Assembly: GCF_027460265.1 (NCBI RefSeq)
Contig: NZ_JAPZBC010000001.1
Location: 1,302,001 to 1,366,000, forward strand
Source of the DNA: Streptomyces sp. WMMC940
GTDB lineage: Bacteria; Actinomycetota; Actinomycetes; Streptomycetales; Streptomycetaceae
Direction of reading: 5' to 3'
DNA: 64,000 nt
Shown: piece after piece, positions 1 through 64,000 of the stretch
How positions within the stretch are numbered: position 1 is the stretch's first letter
Layout of the letters: each line of letters starts with the position of its first letter
Translations under genes and position numbers: made by a program
Notes under the pieces: generated by a model
Told to the model about the DNA's origin: nothing
The model's database searches: none
Seen by the model: only the letters and a program-made list of their open reading frames with translations

Positions 1-837
1 GGCGATCGGCAGTACGGCCTCGGCCTGTGGAAGTGCCCGCAGTTCGTCCAGGGTGAGCGTGTAGCGGCGCGGCCCCAGCACCTCCAGGCGCCAGTCCCGG
101 ACCATCGCGGCGGTGACGCCCGCGGCGGCGGCCGTCCGGTTCACCGGCAGCCCCTGCGGACCGATCCCGGGATGTCTCGGTGCCAGCAGGTCGAGTCTCT
201 TCAGCGGAGTGAGCGCCTGACCGACGGTGGTGAGGGTCACGGCGGTGACCGCCGCGCCGACGGCCACGAGCAGCGACCTGCGGTCCGGGGCGTCCTCCGG
301 CGGCAGTGTGAGCGTGCCGGGCGACCTGCGGCTCCAGTGGTCCCTGATCTCTGGCGCCTTGACGGCCACGTGCAGCAGCACCGCACCGGCGACCAGCCAG
401 GCGACGGCGAAGTGGACCGGTACGAACGAGAACGGCCACGGATACCACTCGACGATGTTCAGCAGCCCGGTGAACAGCTGGAACACGGCCGCGGCGACCA
501 GGACCCCCACCGAGAGCCGTTCCAGGCCGTGCTTCACGGAACGCACCGGCGGCCACACCCACAGCCGCGGGTACACCGCCCAGAGCTTCGCCAGGAGCAG
601 CGGGATGGCCGCCAGGCCGGAGGCGACATGGAGCCCCTGGGTCAGCCGGTAGCCCCACACCGGCCGCGACGGCAGCTCGTTCGCGAGCCATCCGGGCGGG
701 TGCTGCAGGTAGTGGCTGATGAGGCCGGTGAGGAAACACACGGCGATCGCGGCGCCCAGCCAGCGGCCGATCGCCGTGGCCGTTCGGGCGTCGTGGAGTC
801 TGCCGGAGAAGGACGGTGCCCGTAGTCGCGGTCTCAT
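1..837 (-). CDS. Membrane-anchored molybdopterin-dependent oxidoreductase (C-terminus cut by window edge)
   Basis: The 279 visible codons read from an ATG at 837 and stay open to base 1, so the catalytic part is missing. The first ~180 residues hold about four hydrophobic spans with histidines in and near them (GLISHYLQH, GLHVASG, VHFAVAW), like a cytochrome-b561-type module. A further hydrophobic stretch after DRRSLLVAVGA leads into the start of an oxidoreductase molybdopterin-binding fold (PGIGPQGLPVNR, then WRLEVLG). Family knowledge: this fusion occurs in sulfite-oxidase-like proteins. The substrate cannot be told from this part. The gene is divergent from the glycosyltransferase at 951. 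Confidence 0.75.
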   Translation of the reverse strand, partial: MRPRLRAPSFSGRLHDARTATAIGRWLGAAIAVCFLTGLISHYLQHPPGWLANELPSRPVWGYRLTQGLHVASGLAAIPLLLAKLWAVYPRLWVWPPVRSVKHGLERLSVGVLVAAAVFQLFTGLLNIVEWYPWPFSFVPVHFAVAWLVAGAVLLHVAVKAPEIRDHWSRRSPGTLTLPPEDAPDRRSLLVAVGAAVTAVTLTTVGQALTPLKRLDLLAPRHPGIGPQGLPVNRTAAAAGVTAAMVRDWRLEVLGPRRYTLTLDELRALPQAEAVLPIA

Positions 838-950
838 GTATCCATGAGACCGCCGGGACGGCCCGGACGGCGGCTCGGACACCTTACGAAACGCGGACGG
901 CGCATCCCACGTGCCGTTCCCGCGTCCGCGGCGCTGCCAGGCTGGGCGCC

Positions 951-2375
951 ATGACCAGCCGCCGCACCGCCGCGACCGTCCTGCTCCTCGCCGGCCTCGT
1001 CGCCGTGCTCGTCGGCACCGTGCGCGCGGACGACTACCACTCCGCCCCCGGACGTCTGTCCCTGTGGTACGCGGCCGCCTGGCTGCTCTTCGCGGCGGTT
1101 CTGTGGGCGCTGCGGAAGGTCCCGGACCGGACCGCGGTGGTGCTCGTCATGGCCGGCGCGGTCGCCGTCGCCGCGACGGGTCTGGTCGCACCGCCGCGCA
1201 CCAGCACCGACTCCTACCGGTACGCCTGGGACGGCCGGGTGCAGGCGGCCGGCATCTCTCCGTACGACCACGTGCCCGCGGCCCCCGAACTGGTCCCGCT
1301 GCGCGACGCCTGGCTCTTCCCCGAGGGCCGTGCCGCCTGCGCCGGACCCGACCGGGCGGCCGTGGGCGACGGCGTGTGCACCCGGATCAACCGGCCCCGG
1401 GTGAACACCGTCTACCCACCCGTCGCGGAGGGCTACTTCCTCCTGGTGGAGACCCTGTCGCCCGAGGGCGCGCGGCACAAGCCGCTGCAGACCGGCGGGG
1501 CGTTGCTCTCGGTCGCCACCGCGGCCGCGCTGCTGCTGATGCTGCGTCGCCGCGGTGCGCCGTGGAGAGCGGCCTACTGGGCCTGGTGCCCGGCGGTGCC
1601 CGTCGAGGCGGTGAACAACGCCCACGTCGACGTGCTCGGCGTGCTGTTCTCCGTCGCCGCCCTGGCCGCCGTCGTCCGGCACAGGGCGGCGGGCGGGGCC
1701 CTGCTGGGCGTGGCCGTGGCGACGAAGCTGCTGCCCGCCGTGCTGATCCCGGGCGCGCTGTCCGGCGTGCGGCGCGCCCGGGACGCCCTGGCCGTGCTGC
1801 TGCCGGCGGCCGGCGTCGTCGTCGTGCTCTATCTGCCGTACGTGTTGGCGTCGCGGGGCTCGGTCCTCGGTTTCCTCGGCGGCTACGTCCGGGAGGAGGG
1901 TTACGACGACGCTTCCGCCAGGAACCGCTATGCGCTGCTGCGTCTGCTCCTGCCGGACGACTGGGCGCTGCCCGCCGTGGCCGCGGCGATTCCGGCCGTC
2001 GTGGCGTACGTGGTCCTCCGGGGGGACCCGCAGCGGCCGTGGAGCGGTGCCCTGGTGGTCACCGGGACCGCCTTCCTCCTCATGACGCCCGGCTATTCCT
2101 GGTACGCCCTGCTCCTCGTCGCCCTGGTCGCCCTCGACGGCCGCTGGGAATGGCTCGGCATCGCCGTCGCCGGAGCGGCGAAGTACGTCACCGGCCCCGC
2201 CTTCCCCGGGCACGGCGACACCGTGGGCACCATCGCCTACGCGACTGCGGCGGCCGCGGTCCTCGCCGGGTGGGCGCTGCGCGGGCGGACCGCCCGCGGC
2301 CGGCCTTCAGGGACTCGTCCGTCCCGACCTGCGGCCTCCGCGGAGCCGTCGGGAGGCAACGGGAGGAGCGCATGA
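951..2375 (+). CDS. Polytopic glycosyltransferase, GT87/DUF2029 (mannosyltransferase-like)
   Basis: A 474-residue integral membrane protein with about ten hydrophobic spans. An early extracytoplasmic loop carries the DSYRYAWDGRVQAAG segment, in which the acidic residues resemble the catalytic loop of polyprenol-phosphate-sugar-dependent GT-C enzymes. Later motifs NNAHVDVLG and ATKLLPAVL are common in actinobacterial DUF2029 proteins. The frame is open further upstream, but ATG 951 begins a normal signal-anchor-like helix and is preferred. The likely job is adding a sugar (often mannose) from a lipid carrier to an envelope glycan. Acceptor unknown. It is convergent with gcl across a strong hairpin. 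Confidence 0.72.
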   Translation: MTSRRTAATVLLLAGLVAVLVGTVRADDYHSAPGRLSLWYAAAWLLFAAVLWALRKVPDRTAVVLVMAGAVAVAATGLVAPPRTSTDSYRYAWDGRVQAAGISPYDHVPAAPELVPLRDAWLFPEGRAACAGPDRAAVGDGVCTRINRPRVNTVYPPVAEGYFLLVETLSPEGARHKPLQTGGALLSVATAAALLLMLRRRGAPWRAAYWAWCPAVPVEAVNNAHVDVLGVLFSVAALAAVVRHRAAGGALLGVAVATKLLPAVLIPGALSGVRRARDALAVLLPAAGVVVVLYLPYVLASRGSVLGFLGGYVREEGYDDASARNRYALLRLLLPDDWALPAVAAAIPAVVAYVVLRGDPQRPWSGALVVTGTAFLLMTPGYSWYALLLVALVALDGRWEWLGIAVAGAAKYVTGPAFPGHGDTVGTIAYATAAAAVLAGWALRGRTARGRPSGTRPSRPAASAEPSGGNGRSA

Positions 2376-2434
2376 TCACGCACCCGTCCTGACGGGTCGT
2401 CGGGCACCGGTCCGGGCGCGGACACGACGGCGTG

Positions 2435-2475
2435 ACGGCGGGACCGGTCGCCCCACGGCGGACCGGCCCCGCCGT
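2435..2475. terminator. Bidirectional hairpin terminator between GT87 gene and gcl
   Basis: Arms 2435-2448 and 2462-2475 (14 bp, one mismatch) flank a 13-nt loop. It lies between two convergent stop codons, so it can serve both strands. There is no U-tract, as usual in Streptomyces. Confidence 0.6.
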
Positions 2476-2491
2476 ACCGGGGGAAACCGGG

Positions 2492-4279
<1,788 letters not shown>

Positions 4280-4381
4280 GGAGTGCTCCTGCTTCGGCCT
4301 GGCGGATCGGGCTCTGTCGCGCCACCTGAGAGCGTCGATTCCGTGCTGGTTCCCTGATCGTCTTCCGTAGCCTCGCGGCTT

Positions 4382-4419
4382 CTTCCATAATGCGGAAGAC
4401 ATCTTCTACTATTCGGAAG
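4382..4419. promoter_or_regulatory. Tandem inverted repeats upstream of gcl, probable repressor operator
   Basis: Two CTTCC-N7-GGAAG-type sites: 4382-4398 is perfect (arms CTTCC/GGAAG) and 4403-4419 has one changed base in the left arm. Their starts are 21 bp apart, two helical turns, so bound dimers would sit on the same face. They lie ~105-140 bp upstream of gcl. An AllR/IclR-type regulator of glyoxylate genes is the natural candidate, but this is inferred from context. Confidence 0.5.
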
Positions 4420-4551
4420 TAATGTAGGTGGCGTGCCGGACCGCGTCAAGGGAAGGGCGGGCCGCCGATGGCCGAACTCCCTCCCCAAGGGTTCGCGGTT
4501 GGTGGACGATGGAGCACGAGGCGTGCCCGGAAGCGCCGGAGGGGGACGGAC

Positions 4552-5487
4552 ATGGGAGATCACGTACCGGTGCGCTGTCCGGTGTGCCGCCGCTCGCACA
4601 CGTTCGCGTCGCCCGTCTATCCCTGTGCCTGCGGGGCGCCGTTGGCACCGCCGCTGCTGCAGGGGGCGCCGGCCGAACCGATCCGCCACCGCACCTGGAC
4701 CGACGACTGGGTCACCGTGCGCTGCCTGGCGTGCGGGCGACAGGACCAGTGGCCGCAGCCGGAGCTCGGCTGCCCCTGCGGCACGGTGCTGCGGATCCCC
4801 GTACGACCGGTGACCGCCACGCCGGAGTCGTCGGAGGGCGCGGCCGCGGCGCACCGGACCACCACCACCGCCTCGGGCGCCGGAGGCGCCTTCGCGGCCT
4901 CCGGGACCGGCGGGCCGGGTGGGGCGGGTGACCCGGACGGACCCGGCGCCTCCGACTCGGTCACCTTCGCTTCCCGGGATTCCGGGCCCACGGATCCGGC
5001 CGATCCGGTCGTCCCGCCTGCCAAGACCCCGCTGCCGTCCGGCTCCGCGGACGGGACGGCGAAGGACGTCCCCCTGCCCGTGCCGCCGCACGCCGTTCCG
5101 GCGACCCGCCCCGCCTTCCGTCCGGTCACGATCCGCACGGCACGCGACGCGGTCACGGCCGCTGCCCTCTATCTGCGCTGGCTGGGTTTCCAGCAGGTCG
5201 TACAGCCCGAGGAGCGGACCACGTCCGGGATCGATCTGCGCGCGCGGGGACTCGTCGCCCAGGTGGACCCGACCACCCGGCCCGTCACCCTGCGCGCGGT
5301 GGAATGCCTCTGGCTGAACGGGCTGAACTCCTCGGCCAGGAGCGTCGTCTTCTCGCTCGCGGGCTACTCGGCGGACGCCCGCGCACGAGCGGACGACCTC
5401 GGAGTCCCCCTGTTCGCCATGGATCTCACGGGCGCGCCCGAGCCGGTGAACGGACCGGCGAGGGACCTGATCTCCACGGGCGCCTGA
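4552..5487 (+). CDS. Double zinc-ribbon protein with a restriction-endonuclease-like C-terminal domain
   Basis: A 311-residue soluble protein. The N-terminus has two Cys4-like knuckle pairs: CPVC...CAC (residues ~7-28) and CLAC...CPC (~57-80). A ~110-residue Ala/Gly/Pro/Ser-rich linker follows. The C-terminal ~125 residues (RDAVTAAALYLRWLGF... SGIDLRARGLVAQVD... LAGYSADARARADDLGVPLF) look like the Mrr-type PD-(D/E)XK fold: GID would supply the Asp and QVD the strand where Q-x-K usually sits. Lys appears replaced, so catalysis is doubtful. Start ATG 4552 has GGAGGGGGAC before it. It is divergent from gcl. Role not known. Confidence 0.65.
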   Translation: MGDHVPVRCPVCRRSHTFASPVYPCACGAPLAPPLLQGAPAEPIRHRTWTDDWVTVRCLACGRQDQWPQPELGCPCGTVLRIPVRPVTATPESSEGAAAAHRTTTTASGAGGAFAASGTGGPGGAGDPDGPGASDSVTFASRDSGPTDPADPVVPPAKTPLPSGSADGTAKDVPLPVPPHAVPATRPAFRPVTIRTARDAVTAAALYLRWLGFQQVVQPEERTTSGIDLRARGLVAQVDPTTRPVTLRAVECLWLNGLNSSARSVVFSLAGYSADARARADDLGVPLFAMDLTGAPEPVNGPARDLISTGA

Positions 5488-5524
5488 CCGGGCCGTCCGG
5501 AGCCGACGGTCGGGGAGCCGGGGC

Positions 5525-7129
5525 TCAGCGTCCGTACGTCGTGCGCAGTTCCACCTTCCGCACCTTTCCGCTGACGGTCATCGGGAAGGCGTCGAGGATC
5601 TCCAGCCGCCGGGGGATCTTGTAGTGGGCGAGCCGTTCGTGGCAGAACGCGGTGAGGTCCTCCAGCGTCGGCGGGTCGGCCGGGTTCCGGGGGACGACAC
5701 AGGCCAGGATCTCCTCGCCGTACCTCTCGTCCGGGACGCCGACCACCTGGACGTCCGCGACCTTGGGGTGGCCGTACAGGAACTCCTCGATCTCGCGCGG
5801 GTAGACGTTCTCCCCACCGCGGATGATCATGTCCTTGATCCTTCCGACGATCTGGACGTATCCGTCCTCGCGGATCACGGCAAGGTCTCCCGTGTGCATC
5901 CAGCGTCCGGCGTCGACCGCCTCAGCGGTCCTCTCCGGCTCGTTCCAGTAACCGAGCATCACGCTGTACCCGCGGGTGCACAGCTCACCCGCCTCGCCCC
6001 GGGGAACGGTGACCCCGCTGACCGGGTCGACCACCTTGACCTCGAGGTGCGGGAGAACCCGGCCGACGGTGCCGGTACGCCGCTCCAGGTCGTCCTCGCG
6101 CCGGGTCTGGGTGGACACCGGGGAGGTCTCCGTCATCCCGTAGCAGATGGACACCTCCGCCATGTTCATCTCCGAGACGACCCGCTTCATCACCTCCACC
6201 GGGCAGGGGGAACCGGCCATGATGCCGGTGCGCAGCGAACTCAGGTCGTACGTCGCGAAGTCCGGGAGGTTCAGTTCGGCGATGAACATCGTCGGGACGC
6301 CGTAGAGCGATGTGCAGCGCTCCTCCTGCACCGCGCGGAGCGTGGCGGCCGGGTCGAAGGAGGGCGCCGGGAGGACGATGCAGGCACCGTGCGAGGTGGC
6401 CCCGAGGTTGCCCATGACCATGCCGAAGCAGTGGTACAGCGGCACGGGGAGACACACCCGGTCCTGCTCGGTGTAAGCGATCATCTCGCCCACGAAGTAG
6501 CCGTTGTTGAGGATGTTGTGGTGGGAGAGGGTCGCCCCCTTGGGGAATCCGGTGGTGCCTGAGGTGTACTGGATGTTGACCGGGTCGTCGCAGGACAACT
6601 CCGCCGCGCGGGCCTCCAGTTCTTCCGGCCCGGCGGCGTCCGCCGACGACACCAGTGCGTTCCAGCTGTCGTCGCCGATGTAGTGCACCGACCGCAGCAC
6701 CGGGCAGTCGCCCCGGACCTCCTCGACGATCGCGCGGTAGTCGCTCGACTTGTGGGAGAGGGAGGCGACCAGCAGGGAGATCCCCGACTGGTTCAGCACG
6801 TACTCCACCTCGTGGGCGCGGTACGCGGGGTTGATGTTCACCATGATCGCGCCGATGCGTGCCGTGGCGTACTGGACGAGCACCCATTCCGGACAGTTCA
6901 CGGCCCAGATGCCCACCCGGTCGCCCTTGGCGACACCGCGTGCGAGCAGCGCCCGGGCCAGCTCGTCGACGTCCGCGCCGAGTTCCGCGTACGTCCATCG
7001 GCGTCCGGACGGGACGTCGACCAGCGCCTCCCGCTCCGGATGCGCCTCGATCACCCGGGCCAGACTGCGGCCGATCGTGTCGCCCAGCAGCGGGAGGGTG
7101 CCCGTGCCGTGCGTGTAGGACAGGGTCAT
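5525..7129 (-). CDS. Fatty-acid-type acyl-CoA synthetase (AMP-binding family)
   Basis: A 534-residue ANL-superfamily ligase that activates a carboxylic acid with ATP and transfers it to CoA. P-loop-like [11 protein letters not shown] near residue 195, CYGMTETSP near 325, [13 protein letters not shown] near 410, [16 protein letters not shown] near 430 and the catalytic lysine region [12 protein letters not shown] near the C-terminus are all intact. It resembles the FadD3/AMP-acid ligase II group; chain length cannot be read from sequence. Its ATG overlaps the TGA of the upstream synthetase (7126-7129), so the two are translationally coupled. Confidence 0.9.
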
Positions 7130-8802
7130 CGGAAGTCCCCCTCGTCGTACTCGGCCGTGGAGCCCTGGGCCGTGCGCTCACGGAGCTCGATCCTGCGGAT
7201 CTTCCCGGAGACGGTCTTCGGCAGCTCGGCGAACTCCAGCCGCCGGACGCGCTTGTACGGCGCGAGGACGGCCCGGCAGTGCTCGAAGATCTGCCGGGCG
7301 GTGCCGGCGTCCGGCTCCCAGCCCTCCGCGAGCACCACGTACGCCTTCGGGACGGCGAGCCGCAGCGGGTCGGGCGCGGGCACGACCGCGGCCTCGGCCA
7401 CCGCGTCGTGCCCCAGGAGGGCGCTCTCCAGCTCGAACGGCGAGATCTTGTAGTCGGACGCCTTGAAGACGTCGTCGGTGCGGCCGACGTAGGTGATGTA
7501 GCCGTCGGGGTCGCGCGCACCGATGTCGCCGGTGCGGTAGTACCCGCCGGCCATCACCTCGGCCGTACGGTCGGGGTCCCCGTGGTAGCCGGTCATCAGC
7601 CCCACCGGGTCGGCCGACAGGTCCAGGGCGATCTCCCCCTCGTCCGCGCCGGGCTTTCCGCTGACGGGGTCGAGGAGTTCGACGCGGTACCCGGGGCTGG
7701 GGCGGCCCATCGAGCCGGCCTTCAGCAGCTGTCCGGGGCTGTTGGAGACCTGGACGGCCGTCTCGGTCTGCCCGAAGCCGTCGCGGATGGTCACGCCCCA
7801 GGCCCGGCGCACGGCCTCGATGACCTCGGGATTGAGCGGTTCACCGGCGGCGACGACCTCGCGCGGCGGGGTGCGCAGCTGGGTCAGGTCCGCCTGGATC
7901 AGCATCCGCCACACCGTCGGGGGCGCACAGAAGCTGGTCACGCCCGAGCGGTCCATCTCCGCCATCAGCCGGCCGGCGTCGAAGCGGGCGTAGTTGTGGA
8001 TGAACACGGTCGCCTCCGCGTTCCACGGGGCGAAGAGGTTGGACCAGGCGTGCTTGGCCCAGCCGGGCGAGGAGATGTTGAGATGGACGTCTCCGGGCTT
8101 CAGCCCGATCCAGTACATGGTGGCCAGATGACCGACCGGATAGGACACGTGCGTGTGCTCGACGAGCTTGGGCCGCGCCGTCGTACCGGAGGTGAAGTAG
8201 AGCATCAGCGGCTCGTCCGCCCGGGTGGGGCCGTCGGGAGCGAAGCTCTCCGGCGCCGCGTGGGCGTCCTCGTACGGCAGCCAGCCCACGGCGCCGCCGC
8301 CGACGGCGATCCTGGTGTAGGTGCCCGGCACCTCGTCGAACTTCGCGGTGTCGTCGGTGCGGGCGATGACGTGCCGGACCCGGCCGCGCTCGATGCGGTC
8401 CCGCAGGTCGGCGGTGCCGAGGAGCGGCGTGGCGGGGATGACGACCGCCCTGAGCTTCATCGCCGCGAGGGCGGTCTCCCACAGCTCGGCCTGGTTGCCG
8501 AGCATCACCAGGACGCGGTCGCCGGCGCCGACACCCTGCCGCCTGAGCCAGTTCGCGGCGCGGTCCGAGCGGGTCCGCACCGCGTCGAAGGAGAGCACGG
8601 TGGCGGTGCCGTCCTCCTCGGCGATGTGCAGCGCCGGGCGGTCGTTGCCGTCGGCGACCGCGTCGAACCAGTCCAGCGCCCAGTTGAACCGCTCGAAACG
8701 GGGCCAGGTGAAGCCCTCGTACGCCGCCGCGTAGTCCTCCCGGTGCCGGAGCAGGAAGTCCCGGGCCGCCCGGAACCTCGCCGTCTCGTCGCCTGACGTC
8801 AT
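7126..8802 (-). CDS. Acyl-CoA synthetase, MACS-like AMP-binding enzyme
   Basis: A 558-residue ANL enzyme of the acetyl/medium-chain acyl-CoA synthetase type. The sequence [11 protein letters not shown] is the AMP-binding loop, DGFGQTE the A5 motif, [15 protein letters not shown] the A7 motif, and [13 protein letters not shown] holds the catalytic lysine. Start ATG 8802 follows GAGGAGGACAC. It is first in a two-gene operon with the synthetase at 5525. A GAF-type regulator remnant lies divergently upstream, and the intergenic DNA contains two palindromes. The pair probably activates two related organic acids for beta-oxidation or precursor supply; that is inference. Confidence 0.88.
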
Positions 8803-8863
8803 GTGTCCTCCTCGTTGCGGGACCGCTCACAGGCATCGTGTAATCAGTGACGCAGGTCTCACT

Positions 8864-8900
8864 ACCCCCGTACGGGGGTGCTCCTTCCCCCTCGTGGGGG
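8864..8900. promoter_or_regulatory. Two adjacent palindromes in the divergent acyl-CoA synthetase/GAF promoter region
   Basis: 8864-8879 is a perfect 16-bp palindrome (ACCCCCGTACGGGGGT). 8887-8900 is CCCCC-N4-GGGGG. Their centres are 22 bp apart, about two turns, between divergent genes. This fits a pair of operator sites; no regulator is assigned. Confidence 0.4.
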
Positions 8901-8928
8901 TGGTGTGCTGTCGGGAGGACCGGAACCC

Positions 8929-9555
8929 ATGACATCGGCGAGCTCGGCGACACGGGGGCCGGACGCGGTGGAGATACGGGCCGCGCTGCTGCGGCTCCGC
9001 CGTTCCACCGGCCTGCGGATGGCGTTCGGCGGGCTGCTGCAGGAGCCGCTCGGGATGCGGATAGCGGAGCTGAACGGCGCGGTGACCGGAGCACTGCGTG
9101 GGCTGGTCGCCCGGTCCGGCAGCGGTCTCGGCGGCAAGGCCATCGCCCTCTCCCGCCCGTGCGCGGTGACCGACTACGGCGAGGCCCGGCACATCAGCCA
9201 CGAGTACGACGTACCGGTGGCGGCCGAGGGCCTGCGCTCGGTGCTCGCGGTGCCCGTCGTCGTACGCCGCAAGGTGCGCGGCGTGTTGTACGGGGCCGCC
9301 GACCGTGCGAAGGGCCGCAGGCCGAGGCCGTCGCACAGACTGTGGGTTCGGAGGGTGCAACGCATCGTGACCATGCGGGACTCCATGAGCCCCGAGGGCT
9401 CCCGCGGACCCGGTCTCCCGGCCCGGCCGGGAGGGGGACTCCGCGGCCGGGTCGGGGCGCGGACGCACCGGCGGTCCGCCATGCCGCCGCCGGTGAGCCC
9501 GGATATCCTGCCCGTGCCGGTCAGGAACGCATGTACACGGCGTGAGCGCGGGTAG
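8929..9555 (+). CDS. GAF-domain regulator, apparently truncated
   Basis: From ATG 8929 (GGGAGGACC upstream) residues ~10-125 match a GAF sensor module that in Streptomyces usually precedes a LuxR-type helix-turn-helix: STGLRMAFGG, GLGGKAIALSRPCAVTDY, ISHEYDVPVAAEGLRSVLAVPV, RGVLYGA. After about residue 125 the reading frame continues for ~80 residues of Arg/Pro/Gly-rich sequence with no HTH in any frame. The original C-terminus therefore seems to be lost, and the product is probably inactive as a DNA-binding regulator. It sits divergent to the synthetase pair it may once have controlled. Confidence 0.55.
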   Translation: MTSASSATRGPDAVEIRAALLRLRRSTGLRMAFGGLLQEPLGMRIAELNGAVTGALRGLVARSGSGLGGKAIALSRPCAVTDYGEARHISHEYDVPVAAEGLRSVLAVPVVVRRKVRGVLYGAADRAKGRRPRPSHRLWVRRVQRIVTMRDSMSPEGSRGPGLPARPGGGLRGRVGARTHRRSAMPPPVSPDILPVPVRNACTRRERG

Positions 9556-9610
9556 AGGGGCGGGTAGCAGAGCGCGGCGTGCGCCTCGCTCGCACGGGAG
9601 GTGACCCAGG

Positions 9611-10774
9611 ATGCCCCGACGAACCCGTTCCGCCCCGGCCCCGAAACGGCAGTCGTGGCGCCGCCGGGTCTCCCCCACCGCTTCCCCGCCGAGGCCCCCG
9701 GAGCCCGCGGCGCCGGCGGCGGCGGCCGAACGGGCACGTGCGGAGCAGGACCGGCGCAGCATCGTCCAGGCGGTGCTCTACCGCGACGGGCGCCGGGTCT
9801 CGTCGCCGTCGTCGCTCGCCGAGACCTTCCGACTGCTGAGGGACGACCCGGCCGGGATGGCCTGGATCGGCCTCCACCGGCCGACCGACGCGGAACTACG
9901 GGCCCTGGCGGAGGAGTTCGACCTGCACGAACTGGCCGTCGAGGACGCCATGGAGGCCCACCAGCGGCCCAAGCTGGAACGGTACGGGGAGACCCTCTTC
10001 GTCGTCCTGCGCGCCGCCCGCTACCTCGACGCCCTGGAGGAGGTCGACTTCGGCGAGTTGCACGTCTTCGTCGGCCGCGACTTCGTGATCACGGTCCGGC
10101 ACGGGGCGGCGCCGGACCTCTCGGCGGTCCGCCGCCGCATGGAGGCCGACCCCGAACTGCTCGCCCTCGGCCCCGAGGCGGTGCTGTACGCCATACTCGA
10201 CGCGGTCGTGGACGGGTACGCGCCCGTCGTCGCCGGTGTGCAGAACGACATCGACGAGATCGAGACGGAGGTCTTCGGCGGCGATCCCGCGGTGTCCCGC
10301 CGCATCTACGAACTGTCCCGCGAGATGGTCGAGTTCCAGCGCGCGACCCGGCCGCTGGTCGGCATGCTGCACGGCCTGATGGCGGGTTTCGCGAAGTACG
10401 GCACGGACGAGGAACTCCAGCGCTACCTCCGCGACGTCGCCGACCACGTCACCCACATCAGCGAGCGCGTCGACGGGTTCCGCCAGGCCCTGGCGGACAT
10501 CCTGACGGTCAACGCGACATTGGTGACGCAGCAGCAGAACGCGGAGATGCGGGCGCTGGCGGAGGCGGGCTTCGAGCAGAACGAGGAGATCAAGAAGATC
10601 TCGGCGTGGGCGGCGATCCTCTTTGCCCCCACGCTGGTGGGAACCATCTACGGCATGAACTTCCAGAACATGCCCGAGCTGAACTGGGGGTTCGGCTACC
10701 CCTTCGCGATCCTGCTGATGGCGGCGGTGTGCCTGACCCTCTACTTCGTCTTCAAGCGGCGGGACTGGCTCTGA
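9611..10774 (+). CDS. corA: CorA-family magnesium/cobalt transporter
   Basis: A 387-residue protein. Residues 1-45 are an Arg/Pro/Ala-rich extension, followed by the cytoplasmic domain (WIGLHRPTDAELRALAEEF, ...HELAVEDAMEAHQRPKLERYGETLFVVLRAA). The long helix ends in two C-terminal membrane spans; the loop after the first contains YGMNFQNMPEL, which holds the GMN signature of the selectivity filter. The C-terminus is positively charged (FKRRDWL), as usual. It mediates Mg2+ (or Co2+/Ni2+) uptake across the plasma membrane. Single transcription unit. Confidence 0.93.
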   Translation: MPRRTRSAPAPKRQSWRRRVSPTASPPRPPEPAAPAAAAERARAEQDRRSIVQAVLYRDGRRVSSPSSLAETFRLLRDDPAGMAWIGLHRPTDAELRALAEEFDLHELAVEDAMEAHQRPKLERYGETLFVVLRAARYLDALEEVDFGELHVFVGRDFVITVRHGAAPDLSAVRRRMEADPELLALGPEAVLYAILDAVVDGYAPVVAGVQNDIDEIETEVFGGDPAVSRRIYELSREMVEFQRATRPLVGMLHGLMAGFAKYGTDEELQRYLRDVADHVTHISERVDGFRQALADILTVNATLVTQQQNAEMRALAEAGFEQNEEIKKISAWAAILFAPTLVGTIYGMNFQNMPELNWGFGYPFAILLMAAVCLTLYFVFKRRDWL

Positions 10775-11127
10775 GTCCCTCTTGCCGAGCTCAGCTCTTG
10801 TGCGGCCTTTGCTCTCGCACCGTTCACGGATCGGGGTGAAATCAGCCCTGGGGAGTCTCTGGGGAGAAGTGATCCGGGTGATCTCCTCTACCTGCCTCTG
10901 TTACGCCTCTGACCAGCACTTTTACCCTCCTGAAGCCGCTGGGGAGAATCCGGGGAGAATCCGCCGACGGCACGGGCCCTGCGTCAGCGACTCCATCCCT
11001 ATCCCGTTCCCCGCAAAGCCTGCCGCCGAGCGCCCTTGCCCCCATCTGCAACGGACACAGACAGTGACATTGACTCCTTGGTTGAAGCCACCAGCCCGCG
11101 ACCCTATGCGCCCGCCATAATGGAGGC
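10775..11127. other. Gene-poor spacer before the nucleotidyltransferase pair
   Basis: No convincing gene is seen in these 353 bases. The motif TGGGGAG occurs three times, twice at about 10849-10864 and once near 10940, with a related CCGGGGAG close by. This marks the left side of a small accessory patch that ends at the liv terminator. Confidence 0.5.
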
Positions 11128-11520
11128 ATGGCCTCCCACCCACAGCACACCGGACCCGGGCCGAGGATTCTCTCGGGCGCAGACGCCGAGGACCTCGCGC
11201 TGTACCGGGAAAAGTTCCGGCGCCGTCTGCCGGAGTCACTTGACGAGCTGCACGGACCGGCCCAGGGCGTCGTGGAGCTGCCGCTGCACCTGGCCTGGTC
11301 CGGGATGACCTCGTACGGCCTGGACAAACCTCGCCAGCGCATGGGCCTGTACCGCACCGTCCTGCACGAGGGCCTGCACGACGACCTGCCCCGCTACCTC
11401 AACCGGGATCTGCTCCTCGAGCTATGGCCCGTACTGCGCACCCTCGTCGGCCGCACCGTGCGCACCGTGTGGGAGGACGCCTTCCCCGAGCTCGCCTCCC
11501 GCACCCGGGCAGCCGCGTGA
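11128..11520 (+). CDS. Partner protein of an AbiEii-like nucleotidyltransferase (unrecognised family)
   Basis: A 130-residue soluble protein. The N-terminal third (LSGADAEDLALYREKFRRRL) is charged and probably helical; the middle reads VVELPLHLAWSGMTSYGL; the C-terminal part is predicted helical (NRDLLLELWPVLRTLVG). No winged helix is apparent, so it is not an obvious AbiEi homologue. Its TGA overlaps the GTG of the nucleotidyltransferase gene (11517-11520), which suggests coupled synthesis of the two. A degenerate copy of its first ~52 codons lies at 12611. Role as antitoxin or cofactor is inference from this arrangement only. Confidence 0.6.
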   Translation: MASHPQHTGPGPRILSGADAEDLALYREKFRRRLPESLDELHGPAQGVVELPLHLAWSGMTSYGLDKPRQRMGLYRTVLHEGLHDDLPRYLNRDLLLELWPVLRTLVGRTVRTVWEDAFPELASRTRAAA

Positions 11521-12194
11521 CGGACATGCCGGAGCTGCACACGCGGCTCCTGGCGGATGTGATCGCCCTCGGCTCGCCGTATCCCCTGGTCCTCACCGGC
11601 GGGTACGCCGTGCGGGCGCACCGCCTCGTGAACCGCCCCAGCCAGGACCTCGATGTCGCCACTGAGAACCCGGCACCCATGGCCGACATCGCAGCCGCGC
11701 TCTGCAGCGGCCTGACAGCCCGGGGCTGGAAGGTACAGGCGTTGGAGACTGCCCCGCTGTCCGCTCGCTTCACCGTGACGGACCCCGCCACCGGGCAGGA
11801 GTGCGAAGTCGACATCCTCAAAGAGATCTTCTGGCGGCCCGTCGCCCAGAGCCCGTACGGGCCTGTCCTCGCCGAGGAGGACGTGATCGGGACCAAGGTT
11901 CGCGCCCTGGCTGACCGAGGAGCGCCACGCGACCTGATCGACGTGTACGCAGCCTCCCACCGCTGGAGTAACGCCGAGCTCGAAGAGTTCGGTCGCCGAC
12001 ACGCCCGCGGCCGTTTCGAGCGCGAGGACCTCCAGGCGAACCTAACGGGCGCCGAGTGGACCGACGACGAAGCCTTCACCGCCTACGGCCTCGACGAGAC
12101 CACCATTAGCGCTCTGCGCGCCTGGGCCGTGGAGTGGGCCGACGACCTCGCGACCCGTCTGCTCGAAGAGTCCCATGACCGCGACATCGACTGA
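11517..12194 (+). CDS. Nucleotidyltransferase of the AbiEii/AbiGii toxin type
   Basis: A 225-residue protein from GTG 11517, chosen for the 4-base overlap with the previous stop (ATG 11526 is the alternative). The nucleotidyltransferase core is clear: LVLTGGYAVRAHRLVNRPSQDLDVAT gives GG plus the D-x-D metal site at about residues 21-44, with a later acidic strand ECEVDIL near 100. The sequence KVRALADRGAPRDLIDVYAA near 130 is a characteristic AbiEii helix with R-x3-D-x2-D. Known family members can transfer nucleotides to tRNA or protein and block growth or phage. Length is shorter than classic AbiEii (~300). Confidence 0.75.
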   Translation: MTDMPELHTRLLADVIALGSPYPLVLTGGYAVRAHRLVNRPSQDLDVATENPAPMADIAAALCSGLTARGWKVQALETAPLSARFTVTDPATGQECEVDILKEIFWRPVAQSPYGPVLAEEDVIGTKVRALADRGAPRDLIDVYAASHRWSNAELEEFGRRHARGRFEREDLQANLTGAEWTDDEAFTAYGLDETTISALRAWAVEWADDLATRLLEESHDRDID

Positions 12195-12216
12195 TCACGC
12201 CCAGGCGAGACTCCAT

Positions 12217-12238
12217 CTGGCAGGTACCCCCGTGCCAG
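12217..12238. terminator. Weak hairpin after the nucleotidyltransferase gene
   Basis: CTGGCA (12217-12222) and TGCCAG (12233-12238) form a 6-bp stem with a 10-nt loop, 23 bases after the stop codon. The stem is short for a terminator. Confidence 0.3.
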
Positions 12239-12284
12239 TAGATCCGTTGCGGAGCGGAAAACCGTTCCTCAAAGGTCTCTACAC

Positions 12285-12536
12285 TCACACCGACCCGCCG
12301 GGTTCACTCTCCAACGGCATCGCGGGCAGACGGTCTTCGAGGACTCGCCGAGCTTCTGCGAGCTGTGACTCGGCACGTTCCAGAGCAGCGATCAGCTTCG
12401 GGAGCCCTGTGCCTGGGGCCGGATCGTCATCGGCACCATCGGTGTACGTCTCGAGGGTGCGTGCCAGCCGAAGGAGGGCGTCCCGCGCCGCTCGTTGTTC
12501 GTCCTCTTCGAGATGCCCAGAGACCTGATCACCCAT
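12285..12536 (-). CDS. Small acidic, probably coiled-coil protein
   Basis: An 83-residue protein starting MGDQVSGHLEEDEQRAARD. Two amphipathic helices (about residues 9-29 and 46-69, the second IAALERAESQLAEARRVLED) are separated by an acidic loop TDGADDDPAPGTG. Composition is normal for a soluble bacterial protein and unlike frame shadows nearby. The ribosome-binding site is weak. It lies antisense between the nucleotidyltransferase and the broken partner copy, so it may belong to that accessory unit. Function unknown. Confidence 0.45.
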   Translation of the reverse strand: MGDQVSGHLEEDEQRAARDALLRLARTLETYTDGADDDPAPGTGLPKLIAALERAESQLAEARRVLEDRLPAMPLESEPGGSV

Positions 12537-12610
12537 ATTTCTGCAGGTCAGGGCCTCCCAGGTGGCGCCCACGAACCCCGCAGCACTTCTCCGGCCGCCG
12601 TGATGGGGCC

Positions 12611-12768
12611 ATGTCCTCCAGCCCACAGCACCCCGCACCCGCGCCGAGAGACCTCTCGGGCGCGGACGCCGAGGGCCTCGCGCGGTACCGGGAGAAGTTC
12701 CGGCGCCGTCTGCCGTCGCCGGACGAGCTGCACGGGCCGACCCGCGGCGTCGTGGACTGCCGCTGCAG
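12611..12768 (+). pseudogene. Degenerate second copy of the nucleotidyltransferase partner gene
   Basis: The reading MSSSPQHPAPAPRDLSGADA and the continuation with EGLARYREKFRRRLPSPDELHGP closely match residues 1-46 of the 130-residue protein at 11128, also at the DNA level. Near 12753 one base is missing relative to the first copy (GTGGA-CTGCCG versus GTGGAGCTGCCG). Similarity ends at about 12768, right before the liv terminator. The nucleotidyltransferase gene is not repeated, so this is the remnant of a duplicated or second related module. Confidence 0.7.
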
Positions 12769-12794
12769 CCGAGGGACCGGGCGGGCGTTCTTCC

Positions 12795-12832
12795 CGGTCC
12801 GGATGCTGAGCCGCCGGTCAGCATCCGGACCG
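12795..12832. terminator. Strong hairpin terminator of the liv operon
   Basis: A perfect 15-bp stem (12795-12809 with 12818-12832, arm CGGTCCGGATGCTGA) and an 8-nt loop, 10 bases past the stop codon of the last gene of the operon on the minus strand. Confidence 0.8.
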
Positions 12833-12842
12833 TCGGGGCGGC

Positions 12843-14099
12843 TCAGCCCTTGGGCAGGGTGTAGGTCTTCGCCGCGGGGACCTCGCGGGCCGGTTCGACG
12901 TTCGCGAGGCCGCCGGGGGCCGTCTTCGCCGGCTTGTGGATGAAGGACTGGTACGTCGCCGGCTTGGCGCGGTCCGAGAAGTCCAGCGGCACGCCGAGCA
13001 CCGTGAGCTCGGACTGCTTGCGGTGAGCCGCCGCTATGCCCTCGCGGGTCAGGTCCTTCGCCCGGCAGGCCGCCTTCAGGTCCTCGCCGAGGACGCTGAT
13101 CGCGTTCCAGCCGCTGACGACACCGGCGTCGAGCAGGTCCTTCGGGTACTTCGCCTTGTAGTCGTCGGCGAGCTTCTTCATCGCCGGGTTGTCGGCGCTG
13201 AACGCCGGGGCGGGGCTCACCACCTGGAGCATCTTCTCCAGGGCGGGACCGACCGGGGTCGCCAGCAGCTGCGGGGCGAAGCCCGGCGAGCTGGTGAGGA
13301 CCGGGACGGCGAAGCCCGCGGCGGCCGCGGTACCGACCAGGGCGGCCGTCTGGCGCGGGCCGGCACTGATCAGGATCGCCTTGACGCCGGCCTGCTTGAG
13401 GGCGGTGACCTGGGCGGTCAGGTCCTGGTCGGTGGGCTTGATCTTCTGCCCGACGATCGTCAGCTTCTGGTTCTCGGCCGCGTACGTGGCACCGGCGAGC
13501 GCGTTCTCGCCGTACTCGCCCTCGAAGTAGACGTGGCCGATCTTGTCGCCCGCCTTCAGCTTGGCCGTGCGGACCACGAAGTCGACGCCGTTGATCATGT
13601 CGACGTCATACGTGGAACCGACCACCTGTACGTACTCGCGGCCCAGCAGGGTGGAGGCCCAGGCCATCGGGAACGTGAGCAGGTGCTTTGACTCCAGCTC
13701 CTGTTGGAGCGAGGACACCACGGGAGAGCCGACCATCTGGGACACGGCGGCCACGTTCGGCTCGGTCTCGGTGAACGCGGACACGGCCTTCTGCACGTCG
13801 TAGCCGTGGTCCTTCACCGTGATCTCGACGGTCCGGCCGCAGATGCCGCCGGAGGCGTTGAGCTGGTCGACGTACAGCTGCTGGGCGTTGACGATGCTCC
13901 TGCCGAGCGAGGCGTACGGGCCGGTGAGGTCGGTCAGCGCGCCCAGGGTGATGGTCTTCTCCGTCACTCCGGGGCCGGTCTTGATGCCGTCGCTGCCGGC
14001 GCTGTTGGCGTCGGTTCCGCTCTTGGTGCTGCAGGCCGTGGCGCTCAGGGCGAGTGCGGCGATGACGGCTGCGGCCGGGGCGAGTCGGGTGTGTCTCAC
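12843..14099 (-). CDS. livK: Branched-chain amino-acid-type ABC transporter substrate-binding lipoprotein
   Basis: A 418-residue periplasmic-binding-fold protein of the Leu/Ile/Val-binding type. GTG 14099 is the start: AAGGAG lies just upstream and the codon overlaps the TGA of the permease gene. The signal peptide ends in a lipobox (LALSATAC, Cys ~23), so it is membrane-anchored. Mature sequence: TLGALTDLTGPYASLGRSIV, QLYVDQLNASGGICGR, GHVYFEGEYGENALAG. Known members bind branched-chain amino acids, amides or other small ligands; ligand here unproven. Unusually, the receptor gene is last in the operon. Confidence 0.88.
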   Translation of the reverse strand: MRHTRLAPAAAVIAALALSATACSTKSGTDANSAGSDGIKTGPGVTEKTITLGALTDLTGPYASLGRSIVNAQQLYVDQLNASGGICGRTVEITVKDHGYDVQKAVSAFTETEPNVAAVSQMVGSPVVSSLQQELESKHLLTFPMAWASTLLGREYVQVVGSTYDVDMINGVDFVVRTAKLKAGDKIGHVYFEGEYGENALAGATYAAENQKLTIVGQKIKPTDQDLTAQVTALKQAGVKAILISAGPRQTAALVGTAAAAGFAVPVLTSSPGFAPQLLATPVGPALEKMLQVVSPAPAFSADNPAMKKLADDYKAKYPKDLLDAGVVSGWNAISVLGEDLKAACRAKDLTREGIAAAHRKQSELTVLGVPLDFSDRAKPATYQSFIHKPAKTAPGGLANVEPAREVPAAKTYTLPKG

Positions 14100-15349
14100 G
14101 GGGTGTGCTCCTTCGGGGTGGTGCGGGTGCGGAGAGGGGAACGCCGGGTGCGGGGGGAGCCGTCGCCCTTGCGGCGCGGCCGTCGGTGGGCCAGTCCGGC
14201 CAGGCCGCCGGGGGCGAAGATCAGGACGAGGACGATCGCGGTGCCGTAGAGGTAGCGGGCCGCGTCGCCCGGGGACACGCCCGATCCCGTGGTGCCGGGA
14301 GCGGTGAGCAGGGGCAGGTCGTCGGCGTACTTGGTGAGCAGGTGGGGGATCAGGGCGACGAAGACCGCGCCGCAGGCCGCGCCGCCGACCGAGCCGAGGC
14401 CGCCGATGACGATCATCGCGAGGTAGTCGATGGACAGCAGGAGCCCGAAGTGGTCGGGGACGACGCGCTTGAACACCAGGGCCAGCAGGGCACCCGCGGC
14501 GCCCGCGTACATCGAGGAGATGATGAACGCCGAGGCGCGGTAGCGGGTGAGATGGACTCCCATGACGGCCGCGGCGACCTCGCTGTCGCGTACGGCGCCG
14601 AGTGCGCGGCCGGGGCGCCCGCGCAGGAGGTTGTGCGCGGCGAGCCAGGCCACGGCGACCAGGGCCAGGCCGACGTACCACAGGCGCTCCAGCCCGCCGA
14701 AGGGGACGCCGATGACGGTGAGACCGTCGGGTGAGGTGTCGGTGAAGGAGAAGCCGAGGATGTCCAGCGGCGGTACGGAGCGGCCGTTGAACCCGCCGGT
14801 GACATGCGGGGCGTTGAGCATCATGTGGTGGCCCAGGAAGACCAGGGCGAGAGTGGCGATGCCCAGGTACATGCCGCGCAGCCGGCCGGAGATGGGGCTG
14901 AAGAGGCCGCCCGCCGCACCGGCGAGGACGATGGCCAGCACGAAGGCGAGCACGGGCGGGAGCCCGAGGCCGTACAGGCTGCTGGAGCCGGTACCGGACG
15001 GCTCGGACGCCAGCCACACATAGCCGTACGCGCCGACGGCGAGGAAGAAGGCGTGGCCGAGGGAGAGTTGTCCGGTCGTCCCGGAGAGCAGGTTCAGCCC
15101 GATGGCGCCGATGACGGCGGCCATGGCGAACAGGCCCGTCTGGAGCCAGAAGGAGCTGACGTAGAAGGGCAGGGCCAGCAGGACCAGCACGCCTGCGGCG
15201 AGGGTGGCCGCACGCCGCCCGCGCGGGGAGACCTTGCCGGACCGACTGCCGGGGGCGGACGGGGAATGGGGGGCCGCGGCGGGAGCCGTCACGGTGCCCG
15301 TAGGTTCCGTGGGTTTCGTGGGTTCGGCAGTGGCGCGGGTGTCAGACAC
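14096..15349 (-). CDS. livM: Branched-chain amino-acid-type ABC permease (LivM)
   Basis: A 417-residue permease with a ~45-residue Pro/Thr/Ser-rich cytoplasmic N-terminus, then about nine to ten membrane spans. The sequence AIGLNLLSGTTGQLSLGHAFFLAVGAYGY is the family's hallmark near residue 85. The coupling-loop segment ALGAVRDSEVAAAVMGVHLTRYRASAF near 250 contacts the ATPase. It forms the channel with the LivH protein. Its stop overlaps the livK start and its own start overlaps the end of livH by 8 bases. Confidence 0.9.
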   Translation of the reverse strand: MSDTRATAEPTKPTEPTGTVTAPAAAPHSPSAPGSRSGKVSPRGRRAATLAAGVLVLLALPFYVSSFWLQTGLFAMAAVIGAIGLNLLSGTTGQLSLGHAFFLAVGAYGYVWLASEPSGTGSSSLYGLGLPPVLAFVLAIVLAGAAGGLFSPISGRLRGMYLGIATLALVFLGHHMMLNAPHVTGGFNGRSVPPLDILGFSFTDTSPDGLTVIGVPFGGLERLWYVGLALVAVAWLAAHNLLRGRPGRALGAVRDSEVAAAVMGVHLTRYRASAFIISSMYAGAAGALLALVFKRVVPDHFGLLLSIDYLAMIVIGGLGSVGGAACGAVFVALIPHLLTKYADDLPLLTAPGTTGSGVSPGDAARYLYGTAIVLVLIFAPGGLAGLAHRRPRRKGDGSPRTRRSPLRTRTTPKEHTP

Positions 15350-16232
15350 GGGTCAGCTCCTTCGATCCGAAGAGGCCGGTGGGCCTGACCAGGAGCACGA
15401 GCACCATCACGAGGTAGGGGGCCACATCCGGGAATCCGGCGCCCAGGACGCTGAGTTCGTTCTGGTAGCCGGCGGCCATCGCCGCCGTGAGGCCGATCAC
15501 CAGGCTTCCGACGAGCGCGCCGACGGCCGAGTCCATGCCGCCGAGGATCGCCGCGGGGAAGGCACTCAGGGCGATCTGACTGGTCGTGCGATCGAGTCCC
15601 GGTGCGGGGAAGGCGGCCAGGAACACGGCGGCGACGGCGGCCAGTGCCCCGGCGACGCACCAGGCGATGAGGCGTACGCGGTCAAGCCGTATCCCCATCA
15701 GCGCCGCGGCCTCCGGGTCGGCGGCCGCGGACCGCATGGACAGGCCCCAGCGGGACCAGCGGAAGGCGGCGAAGAAGGCGCCGATGACGACGACCGCGAC
15801 GACGATGCTCGCCATCCGCGCATCGGCGACGGTGATGCTGCCGAACCGGGTCACATCGGCGCCCCAGGGGTCGCCCATGGTGAGGTAGTCGGCACCGACC
15901 TGCCGGTTGAGTTCGGTGCTGAGCAGGACGTCCACGCCGATGGTCAGGATCGTCAGCGTGTGGATCTCCGCGCCGCGCAGGCCGCGGGCGGCCAGGAGCT
16001 GCACAAGGCCGGCCAGTGCCGCGGCGAGCACGGCGCCGACGAGGACGGCGGGGATGAAGCCGATGGCCTCGTGGAGGCGGGCCGTGACATAGCCGCCGAA
16101 GAGCAGAAGGGAGCCGTGCGCGAAGTTCATGACGCCGGACGCCTTGAAGATCACGACGAAGCCCAGGGCTATCAGCGCGTAGACGGAGCCGAGCGCGAGT
16201 CCGTTGAGGACGGTTTCGGCGAACTTGATCAT
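15342..16232 (-). CDS. livH: Branched-chain amino-acid-type ABC permease (LivH)
   Basis: A 296-residue, eight-span permease. ATG 16232 is preferred because GGAGGAAGAATC is directly upstream; it overlaps the stop of the livG gene (ATGA). Family signatures: LNGLALGSVYALIALGFVVIFKASGVMNFAHGSLLLFGGY at the N-terminus, the coupling loop SMRSAAADPEAAALMGIRLDRVRLIAW near 190, and AAILGGMDSAVGALVGSLVIG near 235. It pairs with LivM to make the transmembrane pore. Confidence 0.92.
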   Translation of the reverse strand: MIKFAETVLNGLALGSVYALIALGFVVIFKASGVMNFAHGSLLLFGGYVTARLHEAIGFIPAVLVGAVLAAALAGLVQLLAARGLRGAEIHTLTILTIGVDVLLSTELNRQVGADYLTMGDPWGADVTRFGSITVADARMASIVVAVVVIGAFFAAFRWSRWGLSMRSAAADPEAAALMGIRLDRVRLIAWCVAGALAAVAAVFLAAFPAPGLDRTTSQIALSAFPAAILGGMDSAVGALVGSLVIGLTAAMAAGYQNELSVLGAGFPDVAPYLVMVLVLLVRPTGLFGSKELTRV

Positions 16233-17281
16233 GATTCTTCCTCCGAGTCGCACTCGGTGTCCTTGGCGGGGTCCGAGGCGGCGGCCGTGGCACGTCCCGG
16301 GTCCGGCTCGCCGTCCGGTTCGGTCCCGTCCACCGGCTCGGGTGCCGGGATGGGCTCCGGCTCGGGTGCCGGGCCGGCTTCCGCCTCGGGTGCCGGACCG
16401 GGTTCTGGTTCGCGTGCCGGGCCGGACTCTGGACCCGGTTCTGTTTCCTGGACCGGAGTGCCGAGATACGCGCTGATGACCACCCGGTCGTTCTGGATGC
16501 GCTCGGGCGGTCCGTCAGCGATGAGCCGGCCGAAGTCGAGCACCGTCACCGAGTCGGCGATCCTCATGATCAGGCCCATGTCGTGCTCGACGATGAGGAT
16601 CGAGATCTTCAGGGCGTCACGGACCCGGGCGATCGTCTCGGCCATCGCCGAACGCTCGGTCGGGTGCATACCGGCGACGGGCTCGTCGAGCAGCAGCAAC
16701 TGAGGCTCCATGCACAGCGCGCGCGCCATTTCCACCCGCTTGCGGTCACCGTAGGCAAGCCCGGCGACCGGCTTGTCGAATGCGGGGCCGAGCCCCAGGA
16801 AGTCGGCGATCTCGGCGGCCCGCTCCCGGTGGCGGCGCTGCTCGCGCACCGTGTGCGGCAGTCGCAGCGCGCTCGCCGTGAAGCCCGCCCGGGTCAGCCG
16901 GTGGCGGCCGAGCATGAGGTTGTCGGCGACTGTCCCGTGGGTGAGCACGATGTTCTGGAAGGTGCGGGCGACACCGAGCTGCGCGATGCGGTGGGGTGCG
17001 AGGCGGGTGAGGTCCTTGTCCGCGTACCGGACGCTTCCGGCGGTGGCTCGGTAGACGCCGGAGATGACGTTGAAGCAGGTGGACTTGCCCGCGCCGTTGG
17101 GGCCGATGAGGGCGTGGATCGTGCCGGGCGGGACCGTGAAGGAAAGGTCGTCGAGGGCGACCAGGCCGGAGAAGCGCACGGTCAGGTTCTCGACCGTGAG
17201 GGCCGGGACCGGGTCGGGCCCCGCGTCCGGTCCTGGGGCCGTGGCGGCCTCGGGGGTGGTGGCCGTCGCGTCGACGCTCAT
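16229..17281 (-). CDS. livG: Branched-chain amino-acid-type ABC ATPase (LivG) with long acidic tail
   Basis: A 350-residue ATPase. Walker A GPNGAGKST (~65), Q-loop at TFQNIVLTHG, signature region GLAYGDRKRVEMARAL, Walker B LLLLDEPVAGM and switch H in VEHDMG are present. The signature reads AYGDRK in place of LSGGQ, which is usual for this subfamily. After about residue 275 a ~75-residue tail of Pro-Glu-Gly/Ala repeats (PGPAPEPEP-like) is added; LivG proteins normally end near 260. ATG 17281 overlaps the livF stop and has AGGTGG upstream. The function of the tail is unknown. Confidence 0.9.
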   Translation of the reverse strand: MSVDATATTPEAATAPGPDAGPDPVPALTVENLTVRFSGLVALDDLSFTVPPGTIHALIGPNGAGKSTCFNVISGVYRATAGSVRYADKDLTRLAPHRIAQLGVARTFQNIVLTHGTVADNLMLGRHRLTRAGFTASALRLPHTVREQRRHRERAAEIADFLGLGPAFDKPVAGLAYGDRKRVEMARALCMEPQLLLLDEPVAGMHPTERSAMAETIARVRDALKISILIVEHDMGLIMRIADSVTVLDFGRLIADGPPERIQNDRVVISAYLGTPVQETEPGPESGPAREPEPGPAPEAEAGPAPEPEPIPAPEPVDGTEPDGEPDPGRATAAASDPAKDTECDSEEES

Positions 17282-18141
17282 CCGTTCCACCTGCCGAGCT
17301 CGGTCAGTCCCGGTCCGGTCACGGCCGGAGTGCTCGCGGACGTCGCGTACCGCGCGTCGGCGTCGGGCGCGCCGCAGCCGGTCTCGTAGCTCTCGCCCAG
17401 ATACAGCCGCCGCACCTCGTCCGCCGCGGCGAGATCGGCCGAGGCCCCCTCCAGCCGCACCTGGCCCACGTCCAGCACCGACGCGCGGTCGGACAGTTCC
17501 AGCGCCATGGCGGCGTTCTGCTCGACGAGCAGGATCGAGGTCCCCCGGGCGTTGATCTCACGGATGATCTCCGCGATGCGTCGGACCATCAGCGGTGCGA
17601 GGCCCAGCGAGGGCTCGTCGAGGAGGAGCAGGCGTGGCCCGGCCATCAGCGCGCGGCCCATCGCGAGCATCTGCTGCTCTCCGCCGGACATCAGCCCGGC
17701 GGCCTGCCGCCGGCGTTCGGCCAGTACCGGGAACTGCGTGAAGACACGGTCGCGGTCGGCTCGCAGCTCGGCGCGCGAGCGGCGTGCCGACCCGAGGAAC
17801 CCGGCCTTGAGGTTGTCCTCCACGGACAGGGCGCCGAAGATCCGCCGGCCCTCGGGCACCTGCACCACCCCCGCGGCGACGGACCGCGTGGCGTCGCCGC
17901 TCAGCCGTACGCCGTCGAAGTGCACGGTGCCGCTGTCGACCGTGCCGCGGTGCAGGGCGAGGGTCCCGGAGACCGCCCGGAGCAGTGTGGACTTGCCCGC
18001 GCCGTTGGAGCCGAGCACGGCGACGATCCGGCCCTGCGGGACGGTCAGCGACACCCCGTGGAGCGCCTGCACGGACCGTCCGTAGCTGACGTGCAGATCA
18101 CTGACCCGGAGGGTCCCGGCCTCGGTCTCTGGTGGGCTCAT
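17278..18141 (-). CDS. livF: Branched-chain amino-acid-type ABC ATPase (LivF)
   Basis: A 287-residue ATPase, first gene of the operon. Walker A LGSNGAGKST (~45), Q-loop VVQVPEGRRIFGALSVEDNL, signature MSGGEQQMLAMGRAL, Walker B LLLLDEPSLGLAP and H-loop LLVEQNA are intact. A ~45-residue C-terminal extension with ESYETGCGAPDADARYATS follows the core. A GGAGAACGCCC site precedes ATG 18141. It would hydrolyse ATP together with LivG to power uptake. It is divergent from the PucR regulator. Confidence 0.92.
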   Translation of the reverse strand: MSPPETEAGTLRVSDLHVSYGRSVQALHGVSLTVPQGRIVAVLGSNGAGKSTLLRAVSGTLALHRGTVDSGTVHFDGVRLSGDATRSVAAGVVQVPEGRRIFGALSVEDNLKAGFLGSARRSRAELRADRDRVFTQFPVLAERRRQAAGLMSGGEQQMLAMGRALMAGPRLLLLDEPSLGLAPLMVRRIAEIIREINARGTSILLVEQNAAMALELSDRASVLDVGQVRLEGASADLAAADEVRRLYLGESYETGCGAPDADARYATSASTPAVTGPGLTELGRWNG

Positions 18142-18188
18142 CTGGGCGTTCTCCTTGCTTCTCGGCGAGCGGGCGCCGGACTGGAGCG

Positions 18189-18281
18189 CTACGGGAACAC
18201 GGCGGGGGCGGGGCGTCCATGGACGGGGAACGAGCCGCTGTCAGCTCCCAGCCGGGGCGCGCCGCGCTTGTGAGGGGGCAC
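18189..18281 (-). CDS. Possible 30-residue leader ORF upstream of the liv operon
   Basis: GTG 18281 is preceded by a full-consensus AGGAGGT eight bases upstream. The frame runs 30 codons (PPHKRGAPRLGADSGSFPVH core) and ends 47 bases before livF. There is no run of Leu, Val or Ile codons, so it is not a classical attenuator peptide. Coding status is uncertain; the strong ribosome site is the only evidence. Confidence 0.25.
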   Translation of the reverse strand: MPPHKRGAPRLGADSGSFPVHGRPAPAVFP

Positions 18282-18495
18282 AATCCGTACCTCCTGCTGT
18301 GCGTGGGTCATCACGATTTGGCAGAGGTCCCGCCCCAATACGTGACCGACTGCTTAGCATGTGGATTCCTTGAAGGTGCGCCGCCGCCACACGCCGATCG
18401 CCGACCGGTGGAGCACCCGCACCTGCTACCCGCGCAGCACAAGACATGGCGACCCGCCGTGGTGTCCCAGCACGCCCCGTCCGTCTGGAGGGTCC

Positions 18496-19785
18496 ATGCA
18501 CACCAGTTCCGTCCGTGGCTCGGTCCGCCCTCGCGTCACCACCGTCGGTCCGCTGCCCCAAGCCGCCGCCGAGCCCTCGCCGCTCCAGCTGTTCGACCAC
18601 GCCTGCCGGCGCCTTCTCGGGCGGGGCGCCTCCTTCACCGACTCCGTGGTGCACCAGATCCGCACCGAGGTGCCGTACTACGCCGACCCGGTACTCTCGC
18701 CGCCCGACCTCAAGCAGTCCGCGGACACCGGCATCCGCTTCGCGCTGGAGGCCGCCCTCGACCCGGGCCGCATCGTGGACATCGAGCGCTACACCCGTGA
18801 GCTCGGCATACGCCGTGCCGAGGAGGGCCGCCCCCTCGACGAGGTGATGCACGCCTTCCGGGTGGCCGGCTCGGAGGTCTGGAGCGGGATCATCAGCGTC
18901 GTGGAGCGGGACGGGCTCGGCGACCAGCGTCATCTCGTGCACGTGGCGGAGCTGGTGTGGAAGATGAACGACCGCGACGCCGTCCTGGTCGCCGACGCCT
19001 ACCGGCAGGTCGCCAAGGGCGTGGCCAGCCGGCACAACGAGCGGATGCGCCTGATCCTCGCCGCCGTCCTGGAGAGCCGTAACGACCCGGCGTTCATCCG
19101 GGACGCCGCGTCGATCCTCGATCTGCCGCCCGACGGACGCTTCGCGGTGGCGGAGCTGCGGGCCACGCCGCCCTTCGGTCGAGCACCCGACGCCGTTCCG
19201 GAGATCCCCGGCATGCGCGTCCTGCGCCACGTCGGCGCACAGCGCGATGTGCTCGTCGCCCACCTCGGCGACCGCCCACTCGACGCGCTCGCCTCCGCCC
19301 TCGACGCCGGACCAGGCATGCGCATCGGCATCAGCCCCGTCGTCCACGGCCTGAAGAACCTGCCCCGGGCGCGGGACTTGGCCGGACTCGCCCTGCGCAC
19401 CTGCCGCGCGGACGGGGAGGTCGCCCAGCTCGACGCCCGTCTACCCGACGGTCTGCTGGTCTCACGGCCCGACCTGTCCGCCGAGCTGGCCCGAGTGCTC
19501 CGGCCGCTGTACGACCTGGAGCCCGCCGACCGCGAAACGCTGATCGACACGCTCGGAGTGTGGATCGAGAAGGGCGGCTCCGCGGTCCAGGCGGCCCGGC
19601 ACATGCTGTGCCACCGCAACACGGTGCTGAACCGGCTGCGCCGCTTCGAGCAGATCACGGGTCTCGAACTGTCCCGCCCCCGCCACCTCGTACGGCTCAC
19701 GCTCGCCTTCGACACGCTCCAACTGCTCGGGCCTGCTGCCGTCCTCGGCTGCGGGGACGCCTGGGACTCCGACCCGGAGAGCTGA
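18496..19785 (+). CDS. PucR/CdaR-type transcriptional regulator
   Basis: A 429-residue cytoplasmic regulator. ATG 18496 is chosen for GGAGGGTCC upstream. The N-terminal half is a sensory domain of the RsbR/PucR-associated kind (ASFTDSVVHQIRTEVPYY, GIRFALEAALDPGRI, RRAEEGRPLDEVMHAFR). A GGDEF-like middle domain (RIGISPVVHGLKNLPRARDLAGLAL) follows. The C-terminus has the PucR helix-turn-helix: LIDTLGVWIEKGGSAVQAARHMLCHRNTVLNRLRRFEQITG. It is divergent from livF with ~350 bp between and is the probable regulator of the liv operon. Confidence 0.85.
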   Translation: MHTSSVRGSVRPRVTTVGPLPQAAAEPSPLQLFDHACRRLLGRGASFTDSVVHQIRTEVPYYADPVLSPPDLKQSADTGIRFALEAALDPGRIVDIERYTRELGIRRAEEGRPLDEVMHAFRVAGSEVWSGIISVVERDGLGDQRHLVHVAELVWKMNDRDAVLVADAYRQVAKGVASRHNERMRLILAAVLESRNDPAFIRDAASILDLPPDGRFAVAELRATPPFGRAPDAVPEIPGMRVLRHVGAQRDVLVAHLGDRPLDALASALDAGPGMRIGISPVVHGLKNLPRARDLAGLALRTCRADGEVAQLDARLPDGLLVSRPDLSAELARVLRPLYDLEPADRETLIDTLGVWIEKGGSAVQAARHMLCHRNTVLNRLRRFEQITGLELSRPRHLVRLTLAFDTLQLLGPAAVLGCGDAWDSDPES

Positions 19786-19804
19786 AGCCGCGGTACGCCC
19801 GTCC

Positions 19805-19971
19805 GGCACGGGTACGGCCGCACGGCGGTGGGCAACTCCCGACACGCGTACGGCTCCACGGCGGTGGGCAACTCCCGGCACGCGTACGGCCGCACGGCGG
19901 TGGGCAACTCCCGACACGCGTACGGCCGCACGGCGGTGGGCAACTCCCGGCACGCGTACGGCCGCACGGCC
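19805..19971. repeat. 36-bp tandem repeat array, about 4.6 units
   Basis: Units start at 19805, 19841, 19877, 19913 and 19949 (last partial). The unit core includes CGTACGGCCGCACGGCGG followed by TGGGCAACTCCC. Units alternate between GGCACG and GACACG at their start, which suggests duplication of a 72-bp dimer. The array lies just after the PucR gene stop with no gene spanning it. Confidence 0.9.
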
Positions 19972-20207
19972 GGTACGCCCCTCCCCGCACGCGTATCACC
20001 ATGGCCGGATTCCTTACCGCGGATGGCCGAATGGGCATCAGCACAGTCGCGCCCCTACGGCGTTGGGAGCGGACAGCGGGGTGTCCGAGGCGCATGGACT
20101 GACCGGTCGGTACGTGCTCTGGTGAGCCCTCGTCAAGGGGCGGTGCCTCGCCAGGCATCGCCCGAGCGAAGCGATGCGCGCGCATCCCTGCCCGCCAGGA
20201 GAGCTCC

Positions 20208-20489
20208 ATGGCCCATCAGCACGCCCATCCGCACACCCCCCGCTTCCATCAAAGACCCCGGCCCCACCGGGTGAGCAGATCCTTCGCGCTCGTCAACGGA
20301 GTGACCTTCACGGTCCATCTCCTGCTTGCCTGCGCCGCAGAGGACCTGCTGGCCACCCCTGTCGCCGGACAGATCAACCTCGGCGTCGTCGCCCTTCTCG
20401 CGCAGGGCTCGCTCCTGTTGTGGACGGCGGCGCGTTACGACCGCGCCACCCACGAGGAGGCCGCGTACGAGTCGGCGGAGGAGCACTGA
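20208..20489 (+). CDS. Small two-helix membrane protein, partner of the sodium:solute symporter
   Basis: A 93-residue protein with a His/Pro/Arg-rich N-terminus and two hydrophobic helices (about residues 27-47 and 53-72), ending in an acidic tail (ATHEEAAYESAEEH). Size and position match the DUF485-type subunits found before SSS-family transporters. GGAGAGCTCC precedes the ATG. Its TGA shares one base with the symporter ATG (TGATG at 20487-20491), so the two are coupled. Confidence 0.7.
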   Translation: MAHQHAHPHTPRFHQRPRPHRVSRSFALVNGVTFTVHLLLACAAEDLLATPVAGQINLGVVALLAQGSLLLWTAARYDRATHEEAAYESAEEH

Positions 20490-22108
20490 TGCTTCCTCAG
20501 ATCCTGCTCGCCGCAGGGGGTCCCGGCACCCTCGACCTGGACACGGACACCCGCTCCTGGGTTCTCGTCGGCTTCCTCACCTTCATCGTCCCGATCCTGC
20601 TCATCTGCGTGCTCAACGGACCCGAGCGGGACCGGGTCGACGACTTCTACACGGCGGGCCGCGGGCTGGGACCCGTCCAGGGCGCCCTCGTCCTCACCGG
20701 CGTCTACCTCTCCGCCGCGACCGTGCTCGGCACGACGGGAACCGTCGCGGTCTTCGGCTTCGACGGACTGTTCATCGCCCTGTGCACCGTGCTGTCGCTC
20801 GGCGTCCTGCTCCTGCTGTCCGGCCCGCTGCGGGAACGCGGCAGCTACACCCTCGGCGACACGTTCGCCCTGCGGGCCCCGGGGCCCTCGGTCAGGATCG
20901 CGGTCGCCGTCGTCACGCTGAGCGCGTGCGTCCCGTATCTGATCGTCCAGCTCTCCGGTGCGGGCAGGACCACCGCCATGCTGCTCGGCCTGTCCGGTCC
21001 CGGCGCCGAGCAGACCGCCATCGTCATGATCGGCACCCTCGTCGTCTGCGCCACGGCCTTCGGCGGGATGCGCGGCATGATCGCGATCCAGGTGATCAAG
21101 ACGGTGATCCTGCTCGCCATGGCCGTGGCCGTGGCGGCGGTGCTGCTCCACCGCTTCCACTGGAGCCCCGACTCCCTCATCGAGGCCGCCGGGCGGGGCA
21201 GCGGCCGTCCCGAGGGCTATATGCGTCCGGGCCTGCGGTTCGCTGCCAGCAGCCCGGTCGAGGGGACCCTCGACTTCATCGGTCTGATGATCACCGTCGT
21301 ACTGGGCGTCGCCTGCATGCCCCATGTCGCCACCCAGCTCAACACCGCGCCCGACACCGCCACGGCACGCCGTACGGTCCGCCACACCATCGCCATCGTC
21401 GGTGCCATCTGCCTGCTCACCACCGTGCTGGGTTTCGGGGCCGCGGCGCTGATCGGCGCCCCGAAGATCCTCGCCGCCGACCCCGGGGCCACCAGCAGCC
21501 TGCTGATGCTCACCGGCGATCTGGCGGTCGGCTCGTCGGCGCAGACGGGCGAGGCATGGCTCGTCGTGCTGGTCTCCTGCGCGGTGTTCCTCACCACGCT
21601 GGCGGTCGTCGCGAGCGTGACGCTGGCGGCCGCAGGCTCGGTCGCCCACGACCTCGTCACCAACGTCTTCCGCCGCGGGCGCACGACCGAGGGCCGGGAA
21701 GTGGCCGCGGCCCGTATCGCGTCCGCCTTGGTCGGAGTGCTGAGCATCTGCCTCGCGGTGTGGGTGCAGGGCTGGAACATGGGATTCCTGTCCACGATCT
21801 CCCTGGCGGTGGCGAGCTCCTGCCTGCTCCCGGCGCTGGTGTACTCGCTGTTCTGGCGCGGCTTCACGCACAGGGGGCTGCTGTGGACGCTGTACGGAGG
21901 TCTCGGCTGCGCGCTCGGACTCCAGGTCGTGAGCCCCGTCTTCTCCGGCAGCCCGATGGCACTGTTCCCCGAATGGGACATCTCCTGGTTCCCGCTGCAG
22001 ACGGTCGCCCTGGTGTCGCTGCCCGTCGCGTTCCTGCTCGGCTGGCTGGGGAGCGTCACGGGACAGCGGCGTGCGACCGCGTTGCCGGAGCAGCCCGTCA
22101 GGGCGTGA
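20489..22108 (+). CDS. Sodium:solute symporter (SSS family)
   Basis: A 539-residue membrane protein with about thirteen spans. The N-terminal sequence DDFYTAGRGLGPVQGALVLTGVYLSAATVLGTTG matches the first core helices of acetate/proline-type SSS carriers, where the unwound TM1 binds sodium. Further family segments: GSYTLGDTFALRAPGPSVR, GGMRGMIAIQVIKTVILL and SVTLAAAGSVAHDLVTNVFRRG. Likely substrate is a small carboxylate such as acetate or pyruvate (ActP-like), based on the small upstream partner; not proven. The unit ends at a strong hairpin. Confidence 0.85.
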   Translation: MLPQILLAAGGPGTLDLDTDTRSWVLVGFLTFIVPILLICVLNGPERDRVDDFYTAGRGLGPVQGALVLTGVYLSAATVLGTTGTVAVFGFDGLFIALCTVLSLGVLLLLSGPLRERGSYTLGDTFALRAPGPSVRIAVAVVTLSACVPYLIVQLSGAGRTTAMLLGLSGPGAEQTAIVMIGTLVVCATAFGGMRGMIAIQVIKTVILLAMAVAVAAVLLHRFHWSPDSLIEAAGRGSGRPEGYMRPGLRFAASSPVEGTLDFIGLMITVVLGVACMPHVATQLNTAPDTATARRTVRHTIAIVGAICLLTTVLGFGAAALIGAPKILAADPGATSSLLMLTGDLAVGSSAQTGEAWLVVLVSCAVFLTTLAVVASVTLAAAGSVAHDLVTNVFRRGRTTEGREVAAARIASALVGVLSICLAVWVQGWNMGFLSTISLAVASSCLLPALVYSLFWRGFTHRGLLWTLYGGLGCALGLQVVSPVFSGSPMALFPEWDISWFPLQTVALVSLPVAFLLGWLGSVTGQRRATALPEQPVRA

Positions 22109-22117
22109 CGCACGAAT

Positions 22118-22161
22118 GCGGCGGCCGGTGGAGCGCCCTCACACGCTCCACCGGCCGCCGC
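22118..22161. terminator. Strong hairpin terminator after the symporter gene
   Basis: A perfect 18-bp stem (22118-22135 with 22144-22161, arm GCGGCGGCCGGTGGAGCG) and an 8-nt loop, 10 bases after the symporter stop. It also ends the facing decayed dehydrogenase gene. Confidence 0.85.
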
Positions 22162-22173
22162 CCCGTGCGGCGT

Positions 22174-22433
22174 TCAGCCCGCGGCGACGTCGTCGATACG
22201 TCGACGCAGGCGCCGCATCCCGCGCAGCACCGGTCGGTGTCGCTCGCGCGGAAGGCGCGATGGTCCCGTACCTCACCGTGGGGAAGGATCCGGAACCGCC
22301 CGCCCTCCAGTCCTTTCATCACCTCGTCGGCCACGACCTCGGGGTCGAGCACCGGGCCGCCGGGCGACCCCGATGGCCCGAACCCGGCGCCGGTGACCAC
22401 GACACCCGCGCCCTTGAGCTCCATGGGTGCCAT
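22174..22433 (-). pseudogene. Short-chain dehydrogenase gene with a large internal deletion
   Basis: The start MELKGAGVVVTGAGFG is the nucleotide-binding beginning of an SDR protein. It is joined directly to the C-terminal region of the same family (LDPEVVADEVMKGLEGGRFRILPH). About 180 residues that would contain the catalytic Ser-Tyr-Lys are gone. A one-base loss near TDR then shifts the frame; the old ending VLRGMRRLRRRIDDVAAG with its stop at 22174 is readable in the next frame. Non-functional. Confidence 0.75.
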
Positions 22434-22438
22434 CCGTC

Positions 22439-22520
22439 TCACTCGCCTGCGACGGCGAGCACGAGCTTGCCGTGGTTCTCGCCGCGGAAGAGCTCGAGCA
22501 GCGTGGAGCGGCCCCCCGTG
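22439..22520 (-). pseudogene. 3' remnant of a quinone-reductase-like (MDR) oxidoreductase gene
   Basis: The last ~27 codons read GRSTLLELFRGENHGKLVLA to a TGA at 22439, typical of the C-terminus of NADPH-dependent medium-chain oxidoreductases. The rest of the gene is cut off exactly where the inverted-repeat element begins (22521). It formed an operon with the SDR remnant next to it. Confidence 0.65.
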
Positions 22521-22624
22521 AGCCTCCGCCAACGTGAAGCCGCAGGTCAAAGGGCTGGTCTGACGGTTGTTCTGGGTGCTCATGCTGGTCAGGGGCGGCA
22601 GTCTGTGCAGTAGATCATCCGTCA
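22521..22624. repeat. Left terminal inverted repeat of the element
   Basis: 104 bp, reverse complement of 25510-25613 with about 19 mismatches. The outer 40 bases have only 3 differences, and the inner 13 (GATCATCCGTCA core) have one at most. CCGTG lies directly outside. Confidence 0.8.
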
Positions 22625-22651
22625 TCCCGATCCCCAGTGCGACGGATGATC
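22613..22651. repeat. Internal 11-bp inverted repeat at the left end of the element
   Basis: GATCATCCGTC (22613-22623) and its exact complement GACGGATGATC (22641-22651) are separated by 17 bases. The right end has a single copy of the arm at 25511-25521 with one differing base at its edge. It may be a transposase-binding site. Confidence 0.5.
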
Positions 22652-23004
22652 GGGGGTTGCAGAGCGGGGGCTGCCAAGGGACAGAACCTCTTGGTACATC
22701 AGCCGCGTTGGTATCTGGCTGCCATCGTGTGGAATACCTTCCTCGGTTCCCAGCGCCTCTCGTCGAGCATCCTGACGACGCCGTAGGAGCCAAGGTATTG
22801 CTTCCCGGGCGCTGTATCCGGCGAAGGTGAACCAGAGCGCGGTGTCCTCGAAAGCTCGAGTGCCGGGCCGATGGGCCGGTCACGTCGACCGACACTCCCA
22901 CCTTCCACCCGATTATCGTATTTGCGACTTTTTCTGTGTTTTGATGCACCCGCTGGCGCTCGGGCGCTGCGGTGACGGCCCATCACAGAAGGAGAGCGTG
23001 TCGG

Positions 23005-24837
23005 ATGTTCGGATCCCGGGGTAGAGATGACGCTGATCGCGCACGGCCGGCGACACTGAGCCGGCATTGGAAGACGGCCGTGGTGGCGGCCGCAGGCTTC
23101 GCCACCATCGCCGGCACGACGGCCCTGGTCGCCGTCACCGACGACGACAAGGCGGGAGCGAAGACCGCCTCCGCGGCGGCCGACCAGGCCAAGGGCACGA
23201 CCCAGCCCGCACCCGCCAAGGACGCCACGACCCGCGGCGGAAGCGCCGAGGACACCGAGGACGACAAGGACGCCGACTACTGGGCCGAACACGCCGGAAA
23301 CCCCGGCTGGAACGACAGCGACAACACCGAAGACCACGCAGGCAGCAGGGACGTGAGAACGGGCCCGGACACCACTGACTCCGGCAACCACGACGACAGC
23401 GACGCGGACGAAGACCACGACGAGAGCAGCGCCGACCAGAGCCACTCCGGCGAGCCCGAGGGGAAGCCCGGCCCGGCGGCCGCGGACACGCAGAAGCGCG
23501 CCGGCAACCCGAACGGCCCCGAGGGACAGAACGGCCCCGAGGGACACAGCAGCCACGACCGCGGCCATGACGGGCAAGGCGACCACGGCGAACAGACCGA
23601 CCACGACAACGACAGCGACCGCGGTCGTGACGGGCAGAGCGGCCGCCACGAAGAATCCGGCCGCCAGGGGCAGGACGGTCACCGGGACTCCCGCGAGGCC
23701 GGGGACAAGGCGAGGTCCGTCGGCTGCGACCCCAACGACCTGATCTCGGCGATCATCGACGCCAACAGCGACGGCGGAGGAACCCTCTCGCTCGCCGAGA
23801 AGTGCACCTACACCCTCACCGCCAACCAGGACGGCAACGGCCTTCCCGAGATCATCCAGCCCATCACCATCCACGGCAACGGCGCCACCATCGCCCGCGC
23901 CGCGGGCGCCGACCAGTTCCGCATCTTCGAAGTCGGCACCGGCGGCGACCTCACACTCCGCCACCTCACCCTCACCCGCGGCAAAGCCGCCGCCGACGAG
24001 GACGGCGGCGCCATCAACGTCAACGCCGCCGGCCGCCTCACCCTCGACCACACCACCCTCCACAACAACACCGTCGACGACACGAGCACCGACAACGCCG
24101 GCGCCATCTACAACCAGGGCATCACCACCATCCGCAACAGCACCCTCAGCAAGAACTCCGGCGAAGACGGCGGCGCGATCCACAACGACAACGGCAAACT
24201 CGACATCGCCAAAACGGAACTCACCCGCAACACCGCCGGCGATGGCGGCGCCATCTACAGCGCCGGCTCCACGACCATCGACAAGAGCCTGTTCAAGAGC
24301 AACACCGCCAGCGGCGCCGGTGGTGCCCTCTACGTCCCTGCGGGTGCGACCGACATCGACAGCAGTGCCTTCCTCTACAACTACGCCGAAAGCGGTGGCG
24401 GCGCCTTCTACAACGACGGCGTCGGGAGCCTGTACGTCCGCAGCAGTACCGTCGCCCGCAATACCAGCGACGACGGTGGCGGCCTCTACGCCGACGGCAA
24501 CTCCCACACGGTGATCTCGGACAGCCGCTTCCGTGGCAACACCGCCTTCGAAGGTGACGGCGGCGGCATCTACCAGGACGGCGATCTCGCCCTTCAGCGT
24601 ACGGTGGTCAGCGGTAACCAGGCTCCCAGCGACGGTGCTACCGGCGGCGGCATCTACGTCGGAGTCGAAGTCCTGAACCTGACCGACGTCGAGGTCACCG
24701 ACAACACCTCCGACACCGCGCCCGGCGGTATCGACAACAACGGAACCGTCACCACCCACGGCAAGATCAAGATCATCGACAACGTGCCGACCAACTGCGA
24801 GGGCAGCGCCAACCCCGTCCCGAACTGCTTCGGCTGA
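23005..24837 (+). CDS. Secreted or cell-surface parallel beta-helix protein
   Basis: A 610-residue protein. A basic N-terminus is followed by a hydrophobic signal/anchor (about residues 20-42, TAVVAAAGFATIAGTTALVA). Residues ~45-240 are a hydrophilic linker very rich in Asp, Gly, His, Glu and Ser. The C-terminal ~360 residues start with GCDPNDLISAIIDANSDGGG and contain about ten irregular coils of the type DGGAI-N-x-G-x-LT-I-x-x-S-x-x-x-N, typical of right-handed beta-helix (polymorphic-outer-membrane/CSLREA-like) proteins. ATG 23005 has GAAGGAGAG upstream. AT-rich DNA at ~22908-22945 may hold its promoter. It is the passenger of the element; function unknown, perhaps adhesion or glycan binding. 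Confidence 0.8.
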   Translation: MFGSRGRDDADRARPATLSRHWKTAVVAAAGFATIAGTTALVAVTDDDKAGAKTASAAADQAKGTTQPAPAKDATTRGGSAEDTEDDKDADYWAEHAGNPGWNDSDNTEDHAGSRDVRTGPDTTDSGNHDDSDADEDHDESSADQSHSGEPEGKPGPAAADTQKRAGNPNGPEGQNGPEGHSSHDRGHDGQGDHGEQTDHDNDSDRGRDGQSGRHEESGRQGQDGHRDSREAGDKARSVGCDPNDLISAIIDANSDGGGTLSLAEKCTYTLTANQDGNGLPEIIQPITIHGNGATIARAAGADQFRIFEVGTGGDLTLRHLTLTRGKAAADEDGGAINVNAAGRLTLDHTTLHNNTVDDTSTDNAGAIYNQGITTIRNSTLSKNSGEDGGAIHNDNGKLDIAKTELTRNTAGDGGAIYSAGSTTIDKSLFKSNTASGAGGALYVPAGATDIDSSAFLYNYAESGGGAFYNDGVGSLYVRSSTVARNTSDDGGGLYADGNSHTVISDSRFRGNTAFEGDGGGIYQDGDLALQRTVVSGNQAPSDGATGGGIYVGVEVLNLTDVEVTDNTSDTAPGGIDNNGTVTTHGKIKIIDNVPTNCEGSANPVPNCFG

Positions 24838-24874
24838 CACCCCCACCAAACAAGGAAAACTGCCATACAAAGCA

Positions 24875-25512
24875 ATGAATCACCCCGCACCCGCCCCCGG
24901 CACCCTGCCGGGGGCGGCCACGGGCACCGGCCGGGCGGAGCTGATCGGACTGCTCGCCGCCCAGGCCCCGCGCCTGGACCGCGTCCTGAAGAAGGTCGCC
25001 GGGCAGGGCGGGGAGGTGGTCCTGATCGACGGCACCCTCATCCGCACCCAGCGCCGTACACGCAGCGCCGACCGACGGAACTACTCCGGCAAGCACCGAA
25101 CCCATGGCCTGCACTTCCCCACCCTGACCGACGAGAAGGGACGCCTGATCTGGATATCCGCCGCGCGGCCTGGCCGCACCCACGACAACACCGCCGCCCG
25201 CCACGACCACATCCTGGCCCACCTGCGCGCCGCCGGCCTCGGGGCGCTGGCTGACCTCGGCTTCCGCGGCCTGGACAACGACATCTTCGACCCAGTGATC
25301 GTCACCGGCTACGCTGCCAGCCGCACCCACAAGCTCACCCCAGGCGAGAAGGAAGCCAACCGCGTCCTCCCGTGGGACGCGCGCCGGTCGAGCACGGCTT
25401 CGCCCACCTACAGAACTGGCGGATCCTCACCAAGCTGCGCACCGACCCCGCCCGCGCCACCCAGCTCCTGCGCGCCCTGCTCGTCTTGACGAACCTCGAA
25501 GTCAACCGCTGA
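24875..25512 (+). pseudogene. Broken IS5-like DDE transposase gene
   Basis: The catalytic domain is recognisable: VVLIDGTLIRTQRR (first Asp), NYSGKHRTHGL, IWISAARPGRTHDNTAARH (second Asp region) and LADLGFRGL. The usual ~80-100 residue N-terminal helix-turn-helix domain is absent. After EKEANRVL (about 25375) the frame shifts; the expected ending VEHGFAHLQNWRILTKLRTD up to LVLTNLEVNR continues in another frame to TGA 25510. Loss of the N-terminus and the frameshift make it inactive. Confidence 0.8.
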
Positions 25513-25613
25513 CGGATGATCTTCGCCGTGGACTCCCGCCCACAACCAGCATGAGCGCCCCGAGGAGCGGTCACACCAGCCCTTTGACCTGCGACTTCAA
25601 GTTGGCGGAGGCT
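25510..25613. repeat. Right terminal inverted repeat of the element
   Basis: 104 bp, matching the left end in inverse orientation. It begins on the transposase stop codon and ends 30 bases before the stop of the neighbouring CBS-domain gene. CCGTG follows at 25614. Confidence 0.8.
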
Positions 25614-25643
25614 CCGTGCGGTGCGCGGTCGGAGGTTCGCCGA

Positions 25644-26669
25644 TCAGGCGACCGCGTCGGGAGCGGGGCCCACCAGTTCCTCCAGGACGTCCTCCATGGT
25701 GACGAAGCCGATGACGGTGCCCTTGGTGCCGGTGACGGCGGCGAGATGGGTGCCGGCGCCCCGCATGGCGGTCATGGTGTCGTCGAGAGGGGTGTCGATG
25801 GCGACCTTGATGATGGGGTGCAGGGCCGTGCGCGGGAAGGGCTTCGTGCGGTCGGCGGCGCCGAGCGCGTCCTTGATGTGCAGGTAGCCCAGGATCGCAC
25901 CGCCCTCCGCGACCACCGGCAGCCGGGAGAACCGGTTGGCGACGGAGGCCCTTTCCAGGCCCTGGGGGGTGATTCCGGCGCCGACGGTGAGCATCTTGTT
26001 GAGCGGCACCATCACCTCGCCGACCGGCCGGGTGCCCAGTTCCAGCGCGTCCTGCAGTCGCTCCCCGTCCTCCGGTTCGAGGAGCCCGGCCTCGCTGGAG
26101 TCCTTGACCAGGCGGGCCAGTTCGTCGTCGGTGAAGACCGAGGCGACCTCGTCCTTGGGCTCGACCCTCAGCAGCCGCAGGAGGGCGTTGGCGAAGGTGT
26201 TGATGCCGAAGATCACCGGTCGCAGGGCCCGGGTCAGCGCCACCAACGGGGGGCCGAGGAGCAGCGCGGTCGGCGCCGGGGCGGCGAGGGCGATGTTCTT
26301 CGGGACCATCTCGCCGAAGAGCATGTGCAGATACGTCGCCAGCGTCAGCGCGATGACGAACGCGATCGGGTGGATCAGCGCATCCGGGACGCCGATGGCG
26401 TGGAACGGGGGCTCCAGCAGATGGGCGATGGCCGGTTCGGCGACGGCGCCCAGCACCAGCGACGACACGGTGATGCCGAGCTGGGCCGTGGCCATCATCG
26501 CGGACAGGTGCTCGATCCCCCAGAGGGTGCTCCGGGCACGCAGGTTGCCCTTGACCGCGGCCGGCTCGATCTGGCTGCGGCGCACGGAGATCAGGGCGAA
26601 CTCGGCCCCGACGAAGAAGGCGTTGGTGACGAGGGTGAACGCACCGATCAGCAACTGGAGGGTGGTCAT
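25644..26669 (-). CDS. CNNM/CorC-type membrane protein with CBS pair (second of tandem pair)
   Basis: A 341-residue protein: an N-terminal DUF21 membrane domain with about three to four spans (LLIGAFTLVTNAFFVGAEFALISVRRSQIE; GEMVPKNIAL is the family motif), then two CBS domains (VGEVMVPLNKMLTV..., FPRTALHPIIKVAIDTPLDD...). It lacks the C-terminal CorC/HlyC transporter-associated domain, so it is shorter than its neighbour. Start ATG 26669 overlaps the stop of the upstream paralogue (ATGA). Family members export or regulate Mg2+; in Actinobacteria they are often annotated as hemolysin-like. Confidence 0.88.
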   Translation of the reverse strand: MTTLQLLIGAFTLVTNAFFVGAEFALISVRRSQIEPAAVKGNLRARSTLWGIEHLSAMMATAQLGITVSSLVLGAVAEPAIAHLLEPPFHAIGVPDALIHPIAFVIALTLATYLHMLFGEMVPKNIALAAPAPTALLLGPPLVALTRALRPVIFGINTFANALLRLLRVEPKDEVASVFTDDELARLVKDSSEAGLLEPEDGERLQDALELGTRPVGEVMVPLNKMLTVGAGITPQGLERASVANRFSRLPVVAEGGAILGYLHIKDALGAADRTKPFPRTALHPIIKVAIDTPLDDTMTAMRGAGTHLAAVTGTKGTVIGFVTMEDVLEELVGPAPDAVA

Positions 26670-28000
26670 CGGGTCTCCTCCACGCTCTCCGCCACGGCGG
26701 CGGGGGCGGTGATGCGGACACGGTCGGCACGGTGGTGCTCGGTGTGGAGCACGGCGAGCCGCCAGCCGTCGACGTCGAGGCGGTCGGCGGTGGTCGGGAT
26801 GCGCTCCAGCCGCATGGCGATCAGTCCCGCCAGGGTCTCGTACGGGCCGTCGGGCGCGGCGAAGCCGATCTCCCGGAGCTGGTCGATACGGACGCTGCCG
26901 TCGGCGTGCCACACCGGACGGCCGTCGAGCGCGGGCTCGGCGGGCGCCAGGTCGGGCGTCTCGTGGGGGTCGTGCTCGTCGCGGACCTCACCGACGACCT
27001 CCTCGACGATGTCCTCGACGGTGGCGACGCCGGCGGTGCCCCCGTACTCGTCGATGATCACGGCCATGGTACGGGCTCTGCGCAGCCGGCCGAGGAGCTT
27101 GTCCACCGGCAGCGAGTGCGGCACCAGGAGGGGCGCGGTGGCCAGGTCGGCTATCGGCGTGAGCGGCCGCTTGTCCTCGTCGAGGGCGAGGACGTCGCGG
27201 ATGTGCACGGTGCCGATGACCTCGTCGAGGCTGTCCCGGTAGACCGGGAAGCGGGACAGGCCGGTGGCGAGGGTGAGGTTCGCCGCGTCCGCCGCCGTGG
27301 CGTGCACTTCGAGGGCGCGGACGTCGACGCGGGGCGTCATGACGTTCTCCGCCGTCAGCTCGCCCAGGTGCAGGGTGCGGACGAACAGTTCCGCCGAGTC
27401 GGCCTCGATGGCGCCCTCCCGGGCCGAGTGCCGCGCGAGCGCGATCAGTTCCTCGGGTGTACGGGCCGACGCCAGCTCCTCGGCGGGTTCCAGCCCGAAC
27501 CGGCGCACGATCCGGTTCGCGGTGTTGTTCAGGTGGTGGATCAGCGGTCCGAAGGCGGCGGTGAAGCCGCGCTGCGGCCCGGCCACGACCCTGGCCACGG
27601 CGAGCGGGCGCGAGATCGCCCAGTTCTTGGGCACGAGCTCGCCGACCACCATCAGGACGACGGTCGAGATCGCGACGCCGAGCAGCGTCGACACGGTCGG
27701 GACGACGCCGGGGGGCAGTCCCACCGCCTCGAGCGGGCCGCGCAGCAGGGCCGAGACGGACGGTTCCGCGAGCATGCCGATCACCAGCGAGGTCACGGTG
27801 ATGCCCAGCTGGGCACCGGACAGCTGGAGGGTGAGGCGCTTCACGGCCTTGAGGGCGCTCTCGGCGCCCCGGTCGCCGGCCCGCGCCGCACGCTCCAGCT
27901 CACCGCGTTCGACGGTGGTGAGGGAGAACTCGGCCGCGACGAAGACGGCGCAGGCGAGCGTGAGCGCCAGGGCGACGAGCAGCAGGAGCACTTCGGTCAC
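26666..28000 (-). CDS. CNNM/CorC-type membrane protein with CBS pair and CorC domain
   Basis: A 444-residue protein. DUF21 domain at the N-terminus (LACAVFVAAEFSLTTVERGELERAA; GELVPKNWAISRPL), two CBS domains (AENVMTPRVDVRALEV; KRPLTPIADLATAPLLVPHSLPVDKLL; AVIIDEYGGTAGVATVEDIVEEVVGEV), and a C-terminal CorC_HlyC domain (RIDQLREIGFAAPDGPYETLAGLIAMRLERIP). It is the first gene of a translationally coupled pair with a shorter paralogue, which suggests a heteromeric divalent-cation exporter or regulator. Confidence 0.9.
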   Translation of the reverse strand: MTEVLLLLVALALTLACAVFVAAEFSLTTVERGELERAARAGDRGAESALKAVKRLTLQLSGAQLGITVTSLVIGMLAEPSVSALLRGPLEAVGLPPGVVPTVSTLLGVAISTVVLMVVGELVPKNWAISRPLAVARVVAGPQRGFTAAFGPLIHHLNNTANRIVRRFGLEPAEELASARTPEELIALARHSAREGAIEADSAELFVRTLHLGELTAENVMTPRVDVRALEVHATAADAANLTLATGLSRFPVYRDSLDEVIGTVHIRDVLALDEDKRPLTPIADLATAPLLVPHSLPVDKLLGRLRRARTMAVIIDEYGGTAGVATVEDIVEEVVGEVRDEHDPHETPDLAPAEPALDGRPVWHADGSVRIDQLREIGFAAPDGPYETLAGLIAMRLERIPTTADRLDVDGWRLAVLHTEHHRADRVRITAPAAVAESVEETR

Positions 28001-28277
28001 CGTGCCACCTCCCGGCCCTTGGAGAACGGTGGGCGGGACGGGGCACGGCTGGGACTGGGAGGTTCACCCATTGCGGGTCTGCTGCTCCTTCGTGGCTCGA
28101 CGGACCGGGATCGGCCCTGTTGGGGTCATGGTCGGGACAGTGTCCGCCGAACCATGGTAAAGGAGGGGTAAAGCGACTGGCCATTCCCTTTGCACTGGCC
28201 ACCCGTAGGGCGTTTTCGGCCGTTCCGGTGCCGCGCCCGGTGTGTACGGGCCGCGGCGGGTGCTCCCCTCCTATGCT

Positions 28278-28293
28278 TCTACATGCGTGTAGA
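28278..28293. promoter_or_regulatory. BlaI-type operator upstream of the Spo0M homologue
   Basis: TCTACATGCGTGTAGA: arms TCTACA/TGTAGA with a 4-base spacer. The same arms and spacing occur before the blaI-like gene (31137). A possible -10 (TATGCT, 28272-28277) lies just upstream, so binding would block transcription of the gene at 28440. Confidence 0.65.
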
Positions 28294-28303
28294 TAACGCC
28301 AGG

Positions 28304-28339
28304 GCGGTACGGGTTGTTCCCGCGGTACGGGATGTTCCC
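28304..28339. repeat. 18-bp tandem duplication in the spo0M leader
   Basis: GCGGTACGGGTTGTTCCC at 28304-28321 is followed directly by the same sequence with one change (T to A at 28332). It lies between the operator and the ribosome-binding site. Confidence 0.8.
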
Positions 28340-28439
28340 GGGGACGAGGAGCGGTGCCCCGCGGGCCCACCCCGCCCGTCCCCGCGGAATCGCCGCGTCG
28401 TCCCACAGGAATCCCGCACACGAAGGAGTGAACGCCACG

Positions 28440-29495
28440 ATGGTGTTCAAGCGACTGCTCGGCTCGGTCGGCGTCGGAGGCCCGGCCGTCGACACGGTCC
28501 TCGCCCCCGGAGCCGTCCCGCCCGGGGGCACTCTCACCGGCGAGGTCCGGCTCGAGGGCGGGGACACCGCCTTCGAGATCGAGCACATCACCCTGGAGTT
28601 CGTCGCCCGCGTCGAAGCGGAGAGCCGGGAAGCCGGCGAAGGGGAGCGGGAGGCGGAGGTCGCCTTCGAGCGGTTCACGGTGGGCGGCGGGTTCCGGCTC
28701 GACCCGGGCGTGCGGCACGTCGTCCCCTTCGCGGTGACGGTGCCCTGGGAGACGCCGGTGACCGAGTTGCACGGACAGGCGCTCGGCGTCGTGCTCGGTG
28801 TGCGCACGGAGCTCGGCGTGGCCGGCGCCCGGGACAGGGGCGACCTGGACCTGCTGGCCGTGCGGCCGCTCCCGGTGCAGGAAGCGGTACTGGAGGCATT
28901 CGGGCAGCTCGGCTTCGGCTTCCGGTCCGCCGACATCGAATACGGACGCATCGGGGGCACGGGGCAGCAACTGCCCTTCCACCAGGAGATCGAGCTCACC
29001 CCGCCCCCGCACGACGCCCACGCGGTCGACGAGGTCGAGGTGACCTTCCTCGCCGGACCGGGCCGTGTGGAGGTGGTCCTCGAGGCGGACCGGCGGGGAG
29101 GGCTGTCCGCGGACGGCCACGAAGCGCCGGCCCGTTTCGACGTCGCCCACGACGAGGCCGGCGACACGGACTGGAAGACCAGGGTCCGCGCCTGGCTGCA
29201 CTATCTGCTGGAGCACCGCTCCGGCCCCGCCGGGCACGGGCCGCACGGCGGCAACGCCGCCCACGGCCTCGTCCACGGCGGCGGGCACGAGGACCACCAC
29301 CACGCCGGGCACCACGGCCACCACCGCGGCGGTCACCACGGACCCGGCACGGGCGCCGCGGTGGCCGTCGGCGCGGCGGGCCTGGCCGTCGGCGCGGGCA
29401 TCGTCGGCGCGGAGGTCGTGGACGAGATCGGTGACGCCTTCGAGGACGAGGGCCCGGACGGGAGCGACGCGGAAGGCGAGGGCGAGGAGGGCTGA
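28440..29495 (+). CDS. Spo0M-family arrestin-like protein
   Basis: A 351-residue protein. Residues 1-260 are a SpoOM (sporulation-control) domain of two beta-sandwiches, as in arrestins: MVFKRLLGSVGVGGPAVDTVL, PGGTLTGEVRLEGGDTAFEIEHITLEFVARVE, VPFAVTVPWETPVTELHG. The C-terminal ~90 residues are a His/Gly-rich segment (HGGGHEDHHHAGHHGHHRGG) that may bind metal, followed by a hydrophobic stretch and an acidic tail. ATG 28440 has GAAGGAGTG before it. In Bacillus, Spo0M influences sporulation and cell division; in Streptomyces its role is little defined. A BlaI-type operator lies upstream. Confidence 0.88.
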   Translation: MVFKRLLGSVGVGGPAVDTVLAPGAVPPGGTLTGEVRLEGGDTAFEIEHITLEFVARVEAESREAGEGEREAEVAFERFTVGGGFRLDPGVRHVVPFAVTVPWETPVTELHGQALGVVLGVRTELGVAGARDRGDLDLLAVRPLPVQEAVLEAFGQLGFGFRSADIEYGRIGGTGQQLPFHQEIELTPPPHDAHAVDEVEVTFLAGPGRVEVVLEADRRGGLSADGHEAPARFDVAHDEAGDTDWKTRVRAWLHYLLEHRSGPAGHGPHGGNAAHGLVHGGGHEDHHHAGHHGHHRGGHHGPGTGAAVAVGAAGLAVGAGIVGAEVVDEIGDAFEDEGPDGSDAEGEGEEG

Positions 29496-29686
29496 CGACC
29501 GACCGATCCTCCCGTGCCCGCGCCAAGGGCTGCCCCGTGGTCTCCGGTGGATCAGGGCGCGGCGTCAGATGCGGTGCATCGCAAGGCGCAGGGTCGTCCT
29601 CATGCCGGGTGCATTCGGGCGATCCGACAACGCAGCGAGGTGCCGCAGCCGTCGTCGTGCGCCCGCTGGGGAGCACGGGACAGCCC

Positions 29687-30625
29687 TTACAGCGGCGTCG
29701 CGGCCTTCAGCACCAGGAACAGCGCCACCGCCGAGTTCGCCGACGACAGCGCGGAAACCGCCGCCCCCGCCGCGGCGGTCCAGAGCGCCGCGCCCGCGGC
29801 GGTGAAGGCGGGCGGCCAGGTCCCGGCGGGCGGTACGGGCCCCAGCAGGGCGGCGACACGCCGCGGTACGGGGCCCGTCGCGAAAGCGGCCGGGACCGGG
29901 AACGGGGCGCCCCGGGACACCAGGCCCGCCTTGCCGACCGCCCTGGCGGTCACGCGCCGGTCGCCGATGGCCCCGGCGGCCTCCTCGTCCGCCCAGCGCT
30001 CCGCGCAGTAGGCGACGGCGGTGTGCAGGGGCAGCAGGAAGGGATTGGCGCGGGAGGCCAGCCGGGCCGCGAGGAGATGGCGGTGGTGACCCGCGGCCAG
30101 ATGCGCGCGCTCGTGCGCGAACAGGGCGCGGCGCTCACGCGAGTCGAGGCGGGCCAGCATGCCGGTGGACACCACGATCCGGCCCCGCACCTGGCCCCGG
30201 CCGCCGGGCAGCGCGTAGGCGTACGGCGAGTCGTCGGGCAGCACCGCGACGGGGGACGGCGGCAGCCCTTCCAGGGCGCGCTCCGCCCGGCGCCGGACGC
30301 GGTGGTGCCGCCACACCGTACGGACCGCGGCCGCCGCCACGGCGGCCAGCGCGGGGATGGCGGCCTTGCCGACGACCTCGTCGTACGGCACCGCCTCGCG
30401 CACCTCGGGGTCGGACCAGGTGTCCGGGAGCGGGTTGCCCGGCAGTTGCGCGGTGCCCACCACCATGATGAGCGCGAGGCAGAGGGTGCTGCACAGGGCC
30501 ATCAGGGCGCCGACCCCGGCCAGGAGACGCGTGGCGGTGCGGGGGTGCAGATGCTGCTCGGCGAGGCGCGCGATCGGCCAGGCCGTCAGGGGCAGCACCA
30601 GCGGCAGGAAGACGAAGACGCCCAC
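29687..30625 (-). CDS. M56-family membrane metallopeptidase (BlaR1/MecR1-like, no sensor domain)
   Basis: A 312-residue protein with about four to five membrane spans. The zinc-binding helix is ALFAHERAHLAAGHH (HExxH-type, residues ~168-182), preceded by VVSTGMLARLDSRER. The more distal ligand region is CAERWADEEA near 210. It lacks the extracellular penicillin-binding domain of true BlaR1, so the signal is unknown. The gene starts 4 bases after the BlaI-type repressor stop. In known pairs the peptidase relieves repression by causing BlaI cleavage. Confidence 0.88.
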   Translation of the reverse strand: MGVFVFLPLVLPLTAWPIARLAEQHLHPRTATRLLAGVGALMALCSTLCLALIMVVGTAQLPGNPLPDTWSDPEVREAVPYDEVVGKAAIPALAAVAAAAVRTVWRHHRVRRRAERALEGLPPSPVAVLPDDSPYAYALPGGRGQVRGRIVVSTGMLARLDSRERRALFAHERAHLAAGHHRHLLAARLASRANPFLLPLHTAVAYCAERWADEEAAGAIGDRRVTARAVGKAGLVSRGAPFPVPAAFATGPVPRRVAALLGPVPPAGTWPPAFTAAGAALWTAAAGAAVSALSSANSAVALFLVLKAATPL

Positions 30626-30629
30626 CCGG

Positions 30630-31040
30630 TCACTCCTCGGGATCGTCGTCCGCGTGGCCGAGCAGTTCGCGCAGCACCTGCTCGTCCTCGGGTGACAGGG
30701 AGGTGACGAAGCTGGTGAGCACCGCCTCCCGGTCCCGTTCGCCGTCGAGGACGCGGCGCATGCGCAGCGCGGCGAGCCCCGCCTGGTCGGCGGTCGCCTC
30801 CCAGGCGAACGACCGGCCCTCCCGCTGCCTGGTGACGGCGTTCTTGGCCTGCAGCCGGGACAGAATGGTCATGACGGTGGTGTACGCGAGCTGCCCGGGC
30901 AGGCGCTCCTTCACCCAGGCGGCCGTGACGGGTCCCGGCGCGGTCCTCAGCACCGACAGCACCTGTGCCTCGAGCTCGCCCTGTCCGCGTCTGCGTCCAC
31001 CGCCCTCAGGGAGGGAACCGCCCGTTCCCCGGTTGCCCAA
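30630..31040 (-). CDS. blaI: BlaI/MecI/CopY-family repressor
   Basis: A winged-helix repressor. The HTH region is GELEAQVLSVLRTAPGPVTAAWVKERLPGQLAYTTVMTILSRLQAK, then the wing AVTRQREGRSFAWEA, then a C-terminal dimerisation helix (LSPEDEQVLRELLGHADDDPEE). A TTG start at 31040 is preferred because GGGAGGGAG lies at the right distance; GTG 31103 in the same frame would add 21 residues but has no clear ribosome site. It is the first gene of a two-gene operon with the M56 peptidase, preceded by its operator at 31137. Confidence 0.85.
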   Translation of the reverse strand: MGNRGTGGSLPEGGGRRRGQGELEAQVLSVLRTAPGPVTAAWVKERLPGQLAYTTVMTILSRLQAKNAVTRQREGRSFAWEATADQAGLAALRMRRVLDGERDREAVLTSFVTSLSPEDEQVLRELLGHADDDPEE

Positions 31041-31136
31041 CTCCGTCTCCCTCCCGCCTCGTCGGCGTCCTCGCGGCCTCGCCGCCTCATCGTACTGATT
31101 CACGGCGAGTCTGGGCGCGTCACCGGACAGGCGACT

Positions 31137-31152
31137 TCTACACATCTGTAGA
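31137..31152. promoter_or_regulatory. BlaI-type operator of the blaI/M56 operon
   Basis: TCTACACATCTGTAGA: arms identical to those at 28278 with the same 4-base spacer, ~97 bases upstream of the preferred TTG start. This fits autoregulation. Confidence 0.7.
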
Positions 31153-31200
31153 CTTCGAGTGTCCCCAGTTCCGTCGCCCGCGTGCCGCCGCATCCGGGCA

Positions 31201-31353
31201 CTCACGTTCCTCTCCGAGGACGCCTCCACCGAGACCGCCATGGTGTTCGGGGAGCTGTAGCGCGACGGCGACGAGTGGAGGTTCCGCGCCGTGAGCCAGG
31301 GGCACGCCTCGGGGCTGACCGGCATCGCCTCCGACTTCGGCGGGGCGGTCTGA
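31201..31353 (+). pseudogene. 3' remnant of a TerD-family stress protein gene
   Basis: The frame reads LTFLSEDASTETAMVFGEL, stop, RDGDEWRFRAVSQGHASGL, GIASDFGGAV, stop. It matches the last ~50 residues of TerD-like tellurium-resistance/calcium-binding proteins (usual form ...ETAMVFGELYR...FRAVGQGYASGL...DFGV). The Tyr codon has become TAG (31258-31260). No upstream part of the gene is found. A strong hairpin follows. Confidence 0.75.
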
Positions 31354-31382
31354 CGCGAAACCCTGCGCCGCACGGCGGAACA

Positions 31383-31425
31383 CCGCCCCGGGGCGAACGG
31401 CGCGATGCCGTTCGCCCCGGGGCGG
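31383..31425. terminator. Strong hairpin terminator
   Basis: A perfect 19-bp stem (31383-31401 with 31407-31425) and 5-nt loop GCGAT. It follows the TerD remnant and also lies past the stop of the facing DUF5133 gene. Confidence 0.85.
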
Positions 31426-31454
31426 CGCCTTGCGCGGCGCTGCGACACGTCCCG

Positions 31455-31751
31455 TCAGGCGACGAGGGTGATGCCGCTGTCGTCACGGGGCTGGGCGGTC
31501 TCCTTCGACGGTCCGGGGAGCGGACCGCCGGTGGCGGGCGGGGGCACCTTCCCCGCTGCCGCCGCCCCCTGCAGCAGCGCGTCGGCCCGTTCGAGCGCGT
31601 CCGCGACGGTGCTCGTGGCCGTCATCACGCACAACGTGTAGCTCACGTCGTCCAGAGCACGACGGTTCTCGTCGTTCTTCGGTGCGGCGATGCGCAGGTC
31701 CGCGTAACGCGCCAGGAGGCTCCGAAGCGCCTTGGGGTCCGGCATCAACAC
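31455..31751 (-). CDS. DUF5133-family small protein
   Basis: A 98-residue soluble protein common in Streptomyces: (V)LMPDPKALRSLLARYADLRIA, then RRALDDVSYTLCVMTATSTVADALERADALL and a Pro/Gly tail. GTG 31751 is chosen since AAGGAG lies 8 bases upstream and family members start with LMP at this point; upstream in-frame ATGs have weaker sites. Function is not known. Confidence 0.75.
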   Translation of the reverse strand: MLMPDPKALRSLLARYADLRIAAPKNDENRRALDDVSYTLCVMTATSTVADALERADALLQGAAAAGKVPPPATGGPLPGPSKETAQPRDDSGITLVA

Positions 31752-31948
31752 AGCGTCCACTCCTTCTTCTGATGTGCTCACCATGTGCCCCGGAATCACC
31801 GTCGCATGCACGGCATTTCAGGCGTCCCTCACACGACGTCACAAGCTCGCCCGTATGTCCGTACGGTCGACGACACCGTGTTCCGGCGGCGTTAGAGTGC
31901 CGGGGCCCACCCCCCGAACGGACGTCCCACAGGAAGACCGAGCCCTTC

Positions 31949-32611
31949 GTGAACGACATCCACGAGTCCGGCTCCGTCGGCGAGCGCCGTCTCCAGCAGC
32001 TCCTCGGCACCGCCGAACAGGCAGAGAACTTCTACGACCGCCAGGTGCAGTCACGCCTCACCGGGCGGATGGCGGGCTTCGTCGCCCGGCAGACGATGAT
32101 GTTCCTGTCGACGGCGGACGCCGGCGGCGCCTGCGACATCACCTTCCGGGCCGGGCCGCCCGGCTTCGTCACCGTGCTCGACGACCGCACGCTGACCTAT
32201 CCCGAGTACCGGGGCAACGGCGTGCTCGCCAGCGCCGGGAACATCACCGAGAACCCCCATGTCGGCCTGCTCTTCGTCGACTTCACCCACGACCACGTCG
32301 GCCTGCACGTCAACGGGACGGCACGGCTCCGGGCCGACGAGGAGCAGCGGCCGGCGTGCCCCGGTCTGCCCGTGGACACCGCTCCGGGGCGCCGGCCCGA
32401 GTTCTGGGTGCACATCACGGTGGAGGAGGCGTACGTCCACTGCTCGAAGCACATCCCGCACCTGGAGCCGGCGCCCCGGCCCCGCCAGCGGACCGACCGG
32501 CCGCGCGACGGCGAGTACTTCGTCGCGCCCGAGCGGCTCGGGGCCCCGGCGTACGGGCCGGTTCCGCCCGCCCGGCCCTCCGGCGCACCGCACCCCGGCG
32601 CCCCGGTGTGA
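31949..32611 (+). CDS. Pyridoxamine-5'-phosphate-oxidase-like flavin protein
   Basis: A 220-residue protein with the split-barrel FMN-binding fold: TMMFLSTADAGGACDITFRAGPPGFVTVLDDRTLTYPEYRGNGVLASAGNITENPHVGLLFVDF. This central block is typical of the PNPOx-like group that reduces or binds flavins or F420-dependent substrates. The C-terminus is Pro-rich. The GTG start lies 12 bases after AGGAAG. It is convergent with the YihY gene. Substrate unknown. Confidence 0.8.
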   Translation: MNDIHESGSVGERRLQQLLGTAEQAENFYDRQVQSRLTGRMAGFVARQTMMFLSTADAGGACDITFRAGPPGFVTVLDDRTLTYPEYRGNGVLASAGNITENPHVGLLFVDFTHDHVGLHVNGTARLRADEEQRPACPGLPVDTAPGRRPEFWVHITVEEAYVHCSKHIPHLEPAPRPRQRTDRPRDGEYFVAPERLGAPAYGPVPPARPSGAPHPGAPV

Positions 32612-32636
32612 GGCGCCCGGCACCGGGCGAACGCGG

Positions 32637-33533
32637 TCACCGCGCCCGCGCCTTGACGAGCTCGGCCTCGAACTGCGCGCCCGCAAGCAGGGCGAGGTTG
32701 GAGACCCACAGCCAGACCAGGAACACGATGAACCCGGTCAGCGGCCCGTACAGCCGGTCGTAGGTGCCGACATGGGCGGTGTACGAGGTGAACACGGCGG
32801 AGGCGGCGAGCCAGAGCAGAACGGCGAGTCCGCCTCCGAGCGCCCGCCGCCGCTTCCCTCGGGCAGGTACCGGTCCCGAGCGGAAGAGCACCAGCACCAT
32901 CGTGGCCGCCAGGCAGAGCAGCAGGGGCCACTTGAGCACGTCCCAGGTGACGACCGCCGCCCCGTCGAGACCCAGCGCCCCGCCGAGCGCCACGGCCAGC
33001 TCGCCACTGAGGGTGAGCACCAGCGCGCTGGAGACGAGGGCGGCCAGCAGGACGCACGCCGTGACGACCGCACGGGGCACGGTCCGCCAGGCGGACCGTG
33101 CGTCCTCGACGCCGTGCATGGAGTGCAGGGCCCGGCGGAAGACGGCCAGATAGCTGGAGGCGGACCAGAGCGAGCCCACGAAGCCGATCAAGGCGACCAG
33201 CCGCGCCTGGGACTGCCGCCCCGCCAGGTCCCGCAGCGTTCCCTCCAGCAGCGGCCGGGTCTGGGACGGCACCAGCGCGGCCGCACGCTCGATCAGGGCA
33301 CCGGTCTGCGTGGCGTCGGCGAGCCCGGTGAGCGAGACGGTGACCAGCAGCATGGGGATCAGCGCCAGTACGGCGTAGTACGTCAGTGCCGCGGCCCAGT
33401 CCATGACGTCGTCGTTCCAGACGGACACCGGCGTCCGGCGCAGGGCGGTGAGCAGATCGGCCCGCGGGGGCAGCACCGCGGACGGGGTGCCGTCCGGCAC
33501 GGCCCCGCCGGTACGCGTCCGGTCACCGTGCAT
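32637..33533 (-). CDS. YihY/BrkB-family membrane protein
   Basis: A 298-residue protein with six membrane spans. Family signatures: WNDDVMDWAAALTYYAVLALIPMLLVTVSLTGL near residue 38, LWSASSYLAVFRRALHSM near 140, and YDRLYGPLTGFIVFLVWLWVSNLALLAGAQFEAEL at the C-terminus. ATG 33533 has CAGGAGACGA upstream. Formerly called ribonuclease BN; the transport or envelope role of the family is unsettled. Confidence 0.9.
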   Translation of the reverse strand: MHGDRTRTGGAVPDGTPSAVLPPRADLLTALRRTPVSVWNDDVMDWAAALTYYAVLALIPMLLVTVSLTGLADATQTGALIERAAALVPSQTRPLLEGTLRDLAGRQSQARLVALIGFVGSLWSASSYLAVFRRALHSMHGVEDARSAWRTVPRAVVTACVLLAALVSSALVLTLSGELAVALGGALGLDGAAVVTWDVLKWPLLLCLAATMVLVLFRSGPVPARGKRRRALGGGLAVLLWLAASAVFTSYTAHVGTYDRLYGPLTGFIVFLVWLWVSNLALLAGAQFEAELVKARAR

Positions 33534-33698
33534 GTCGTCTCCTGTCGCGAGGGAGTGCCCCGGTCCGTGTGCCCGTGGACGGCGAGTCACGCGGGCGGCG
33601 GCCCCCGACATCTGCCCGCATCCCGCCGGGCCATCCGTCCCGCGCGGACGTCATCGAGCGGGTGTGTCGTGGCCCCGGGTGTCCCCGGCCGGTAAAAA

Positions 33699-33709
33699 GA
33701 TATGGTTGC
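33699..33709 (+). promoter_or_regulatory. Shared 11-bp motif upstream of the first twin MarR gene
   Basis: GATATGGTTGC, 87 bases before ATG 33797, with GGCCGGT a few bases upstream. The identical 11-mer precedes the second MarR gene. GATAT could serve as part of a -10 element, or the motif could be a common regulator site. Confidence 0.4.
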
Positions 33710-33796
33710 GGTGGCGGGGACGGCCTCTGCCTCTGGATCTGCGGCGCTGCCACGGCCCCGCGAAATGAGGGTGACCGATTCGGGGTGTCGGAAGGT

Positions 33797-34297
33797 ATGG
33801 ACGCGAACCACTCTGCTTCCGGGCCCCGCCGGCGCGACGACCCGGCGGTGGGCCACGAGTTCGTCGAACTTCTCGAGGCCCTGTGGACACGGGGCCGTGA
33901 GGTGCCCTACGCGCCGGTCTCCGCGTCGCAGCTCCGTGTCCTCTACACCCTCGACCGCGACGAGGGGATCAACCTCCGGACCCTGGGCGAGCTGCTGGGC
34001 TCGGCCCCGCCCTCCGTCAGCCGGCTCTGCGACCGGCTCGAGGCGCTCGGTTTCGTCCGCCGGCTCCCCAGCCAGGTCAGCAGGCGCGAGCTGGAGCTCC
34101 ATCTGACCGGCCGCGGCCGGACCTACCTGCAGGAGCTGCGCAGCCGCAGGGACGCGTCGTTGCTCGAAGTGATCGCCGCGATGCCCCCGGCCGCGGCCAG
34201 GTCCCTCCTCCTGGGCCTGTCGGGCTTCCGGGACGCGCTCGGTGAGACGGGCTCCGCACCGGGGTTGCGCCCCGCCGACGACGCACGTTCCGCCTGA
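33797..34297 (+). CDS. MarR-family regulator (first of a tandem pair)
   Basis: A 166-residue winged-helix protein: EFVELLEALWTRGR, SASQLRVLYTLDRDEGINLRTLGELLGSAPPSVSRLCDRLEALGFVRRLPSQVSRRELELHLTGRGRTYLQELRSRRDASLLEVIAAM. The recognition helix is PPSVSRLCDRL. ATG 33797 gives the same N-terminal length as the downstream paralogue; GTG 33785 is an alternative. It is about 60% identical by eye to the protein at 34585, so the two are a tandem duplication. It lies near STAS and SpoIIE genes; target unknown. Confidence 0.85.
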   Translation: MDANHSASGPRRRDDPAVGHEFVELLEALWTRGREVPYAPVSASQLRVLYTLDRDEGINLRTLGELLGSAPPSVSRLCDRLEALGFVRRLPSQVSRRELELHLTGRGRTYLQELRSRRDASLLEVIAAMPPAAARSLLLGLSGFRDALGETGSAPGLRPADDARSA

Positions 34298-34426
34298 CCA
34301 GCCCGCCGGGCGCCGTCCGGGCGGTCCGGCGAGCGGGCGTTCTTCACGCCCGCCGCACCGGATCGTTCCCCAATCGTTCCCCCACCGGCACAAGGATCTG
34401 CGGCCGGTCGGGTAGTCGGGGGGAGG

Positions 34427-34437
34427 GATATGGTTGC
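34427..34437 (+). promoter_or_regulatory. Shared 11-bp motif upstream of the second twin MarR gene
   Basis: GATATGGTTGC, identical to 33699-33709, here 147 bases before ATG 34585 and again preceded by GGCCGGT (34402-34408). Two copies of ATCGTTCCCC lie further upstream near 34362-34382. Confidence 0.4.
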
Positions 34438-34584
34438 CCATGTACCCGCCTCGTGCCCGCGCGACGACGCCGGCCGCCGGAACCCCGGCCACCGGTATCC
34501 GTCCGGCGCCGGCGCGCGCGAGGCAGGGGCGCGGCACCGGGTCCGCGGCATCGGCGGAGCACGTCTGATTTGGAGTGTCACGGC

Positions 34585-35106
34585 ATGAGCACGAGTCCGG
34601 CTCCACGCTCGCGGCGGGCGACCGATGCGGCACGAGCGGCCTGCGACGTCATCGAGATGCTCGAGATCCTGTGGGAGCGGGGCAGGGACACCGCCTCGGC
34701 CGTCTCCGCCTCACAGCTCCGGGTGCTGTACAGCCTGGAGCGCGCCGACGGGATCAACCTGCGCACGCTCGGCGACGTCCTGGGCTCGGCGCCGTCGTCG
34801 GTCAGCAGGCTGTGCGACCGGCTGGAGGCCATGGGGCTCGTGGAACGCACCCCCAGCCCGGTGAGCCGCAGGGAGCTGACGATCCGCCTGACCGGCCACG
34901 GCCGGGCGTACCTCTCGGAGTTGCGGTCCCAGCGCGAGGAGGTCCTGCTGGCGGCGATCGAGGCGATGGACCCCGCGTCCCGTGCGGCGCTGCTCGAGGG
35001 ACTCCACGGATTCCGGGAGGCCGTGGTGGCGGACGGAGCCCGCAGCCCCGGTCCGGGCGGCGCCGGGAGCGCGGGCCCGGACGGCGGTTCCGCGAGGCAC
35101 GCGTAG
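34585..35106 (+). CDS. MarR-family regulator (second of a tandem pair)
   Basis: A 173-residue winged-helix protein with the core SASQLRVLYSLERADGINLRTLGDVLGSAPSSVSRLCDRLEAMGLVERTPSPVSRRELTIRLTGHGRAYLSELRSQRE. The C-terminal ~25 residues are Gly/Pro/Ala-rich. ATG 34585 follows TGGAG. It is a paralogue of the protein at 33797. Its stop faces that of the SpoIIE phosphatase gene. Confidence 0.87.
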   Translation: MSTSPAPRSRRATDAARAACDVIEMLEILWERGRDTASAVSASQLRVLYSLERADGINLRTLGDVLGSAPSSVSRLCDRLEAMGLVERTPSPVSRRELTIRLTGHGRAYLSELRSQREEVLLAAIEAMDPASRAALLEGLHGFREAVVADGARSPGPGGAGSAGPDGGSARHA

Positions 35107-35152
35107 CGGCCCAGGGCACTCCGCACCGCGCAGGCCGTCTCGTCCCGCCCGG

Positions 35153-36391
35153 TCAGCCCGCGGTGTGCGCCCTGCCGCCGGAACCACTCCCCCGTCCGTA
35201 CCAGTCGAGGCAGACCACGAGCGCGTCGTCGTCGAGGGGCTGGTCCCCGCGGTGGCCGGCGAGCTCACGCAGCACGGCCCCGGGGACCTGGGTGGGCGGG
35301 AGCAGGCTGGTGGCCAGCAGCGTACGGGCGAGGGTCCGCAGGCCGTAGGACTCGCCCGCGGGGGACACCGCGTCGTAGACGCCGTCGCTGCCGAAGACCA
35401 GACGGTCGCCGGGGAGCACGGTGAACCGCTCCGGTACGTACACCGTCTCCTCGAACATGCCGAGCGGCAGCTGCGCGTCGAACGGGATCGGCTCCACCTC
35501 GCGGTCGCGGAGCCGCCAGAGCCGCGGCGACCCGGCGTCGATGACCTCGACCTCGCCCGTGGCGAAGTCGAAGCGCAGCAGCAGCACGGACACGTAGGCC
35601 CGGCCCCGGTAGTGGGCCCAGACGGCCTGGTCGGCGAGGGCGGCCTGGTCGGCGAGGCCGAGGCCGGCGCGGCGGGCGTTGCGCAGGGCGTTGACGGCGA
35701 GATTGCTGAGGAGGGCCGCCTCGATGCCGTCGCCCATGCCGTTGGTGACGGCCATGGTGAGGTGGTCGGACGACACGGACCAGTCGTAGTTGTCACCGAA
35801 GATCGCGTAGGCCGGTTCCAGCTGGGCGCCGAGCGCGAACTCGTCCCGTGCGCAGGCGTGGCCGGGAAGCAGCTGCCACTGCATCTCGGCCGCGAGGGTC
35901 AGCCGTGCCGCACGGCGGGCCAGGACGTAGAGGTCCGTGTCGCGCTCCGCGACGAGGATCTCGTGGCCGAGCGCCTCGCAGGCCAGTCGGAGGTCCGGGA
36001 GGTCGCCCTCGGTGAAGGCGTCCGCGGCCATCCGCACCGTCAGCACGCCGAGCCGGTCACCGCGCACGGTGACGGGCAGGTGCACCGCGACCCGGCCGCC
36101 GCCGTCCTCGGTGATGTGAGGCTCCTGGGAGCCGAAGACACGGCCCTCGGGGGTGCCGTGGATCGGCACCGGCTCCGACGTGCCGGTCCCGGGGGCCACG
36201 GCCTGCAGTGACCGCAATCCGTAGTCGGCCAGCCGGAGTTCCACCCCGGCGGTGCCGTACCGCTCGTCGAGAGCGGCGCCCACCACATCGAGCAGGGTGT
36301 GGGGAGCGGCACCGCGCAGGGCCTGCTCGAGGGCAGCGAACTTGTCCACGTCATCCGATTTCTCGTCGTGCCGGGAGTACAAGCCCAGCAT
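35153..36391 (-). CDS. SpoIIE-family (PP2C-type) serine phosphatase
   Basis: A 412-residue cytoplasmic protein. Residues 1-170 look like a GAF-type sensor with PEGRVFGSQEPHITEDGGGRVAVHLPV. The catalytic domain includes FGDNYDWSVSSDHLTMAVTNGMGDGIEAALLSNLAVNALRNARRAG, ALADQAVWAHYRGRAYVSVLLLRFDFATGEVEVIDAGSPRLW and LVFGSDGVYDA. The first metal-site motif reads GDNYDW where GDFYD is usual. Such enzymes dephosphorylate STAS anti-anti-sigma factors, and two STAS genes lie nearby. ATG 36391 is preferred, though no strong ribosome site is seen. Confidence 0.85.
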   Translation of the reverse strand: MLGLYSRHDEKSDDVDKFAALEQALRGAAPHTLLDVVGAALDERYGTAGVELRLADYGLRSLQAVAPGTGTSEPVPIHGTPEGRVFGSQEPHITEDGGGRVAVHLPVTVRGDRLGVLTVRMAADAFTEGDLPDLRLACEALGHEILVAERDTDLYVLARRAARLTLAAEMQWQLLPGHACARDEFALGAQLEPAYAIFGDNYDWSVSSDHLTMAVTNGMGDGIEAALLSNLAVNALRNARRAGLGLADQAALADQAVWAHYRGRAYVSVLLLRFDFATGEVEVIDAGSPRLWRLRDREVEPIPFDAQLPLGMFEETVYVPERFTVLPGDRLVFGSDGVYDAVSPAGESYGLRTLARTLLATSLLPPTQVPGAVLRELAGHRGDQPLDDDALVVCLDWYGRGSGSGGRAHTAG

Positions 36392-36644
36392 GCCGTCAGT
36401 GTGCGCGCATCCACGGACTCCGAGGGCACGGACGCCGAGCACGAGCACGTGATTCTACGAACCGGAAGCAACATTTGTCACGCGACAACGGTATGCGGGC
36501 GGCAAACTCGGCCCGGGGAGGTGTGCGAACGGCGACACGGGGCACACGTGCTCCGGTCAGCACGGGTGTGCGACTCACACCGCGCGGCGCCCGCCACGGA
36601 CGCGCCGGCCGAACGAACCATCCGAAAGCGGAGGCATGTCCACC

Positions 36645-37013
36645 ATGGAACAGAACCTGGACGTCGAGGTCGAGATCCACGACCCCGGTACGGCGCTGGT
36701 GACGATCCGCGGCGAACTGGACGTCGACACGGCGACGCTCCTCCACCACCACCTGGCGAACCAGGCCCTCCACGGCCGCCGCCACCTGGTACTGGACCTG
36801 TCCGCCGTGGGCTTCATGGACTCCTCCGGACTGAACGTGCTGATACGGGCCACCCGCGAGACCCGGGCGACGGGCGGCGACCTGCACCTCGCGGCTCCCA
36901 CGCCGCCCGTCGCCAAGCTGTTCGACCTCACGGGCCTGAGCCTGACGACGGCCGTTCACGAGGACGTCGAGGCGGCGCTCACCGCCGTGGAGCGGGCGGG
37001 GGCACGGCCGTGA
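36645..37013 (+). CDS. STAS-domain anti-sigma factor antagonist
   Basis: A 122-residue protein of the RsbV/BldG type. The sequence TALVTIRGELDVDTATLLHHHL leads to the phosphorylation loop VLDLSAVGFMDSSGLNVLI, where the conserved Ser is phosphorylated by anti-sigma kinases. ATG 36645 is chosen because GGAGGC lies at a proper distance; ATG 36636 would overlap it too closely. It is divergent from the SpoIIE gene, a likely activating phosphatase. Confidence 0.92.
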   Translation: MEQNLDVEVEIHDPGTALVTIRGELDVDTATLLHHHLANQALHGRRHLVLDLSAVGFMDSSGLNVLIRATRETRATGGDLHLAAPTPPVAKLFDLTGLSLTTAVHEDVEAALTAVERAGARP

Positions 37014-37128
37014 CGGACGCGGCTCCCTGAGGGAAGCGGGGCCGGGAGGGCTCCGTGTCACGCCCCTGCGACGACGGCCTCGCCCCGGGGCGGGACGTCC
37101 GGCGCGAGGGGGTCGCGGGAGCCGGGCG

Positions 37129-37701
37129 TCACGGGCGGTCCTCGGCGCCTCGGGCCGGGGCGGCGGGGAGGGGGCGCCGCGGGCGGGTGGACACCGGACC
37201 CCCGAGGGCCCGCCCGGGCGCCCGGGCCTCGCGGCGGGCCTGCTCCGGATGGCGGCCGCGCCAGTAGGGATTGTCGTGCGGGAGCCCGCCGCTGACCCGC
37301 CCGTACATGCCGAAGGTGACGATCAGCAGGCCCATCACGAAGCTGAAGACGACATTGGACATGCCGAAGTCGAGGATGTTGGCGGGGCGGCCGAGCAGGA
37401 ACAGGTGCACGAATCCGCTGAGCAGGAAGGACGCACCCACGATCATGTTGAGCGTGCTCGCGGCGTTCCCGCCCACGAGGGCGCCGCCGAGCAGCAGCAG
37501 GCCCACGCACAGGGAGATCAGACTGAGCAGGCCGTTGCTGGACAGCCCGGCCACCCGCGCGCCGTCGGTCTCGAAGAAGCCGAGCCCGTCGGCGAAACCG
37601 AGGCAGGCGAAGACCAGCAGCACCGCACCGCAGAGGGCGGCGCCCGCGCGGTAGACGGTGGCGAGAGAGTGGTCGACCGGAAGTTCGTCCCCGAGCCTCA
37701 C
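37129..37701 (-). CDS. DUF4383 membrane protein
   Basis: A 190-residue protein with four membrane spans: TVYRAGAALCGAVLLVFACLGF, NGLLSLISLCVGLLLLGGALVGG, STLNMIVGASFLLSGFVHLFLLG and MSNVVFSFVMGLLIVTFGMYGRVSGGLPHDNPY. The last motif (NPYWRGRHPE) is typical. The tail is Arg/Pro-rich. Function of the family is unknown. Confidence 0.88.
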   Translation of the reverse strand: MRLGDELPVDHSLATVYRAGAALCGAVLLVFACLGFADGLGFFETDGARVAGLSSNGLLSLISLCVGLLLLGGALVGGNAASTLNMIVGASFLLSGFVHLFLLGRPANILDFGMSNVVFSFVMGLLIVTFGMYGRVSGGLPHDNPYWRGRHPEQARREARAPGRALGGPVSTRPRRPLPAAPARGAEDRP

Positions 37702-37955
37702 CGTGTCCTCCTCCCCGGCCGTGGACGGTCCCGTTCCGCCCGGCCGGATACGCGTTGCGCTCCGTCACGGTCCGGCTTTCCCCCGCTCCCGGACCGGTCC
37801 TCCGTCTGCAGGCTGCGCCACCGCGGTGGGGCGGACGAGTCGCATCGGTGCTGCGTCGTTGACCGCGGGCATCCGGGACCGCGCCCTCCCGGCCCCCCGG
37901 CGCTCCAGGTGACCGGCGGCGACGAACGCCGACCGCCGCTCTATAGGCTGAGCGC

Positions 37956-38474
37956 GTGGCGAGTACGAACGAGACGGGGCCGGCGGACGCCGCCACCACC
38001 TCCACCCGGAGCGACGCGGCCGCGGGGGGCGCGGGCCGCGACCTGCGGGCGTTCGCGGTGCAACTGCGCCGTATGAACGGCGAGATGAACCGGCTGATCC
38101 ACGGCTTCGCCGCCGCCCAGGGACTGCACGCCACCGACGTCCAGGCGCTCGCCGCGATCCTGGACTCCGACACCCCCCTGACCCCCGGGCGCCTGCGGGA
38201 GCACCTCGGCCTGACCTCGGGCGCCGTGACGGCCTGCCTCGACCGGCTGGAACGGGCCGGCCACATCCGCAGATCCCGCGACAGCAAGGACCGCCGGGTC
38301 GTCCATCTGCACTACGCGGCACGCGGCAGGTCCGCGGCCCGGGCGCACTTCCTGCCGCTCGCCGAGGCGACGGCCCGCGCCCAGGAGGGCTTCAGCGGCG
38401 ACGAACTGGGCGTCGTCCTGCGCTTCCTGAACGCGATGAACGAGGAACTGGACCGTCTCTCCGGCCGCGGCTGA
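37956..38474 (+). CDS. MarR-family regulator, probable repressor of the MMPL transporter
   Basis: A 172-residue protein from GTG 37956. Dimerisation helix RDLRAFAVQLRRMNGEMNRLIHGFAAAQGL, then HTH LTPGRLREHLGLTSGAVTACLDRLERAGHIRRSRDSKDRRVVHLHY with a standard beta-wing. It lies directly upstream of, and in line with, the MMPL gene. A good inverted repeat occurs between the two at 38641. That layout is classical for MarR control of an exporter. Confidence 0.9.
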   Translation: MASTNETGPADAATTSTRSDAAAGGAGRDLRAFAVQLRRMNGEMNRLIHGFAAAQGLHATDVQALAAILDSDTPLTPGRLREHLGLTSGAVTACLDRLERAGHIRRSRDSKDRRVVHLHYAARGRSAARAHFLPLAEATARAQEGFSGDELGVVLRFLNAMNEELDRLSGRG

Positions 38475-38640
38475 CCCCTGCGGCAGGTCCGCGCCACCTC
38501 ATCGGGCCGCGGGGCATCCGGCGGCAGCCCCTCCGCCGAAGAGCAAACCGGCACGGCGCCGCACCGCCCCTCCCCCGCCGTCCCCTGCGGACGGCTCCGG
38601 ACGACCCCTCCGCGCAGCGGAACCGGCGCATGCCAAACTG

Positions 38641-38671
38641 TTTCAATCATTGAGATAGTCGATGAGTGAAA
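38641..38671. promoter_or_regulatory. MarR-type operator before the MMPL gene
   Basis: Arms TTTCAATCAT (38641-38650) and ATGAGTGAAA (38662-38671) are inverted with 9 of 10 matches and an 11-base spacer. The region is AT-rich in a GC-rich genome, so it probably overlaps the promoter. Confidence 0.6.
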
Positions 38672-38727
38672 TACTTCGTTCGGGGTGAAGAAAACGGATG
38701 AAACGACCGCACACGACCGGGAGTGCC

Positions 38728-40851
38728 ATGTCCCCCTCCTCGCGACCGGCCCGCAGGCTGGTGCCGCTCCTCCTGCTGGCCGTCTGGCTCGTCTGCGGCG
38801 CCGCCCTCGGCCCGTACGCCGGGAAGCTCGGCGAGGTCGCCACCAACGACCAGGCGGCCTTCCTGCCCCGCAGCGCCGAGTCCACGCGGGTCGTCGACAC
38901 CCAGGAGGCCTTCCGGCAGGACGAGACCCTCCCGGCCGTCGTCGTCTGGACCGTCGGAGGCGACGGAGTCGTGGGCCCGGCGGTGCGGCGGTCGGCGACC
39001 CAGGCGCTCGCCTCGCTCGAGGGGACACCCGGGATCACGGGCGCCGCCTCTCCCGCCCTGCCCGCCGAGGACGGCCGGGCGCTCCAGGGCGTCGTCCAGT
39101 TGCGCCCCGCCCCGGACGGCGAACTCCCCGACGTCCTGGCGGCGGTGCGCGAGGCGGCGGACCGGGTGCCCGGCACGACGGTCCACATCGCAGGGCCGGC
39201 CGCGACGCAGGCCGATCTGTCCGAGGCGTTCGCGGGGATCGACGGGCTGCTGCTCGGCGTCGCCCTCGCCACCGTGCTGCTGATCCTGCTGCTCGTGTAC
39301 CGCAGCGTGCTGCTGCCGCTGGTGGTGATCGCCGGGGCGGTCCTCGCCCTCGGCCTGGCCTGCGCCGTCGTCCACGCCCTCGCCGACCGGGACATGGTGC
39401 GGGTCGACGGCCAGGTGCAGGGCATCCTCTCGATCCTGGTCATCGGCGCCGCCACCGACTACGCGCTCCTGCTGACGGCCCGCTACCGGGAGGAACTGGC
39501 AAGGAACGCGGACCGGTTCACGGCCGTGCGGGCCGCGCTGCGCCGCTCCGCCGGCCCCGTCGTGGCGAGTGCGGCCACCGTCGCCCTCGGGCTCCTCGCG
39601 CTCCTCTTCAGCGATCTGACCAACAACCGCGCCCTCGGGCCGGTCGGCGCCATCGGCATCGTCTGCGCCGTGCTCAGCGCCCTCACCTTCCTGCCGGCCG
39701 TACTGGTCCTGCTCGGGCGGGCCGCGTACTGGCCCGCGCGGCCCAGGCAGCCGGCCGGCGACGGCTCTTCGGCCCGGGGCGTCTGGACGCGAGTGGCGGC
39801 TCTGGTGGACCGTGCCCCGCGCAAGGTCTGGGCGGCCACACTCGCCGGACTGCTGGCGTGTGCCGCGTTCGCCCCGGGTCTCGTCCCGAAGGGGGTGCCC
39901 CTGGACGAGATCTTCGTGAACGACGCCCGGTCCGTCACCGCGCAGGCCGTTCTCGGCGAGCACTTCCCCGGCGGCTCGGGCAACCCGGCCGTCGTCATCG
40001 CCGACGCCGGCCGGGTCCGGGACGTGACGGCCGCCGCCGCCGCGACGGACGGTGTGGACTCCGCGGCTCCCGCGACCGCCTCCGGGCGCCCCGGCGCCGG
40101 AGAGCCGCTGGTGGCGGACGGGAAGGCCCGCATCGACGTCACCCTGGAGGACGCCGCCGACAGCGACGCGGCCAAGGACACGGTGGTGCGGCTGCGCGAC
40201 GCGGTGCACGCCGTGCCGGGCGCGGACGCCCTCGTCGGCGGATACACGGCGCAGCAGTACGACACCCAGCGGACCGCCGAGCGTGACCGCCTGGTCATCG
40301 TGCCCGTGGTCCTCGTGGTCATCCTGCTCATCCTGGTCGCGCTGCTCCGGTCCGTGGTGGTGCCGGTGCTGCTCGTCGCGACGGTCGCCCTCAACCTCCT
40401 CGCGACACTGGGCGTCTCGGCGCTGGTGTTCCAGGGCGTGTTCGGCTTCTCGGGCACCGACGCCTCGGTGCCGCTGTACGGGTTCGTGTTCCTGGTGGCC
40501 CTCGGCGTGGACTACAACATCTTCCTGATGTCCCGCGTCCGCGAGGAGTCCCTGCCGCACGGGACGCGCGAGGGCGTCCTGCGCGGCCTCACCGCGACCG
40601 GCGGGGTCATCACCTCCGCGGGCGTGGTGCTCGCCGCGACCTTCGCCGCGCTCGCCGTGATCCCGCTGGCGTTCCTGCTCCAGATCGCGTTCATCGTCGC
40701 CTTCGGGGTCCTGCTCGACACCCTCGTCGTGCGGTCCCTGCTCGTCCCCGCGCTCGTCAGGGACATCGGCCGCGCGGCCTGGTGGCCCGGGCGGCTGAGC
40801 CGCGAGCAGGGGCACCGGAAGTCGCCCCGGGTGCCGGCGGACATCGCCTGA
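38728..40851 (+). CDS. MMPL-family (RND-like) membrane transporter
   Basis: A 707-residue protein with about twelve spans in two halves, each with a large extracytoplasmic loop after its first span. Signatures: VATNDQAAFLPRSAESTRV in the first loop, ILSILVIGAATDYALLLTARYREEL near 250 and YGFVFLVALGVDYNIFLMSRVREE near 595, the latter two bearing the Asp-Tyr pairs of proton-coupled MmpL pumps. ATG 38728 follows GGGAG; ATG 38698 in frame would add ten residues. It probably exports a lipid or hydrophobic compound and is likely regulated by the MarR protein upstream. Confidence 0.9.
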   Translation: MSPSSRPARRLVPLLLLAVWLVCGAALGPYAGKLGEVATNDQAAFLPRSAESTRVVDTQEAFRQDETLPAVVVWTVGGDGVVGPAVRRSATQALASLEGTPGITGAASPALPAEDGRALQGVVQLRPAPDGELPDVLAAVREAADRVPGTTVHIAGPAATQADLSEAFAGIDGLLLGVALATVLLILLLVYRSVLLPLVVIAGAVLALGLACAVVHALADRDMVRVDGQVQGILSILVIGAATDYALLLTARYREELARNADRFTAVRAALRRSAGPVVASAATVALGLLALLFSDLTNNRALGPVGAIGIVCAVLSALTFLPAVLVLLGRAAYWPARPRQPAGDGSSARGVWTRVAALVDRAPRKVWAATLAGLLACAAFAPGLVPKGVPLDEIFVNDARSVTAQAVLGEHFPGGSGNPAVVIADAGRVRDVTAAAAATDGVDSAAPATASGRPGAGEPLVADGKARIDVTLEDAADSDAAKDTVVRLRDAVHAVPGADALVGGYTAQQYDTQRTAERDRLVIVPVVLVVILLILVALLRSVVVPVLLVATVALNLLATLGVSALVFQGVFGFSGTDASVPLYGFVFLVALGVDYNIFLMSRVREESLPHGTREGVLRGLTATGGVITSAGVVLAATFAALAVIPLAFLLQIAFIVAFGVLLDTLVVRSLLVPALVRDIGRAAWWPGRLSREQGHRKSPRVPADIA

Positions 40852-41000
40852 GCCGCGCCCGGGGTCCGCACCGACTCGGCGCCGGTGCCCCGCCGCGTGC
40901 CGACCCCCGGCGTGCGGGCCGCTCACACCGGGGGCCCGCGCGCCGGAGCCTCAGGGCCCGCGGCCGTGCCCGTAGGCACCGCCCCGGACCGCGCAACGCC

Positions 41001-41777
41001 CTACCGGGCCGGCGCGCACGCCCCGGGACCGGAGAGGGCCGGCGCCGGCCCGTCCTCGCGGGGTACGGGCACGTCGTGTGCGAGGGCGTCCCGGGGCTGG
41101 AGCAGCGCGTCGGAGACATCGAGCAGGGAGAGTCCGTCCCTCGCACCGGCGGCCTGGAGCATCGACAGCGCCTCGGCGACGGGACAGTCCTCGCGCGCCG
41201 CCAGATACCCGGCCGCCCGGTGGATGCGCTCCCAGCGGGCCGCCCGGGTGTCGGTGGTCCAGACCGGACAGTCGCACTCGTCGCTGCCGTGCACGGGGCG
41301 CCAGCGCAGCAACGCGTCGAGCGCGAGGCCCGCGGCGTGCTGCGCCTCGGCGATATGAGCGTCCGTCACTTCGGTGCGCACGGTGTAGTACAGGCAGATC
41401 ACACCGACCGGGGCGCGCTGGACGTACATGGGGAGCGCCAGCACCTGGCGGACGTCGGTGAGCCCTTCGTGAAGCGGCGATCCCGCACGGCACGGCGCGC
41501 TGCGCAGGTCCCGGACATGGACCGGCCGCATGCGCAGGGCGGCGCTGACGGACGGCCCGTCGCCCAGGGTGAACTGCGCGGCCTCGCCGCGAAGGGCCGG
41601 TTCGTCGGTGGCGTGGAGCAGCCTCCAGCGCTCCACACACGGCAGGAACGACAGGGCCGCCCGCTGGGCGCCGAGCGCCTGGGTGAAGGCGGCGCACAAC
41701 CGCTGCGGCAGGGTCCGGCGGCCGACCGCCGCGGCGACCGAGACGTCATGAACGATCGACGGTGGTTCCTCCAGCAT
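41001..41777 (-). CDS. GAF and ANTAR-domain regulator
   Basis: A 258-residue protein. Residues ~15-155 form a GAF sensor (CAAFTQALGAQRAALSFLP... DGPSVSAALRMRPVHV... VLALPMYVQRAPVGVICLYY). Residues ~180-235 resemble an ANTAR RNA-binding domain (RIHRAAGYLAAREDCPVAEALSMLQAAGARDGLSLLDVSDALL). ANTAR proteins bind paired hairpins in leader RNA and act as antiterminators. ATG 41777 follows AAGGG. Confidence 0.8.
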   Translation of the reverse strand: MLEEPPSIVHDVSVAAAVGRRTLPQRLCAAFTQALGAQRAALSFLPCVERWRLLHATDEPALRGEAAQFTLGDGPSVSAALRMRPVHVRDLRSAPCRAGSPLHEGLTDVRQVLALPMYVQRAPVGVICLYYTVRTEVTDAHIAEAQHAAGLALDALLRWRPVHGSDECDCPVWTTDTRAARWERIHRAAGYLAAREDCPVAEALSMLQAAGARDGLSLLDVSDALLQPRDALAHDVPVPREDGPAPALSGPGACAPAR

Positions 41778-42136
41778 GTCCAATTCCCTTCAGCCGTGGC
41801 TGCCGTGGGGCAGCCGCCCCGCGGGCGAGTCCGGGACGCCTGGTCCGGACGCCCCCGGGGATGCCCGTTCGTCTACCACGCTTCCGGGGCCTCATGTGCG
41901 ATCCGTCCGTTCTGTCCCACACCGGACACATTCGGGCGGTAGCCGAACGGCCGTCGACCGGAGCCGCCCCGCGGGCGGTCGACACCGCTCCCGCAACTCG
42001 CCCCCTGGGCCGTTCGGGTCATCGCGGACCTGCCGCGGTGATTACCGTCCGCCATCACGGGTAGCCGGTCGATCACGTTCAGTGGCCGCACTGTTCCGGC
42101 GCGGGCCGGCAGAACGACCACGGCAAGGAGCGCGCT

Positions 42137-42529
42137 ATGAAGAGCCGATTGGAAGCGTTGCTGGACCAGGTGCGGGAGCGGGGCCGCTACGTCAGGCGGC
42201 AGGAGGCCGCCAGGGCCGTCGAGAGCGTCCTGGACGTCCTGGGTGCCCATCTCGTGGGCGACGACCGCAGCGATCTCGCCCGACTGCTGCCCCACCAGTG
42301 CGGCCCGCTGCTGACGGGCGGCCCACCCGCGAGCGAACCCCTCACCCCGCGCGGCTTCGTCGCAGCGGTCGCGGCCCGCGACCACGGCGACTTCGGCGAG
42401 GCACGGCGCGCCGTCACGGCCGTGCTCGGCATCGTCGCCGAGGTGGCGGACGACGCCCTGCTGCGCCGCATCCTGACCCAACTCCCGCCGGGTCACGCGG
42501 GGTTGTTCGGCCGTACGGAGCCGGTATGA
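42137..42529 (+). CDS. DUF2267-family protein
   Basis: A 130-residue protein. The core YVRRQEAARAVESVLDVLGAHLVGDDRSDLARLLPHQCGPLL and VAEVADDALLRRILTQLPPGHAGLFG is characteristic of DUF2267, predicted all-helical. AAGGAGCG precedes ATG 42137. It is the gene before the SigB-type sigma factor; function unknown. Confidence 0.85.
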   Translation: MKSRLEALLDQVRERGRYVRRQEAARAVESVLDVLGAHLVGDDRSDLARLLPHQCGPLLTGGPPASEPLTPRGFVAAVAARDHGDFGEARRAVTAVLGIVAEVADDALLRRILTQLPPGHAGLFGRTEPV

Positions 42530-42604
42530 CCGGGGCGGAGGCGATGGCCGGGCCCTCGTCGGACGCGTTTCGCGCGACCGCCGGTCCGATCGGCGAAAGG
42601 AGGG

Positions 42605-42629
42605 GAATGCACTCCGGTATCCCGGGTAT
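42605..42629 (+). promoter_or_regulatory. SigB-type promoter of the sigma factor gene
   Basis: GAAT (42605-42608), 15 bases, then GGGTAT (42624-42629). This matches the GNNT-N15/16-GGGTAY consensus known for Streptomyces SigB-like factors. It lies ~50 bases before ATG 42678, consistent with autoregulation. Confidence 0.55.
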
Positions 42630-42677
42630 GCGGACCGGGCACGGGGGTTGGAGACACGGACGACAGGGGTGGATGGC

Positions 42678-43556
42678 ATGGCAGCCGTGACCGCAGTGAC
42701 AACCGCGGCACCGGAGACGACGTCGGCAACCGGGGCGATCGGCATCACGCCCATCGCGGACCCGTCCAAGGTGGCTCCCCAGGACGCACGCGACCTCTCC
42801 CGACAGTTCTTCGCCCGGCTGGCGCAGCTCGAAGAGGGCACGCACGAGTACCAGTACGTGCGCAACACCCTGATCGAGATGAACCTGTCGCTGGTCAGGT
42901 ACGCGGCGGGTCGCTTCCGCAGCCGGGGCGCGGACGAGATGGAGGACATCGTCCAGGTCGGCACGATCGGTCTGATCAAGGCCATCGACCGGTTCGACCT
43001 GTCCCGCGAGGTGGAGTTCACCACCTTCGCCGTGCCCTGCATCGTCGGTGAGATCAAGCGCTTCTTCCGGGACACCAGCTGGGCCGTGCACGTCCCCCGG
43101 CGGCTCCAGGAGGCCCGCGTCGAACTGGCCAAGGCCACCGAGGAGCTGCGGAGCCGACTCGGCCGGACCCCCACGGTGAGGGAACTCTCCGAGCTGATGT
43201 CGCTCTCGGAGGAGGACGTCATCGAGGCCCGCAAGGCCTCCAACGCCTACAACTCCGCTTCCCTGGACGCCGCCCTCACGGGCGACAACACGCAGGACAG
43301 CGAGGCGGCCCTGGCCGACTTCATCGGCGAGGAGGAGGCGGCCCTCGAACTCATCGAGGACTTCCACTCCCTCGCTCCCCTGATCGCCGAGCTGGAGGAG
43401 CGCGACCGCCGGATCCTGCACCTCCGCTTCGTGGAGGAGCTGACACAGGCCCAGATCGGCGAGCAGCTGGGCATCTCCCAGATGCATGTCTCGCGGCTGC
43501 TCACCCGCATCATCAAGCGGCTCCGCGCCGGTCTGCTGGAGACCGGCACCGGCTGA
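42678..43556 (+). CDS. SigB/SigF-type RNA polymerase sigma factor
   Basis: A 292-residue group-3 sigma factor. Region 2: YVRNTLIEMNLSLVRYAAGRFRSRGADEMEDIVQVGTIGLIKAIDRFDLSREVEFTTFAVPCIVGEIKRFFRD. Region 3: TWAVHVPRRLQEARVELAKATEEL. Region 4 at the C-terminus: LEERDRRILHLRFVEELTQAQIGEQLGISQMHVSRLLTRIIKRL. The ~45-residue N-terminus is Ala/Thr-rich. ATG 42678 has GGGGTGG upstream. It belongs to the stress (osmotic/oxidative) and differentiation group controlled by partner switching; anti-sigma and STAS genes are close by. Confidence 0.93.
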   Translation: MAAVTAVTTAAPETTSATGAIGITPIADPSKVAPQDARDLSRQFFARLAQLEEGTHEYQYVRNTLIEMNLSLVRYAAGRFRSRGADEMEDIVQVGTIGLIKAIDRFDLSREVEFTTFAVPCIVGEIKRFFRDTSWAVHVPRRLQEARVELAKATEELRSRLGRTPTVRELSELMSLSEEDVIEARKASNAYNSASLDAALTGDNTQDSEAALADFIGEEEAALELIEDFHSLAPLIAELEERDRRILHLRFVEELTQAQIGEQLGISQMHVSRLLTRIIKRLRAGLLETGTG

Positions 43557-43586
43557 GCCGCCGGACGCGGACAGCGCACACACGCA

Positions 43587-43638
43587 CGAACGGCGGTGCC
43601 CCCCGGCCCGGCAAGGGCGAGGGGGCCACCGCCGTTCG
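43587..43638 (+). terminator. Strong hairpin terminator after the sigma factor gene
   Basis: CGAACGGCGGTG with CCCCC pairs with GGGGG and CACCGCCGTTCG (43587-43638), with one small bulge. It starts 31 bases after the sigma stop codon. Confidence 0.8.
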
Positions 43639-43695
43639 GCGTAGTGGGGTGCCGGTGGACAGCCGTTCGGCGTAGCAGGGGTGCTGGTGGGCCGT
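43632..43695. repeat. Imperfect 32-bp tandem duplication past the sigma terminator
   Basis: CCGTTCGGCGTAG plus ~19 bases occurs twice in a row (from 43632 and from 43664), with a few changes. The remaining ~415 bases to the STAS gene at 44113 show no clear gene. Confidence 0.6.
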
Positions 43696-44112
43696 CGGGC
43701 GCGGACGGGACGTCCGGGTACGCGCGGGAGCCCCGTCCGGGCCGGCGTCCGGTGACGGGGCGCCCAGGGGAGCCCGCGCGGCGTCCGGCGCCGCATCAGC
43801 GGACGCCGCGAACCGGATTCGCATCCCGGCAGCCGCCGGTACCGGCCCGGCCGTGTCCTTCCCTCCCGCCCCACCACCGCCCGAGGGCTTCGGGGCCCGC
43901 CGTGCCCTGCGGGTCACCCGGGTTCTCCCCGTCCACGCGAGAGTCGTTTCCCCTTTCCCCGGGGCCGCTCGACCGGGATCCGTCCGGGAGGCACGGCGGG
44001 TCGGGTCTCGGGGCGCAATGGCGCGGCCCGGGACAGGCTGATCCGGCCGCGCGGGCTCGCCTCGCGGCCGGATCCGCCCGGACGGCGGCTTCGTGACTAC
44101 CGGAGCGGTGCG

Positions 44113-44508
44113 GTGACGGGCATACTCGCCACCATGGACGCGAGCAGCGAAGACCAGCCCCGCACCGACGTCGGGTTCCGGCAGGACGGAGAGGGTCCGG
44201 TGGGCGTCCAGTACGCGGCCGGAGGGGCTTGGGTGATCGCCGCACGCGGCGATCTGGACCTGACCAGCCTTCCGCCGCTGGACGCCGCTCTGACCGCCGC
44301 GTCCGCGGAGCACCCCCAGGTGGTCCTGGACGTCTCCGGCGTCACCTTCGGCGACTCGGCCTTCCTGAACCTGCTGCTGCGCGTCCATCAGAACGCGGCC
44401 CTGCGCATCGTGGGGCCGCAGCCCCAACTGCGGCGGCTGCTGGAGATCACGGGAGCCGACCAGGTCCTGGACGTCAGGGACGACCTGGACGCCGTGCCCC
44501 GTCCCTGA
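44113..44508 (+). CDS. STAS-domain anti-sigma factor antagonist
   Basis: A 131-residue protein with GTG start at 44113 (ATG 44134 is possible). The STAS core is WVIAARGDLDLTSLPPLDAAL, then VVLDVSGVTFGDSAFLNLLLRVHQNA, where DS contains the expected phospho-Ser. The ending RRLLEITGADQVLDV is typical. It faces the HATPase-type anti-sigma gene, its probable partner. Confidence 0.88.
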   Translation: MTGILATMDASSEDQPRTDVGFRQDGEGPVGVQYAAGGAWVIAARGDLDLTSLPPLDAALTAASAEHPQVVLDVSGVTFGDSAFLNLLLRVHQNAALRIVGPQPQLRRLLEITGADQVLDVRDDLDAVPRP

Positions 44509-44549
44509 CCCCGTCCCCCTGATGGGGCGTCACCGCTCCGGAGCGGCCG

Positions 44550-44583
44550 GAACGCTGCGGACCGCCGGCGCACCGCAGCGTTC
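44550..44583. terminator. Bidirectional hairpin terminator between STAS and anti-sigma genes
   Basis: GAACGCTGCGG (44550-44560) and its exact complement (44573-44583), 12-nt loop, between two convergent genes. Confidence 0.65.
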
Positions 44584-44615
44584 GCGTGGCGACGACGCGT
44601 CCGGCGCACACCCGG

Positions 44616-45053
44616 TCAGGGGCAGGCCACACGCACCGTGATGCGCTTGCCGACCGGCTGGCGCTCGACGGTGAATCCCTCGCACAGTGCCAGGACGATC
44701 TCCAGTCCGTGCTGGCCGACGCGTCCCGGGTCCGCGGCCCGCGCGAGGGGCAGGGTCGTGCTGCTGTCCCACACGGTGACCTCGATGCCCGACGGGATCC
44801 TCTCCAGGTCCAGGGCGCACGGCCCGTGGGCGTACTTGCACGCGTTGGTCACCAGCTCCGACACGATCAACTGGACGGCGCCCACCGCCTCCGAAGCCGC
44901 TTCAAAGCCGTGCCTGTCCACCAGGAACCGCGTGGCGAAGCCGCGGGCCTCGGCGATGCTCCCCGGGCCGCCGTCGTACACGGCGCCCGCCCATGCGTCC
45001 GAGGCCCATGCCGCGGCAGCCCCGCGCCCCGTCCCGATCACCCTCGTACTCAT
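44616..45053 (-). CDS. RsbW/HATPase-type anti-sigma regulatory kinase
   Basis: A 145-residue protein of the HATPase_c_2 group. N-box: VQLIVSELVTNACKYAHGPCAL; G1-like VTVWDSSTTLP; G2-like GRVGQHGLEIVLALCEGF. ATG 45053 is chosen since it starts a normal family N-terminus (STRVIGTG). Such proteins bind sigma factors or phosphorylate STAS antagonists. With a STAS gene facing it and a SigB-type sigma 1 kb away, it is a candidate anti-sigma factor for that sigma. Confidence 0.87.
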   Translation of the reverse strand: MSTRVIGTGRGAAAAWASDAWAGAVYDGGPGSIAEARGFATRFLVDRHGFEAASEAVGAVQLIVSELVTNACKYAHGPCALDLERIPSGIEVTVWDSSTTLPLARAADPGRVGQHGLEIVLALCEGFTVERQPVGKRITVRVACP

Positions 45054-45183
45054 CTGCTGGTCGTCCCGTTCGTCCCTGCCGTCCCTGGGTCGGCGCTCTC
45101 CTACCCCGAATCCGCGCGACGGCACCTCCCGGCGGACGGAAATCGAAAACGGGCGGCGAACGCAAGGGGGCGCGTCCGGCCGG

Positions 45184-45720
45184 TCAGTTCCCGGCCGTGT
45201 GACGCCGACGTGCCCAGAACGGCAGGACGAACCAGCACAGCAGGTACCAGGCCAGGACCCCGGAGACCACCCAGGGGACGAACTCGTCGTGCGTGGCGGC
45301 CCTCAGGATGAGGAACAGGGCTGACGTGAGCGTGGCGAGCAGCAGGACGATCCCGGTGAACGTCAGCCGGGACGCCCAGACGACGGCCTGCGGCTTGATG
45401 CGGCGGCCGGAGACGATCCGGTGCAGCGCGACGGGCCCGATGAGCGCACCGGTGGCGAGGGCCCCCAGGACGACGGTGATGAGGTAGATCGTCTTGTCGG
45501 TCTGCCCCAGGCCCTGGAAGTGGGGCGTGAAGACCACCGTGAGGAGGAAGCCGAAGAGGATCTGGACCCCGGTCTGGGTGACGCGTATTTCCTGGACGAG
45601 TTCCTGCCAGCGCCGGTCGGCGCGTTCGTCCTCCGTCTCCCGTCTGCCCTCGGCGCGCCCCGCCGTCTCCGGTCCGCCTGCGCCGAGGTCTTCGTGGTCG
45701 GTTGCCGGGCCGGGGTTCAT
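45184..45720 (-). CDS. DUF6328-type membrane protein
   Basis: A 178-residue protein: a ~45-residue acidic N-terminus, the segment RRWQELVQEIRVTQTGVQILFGFLLTVVFTPHFQGL, then four membrane spans in total and a short basic tail. This arrangement is typical of an actinobacterial family of unknown function (DUF6328). AAGGAGCG precedes ATG 45720. Confidence 0.8.
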   Translation of the reverse strand: MNPGPATDHEDLGAGGPETAGRAEGRRETEDERADRRWQELVQEIRVTQTGVQILFGFLLTVVFTPHFQGLGQTDKTIYLITVVLGALATGALIGPVALHRIVSGRRIKPQAVVWASRLTFTGIVLLLATLTSALFLILRAATHDEFVPWVVSGVLAWYLLCWFVLPFWARRRHTAGN

Positions 45721-45906
45721 GGGCGCTCCTTCGGGGCACGGTGCGCACGGCTGCGCATCGTTCGGGTGACCTTTGCCAGCCACCCGTTTGCCCCCGGTTC
45801 GCCTGGGGAATCCTCGGCCCCCGCACCTTTCGCACCGCCGCCCGGCCCGGGGTCCCGGCCCGGGCTCCGCGCCCGGGACCGCGTGGCCGCGTGCAGGGGG
45901 TCTGAG

Positions 45907-46344
45907 TCAGGAGCGGGGCAGCCGCACCACGGTGACGAAGAAGTCGTCGATCTTCCTGATCGCGGCGATGAACTGCTCCAGGTCGACCGGCTTGGTGACG
46001 TAGGCGCTGGCATGGAGCCGGTAGCTGCGCAGGATGTCCTCCTCCGCCGCGGACGTCGTCAGCACCACCACGGGGATGTGGGTGAGATCCGAGTCGGCCT
46101 TGATCCGCTCGAGCACCTGCCGTCCGTCGTACTTGGGCAGATTGAGGTCGAGGAGGATCAGGTCGGGGCGCGGGGCGTCCTGGTGGGCTCCCCTCCGGTA
46201 GAGGAAGTCCAGCGCCTCCTCGCCGTCGCGCACCACGTGGAGCGTGTTGCCGATCTTGTTGTCCTCGAACGCCTCGCGGGTCATCAGTTCGTCGCCCGGG
46301 TCGTCCTCCACGAGGAGGACCTCGATGGGCTTGGTGGCGTTCAT
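45907..46344 (-). CDS. Single-domain response regulator (Rcp1-like)
   Basis: A 145-residue receiver domain: VLLVEDDPGDELMTREAF, phospho-acceptor Asp in PDLILLDLNLPKYDGRQVLERIK, Thr in VVVLTTSAAEEDIL and Lys in AYVTKPVDLEQF. The VEDDPGDELM and LNLPKYDG forms match the Rcp1 group that pairs with phytochrome-like kinases. It has no output domain. Its ATG overlaps the kinase stop (46341-46344). Confidence 0.93.
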   Translation of the reverse strand: MNATKPIEVLLVEDDPGDELMTREAFEDNKIGNTLHVVRDGEEALDFLYRRGAHQDAPRPDLILLDLNLPKYDGRQVLERIKADSDLTHIPVVVLTTSAAEEDILRSYRLHASAYVTKPVDLEQFIAAIRKIDDFFVTVVRLPRS

Positions 46345-48053
46345 GCGTGATCTCCTGTGGTGAGGGGCGCGCGACCGTCCGGGGACGGACCCGCTGCGGG
46401 GTGCTGCGGTACCGCGTCCACGGACTCCGTCCTCGCGGGGGGTTCCTCCGCGGGGACGGCCGGCAGGGTGAAGTGGATCCGCGTCCCCTCGGCCTGCTCG
46501 GTGTCGATCCAGATCCGGCCGCCGTGGTGTTCCACGATCTTCTTGCAGAGGGCCAGGCCTATGCCCGTACCGGTGTAGGCGTCCCGGCCGTGGAGCCGCT
46601 GGAAGATCACGAAGACCTTCTCGGCGAACTCCTCAGGGATGCCGATGCCGTTGTCGTCGACCCGGTAGTGCCAGGCCGGGACCTCGCCGTCGTTCTCCGC
46701 CTCCACGGTGACGCGGACGACCGGCGGCCGGCCGGGGGCCCGGAACTTCACGGCGTTGCCGATCAGGTTCTGCCACAGCATCGTCAGCAGCATCGGATCG
46801 CCGGTCGTGGAGTGGAGGTCGTCGGGGCGCTCGACGGCGGCGCCCGCCTCCTCCACGGCCGCGCCGAGGTTCGCCAGCGCCCCCTCCAGCGCGGAGTCCA
46901 TGCCGACGGCGTCACTGGCGTCGTTGAGCCGTCCCACCCGGGAGTAGGTCAGCAGATCGTTGATCAGGACCTGCATGCGCTTGGCGCCGTCGACGGCGAA
47001 GTCGATGTACTGCTTGGCCCGGTCGTCGAGCTGGTCCCCGTACCGCTTCTCCAGCAGCTGGCAGAAGGAGGCCACCTTCCGGAGCGGCTCCTGCAGGTCG
47101 TGCGACGCGACGTAGGCGAACTGCTCCAGTTCGGCGTTGGAGCGGCGCAGTTCCACCGTCTGTTCGTCGAGGACGGCCGTGCGCTGGGCGAGCAGTTCCT
47201 CGCGCTGCTGCGAGGCCCTCAGGGCGTCGAGGACGCGGACGCGCATCGCCTCGACGGCCGCGGCGAGGTGCCGGGTCTCCGCAGGCCCACCGGGCTCGAT
47301 GCGGTGTTCGAAGTCGCCGTCGGCGACCCGCTGGGCCGCCGTGCGCAGCCCGTCCAGCGGCCGTCCGACGGCTCGCTGGAGCACGACCACCAGCACCGCG
47401 ACGAACGCGACGAAGGCGGCCAGCATCCCGGCCAGGACCCAGTCGTGGCCGGTGCGGGTACGGTGCATCTCCGCCCTGGCGGTGGTCCGTTCCTCGGTGA
47501 GGGTCCGGTTGAGTTCGTCGAACCGCTCGCGGAGCCCGTCGAAGGCGGCCTTGCTCCGCTGGAGTTCCGTCGTCGCGGACGCGGGCAGAGTGCCCCGGCG
47601 GGCCCGTTCCACGAGCGGCCCGGCGTGGCCGGTCCGCCAGGCCTCGGCCGCCTCCTCCGTCGCCGACACGACGGCGAGCAGGGCGGGGTCGCCGGCGAGC
47701 GCCTCGCGCAGGGACCGCTCGGCGGACTCCTCCTCCTTCTGGCCCTGGGTGTAGGGCTCCAGCCAGCGGGTGTCCCGGCTGAGGACGAAGCCGCGCACCC
47801 CGGTCTCCTGGTCGAGGAGCGCCTTCTGCATCCGGTAGGCGTCCACCCTGGCCGGCTGGATGCGGTCGACGAGGTCGTCGGACTCGGCGGCCGTCCGGGA
47901 GAGCAGCTGCGCCCCCACCACGGCGAAGCCCGTCACCACGACGAGGATGGCGACCAGGACGATCCCCAGCCACATCGGGACGGTCAGCACGGTGCGCCGG
48001 TCCCGCGCGGGTGGGGCGCCGGTGGGCGTCAGCGCTTCTTCGCGACTGTTCAC
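46341..48053 (-). CDS. CHASE3-HAMP sensor histidine kinase
   Basis: A 570-residue membrane kinase. TM1 at ~32-55, extracellular CHASE3 domain (LLDQETGVRGFVLSRDTRWLEPYTQG), TM2 near 215-235, HAMP (RPLDGLRTAAQRVADGDFEHRI), coiled coil, HisKA with FAYVASHDLQEPLRKVASF (the His phosphosite) and HATPase with NLIGNAVKF, DNGIGIPEEF and GTGIGLALCKKIVEHHGG. GTG 48053 overlaps the phosphatase stop. It is the middle gene of a three-gene operon with a phosphatase-fused receiver and a lone receiver. Confidence 0.92.
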   Translation of the reverse strand: MNSREEALTPTGAPPARDRRTVLTVPMWLGIVLVAILVVVTGFAVVGAQLLSRTAAESDDLVDRIQPARVDAYRMQKALLDQETGVRGFVLSRDTRWLEPYTQGQKEEESAERSLREALAGDPALLAVVSATEEAAEAWRTGHAGPLVERARRGTLPASATTELQRSKAAFDGLRERFDELNRTLTEERTTARAEMHRTRTGHDWVLAGMLAAFVAFVAVLVVVLQRAVGRPLDGLRTAAQRVADGDFEHRIEPGGPAETRHLAAAVEAMRVRVLDALRASQQREELLAQRTAVLDEQTVELRRSNAELEQFAYVASHDLQEPLRKVASFCQLLEKRYGDQLDDRAKQYIDFAVDGAKRMQVLINDLLTYSRVGRLNDASDAVGMDSALEGALANLGAAVEEAGAAVERPDDLHSTTGDPMLLTMLWQNLIGNAVKFRAPGRPPVVRVTVEAENDGEVPAWHYRVDDNGIGIPEEFAEKVFVIFQRLHGRDAYTGTGIGLALCKKIVEHHGGRIWIDTEQAEGTRIHFTLPAVPAEEPPARTESVDAVPQHPAAGPSPDGRAPLTTGDHA

Positions 48054-49345
48054 TTCTGCTTGTCCCATTCGAGGTGGAGGAGGGCGACGTCGTCGCTGTG
48101 GCCGCCGTGGTCGGCCGAGAGGGCCCGCGTCTCCGCGATCACGGCGGTGACGAACTCCTCGGCGGGCCGGCCGGTGTAGCGGCGGGCGAGCGCGAGAAGG
48201 CCGTCCTCGCCGAGCCGCCCGCCGTCGGCGCTGACGCGCCCTTCGAAGAGTCCGTCCGTGAACAGGGCCAGGCCCCCGGCGGCCGGCAGGTCCAGATGGT
48301 CCTCCCGCCAGTGGCAGCGGCCGTCGGGGAGCAGGCCGAGCGCCGGGCCGACGGCGGTCTCCACGAGCCGCACTCCCCCCGGTTCCCGCAGCAGCAGCGG
48401 TGGATGACCGGCGCGGACGACCTTGGCCTTCGTCAGGCCCGGGGGCAGTTCCACGGTCGTGACCGTGGCGAAGATCTCGGCGCCGGTCCGCTCGGCCACC
48501 AGGACCTTCTGCATGAGTTCGCACACGCCGGTACCGGTGACACCGGCGAGGGTGAAGGACCGCCAGGCGACACGGAGGCACACGCCGAGCGCGGCCTCGT
48601 CGGGGCCGTGGCCGGACACGTCGCCGATGACGGCGTGGACCGTGCCGTCCGGGGTCTCCACGACGTCGTAGAAGTCACCGCTGAGCAGGCCGAGGGACCT
48701 GCTCGGCTCGTACCGGGACACGACCTGCACCCCGGCGCCGTGCAGGAGCGGTGAGGGCAGCAGTCCCCGTTCGAGCCGGGCGTTCTCCTGGGCGCGCATA
48801 CGGCTGGCCTCCAGGGCCATCGCCGCCTGCTCGATCTGGCGGCGCTGCACGGCGTACCTGACCGACCGTGCCAGCACGGTGGGCTCGAAGACGCCCTTGA
48901 TCAGGTAGTCCTGGGCGCCCGCCGCGACGGCGGAGAGCCCCACGCCCTCCTCGGCCAGTCCGGTCAGCACGACCACCGCGGCGCGGGGCGCCTCGGCGAG
49001 CACCTGTCCGACGACGTCCAGTCCCTGGGCATCGGGCAGGTGCAGATCGAGCAGGACGCACTGGGCGGGACGGCCGTGCTCGCCGCTCAGCTCCCTCCGC
49101 GCCTCGGCCATGGACCGGGCGCGGGTGAGCCGGACGGCAAGACCGCTGTCGCGGAGGGTCTCCTCCACGAGGAGCGCGTCGCCGTCGTCGTCCTCGACGA
49201 GCAGGATCGTGAGGACGAAGTCGCCGTCGGCCGCGAGTCCGGCCGGTGACACGCGGGCCAGAGGCACCTGCGGGACCGAAGCCCTCGGCCCCGGCACCTC
49301 CTGGCCTTGCCCTCCGACAGGGCTCCTCACAGCCGACCTCCCCAT
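48050..49345 (-). CDS. Response regulator fused to SpoIIE/PP2C phosphatase
   Basis: A 431-residue protein. The receiver domain (~40-165) has ILLVEDDDGDALLVEETL, the Asp in CVLLDLHLPDAQG and the Lys in DYLIKG. A linker coiled coil (RQIEQAAMALEASRMRAQENARLERGLLPSPL) leads to the phosphatase: SGDFYDVVETPDGTVHAVIGDVSGHGPDEAALGVCLRVAW, AGHPPLLL, LFTDGLFEGR and HSDDVALLHLEW, with all metal Asp present. ATG 49345 follows GAAGGGG. It links the kinase next door to STAS dephosphorylation. Confidence 0.92.
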   Translation of the reverse strand: MGRSAVRSPVGGQGQEVPGPRASVPQVPLARVSPAGLAADGDFVLTILLVEDDDGDALLVEETLRDSGLAVRLTRARSMAEARRELSGEHGRPAQCVLLDLHLPDAQGLDVVGQVLAEAPRAAVVVLTGLAEEGVGLSAVAAGAQDYLIKGVFEPTVLARSVRYAVQRRQIEQAAMALEASRMRAQENARLERGLLPSPLLHGAGVQVVSRYEPSRSLGLLSGDFYDVVETPDGTVHAVIGDVSGHGPDEAALGVCLRVAWRSFTLAGVTGTGVCELMQKVLVAERTGAEIFATVTTVELPPGLTKAKVVRAGHPPLLLREPGGVRLVETAVGPALGLLPDGRCHWREDHLDLPAAGGLALFTDGLFEGRVSADGGRLGEDGLLALARRYTGRPAEEFVTAVIAETRALSADHGGHSDDVALLHLEWDKQK

Positions 49346-49738
49346 CCCCTTCGGCCGCACGCGGGCCGTGGGGCGCAAGCAGAATACTTGCCGCTCGCGA
49401 ATAATTGCACTCGCGCGGCTCCTGCTCGACCGTACCGTCCCGATCAGGTCAAACGGCGCATGGATCTTGCTCGTTCACCCTCGCGCGACGGGCTCGTCCA
49501 CCCTCGCGCGGCGGTGGCGGCGGGCGGCGCCCCGGGTCGTGCGGCCGGAGGCACACCACGGCCGCGCAGAGGCCCCGCACCGGCTGTGGCCTGCGGTCCG
49601 GCGGCGGGCAGCACCAGATTTCACCCGGGACGAACGGACGCGGGGATTCCGGGAACGTGGCGGAGGTCACGCCGCACGGGCGGGTCGCGCCTCGTCGCCG
49701 TGCGGTTCATGCCCGGGATCGGAGTGGGCCTTGTCTCA
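49346..49738. other. Intergenic region between the kinase operon and the anti-sigma gene
   Basis: No persuasive gene in ~390 bases. An AT-rich patch at ~49381-49412 probably holds the promoter of the minus-strand phosphatase/kinase operon, but no consensus could be fixed. Confidence 0.4.
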
Positions 49739-50179
49739 TCACCGGACGGTGGCTCGCGCCGCTCGTCGGCGGCGACGGCACCACGCGGCGGCGCCTCCCC
49801 CCGCGGCCACCGCGAGCACGGCGGCGGTGATCCGGAGTGCGGCACCACCTCTGCCCGTCCGGCGGGCGGGTCCGCCGGCCTCCGGCACGGACGACCGCCC
49901 CTCGGCCGGCGCGGAGGGCCGTCCGCCACCCGGCGCGGGAAGCCGACCCTCGCCCGTCTCGCGTGCGAGGCGGGCCCACACCCCGGGCGGCGGCGGTCCG
50001 ACCAGGTCCGACGGTGTCGCCGAGCGGACGGCCCGCACGAGGCGGCGCAGCGAGTCGAGTTCACCGCGGCAGGCATCGCACGTCCGCAGGTGCTCCCGCA
50101 CCCGCGGATCCGCCTCGTCGAGCACACCGCCCGCGAGGGCGAACTCGGCCAGGTCCGCCGGATCCGGATGCCCCGTCAC
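49739..50179 (-). CDS. zf-HC2 anti-sigma factor with C-terminal membrane anchor
   Basis: A 146-residue protein from GTG 50179. The zinc-binding anti-sigma motif is REHLRTCDACRGEL (H-x3-C-x2-C, residues ~29-38). A Pro/Gly-rich linker follows, then a hydrophobic span (~113-132, ALRITAAVLAVAAGGGAAAW) and a basic tail. It is divergent from the ECF sigma gene at 50646, its likely partner, whereas most such pairs lie in the same operon. Confidence 0.82.
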   Translation of the reverse strand: MTGHPDPADLAEFALAGGVLDEADPRVREHLRTCDACRGELDSLRRLVRAVRSATPSDLVGPPPPGVWARLARETGEGRLPAPGGGRPSAPAEGRSSVPEAGGPARRTGRGGAALRITAAVLAVAAGGGAAAWCRRRRRAARATVR

Positions 50180-50298
50180 CGGTCACCGGTCACCGGTCGC
50201 CGTGCACGCGGGCCGCGGGGCCCCGAAAGCACGGCGGCCCCGGGCGCACCCTCCGCACCGCGCAGGTCCACACTGCGAGTTCCGCGGCGTTTCGTCAT

Positions 50299-50324
50299 GG
50301 AACGTCCTGCGATATCGACGCGTC
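50299..50324 (+). promoter_or_regulatory. ECF-type promoter upstream of the ECF sigma gene
   Basis: GGAAC (50299-50303), 17 bases, CGTC (50321-50324), the standard ECF promoter form. It would give a leader of ~310 bases to ATG 50646. Two copies of GTCCTGTCAT occur just after it. This suggests autoregulation. Confidence 0.4.
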
Positions 50325-50645
50325 CTGTCATCCCGGATGTCCTGTCATGTCGACTCGGAGCGGGGCCCGGAGGACCCCACGACCCGTTCCCGCGGAGGAG
50401 GGTGTCCGGATGCGGCCGGGCACACCGGGCAGGCCGCCCGATCCGCTCGGGCGTTTGCCCGAAGGCGCCGTTCTCCGATGATTGCGACGCAGAAACGTTG
50501 CAAGTTGTGGGCATCCGGCGCGGCGATGAGTCTGACCGTGCTGCGGCGCACGGAAGCGCCCAGGCACGGCAGGCCCGGTCCCAGCGAACGGGCCCGTGTC
50601 CGGAACCAGCGCCGGGCCGACGGCCCGGCACGAGGAGCCGAGATC

Positions 50646-51368
50646 ATGGTCCTTGTCGGATCCGCAAGGCCCCACCGCCCGTCCGGGGTGCCAGGGCCGG
50701 ATGCCTCCCGCCCGGCAACCGGAGCCGACGCACCTCGCCCGGCGCCGGGAACCGCCGTCCCCGGCCCGGCGCCCGTGGCGCGCGACCCCCGTCCGGCCCC
50801 GGGAACCGGCGGCGGCACCGCCCCGGGCGACCCCGACGACGCCGCGCTGGCGGCCGGGTTCGTCGCGGGCGAGGAGGGTTGCCTCGAGGTCGTCTACCGC
50901 CGCTGGGGTTCCCTCGTGTACACCCTCGCCCGGCGGACCCTGGGGGACGAGCGCGAGGCGGAGGACGTGACGCAGCAGGTCTTCCTCGCGGCCTGGCGCG
51001 GACGGCACGGCTACCGGCCGGGACGGGGCGGGCTCGCGGGCTGGCTGGTCGGCATCACCCGCCACAAGGTCGCGGACGCCCTCGCGGCCCGCAGCCGGCG
51101 GGCCGAACTCGTCGCCGCCGCCGGCGCGTTCCTCGCCCCCGCGCCCGCCGCCGGTGTCGGTCCCGAGCAGGTCGTGGACCGGGTGCTCGTGCTGCGCGCC
51201 CTGCAGGATCTGCCCTCCGCCCAGCAGCACGTCGTACGGCTCGCGTTCTACGCCGACCTCACCCAGACCCAGATCGCCGAGCGGACCGGACTCCCCCTCG
51301 GCACGGTCAAGAGCCATATGCGCCGCGCACTGCTGTCCCTCCGCCGCTCGCTGTCGGCCCCGGCGTGA
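50646..51368 (+). CDS. ECF sigma factor of the carotenoid locus (candidate LitS)
   Basis: A 240-residue protein. Residues 1-65 are a Pro/Ala/Gly-rich extension (PRPAPGTAVPGPAP). Region 2: FVAGEEGCLEVVYRRWGSLVYTLARRTLGDEREAEDVTQQVFLAAW, then GWLVGITRHKVADALAARSRR. Region 4: LQDLPSAQQHVVRLAFYADLTQTQIAERTGLPLGTVKSHMRRALLSLRRSL. ATG 50646 follows GAGGAG; the frame is open far upstream, so an earlier start is possible. In S. coelicolor the ECF factor LitS activates the carotenoid genes; position suggests the same here, but orthology is not proven. Confidence 0.85.
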   Translation: MVLVGSARPHRPSGVPGPDASRPATGADAPRPAPGTAVPGPAPVARDPRPAPGTGGGTAPGDPDDAALAAGFVAGEEGCLEVVYRRWGSLVYTLARRTLGDEREAEDVTQQVFLAAWRGRHGYRPGRGGLAGWLVGITRHKVADALAARSRRAELVAAAGAFLAPAPAAGVGPEQVVDRVLVLRALQDLPSAQQHVVRLAFYADLTQTQIAERTGLPLGTVKSHMRRALLSLRRSLSAPA

Positions 51369-51379
51369 GGCGGGCTCCC

Positions 51380-51410
51380 GTCACCCGGTCCGCGACACGC
51401 GCCCGGTGAC
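51380..51410 (+). terminator. Hairpin between the ECF sigma gene and crtY
   Basis: GTCACCCGG (51380-51388) against CCCGGTGAC (51402-51410), 6-8 paired bases, 12 bases after the sigma stop. It may separate sigma and crtY transcripts. Confidence 0.4.
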
Positions 51411-51509
51411 TGCATCCGCCGGCGGCCCTTTCGCGGAAGCATCGACGGCATGGCCTTCCCGCCCGGGAGGACCGTTCGCCGTGCCGTCACCACTGCGGGA
51501 GGGACCACC

Positions 51510-52748
51510 GTGCACGACGTGGACGTCGTCATCGTCGGTGCGGGTGCGGCGGGTCTGTCCCTGGCCCGCCGGCTCACCTCACCGGAGGCGGGAGCCGGTC
51601 CGTCCCTGGCCGTCGCGCTGGTCGACGCCCCGGCCGGACCGCTGCGCCCGCCCCCGCGCACCTGGTGCTTCTGGGAGGAGACCGGCGGGGAGTACGACGA
51701 CGTCCTCGCGGCGAGCTGGGACCGCCTGCGGGTCACCGCTCCGGACGGTGCGGCGGTGACCGTGCGGCCCGCGCCGCTGCGCTACAAGATGATCCGCTCC
51801 ACGCACTTCGAGGAGCGCACCGGCACCCTGCTCTCCCGGTCCGGCTGCCTGCGGTACGAGGCCGCCGTGGACCGGGTACGGGACCTGCCCGGCGGCGGCG
51901 CCGAGGTGTGCGGACGGGACGTCGCCGGCGCGGAGTTCCGGCTCCGGGCCCGCTGGGCGTTCGACTCGCGGCCGCCGCGGCGGCCGCGTGCCGCCCGCAC
52001 GACGCTGCTCCAGCACTTCCGCGGCTGGTTCGTCCGCACCGCCCGCCCGCGGTTCGACGACGGCGTCGCCGACCTCATGGACTTCCGCACGCCGCAGCCC
52101 GGCCGTGGCCTGGCGTTCGGCTACGTCCTGCCGCTCGGCCCGCGGGAGGCCCTGGTGGAGTACACGGAGTTCTCCCCGTCCGTCCTCGGCACCGCCGCGT
52201 ACGAACGGGCCCTGCGCCACTACACCGACGACGTGCTGGGCCTCGGCCCGTTCCGCGTCACCGCCACCGAGCAGGGCGTGATCCCCATGACCGACGCGCG
52301 CGTCCCCCGCCGGGCGGGACGGTCCGTGTTCCCCATCGGTGCGGCGGGGGGCGCCACCCGGCCCTCGACCGGCTACACCTTCGCCGCGGCGCAGCGCCAC
52401 ACCCGGGCCGTCGCGGACGCGCTGGCCCGGGGCCGCACTCCGCTGGTCCCCGCGCCGCACTCCCCGCGCTCCCGGCTCATGGACGCGGTGCTGCTGCGCG
52501 CCCTCGACACCGGGCGGGTGGACGGCGCCGCGTTCTTCACCGGGCTGTTCCGCGAGGTGCCGGCGCACCGTCTGCTGCGCTTCCTCGACGGCGGCACCCG
52601 CTGGTGGGAGGACGTCCTGATCGGGCTGCGCACCCCCGTACGGCCGATGCTCAGGACCGTGCTCGAACTGCCCGCGCTCCCCCGCCGCGCCCACGAGCCC
52701 GGCGGGTCCGCTGGGCCCCGGGGGTCCACGGGGCCCCGACAGCACTAG
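51510..52748 (+). CDS. crtY: Lycopene beta-cyclase
   Basis: A 412-residue flavoprotein of the CrtY type that cyclises lycopene to beta-carotene. N-terminal FAD motif DVDVVIVGAGAAGLSLARRL, the PRTWCFWEE segment characteristic of CrtY, and RYKMIRSTHFEE; later TLLQHFRGWFVRT, DFRTPQPGRGLAFGYVLPL, EYTEFSP and GAAGGATRPSTGYTFAAAQRHT. GTG 51510 has GGGAGGGACC upstream. It is first in crtYTU. Confidence 0.93.
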   Translation: MHDVDVVIVGAGAAGLSLARRLTSPEAGAGPSLAVALVDAPAGPLRPPPRTWCFWEETGGEYDDVLAASWDRLRVTAPDGAAVTVRPAPLRYKMIRSTHFEERTGTLLSRSGCLRYEAAVDRVRDLPGGGAEVCGRDVAGAEFRLRARWAFDSRPPRRPRAARTTLLQHFRGWFVRTARPRFDDGVADLMDFRTPQPGRGLAFGYVLPLGPREALVEYTEFSPSVLGTAAYERALRHYTDDVLGLGPFRVTATEQGVIPMTDARVPRRAGRSVFPIGAAGGATRPSTGYTFAAAQRHTRAVADALARGRTPLVPAPHSPRSRLMDAVLLRALDTGRVDGAAFFTGLFREVPAHRLLRFLDGGTRWWEDVLIGLRTPVRPMLRTVLELPALPRRAHEPGGSAGPRGSTGPRQH

Positions 52749-52796
52749 GGTCCGTCGCCGTTGCCCGTCCCCGCCCGCCGTCCGAGGAGTTCGCCG

Positions 52797-53525
52797 ATGT
52801 CCCTGCTGCACGACGCCGATCTGTCGGCGGCGTTCGACCACGCCGCCCGCTCCTACGACCGTATGGTCGCGGCCAATCCCGGCTACCACCGCCAACTCCG
52901 GCGCTCCGCCCGGCGGCTCGGCCTGCCGGGCCGGGGCGTGGGGATGCGGGTGCTGGACCTGGGCTGCGGGACGGGAGCGTCGACCGCCGCGCTGCTCTCG
53001 GCCGCACCGTACGCGGAGATCACTGCGGTGGACGCGTCGGAGGGGATGCTGGCCCGGGCCCGGCGCAAGTCGTGGCCCCGGAGCGTCTCGTTCGTGCACG
53101 CCTCCGCCGAGGGGCTGGCCGGGGCCGGAGTGACGGGGCCCTTCGACGGCGTCCTCGCGGCCTATCTGTTCCGCAACGTCTCCGACCCGGACGAGGTGCT
53201 CGCCCGGGTGCGCGGCCTGCTGGCACCGGGCGGTCGCCTAGCCGTCCACGAGTACACGCTCAGCGGACGGCCCGCGCACCGCGCTCTGTGGACGGCCGTG
53301 TGCCGGGGGCTGGTGCTGCCCGTCGCCCGGTGCTCGGGGGACGGCTCGCTGTACGAGCATCTGTGGCGCAGCGTCGTCCGGTTCGACACCGCGGACGCGT
53401 TCGCCGCGCGGATGGAGCGGGCGGGGTTCGTGGGGGTACGGGTCCTCCCGCTGCCCGGGTGGCACACGGGCATCACGCACACGTTCGTGGCGCGGGTGCC
53501 TGCCGCGGAGGGCGAGGGCGCGTGA
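52797..53525 (+). CDS. crtT: Carotenoid-locus class I methyltransferase
   Basis: A 242-residue SAM-dependent methyltransferase. SAM motif I is VLDLGCGTGASTAALLSA (~47-64), motif II region ITAVDASEGMLARARR, then GPFDGVLAAYLFRNVSDPDEVL and LLAPGGRLAVHEYTLSG, resembling UbiE/menaquinone-type enzymes. It lies between crtY and crtU, as CrtT does in other Streptomyces. Its role in isorenieratene formation is not settled. GAGGAG precedes the ATG, and its TGA overlaps the crtU GTG. Confidence 0.85.
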   Translation: MSLLHDADLSAAFDHAARSYDRMVAANPGYHRQLRRSARRLGLPGRGVGMRVLDLGCGTGASTAALLSAAPYAEITAVDASEGMLARARRKSWPRSVSFVHASAEGLAGAGVTGPFDGVLAAYLFRNVSDPDEVLARVRGLLAPGGRLAVHEYTLSGRPAHRALWTAVCRGLVLPVARCSGDGSLYEHLWRSVVRFDTADAFAARMERAGFVGVRVLPLPGWHTGITHTFVARVPAAEGEGA

Positions 53526-55153
53526 ACGGCGACGGCAGGCACACCGGCGGAGGGCCGGGGCGCGTGAACGGCGGCGCGGACGGTCGGGCCCACGCGGGCG
53601 CCGGGGCGGACGGGGCTGACGGGGGCGCCCGTGGCCGGGACCGGCTCTCGCGCGTCCTGCCCGCCCGACCCGGCAGGGCACGGGTGGACGGATCCGCCCC
53701 GCACGCCGGGATCGTGGGAGGCGGCATCGCCGGTCTCGCGGCAGCCACGGCCCTGGCGGAGCGCGGTGTCGCCGTCACGCTCTACGAACGCGACTACGGG
53801 CTCGGCGGCAGGCTCGCCGGCTGGCCCGTCGAACTGGCCGACGGTTCCGTCGCCACCATGAGCCGGGGCTTCCACGCCTTCTTCCGGCAGTACTACAACC
53901 TGCGCGCGCTGCTGCGCCGGACGGACCCGGGACTGCACTCGCTCACCCCGCTGCCCGACTATCCGCTGCGGCACAGCGGCGGGATGCTCGACAGCTTCGC
54001 CCGCGTGCCGCGCACTCCCCCGCTCAGCGCGCTCGGATTCGTCGCGCAGAGCCCGTCGTTCGGCTGGCGCGACCTCCTGCGGATGGACCCCGGCGCCGCG
54101 CTGCCGCTGCTGGACGTGCGCGTGCCGAGGATCTACGAGTCGCTCGACACCGTGAGCGCGGCGGACTTCCTCGCCCGGATCCGCTTCCCCGAGGCGGCGC
54201 AGCACCTCGCGTTCGAGGTGTTCTCCCGCAGCTTCTTCGCCGATCCGCGGGAGCTGTCGGCGGCGGAACTGGCGCTGATGTTCCACATCTACTTCCTCGG
54301 CTCCAGTGAAGGGCTGCTGTTCGACGTCCCCCGGGAGCCCTTCCCGCAGGCGCTGTGGGAACCGCTGGCGGAGTATCTGCACCGCCTCGGGGCCACGATC
54401 CGTACGGCGGCGCCGGTCGACTCGGTCGAACCCGCGCGCGGCGGACGGTTCACGGTCACCGCGGCGGGCGGCACGGCCACGCACGACGCGGTGGTGCTCG
54501 CACTGGACACGGCGGGCCTGCGGCAGGTCGTCGCGGCGTCGCCCGCGCTGGGCGGCGCGCAGTGGCGGGCGCGCGTCGCGGCGCTGCGCACCGCGCCCCC
54601 TTTCCTGGTGTCCCGGTTCTGGCTGGACCGGCCCGTGGCCGCGGACCGGCCCGGATTCCTCGGTACGAGCGGCTACGGCGACCTGGACAACATCAGCGTC
54701 CTCGACCGCTGGGAGGGGGAGGCGCACCGGTGGGCGCTGCGGACGGGCGGTTCCGTGGTGGAACTGCACGCCTACGCGGCCCGCACCGACAGGGGCCGGG
54801 CGGCCGTGCGGGACCGGCTGCTGGAGCAGTTGCACCGCGTGTACCCGGAGACCCGCGGCTCCGGGGTGGTCGACGAACGGCACGAATGGCGCGACGACTG
54901 CCCGCTGTTCTCCGTCGGCGGCCATGCGGCCCGGCCGACCGTCCGCACCCCCGACCCGGCCCTGATGGTGGCCGGGGACCTGGTCCGGACGAACCTGCCG
55001 GTCGCCCTCATGGAACGCGCGGCCACGAGCGGCTTCCTGGCGGCCAACGCCCTGCTAGCCCGCTGGGGCGTGCGAGGCCACCCGCTGCGCACGGTCCCCG
55101 CCCGGGGCCGCTCGGCGCTGCTGCGGGCCCTGGTGAGACTGGGCGCTCGGTGA
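53522..55153 (+). CDS. crtU: Beta-carotene desaturase/methylase (ring aromatisation)
   Basis: A 543-residue FAD enzyme of the CrtI-related group that converts the beta-rings of beta-carotene to the aromatic phi-rings of isorenieratene. The first ~55 residues are a Gly/Ala/Arg-rich extension. Then HAGIVGGGIAGLAAATALAERGVAVTLYERDYGLGGRLAGWPVEL, GFHAFFRQYYNLRALLRR, VFSRSFFADPRELSAAELALMFHIYFLGSSEGLLFDV. GTG 53522 overlaps the crtT stop (GTGA), so the genes are coupled. Last of crtYTU. Confidence 0.92.
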   Translation: MNGDGRHTGGGPGRVNGGADGRAHAGAGADGADGGARGRDRLSRVLPARPGRARVDGSAPHAGIVGGGIAGLAAATALAERGVAVTLYERDYGLGGRLAGWPVELADGSVATMSRGFHAFFRQYYNLRALLRRTDPGLHSLTPLPDYPLRHSGGMLDSFARVPRTPPLSALGFVAQSPSFGWRDLLRMDPGAALPLLDVRVPRIYESLDTVSAADFLARIRFPEAAQHLAFEVFSRSFFADPRELSAAELALMFHIYFLGSSEGLLFDVPREPFPQALWEPLAEYLHRLGATIRTAAPVDSVEPARGGRFTVTAAGGTATHDAVVLALDTAGLRQVVAASPALGGAQWRARVAALRTAPPFLVSRFWLDRPVAADRPGFLGTSGYGDLDNISVLDRWEGEAHRWALRTGGSVVELHAYAARTDRGRAAVRDRLLEQLHRVYPETRGSGVVDERHEWRDDCPLFSVGGHAARPTVRTPDPALMVAGDLVRTNLPVALMERAATSGFLAANALLARWGVRGHPLRTVPARGRSALLRALVRLGAR

Positions 55154-55316
55154 GGGCGCCGGAACAGGCACGGGGGGCAACGCATGCCGGGCCCGGAGGC
55201 CAGAAGACCCCTTTCGGAGCCACGGGGAAGGTGACGGGGACGACCGGGGAGCGTCGAGGACCGTTTCCGTACCGGGCATCAGTGGCCGGCCGGTGACACC
55301 CACCGACCGGCCGGCA

Positions 55317-55389
55317 CCGTCACCCTTGTCGTCACCGGCCGACCACCACCGGCGTCACCGTCACCCTTCGTCACCGGCCGACCACCGGC
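55317..55389. repeat. Imperfect ~35-bp tandem repeat between crtU and crtV
   Basis: The block CGTCACCCTT ... CGTCACCGGCCGACCACC occurs twice in a row (55317-55353, 55354-55389), differing by small indels. It lies between convergent genes in a ~400-base spacer without a gene. Confidence 0.6.
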
Positions 55390-55448
55390 ACCGGCACCGG
55401 TGAGCTTCCACCGGCGGACGGATACCGGCACGGCCGACCGTCGTCGTC

Positions 55449-55503
55449 GCCCCTCGCCCCCGCCCCTCGCCCCTCGCCCCTCGCCCCTCGCCCCTCGCCC
55501 CTC
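55449..55503. repeat. 7-bp microsatellite CGCCCCT
   Basis: About eight copies of CGCCCCT in a row with one shortened unit, between crtU and crtV. Such short repeats expand and contract by slippage. Confidence 0.9.
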
Positions 55504-55557
55504 GGGTCAACGCGAACGCACCGGCGGCGGTCCGGGACAGCGCCGCCCCACCCGCCG

Positions 55558-56616
55558 TCAGCCCGGAAAACGGCCGGTGCTGCGCAGGTTCCAGCGGCGT
55601 TCCGCGTAGGCGAGGTCGTCGCGCCAGAGGCGGGCCGCCGCCGCGCGCATCAGCGGACGCAGGGCGGGGGCGGCGGCGCGGGCCGCGGCGAAGCCGGGAC
55701 GGCCGGAGACGGCGACCACCGCCTCGACGACCGCGGTGCGCGGCCTGTCGAGGTGGTCGGGTCCGAGCGGTGTGGCGTGGGTCTCGACGACGGACCCCTC
55801 CCCTTCACCACCGGTGATGTGCATGACCACCGTACGAGGTTCGGGGGCCGTGAAGACCGCGGTGACCGGGACGACGACCCGTCCCGCCACCTTGAACGAC
55901 ACCTCGACCGTGAACGCGTCGCCGTCACCCGCCGTGCCGGCGGGCGTGCCGGAGCCCTCACCGGTGCCGGGGCCCGGGGCGTCGACCACCGTGAGGTCGA
56001 CGAACGAGTACGGATGGAACCAGGAGCCGTGCCAGGGGTCGAGGCGGTTCGCCACCACGTCCTCCGGCTCGCAGACTCCCGCACCGGTGTGGACGGCGGC
56101 CACCGACGCCGCCGGCCGCGGCCGTGCCGGCAGCACCGGCCGTTCCAGCGGCTCCTCGCCGCCGACCTCGTCCAGCCGGACCCATGCGAGCACACCGTCG
56201 TCGTATGCCGGGAACGGCTCCCAGCCCGCGAACGGCCCGCCGTCCAGGGCGAGTCCGTGCCAGTGGCAGATGAGCGTTCCGCACCGGACACGGCTGTCGC
56301 GCAGGGGCGCGCCGAGGTGGGGACACGCGCCGGGTCCGGCGACGAGGCGTCCGTCGGGGTCCCTCCAGGCGACCACTTCGACTCCGGCGACGGTCCGACC
56401 GAAAGGGGCGCCCGGCCGGACGGCGCGGGTGTCGCCGAGGACGTACCAGTTCCCCGAGGGGCGGGCGAGCGCGCGCTTGAGGGCGCTGTCGATCAGTGCC
56501 GGGCGGGCGTCCCGCCAGGTGGGGCGCTGGCGCTCCCACACGGTGGCGGGGCGGCGCAGCCGCAGCGGCAGGCGGCCGCGGAGCGGGCCGGTGCCGGGCG
56601 TGGTGGGGCGCGTCAT
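55558..56616 (-). CDS. crtV: Rieske [2Fe-2S] protein of the carotenoid operon (DUF5914-type), crtV position
   Basis: A 352-residue protein. Residues ~95-122 hold the Rieske site: CPHLGAPLR (C-x-H) and [10 protein letters not shown] (C-x2-H). The C-terminal half ([49 protein letters not shown]) is like the Streptomyces carotenoid-cluster Rieske family. It lacks an obvious mononuclear-iron triad of a full oxygenase. Symbol given by position after crtE-crtI-crtB; exact reaction unknown. ATG overlaps the crtB stop. Confidence 0.8.
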
Positions 56617-57629
56617 ACGGTCGTCTCCTCCACGGTCGGTGCGAACTCCTCGTGCCGGTGCGCCCGTTCGGGCCCGACCTGCCCCGCCGGACGGCGCGGT
56701 GCGGCGAGACGGGCGGCGGCCACCCTGACGAGACCGTCGAGGGCGACCGCCGCCCTACGGGCCGGAGCGACGACGGCGCGCCGGTGCACGCACGCGTACC
56801 CGTCGTCGGCGATCGCCTTCAGGATGCCCCCGTACAGGACGAACGCGGTGCGGATGCAGGGCCTGGACACCGGGTCCAGCATGGGCAGTCCCGGTGCCGC
56901 CTCCCGGTACACGCTCCGAGTGAGCGCGGCGGCGGCCCCGAGGGCCCCGGTGATGCGGGGGTCGCGCCGGCCCGTGGCACGGCTCCAGAGCAGCAGGTCC
57001 CGGCCCACGCCGTGCGCGGCGAGCAGATCCGCGGGGAGGTAGACGCGTCCGCGGTCCAGGTCCTCGCCGACGTCGCGCAGGAAGTTGGTCAGCTGGAAGG
57101 CGACTCCGAGGGCGGCGGCGTGCGGAGCCGCCTCCTCGCGCGGGACGACGGTGCCGAGGACGGGCAGCATCTGCAGCCCGATCACGGCGGCGGAACCGTG
57201 CATGTAGCGGCGGAGTTCGCCGTAGTCGGCGTAGTCCGTCACCTCCAGGTCGCTGCGCATCGACGCCAGGAAGTCGGTGAAGTGGCGGTGGTCGATGCCG
57301 TAGCGGCGGGCGGTGTGTGCGAGCGCGTGGACGACGGGCTCCGGGCTGCGGCCGACGCGCAGCCCCAAGTCGAGCCGATCCGACAGCCGTCGCAGCGCGG
57401 CGGCGCGCTCGGCGGTGGTGGCGTCGCTGTCGAGATCGTCCACGATGTCGTCCGCCCAGCGGGCGAAACCGTACAACGCGTGGACGGCGGGACGGCGTTC
57501 GACGGGCAGCAGCCGGGTGGCGAGGAAGTACGTCCGGCCGTGGCGGGCGTTGAGCCGACGGCAGTCGGTGTAGGCGGCGCGCAGATCGGGGTCGGTGATC
57601 CCGGCGGCGTCGAGTTCCCGGCGCGTCAT
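56613..57629 (-). CDS. crtB: Phytoene synthase
   Basis: A 338-residue enzyme that condenses two GGPP to phytoene. The Asp-rich motifs are [13 protein letters not shown] (~57-66) and [17 protein letters not shown] (~187-203); the start [19 protein letters not shown] and [17 protein letters not shown] are typical. The C-terminal ~45 residues are a loosely conserved extension. Start overlaps the crtI stop (57626-57629), so the genes are translationally coupled. Confidence 0.95.
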
Positions 57630-59248
57630 GCGGTCCCGCCTTTCGGAGTGCGGAGGCTGTCGGGCGGGGCCGTGCCGGTCCGGGAGGTGCCGGTGTCCCG
57701 GCGGACGTTCGCGGCGGTGGGCGGACGGTGCGCCACGCCGGTGGTACGGTGCGCTCCCTCGGCGGCCCGGTGCGCACCGGTGATGCGGGCGGCGGCGAGC
57801 TTTCCCGAGATCAGAACGGTGGGCACGCCGACTCCGGGCGTGGTGCCGCAGCCCGCGACGACGGCGTTCTCGATGCCGTTCACGAGGTTGCGCGGCCGGA
57901 ACGGTCCGGTCTGGGCGAAGGTGTGCGCGACGGAGAACGGGGTGCCCGCCGCGTGGCCCTGACGGGTCCAGTCAGCGGGTGTGACCAGGCACTCCTCCTC
58001 GATGGCGGCGTCGATGCCGGTGAGGCCGCGGCGATCGAGCTCGGCGAGGAGGGCGGCTCGGTAGCGGGGTCCGAGGTCCTGCCACCGCGCCGCGCCCGGG
58101 CCGACGTCGGTGTTGGGACAGGGCGCCAGGACGTAGTGGACGTGCCGGCCTGGCGGCGCCAGGTCCGGGTCGGTGGCGGTGGGCCGGGTGACGAGGAGGG
58201 ACGGGTCCGTCATCAGGCGCCCGGTGCGCGTCAGTTCGCGGAACGTGCTCTTCCAGGCGGCGCCGAACGAGATGGTGTGGTGCGCCAGTCCGGGCCAGGT
58301 GCGGTCGGTGCCCAGGTGCAGGACGACCGCGGACGGCGAGTGGCGCAGGGCGAGGGGTCGCCGGGGCTCGCGGCCGAGGAGCCGGTAGGTGGCCGGCAGG
58401 TCGGGCGTGAGCACGACGGCGTCACAGGGCAGCCGCTCCCGGTCGGTCACGACGGCGGTGACGCGTTCGCCGGTGCGCTCCAGCCGCGTGACCGTCCGCC
58501 CGTACAGGAAGGCCGCGCCCGCGTCGGCCGCGGCACCGGCCATGGCGCTGGGCACGGCGTGCACCCCGCCCCTCGGGAAGTGGACCCCGGCGACCGTGTC
58601 CATGTAGGCGATGACCGCGTAGGCGGCGAGGGCCCGGGACGGGGCGACCCCGGCGTAGAGGGACTGGAACGAGAAGACGCGGCGCAGCCGTTCGTCCCGG
58701 AGGAAGCCCCCCACCCGGGCGTCGAGACGGCCGAAGCCGCCGAGGGCGGCGAGACGGGCGAGGTCGGGGGTGAGCAGTTGCAGCGGCGAGTCGAAGTTGG
58801 CGTCGATGAACCGGCCCATCTGCACCCGGTACAGCTTCTCCAGCCAGCCGCGCAGACGCCGGTAGCCGACCGCCTCGCGCGCGCCGGCGAAGCGCTCGAT
58901 CTCCGCCTCCATGGCCTCGGGCCGGGTGTGCACGTCCAGGACGCTGCCGTCGGCGAACGCCGCCCGGTACGCCGGGTGCAGCGGGACGAGTTCCAGCCTC
59001 TCCTCCAGTGTGTCGCCGACCGCCGCGAAGGCGTCGGCGAGGAGGCCCGGCATGGTCACGACGGTCGGTCCCGTGTCGAAGCGGTAGCCGCCCCGCTCGA
59101 TCCTGCCCGCGCGGCCCCCGGGCAGGGGGTCGCGCTCGACGACGGTGACGCTGCGGCCCGCACCGAGGAGGTGCAGCGCGGCGGACAGGCCCGCGAGCCC
59201 GGCCCCCACCACCACGACGTGGTCGGTGCGGCCCCTGACGGTCCTCAT
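57626..59248 (-). CDS. crtI: Phytoene desaturase
   Basis: A 540-residue CrtI-type enzyme that turns phytoene into lycopene. FAD motif [58 protein letters not shown], then the C-terminal FAD signature [27 protein letters not shown] ~50-residue tail with His, Arg and Thr ([20 protein letters not shown]) follows the normal end. Coupled by overlap to crtE upstream and crtB downstream. Confidence 0.95.
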
Positions 59249-61071
59249 CGGCTGCTCCTGTCGGCTGTCGTACCCGACGGCTGCCGCGCGGCCGGTCCAC
59301 CGCCCGGTCGGACGCGCCGGGCCGGCGGGTGCGGGAGGGTCACGGGGTTCGCGGGCGCGGCGGCGGGTGTGACGGGAACGGGCCCCGGCGCGGCGGCGGT
59401 CGGCGTCGCAGGAGAGTCCGCCGCCGAGTGCGCGGGCCCTGCGGGCGCGGACGTCACGGGGGCTTCCGCGGACGGCCTCACGGCTGCGGCCGACGGCGCC
59501 GGACGGCCGGGCACGGGCGCCCCGCGCGACCCGGGCCCGGCGGACGAGGCCGACGAGGCCGACGAGGCCGCGTCAGGCATCACGCCGTCGTCCTCGGCCG
59601 GGGTCTGCTGTGCGGCGGACGCCGCGCAGCAGACCCCGGCCGAGGGGACGGGCCGTCCGACTGGTGGCGCTTGCGCTGCCGAACCCGGCGGCACGGCGGG
59701 CGCCGGACGGGCCGTGGGACTGGTGGGGGCGGCCACCGCGGCGAGCAGTGCCCGCAGCCGACGGGCCGGGGCCGGCTCCAGGGCGGCCGCGGCCAGCCGG
59801 CGTTCGCCGGCCGCGAGCAGCCGTCCGATCCGCTTCTCCACGGCCTCCAGGGCACCGGTGTCCGCGAGGACCCCCCGCACCCGCAGCAGCCGGTCCTCCG
59901 TCAGATCCGCGTCCCCGAAGGCGGCTTCGAGGACGGACAGTGCCACGCGGTCCCGGCGGGACTCGGCCCGGGCCCGTGCGACCGCGACGAGATACGTGAC
60001 CTTCCCGGAGCGTATGTCGTCGCCCGACGGTTTGCCGGTGAGGAGGGGGTCGCCGAACACGCCCTCGATGTCGTCGCGGAGCTGGAAGGCGATGCCGGCG
60101 TACCGACCCGCCGCGCACAGGTCGAGGACCGTCCGCGGGTCGGCACCCGCGACCGCCGCACCGAGGGAGAGGGGCCTGGCGACCGAGTAGAGCGCGGTCT
60201 TGAGGCAGGCGGTGCGGATCGCCCGGGCGGCGGAACGGGAACCGGTCGCCTGCCCGTGGAGGTCCAGGTACTGGCCCGCGACCATCTCGGTGCGCATGGC
60301 CCGCCAGTTCTCCAGCACGCCGTTGCGGGCGGCGTCGCCGCCGAAGTCCGTCCCGGCGACGATGTCGTCGGCCCAGGCGAGTGCGAGATCGCCGGCCAGG
60401 ACCGCCGCCGAGGACGCGAAGGGGGCCGCCGCGGTGCCCGGGGACGCGGCACCGGGGTACCGGGCGGCCAGCCGGGCGTGGAACGAGGGCCCGCCCCGGC
60501 GACGCGGCGACCCGTCCATCACGTCGTCGTGGACGAGCGCACAGGTCTGGATCAGCTCCAGCGCCGCGGCCGTGCGGAGCGCCGCGGGCGTCTCCCGCGC
60601 CGCTCCGCCGCAGGCCCGCATCGCCCACCACAGGAAGCGGGAGCGCATCCGTCCGCCCCCGTCCAGGGTGAACCGTGCCACGGACGCGGCCAGGTCTGCA
60701 GCGAAGTCGCCGTCGAGTACGGCGGCACCCACCACCCGTTCCCTCAGCAGGAGGTCCAGCTCCCGTCCCACCGCGGCGGGTACGTCGGCGTCCACGGCGG
60801 CCGGTGCGACGGCGTCCCCCGCCTCGTAGGAGGTCTCGCGGGAGGGCCCGTCCGCACCGCGGCAGGGCCCGTCCGCCTCACCACTCGGGTTCGTCGCACA
60901 GGTGGGGTCCGTCCCGGGGTTCGAAGCCGTCCCGGGGTTCGGGTCCGTCTCACGGGTCGGAGCCGCCCCGGAGTTCGAAGCCGTCTCACGGGTCGAAGCC
61001 GTCCCCGGGTACGGGGCCGTCCCGGGGTTCGGCCCGGTCGGGGTCGGTGCGTGGGCCCCCGGTCGGTGCAT
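59245..61071 (-). CDS. crtE: Geranylgeranyl diphosphate synthase with long repeat and low-complexity extensions
   Basis: 608 residues where ~350-400 is usual. Residues 12-65 are nine hexapeptide repeats (consensus T-A/D-x-x-P-G). The catalytic domain (~100-420) has GGGRMRSRFLW, first Asp-rich motif HDDVMDGSPRRRGGPSFH (182-186) and second FQLRDDIEGVFGD (333-341). The last ~185 residues are Ala/Pro/Ser-rich and contain the hairpin-coded VCCAASAAQQTP. The enzyme elongates prenyl diphosphates to GGPP for CrtB. ATG 61071 follows GGAGGACCGC. Its stop overlaps the crtI start. Confidence 0.92.
   Translation of the reverse strand: MHRPGAHAPTPTGPNPGTAPYPGTASTRETASNSGAAPTRETDPNPGTASNPGTDPTCATNPSGEADGPCRGADGPSRETSYEAGDAVAPAAVDADVPAAVGRELDLLLRERVVGAAVLDGDFAADLAASVARFTLDGGGRMRSRFLWWAMRACGGAARETPAALRTAAALELIQTCALVHDDVMDGSPRRRGGPSFHARLAARYPGAASPGTAAAPFASSAAVLAGDLALAWADDIVAGTDFGGDAARNGVLENWRAMRTEMVAGQYLDLHGQATGSRSAARAIRTACLKTALYSVARPLSLGAAVAGADPRTVLDLCAAGRYAGIAFQLRDDIEGVFGDPLLTGKPSGDDIRSGKVTYLVAVARARAESRRDRVALSVLEAAFGDADLTEDRLLRVRGVLADTGALEAVEKRIGRLLAAGERRLAAAALEPAPARRLRALLAAVAAPTSPTARPAPAVPPGSAAQAPPVGRPVPSAGVCCAASAAQQTPAEDDGVMPDAASSASSASSAGPGSRGAPVPGRPAPSAAAVRPSAEAPVTSAPAGPAHSAADSPATPTAAAPGPVPVTPAAAPANPVTLPHPPARRVRPGGGPAARQPSGTTADRSSR
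59592..59645. repeat. 54-bp near-perfect hairpin inside the crtE 3' region
   Basis: Arms of 26 bp (59592-59617, 59620-59645) with one mismatch and a 2-base gap. It is far longer than any terminator stem in this window. It lies in frame in the CrtE tail, ~345 bases before crtI. Confidence 0.95.
60877..61038. repeat. 18-bp tandem repeats at the start of crtE
   Basis: Nine 18-bp units with copy-to-copy changes encode hexapeptides such as TDPNPG and TASNPG. The unit form on the plus strand is like GTCCCGGGGTTCGAAGCC. Unit number may vary without breaking the frame. Confidence 0.85.
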
Positions 61072-61310
61072 GCGGTCCTCCGCATCGGTCGGCTGCTGTC
61101 ACTCGTCCTTCCGCGGAGGTGCGGCGTTCGGATGCGCCCGGCACGGCGTGGCGCCCGGCGGGGAGGCCGGTTTCGACCAGTCGACCACGCCCGGGCGGGA
61201 TCCGCGGCAGCACACGGGCGAACGGTCGCCCGCTTCCGCCCGATTGCCCCATTCACCGGCACCGGGGCTGCCTCACGTCCCCCTCGGCCCGCCTCGGCGG
61301 CGGCCGCTCA

Positions 61311-61344
61311 CGGCCCGGTGCCTGGCGACACCGGGCACCGGCCG
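61311..61344 (-). terminator. Hairpin after the photolyase gene
   Basis: CGGCCCGGTGCC (61311-61322) against GGGCACCGGCCG (61333-61344), a stem of ~11 bp with a one-base bulge. It is ~100 bases past the photolyase stop and may cut read-through to crtE. The rest of 61072-61439 shows no gene and should hold the crtE promoter. Confidence 0.45.
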
Positions 61345-61439
61345 TCCCCGGCCCCCGGGACGAGCCTCTCGGCCCGCCCACCCGCCGGCCGGCCCTCCGC
61401 CCCGCGCCGTGCGGCGCGCCGGCGGCGGGACGCGGCGGC

Positions 61440-62975
61440 TCAGGGCGCCGACCGCCCGCGCCGGCGCTCCTGCTCCAGGAGTTCGGGGAGGTCGGGGAGC
61501 CGGTCGAGGCCGGCGACGGGCCGGGCCATGCGGTGGTTGCGCGACAGCCGCTCCCGGTGCCGGTGGAGGAACGCCCAGTATCCGGCGGTGTACGGGCATG
61601 CCCTGTCGCCGACGCGCACGGCGGGCCGGTAGGCGCATCCGCCGCACAGATCGCTCATCCGGTTGATGTAGGCGCCGCCCGAGGTGTACGGCTTGGTGGT
61701 CATGAGCCCGCCGTCGGCGTACTGGGACATGCCGACGACGTTGGGCAGCATGACCCAGTCGTGGCCGTCGACGAAGTTGCGGTGGAACCAGTCGGTGACC
61801 TGCGCCGGGTCCCAGCCGTCCTGCAGGGCGCGGCTGCCGAGGATCATCAGCCGCGGGATGTGGTGCGTCCAGCCGGTGTCCCGGACCTGTGCCAGCACGG
61901 TGGACAGACAGCGGGCGGTGACCGCGTCCGCGTCCAGCCCGGCGAACCAGTCCGGCAGCGACCTCCGGTGGCGCAGCACGTTGCGGCGCCGGTAGTCCTC
62001 GCCGAAGTGCCAGTAGAGGTGCCAGACGTACTCGCGCCAGCCTGCGATCTGGCGGACGAATCCCTCGGCCGACGCCACCGGCACCCCGCCTTCGCGCCAC
62101 CCCCGTTCGGCGCGCTCCACGCACTCGGCGGGGTCGAGCAGCCCGAGGTTGAGCGGCGCGGACAGCATGCTGTGGCTCATCCAGGGGTCGTCGGCGAGGA
62201 CGGCGTCCTCGTACCTCCCGAAGCCGGCCAGCCGGTGCTCGGCGAAGCGGTCGAGGGCGGCCAGGGCCTCGGCGCGGGAGGCGGGGAAGAGCCGGGGACC
62301 GTCGCGGCCGGCGAAGGAGACGTCACCGGCGCGCTCCCAGGAGTCCAGATCGTGCCGTACCGCTTCGTCGATCTCGTCCTCCCGTGCCGTCCACGGCGAA
62401 GGCGCGCCGAGGGTCGGCCGGCCCCGCGGGGGCGGTTCGCGGTTGTCCCGGTCGAAGTTCCAGCGGCCGCCTGCCGGTTCGCCGCCGTCCATCAGCAGGT
62501 CGTGGCGCCGGCGCACCCAGCGGTAGAAGTCCTCCAGCCGCAGGGCCTCGCCCCGCCGCTCCGCCGCCCAGGCGGCGAATTCCTGGCGGGGCACGAGGAA
62601 GCCGCGCGCGGGCAGCACGTCGACGTCCGGCAGCCCGGCGACGAACCGGGCGGCCGCGTACGAGGTCGGGTGACGGACCGTCGTACGGCTCCTCCCCGCG
62701 ACGCGGGCCAGCCCCTCCCGGTAGGTGTCGGCTTTCACGTACCGGACCCGGTCGCCGAGTTCGGCGGCGCGGTGGCGCATGGCCGAGAGCACGAGGTGGG
62801 CCTTGGCGCGGTGGAAGCTCCGCCGGCGGAACACGGCGCGGGACTCGATCATGACGATCGGCGCGTCCTCGTCGGGTCCGTCCGCGCCGGGCTCGGTGAA
62901 GCGGGGACCGAGCTGGTCCCCGAAGAGCAGGTGCGTACGGGGCGTACGGGACGGGCGTTGTGCACGACGGGACAT
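61440..62975 (-). CDS. Iron-sulphur bacterial cryptochrome/photolyase (PhrB/CryB-like, LitQ position)
   Basis: A 511-residue protein of the deoxyribodipyrimidine-photolyase-related family. N-terminal RTHLLFGDQLGPRF, an FAD-binding helical part with WREYVWHLYWHF and WTHHIPRLMILGSRAL, and the conserved C-terminal MLPNVVGMSQYADGGLMTTKPYTSGGAYINRMSDLCGGCAYRP ... ACPYT. The cluster CGGC...C plus an upstream Cys (RCLSTVL) supplies four Cys for the [4Fe-4S] site. ATG 62975 follows CAGGAGCG. It lies 11 bases after litR. Either (6-4) DNA repair or light signalling is possible. Confidence 0.88.
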   Translation of the reverse strand: MSRRAQRPSRTPRTHLLFGDQLGPRFTEPGADGPDEDAPIVMIESRAVFRRRSFHRAKAHLVLSAMRHRAAELGDRVRYVKADTYREGLARVAGRSRTTVRHPTSYAAARFVAGLPDVDVLPARGFLVPRQEFAAWAAERRGEALRLEDFYRWVRRRHDLLMDGGEPAGGRWNFDRDNREPPPRGRPTLGAPSPWTAREDEIDEAVRHDLDSWERAGDVSFAGRDGPRLFPASRAEALAALDRFAEHRLAGFGRYEDAVLADDPWMSHSMLSAPLNLGLLDPAECVERAERGWREGGVPVASAEGFVRQIAGWREYVWHLYWHFGEDYRRRNVLRHRRSLPDWFAGLDADAVTARCLSTVLAQVRDTGWTHHIPRLMILGSRALQDGWDPAQVTDWFHRNFVDGHDWVMLPNVVGMSQYADGGLMTTKPYTSGGAYINRMSDLCGGCAYRPAVRVGDRACPYTAGYWAFLHRHRERLSRNHRMARPVAGLDRLPDLPELLEQERRRGRSAP

Positions 62976-62986
62976 GGGCGCTCCTG

Positions 62987-63991
62987 TCAGCGCGGGAACA
63001 GTGCCTCGACGACGTCCACCGCGGAACCCAGACCGTGCAGCCGCAGGGTCCCCGGGTACGCGCCGCCCGCCCAGCCGGGTCCGGCGAGGAGCACGGAGGG
63101 GCGCTTCCGCGCGCCCTTCACGCCCCAGTGGATGCCGGAGACGATCCGCACCAGTGAGCGGTCGGCGGTGGACCGGGACTGGGCCCAGAGCACCACGGCG
63201 GCGGGGCCGAGTCGTCGTACGGCCTCGTGGAGCGCGTCCGCGGGCAGTGCGGGCCCGAACATCCTGGCGGGCACACCCCGTTCCCCGAGCGCGGCGGCCA
63301 GCGCCTCGACGGGAAGGCTGTGCTGCTCGCCGGGTACGCAGGCGAGCAGCACGGGCGGCGCGTCGGGCCGTTCCACCGCGGGCCGTACCCGGCGCAGCGC
63401 CGACGACACGTGCCAGGACAGCAGGTGCTCGACCTCGACGTAACGCTCGCCGGACGTCGCCCACTTGCGCCCCACGGCGTGCAGGGTCGGGGCGATGACC
63501 TCCTCCCAGGCGACGACGAGACCGTGCTCGGCGAGCACGGCGTCCAGCAGGGCGTCGACGGCGGGGGCGTCGAGACGGACGGCGGCGCGCGCCAGCCCCC
63601 GGCATTCCTGCCGCACGTCCCCGAGGGGCAGGGCGTTGGGTCCGCCCGGCGTGTGCGAGGGTCGGACGTCGTGCTGCCCGGTCTGCGCGGCCGGCCCCCG
63701 GCGCAGCGTCGTCGCGGGGGTGCTCATCGCCGCACGGGCGGCCTCGGCGGGCGGGACGCCTTGCGCGGTGAGCCGGCACATCTCCTCGAGCCGGGCGATG
63801 TCCTCGGGCGTCCAGCGGCGGTGCCTGCCGTCCTCGCGCGTGGCGGGGCCGATCGCGTAGCGCCGTTCCCAGGACCGGAGGGTCGTGGGCGCGACACCGA
63901 GCCTGCGGGCGACCGCGCCGGTGCTGAGCGCGGCGGTGACGCCGTCCTCCGCCGGGCCCTCCGGGGCACTGTCGGCCTTCACCAGGCCCAT
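62987..63991 (-). CDS. litR: LitR/CarH-like light-responsive MerR repressor with B12-binding domain
   Basis: A 334-residue protein. MerR HTH: LSTGAVARRLGVAPTTLRSWERRYAIGPATREDGRHRRWTPEDIARLEEM (~23-72). A cobalamin-binding helical domain follows with KWATSGERYVEVEHLLSW, the W...EH motif that caps adenosylcobalamin, here with one extra residue between W and EH compared with CarH. A Rossmann B12 domain then has LLACVPGEQHSLPVEALAAAL, where the His would be the lower ligand. Known relatives repress carotenoid genes in the dark and release DNA in light. It heads the minus-strand cluster litR-photolyase-crtEIBV. Its promoter is outside the window. Confidence 0.9.
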   Translation of the reverse strand: MGLVKADSAPEGPAEDGVTAALSTGAVARRLGVAPTTLRSWERRYAIGPATREDGRHRRWTPEDIARLEEMCRLTAQGVPPAEAARAAMSTPATTLRRGPAAQTGQHDVRPSHTPGGPNALPLGDVRQECRGLARAAVRLDAPAVDALLDAVLAEHGLVVAWEEVIAPTLHAVGRKWATSGERYVEVEHLLSWHVSSALRRVRPAVERPDAPPVLLACVPGEQHSLPVEALAAALGERGVPARMFGPALPADALHEAVRRLGPAAVVLWAQSRSTADRSLVRIVSGIHWGVKGARKRPSVLLAGPGWAGGAYPGTLRLHGLGSAVDVVEALFPR

Positions 63992-64000
63992 GGTACGGCG

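Follow-up and report, generated by a model that had tools for sequence, protein, structure and literature searches.

The locus analyzed here raises the question of whether a transposon carries and spreads beta-helix surface proteins in Streptomyces, as a first-pass annotation had proposed. The window, the whole stretch of 64,000 nucleotides that was analyzed (C1:1302001-1366000), comes from a Streptomyces-like genome. It contains two terminal inverted repeats of 105 nt, a left one on the plus strand (22520..22624) and a right one on the minus strand (25510..25614), which are 82% identical and both match the end profile completely over positions 1-105. No other inverted pair listed for 22000-26200 is as long, and the earlier hand count of about 85 matching positions out of 104 fits the computed value. 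The direct CCGTG reported on both sides is present at 22516..22520 on the left and at 25614..25618 on the right. Since the outermost base of the inverted repeat is G and the target begins with C, a duplication of 5 bp (CNNNG) is indistinguishable from one of 3 bp (NNN), and a 3-bp duplication (CGT on the left), with the outer G...C being part of the inverted repeat, would fit the data equally well as a 5-bp one.

Between these ends lie parts of different kinds. The left end is followed by the remnant of a glycosidase-like cargo gene on the minus strand (22699..22850), which retains the C-terminal ~50 of 313 residues (16% of the protein); this gene is intact in the related elements L058, L073 and L080. 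Next comes an inserted beta-helix transcription unit on the plus strand (22862..24917), consisting of an upstream region, a coding sequence of 610 aa (23005..24837, plus strand) and a terminator-like hairpin. This unit is 77-80% identical at the DNA level to four tandem paralogs of the same genome, all of which have kept the GC-rich hairpin that closes it (24891..24917, plus strand). The remainder, up to the right end, is a frameshifted remnant on the plus strand (24932..25512), in which ~70% of an IS5-like DDE_Tnp_4 transposase, its C-terminal portion, is left.

The description of this transposase as broken and IS5-like was borne out by sequence comparison. The open reading frame at 24875-25489 matches positions 1-113 of the 158 in the DDE_Tnp_4 model, which makes the domain partial, and alignment showed that the window transposase lacks ~86 N-terminal residues of its intact relatives and covers 70% of a 277-aa protein. 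Its DNA is 91% identical to L057 and 90% identical to L060. The frame shifts near 25377, upstream of the conserved stretch VEHGFAHLKNW, the Glu of which we take to be catalytic. The intact transposase of L057 matches DDE_Tnp_4 with an E-value of 1.9e-25, in addition to weak helix-turn-helix matches; its best NCBIfam match is transpos_IS5_4 (E 7e-25), and under the curated NCBIfam cut-offs it scores 87.9 bits against 140 for this model and 33.8 against 110 for transpos_IS5_3. IS5 elements usually have terminal inverted repeats of ~12-20 bp. The elements described here share with them the DDE_Tnp_4-type transposase, partial in the window and full length in L057, but differ in their 105-nt ends and in having a second gene.

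To search for further copies of the ends, a query made of the left end and 76 nt more was run against 392 Streptomyces genomes, each of which could contribute no more than two scored places. The end was matched in 134 of these genomes, often in plus/minus pairs 1.2-5.2 kb apart, so that the end recurs beyond this locus and the possibility that the pair exists nowhere else has failed. The end profile was then run over 106 loci, comprising 104 from the genome matches, the window and one more locus from its own genome. Paired ends were found in 39 of them, a number that does not reflect prevalence because the 25 earliest pairs were picked for both ends showing, and the elements so delimited range from 678 to 5172 bp; one of the two ends is weak in L093 and in L203, and the ends of L080 are truncated. 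Transposase similarity is present in 36 of the 39 paired elements, with a full-length match in one piece in 23, and 32 contain at least 80% of a partner gene encoding ~150 aa. An intact glycosidase-like gene was found in three, and the beta-helix gene in a single one, which is the window copy. Full-length transposase versions with other cargo, which the first-pass annotation had suggested looking for, thus exist in the family, and its view of an insertion sequence with long ends and cargo was correct. The end also occurs in 35 PLSDB plasmid records, all of which are named Streptomyces. The label in named records is 'transposase family protein' for the transposase and 'hypothetical protein' for its partner; annotation pipelines miss the link to the cargo, because the ends are long and the transposase is the only part that is named. 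Searches of five elements against Rfam gave no match.

Within the genome of the window itself, no further copy of the end was detected: all 21 candidates were scored, and the two matches are the window's own pair. Other DDE_Tnp_4 genes are present in this genome, but no additional ends were found with them. At C1:2.659 Mb (L022), a sequence with weak resemblance to the end (36 bits) was found close to a divergent transposase.

Analysis of the flanking sequences showed that 19 of the 39 pairs are bordered by the same 5-mer on both sides, in nearly every case one that fits CNNNG, compared to 156 of 1482 (10.5%) in a control in which the left end of one element was combined with the right end of another. 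Equal 3-mers were found at 25 of the 39 pairs against 231 of 1482 control combinations. The repeat at the window copy follows the same CNNNG rule, and CCGTG is also seen at one of 28 other right ends and two of 28 other left ends of the family. Because the family favours CNNNG targets, CCGTG is only modest evidence for the window copy, where the chance of such a match is ~4-7%.

The flanks of eight elements were joined, and seven of these sequences (all but that of L056) were compared with 199 genomes to find empty sites. For L073, whose TetR and glycosidase-like cargo lies between two copies of CCGTG, the uninterrupted site, with CCGTG present once, was found in three genomes (G109, G193 and G119). 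An uninterrupted site was likewise found for L071 (SDR cargo) in G055, which reads CGGTG where L071 has CAGTG, and for L074 in two genomes (G189 and G175). Across the 199 genomes, related genes at 70-71% were the only matches to the joined flanks of L066, those of L058 matched a CRISPR array carrying other spacers, and those of L070 and L076 gave no match spanning the junction by more than ~25 nt. Elements with the same cargo were found at sites without flank similarity: L063 and L071 are 98% identical over 2785 bp, L072 is 92% identical to L076 over 2544 bp and 86% identical to L074 over 2601 bp, L078 and L079 share 90% over 2114 bp, and L058 and L080 share 92% over 1806 bp. These near-identical elements at unrelated sites, together with the empty sites, indicate that in members other than the window copy the cargo travels together with the ends.

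Cargo was typed in the earlier-collected loci. Pfam matches above cut-off identified SDR proteins (L063 and L066), Rrf2 (L066), GNAT (L069), MerR (L086), an alpha/beta hydrolase and a sigma factor (both L070), TetR (L073) and glyoxalase (L078). The glycosidase-like proteins of L058, L073 and L080 gave GH113 or cellulase matches below the curated cut-off, and the proteins of L055, L062 and L072 had no match above cut-off. The ~150-aa partner protein itself has no Pfam or NCBIfam match. It has 932 homologs at E≤0.001; among the best 120 of these, none has a precomputed Pfam domain and the names, where given, are 'hypothetical' or 'uncharacterized', apart from one UniRef name, 'DNA-binding protein'. 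Its AlphaFold model is weak overall (mean pLDDT 69.7, pTM 0.33), with a long confident helix at residues 4-59 followed by C-terminal helices and short strands of low confidence. The partner may be a DNA-binding helper.

Judged by their sequences, the intact members are cargo-carrying insertion sequences that combine a DDE_Tnp_4 transposase, an uncharacterised partner of ~150 aa and varied cargo. For insertion sequences with passenger genes the term transporter IS (tIS) appears in the portions of PMC3129680 and PMC9330008 considered here. As in tIS, an IS-type transposase and inverted ends enclose genes unrelated to transposition, and the cargo moves with the ends: genes of this sort lie inside one pair of IS ends both in the family and, with the beta-helix gene, in the window, and joint transposition of cargo and ends is indicated for the other members. 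The elements described here differ in that their ends measure 105 bp, that a partner gene of ~150 aa is conserved and that the cargo varies widely within one genus-wide lineage; the window copy differs further in that it has lost transposase function and that its cargo is a host paralog. The best-known tIS group is of the IS1595 type, which is set apart by its description as having a different transposase family. Tn4811 of Streptomyces lividans is a 5.4-kb transposon with oxidoreductase-type genes and is, by description, likewise a Streptomyces transposon with genes unrelated to transposition. Titles and abstract openings in the literature gave no account of such a Streptomyces family; most subscription papers and ISfinder were outside the scope of this survey, and the novelty of the family is provisional.

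The beta-helix gene of the window is intact as described, with the frame at 23005-24837 being uninterrupted over 610 residues. The protein has Beta_helix (PF13229) and Chlam_PMP (PF02415) domains and, by eye, a hydrophobic stretch at its N-terminus. In the structural model a disordered linker rich in D, H and G precedes a clean right-handed beta-helix that starts at about residue 237, and pLDDT exceeds 90 for 365 residues. Foldseek returned generic matches (mannuronan epimerase, Rhombotarget A, the adhesin PfbA and tailspikes; best E 1.5e-5, TM 0.30-0.47). Since such matches fix no function, we do not call the protein an adhesin.

The four tandem paralogs are located at C1:1395665-1405600 (L021), 68-78 kb downstream of the window gene, and carry the same upstream and terminator regions as the window unit. 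With a shortened protein as query and a threshold of E≤1e-30, members of the family were detected in seven of 295 Streptomyces genomes, many of which have more than one copy, and a large protein set contained 193 relatives at E≤1e-20 (7995 candidates scored, with the best 120 listed). The nearest of these proteins come from Streptomyces sp. strains of the NPDC0589xx-0591xx series. A scan of GTDB contigs found two loci, the scan being a pattern search and no census. The window gene is a mosaic: in an alignment of 685 columns, the part before column ~450 is closest to the tandem paralogs, with windows of up to 97-99% identity, and the part beyond this column is closest to a paralog at C1:4.28 Mb (84-94% compared to 54-73%). 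Recent gene conversion of this kind blurs the time at which the gene arrived. dN/dS among the paralogs is 0.67-1.07, showing that the family changes fast, and an open frame of 610 aa with such values is compatible with a function without proving one.

To determine how the window copy was put together, its parts were aligned with those of other elements. The sequence from 22518/22522 to 22850 is 87% identical to L058, L080 and L081, and that from 24932/24938 to 25614 is 89-91% identical to L057, L060 and L082. At the left junction the element sequence ends near 22850 and beta-helix upstream sequence begins at ~22862-22889; at the right junction the hairpin shared with the paralogs extends to 24917, and the transposase sequence starts at ~24932, at about residue 86 of the intact relatives. 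Both junctions show that a complete beta-helix unit sits where an intact element would have the body of the older cargo gene, the partner gene and the N-terminal third of the transposase. The glycosidase-like gene and the transposase are co-oriented in all three intact relatives (L058, L073 and L080) and opposed in the window; thus, either two architectures were merged or one part was inverted. The ends, too, are nearest to different elements, the left one to L055 (with inner sequence nearest to L058, L080 and L081) and the right one to L057. Taken together, the window copy is probably a relict, hybrid and non-autonomous member of the Streptomyces family of cargo-carrying insertion sequences, in which a beta-helix unit from the host's own paralogs replaced the interior; the hybrid part of this reading is based on three comparison elements.

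Does this element then spread the beta-helix gene? The proposal of a transposon that spreads such proteins was unsupported, and the element as the usual vehicle of the family was rejected: its gene is cargo in one of the 39 paired elements, no end apart from the window's own was found at the beta-helix loci examined (27 loci, each with at least 1.5 kb of flank), and none lay within ~1.5 kb of the 18 other beta-helix matches or at the own-genome paralog loci that were checked. The gene of the window could still be genuinely mobilised cargo, if after capture the 3.1-kb unit was transposed to this site in trans and thereby created CCGTG. Both ends being complete over 105 positions, CCGTG on either side, the movement of cargo with ends elsewhere in the family and the distance of ~68-78 kb that separates the unit, complete from upstream region to hairpin, from its nearest paralogs all speak for this. 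The same CCGTG is, however, equally expected if an older element inserted first and its interior was swapped later, so that the repeat may predate the arrival of the beta-helix gene. Moreover, there is no second copy in the genome and none in the other 38 paired elements, the gene family in those seven of 295 Streptomyces genomes has no end beside the matches examined, and the genome is without an intact transposase of this type carrying these ends. We therefore regard such mobilisation as possible and rather improbable.

Somewhat more doubtful is a composite formed in place, for which two different family elements would have inserted to the left and right of a beta-helix gene in the chromosome and both would have been deleted internally, with CCGTG arising by coincidence. 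The resemblance of the two ends to different element types, the ~4-7% chance of the repeat and the apparently degraded flanking region are consistent with such an origin, but it requires two opposed insertions, two deletions and a chance repeat, and it is common in any case for an end to have a closer counterpart in another element than at the opposite side of its own. An ordinary composite transposon with two complete IS copies was rejected, as one broken transposase and single ends are present. That chance inverted repeats surround an ordinary gene is hardly conceivable, and for the family it is already refuted by ends in 134 of 392 genomes, which enclose transposases in 36 of 39 pairs, by flanking repeats well above the control and by the existence of empty sites.

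We return to the probable relict hybrid with a replaced interior. In an intact member, the transposase would bind the 105-bp ends, presumably helped by the partner protein, the whole unit would be cut out or copied with whatever gene lies inside, and insertion at a CNNNG target would duplicate a few bases on either side. The complete beta-helix unit of the window copy would have come from the host's paralog family by illegitimate recombination, at the cost of the partner gene, the body of the glycosidase-like cargo gene and the N-terminal third of the transposase; the order of this event relative to insertion at the window site is one that we infer. What is present now are two recognisable ends and no working transposase, and the copy would be movable only via a related transposase acting in trans. 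Because neither an empty site nor a same-site relative of the window copy was found in 41 genomes, its insertion at this site is inferred from the ends and CCGTG. In none of these 41 genomes was the beta-helix gene found at the corresponding position of the chromosome, and on the left flank no convincing synteny with relatives extends past the CNNM/CBS gene, with only short and weak translated matches. To the left of the element an apparent dehydrogenase/SDR remnant is visible by eye, and the open reading frame there has no Pfam match.

Cargo-carrying insertion sequences are already known; the lineage described here is common across Streptomyces, with a partner that is nearly always labelled hypothetical. 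Through cargo swaps, hybrids and relicts like the window copy, it forms a natural series of capture intermediates, which show directly how insertion sequences gain host genes. A more far-reaching reading, which we consider speculative and improbable, is that an undescribed large Streptomyces tIS lineage, in which ends of 105 bp are combined with a DDE_Tnp_4 transposase and with a partner of coiled-coil and winged-helix-like structure, captures whole host transcription units and favours CRISPR arrays and other CNNNG-rich repeats, the window copy being a movable reservoir that shuffles the secreted beta-helix protein by recombining with its chromosomal paralogs.

Insertions of IS elements into cas genes are described in the portion of PMC10359306 considered here, and these differ from landing in the arrays. 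A type I-E-like CRISPR repeat was found within 6-36 nt of an end in five of the 106 loci (L058, L060, L070, L149 and L197). The bare CRISPR palindrome occurs ~106 times per genome (61 genomes); thus, ~0.12 of 142 ends are expected by chance within 70 nt of one. Tolerance of arrays towards insertions could explain this proximity as well as targeting could. If upheld in a larger sample, landing inside CRISPR arrays would be relevant to the evolution of defence. L060 and L197 have CRISPR arrays with a 61-nt period, and on plasmid NZ_CP027025.1 an end together with an SMI1/KNR4 gene lies inside an array that adjoins cas7-cas5-cas6.

The cargo-carrying insertion sequences that share 105-bp ends with the window element were found repeatedly beside CRISPR arrays. 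Among the 106 loci searched with the end profile, type I-E arrays adjoin or enclose family ends at five, whereas about 0.1 ends would be expected at CRISPR arrays by chance. Positions being local to each locus, these ends lie at 703 and 3460 in L058, at 696 and 2924 in L060, at 714 in L070, at 6495 in L149 and at 6500 in L197. Beyond these five, one named plasmid carries a family end within a cas-adjacent array (L206, 4001).

Several ends are bordered by tandem pentamers such as CGGTG repeats (L057 on the left, L063 and L067 on both sides, L086 on the right). The preceding pentamer was matched at ≥4 of 5 positions by 9 of 70 ends, compared with 4-5% of control sites. Either a target preference or repeated insertion and excision could account for these repeats.

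In this element family the transposase has a conserved partner protein of ~150 aa (L060, 1461-1916; 932 homologs), which belongs to no Pfam or NCBIfam family. The Streptomyces plasmid NZ_CP108162.1 (L207) encodes one set of transposase, partner and cargo proteins twice in tandem (1183-2688 and 4103-5608), at a spacing of 2920 bp.

Comparison of the beta-helix paralogs (window 23005-24837; the own-genome tandem cluster, L021 3791-13513; L023 1272-3101) shows recombination among them. The window gene is a mosaic, its front being like the tandem cluster and its back resembling the paralog at 4.28 Mb of contig C1; dN/dS values among the paralogs are 0.67-1.07.

In the left flank of the window element, possible remains of two genes, one dehydrogenase and one SDR, were recognized by eye (22098-22515, minus strand), and Pfam gave no match for this ORF. 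Elsewhere in the same genome, L022 2100-2193 matched the end profile weakly (36 bits), with a divergent transposase gene nearby.
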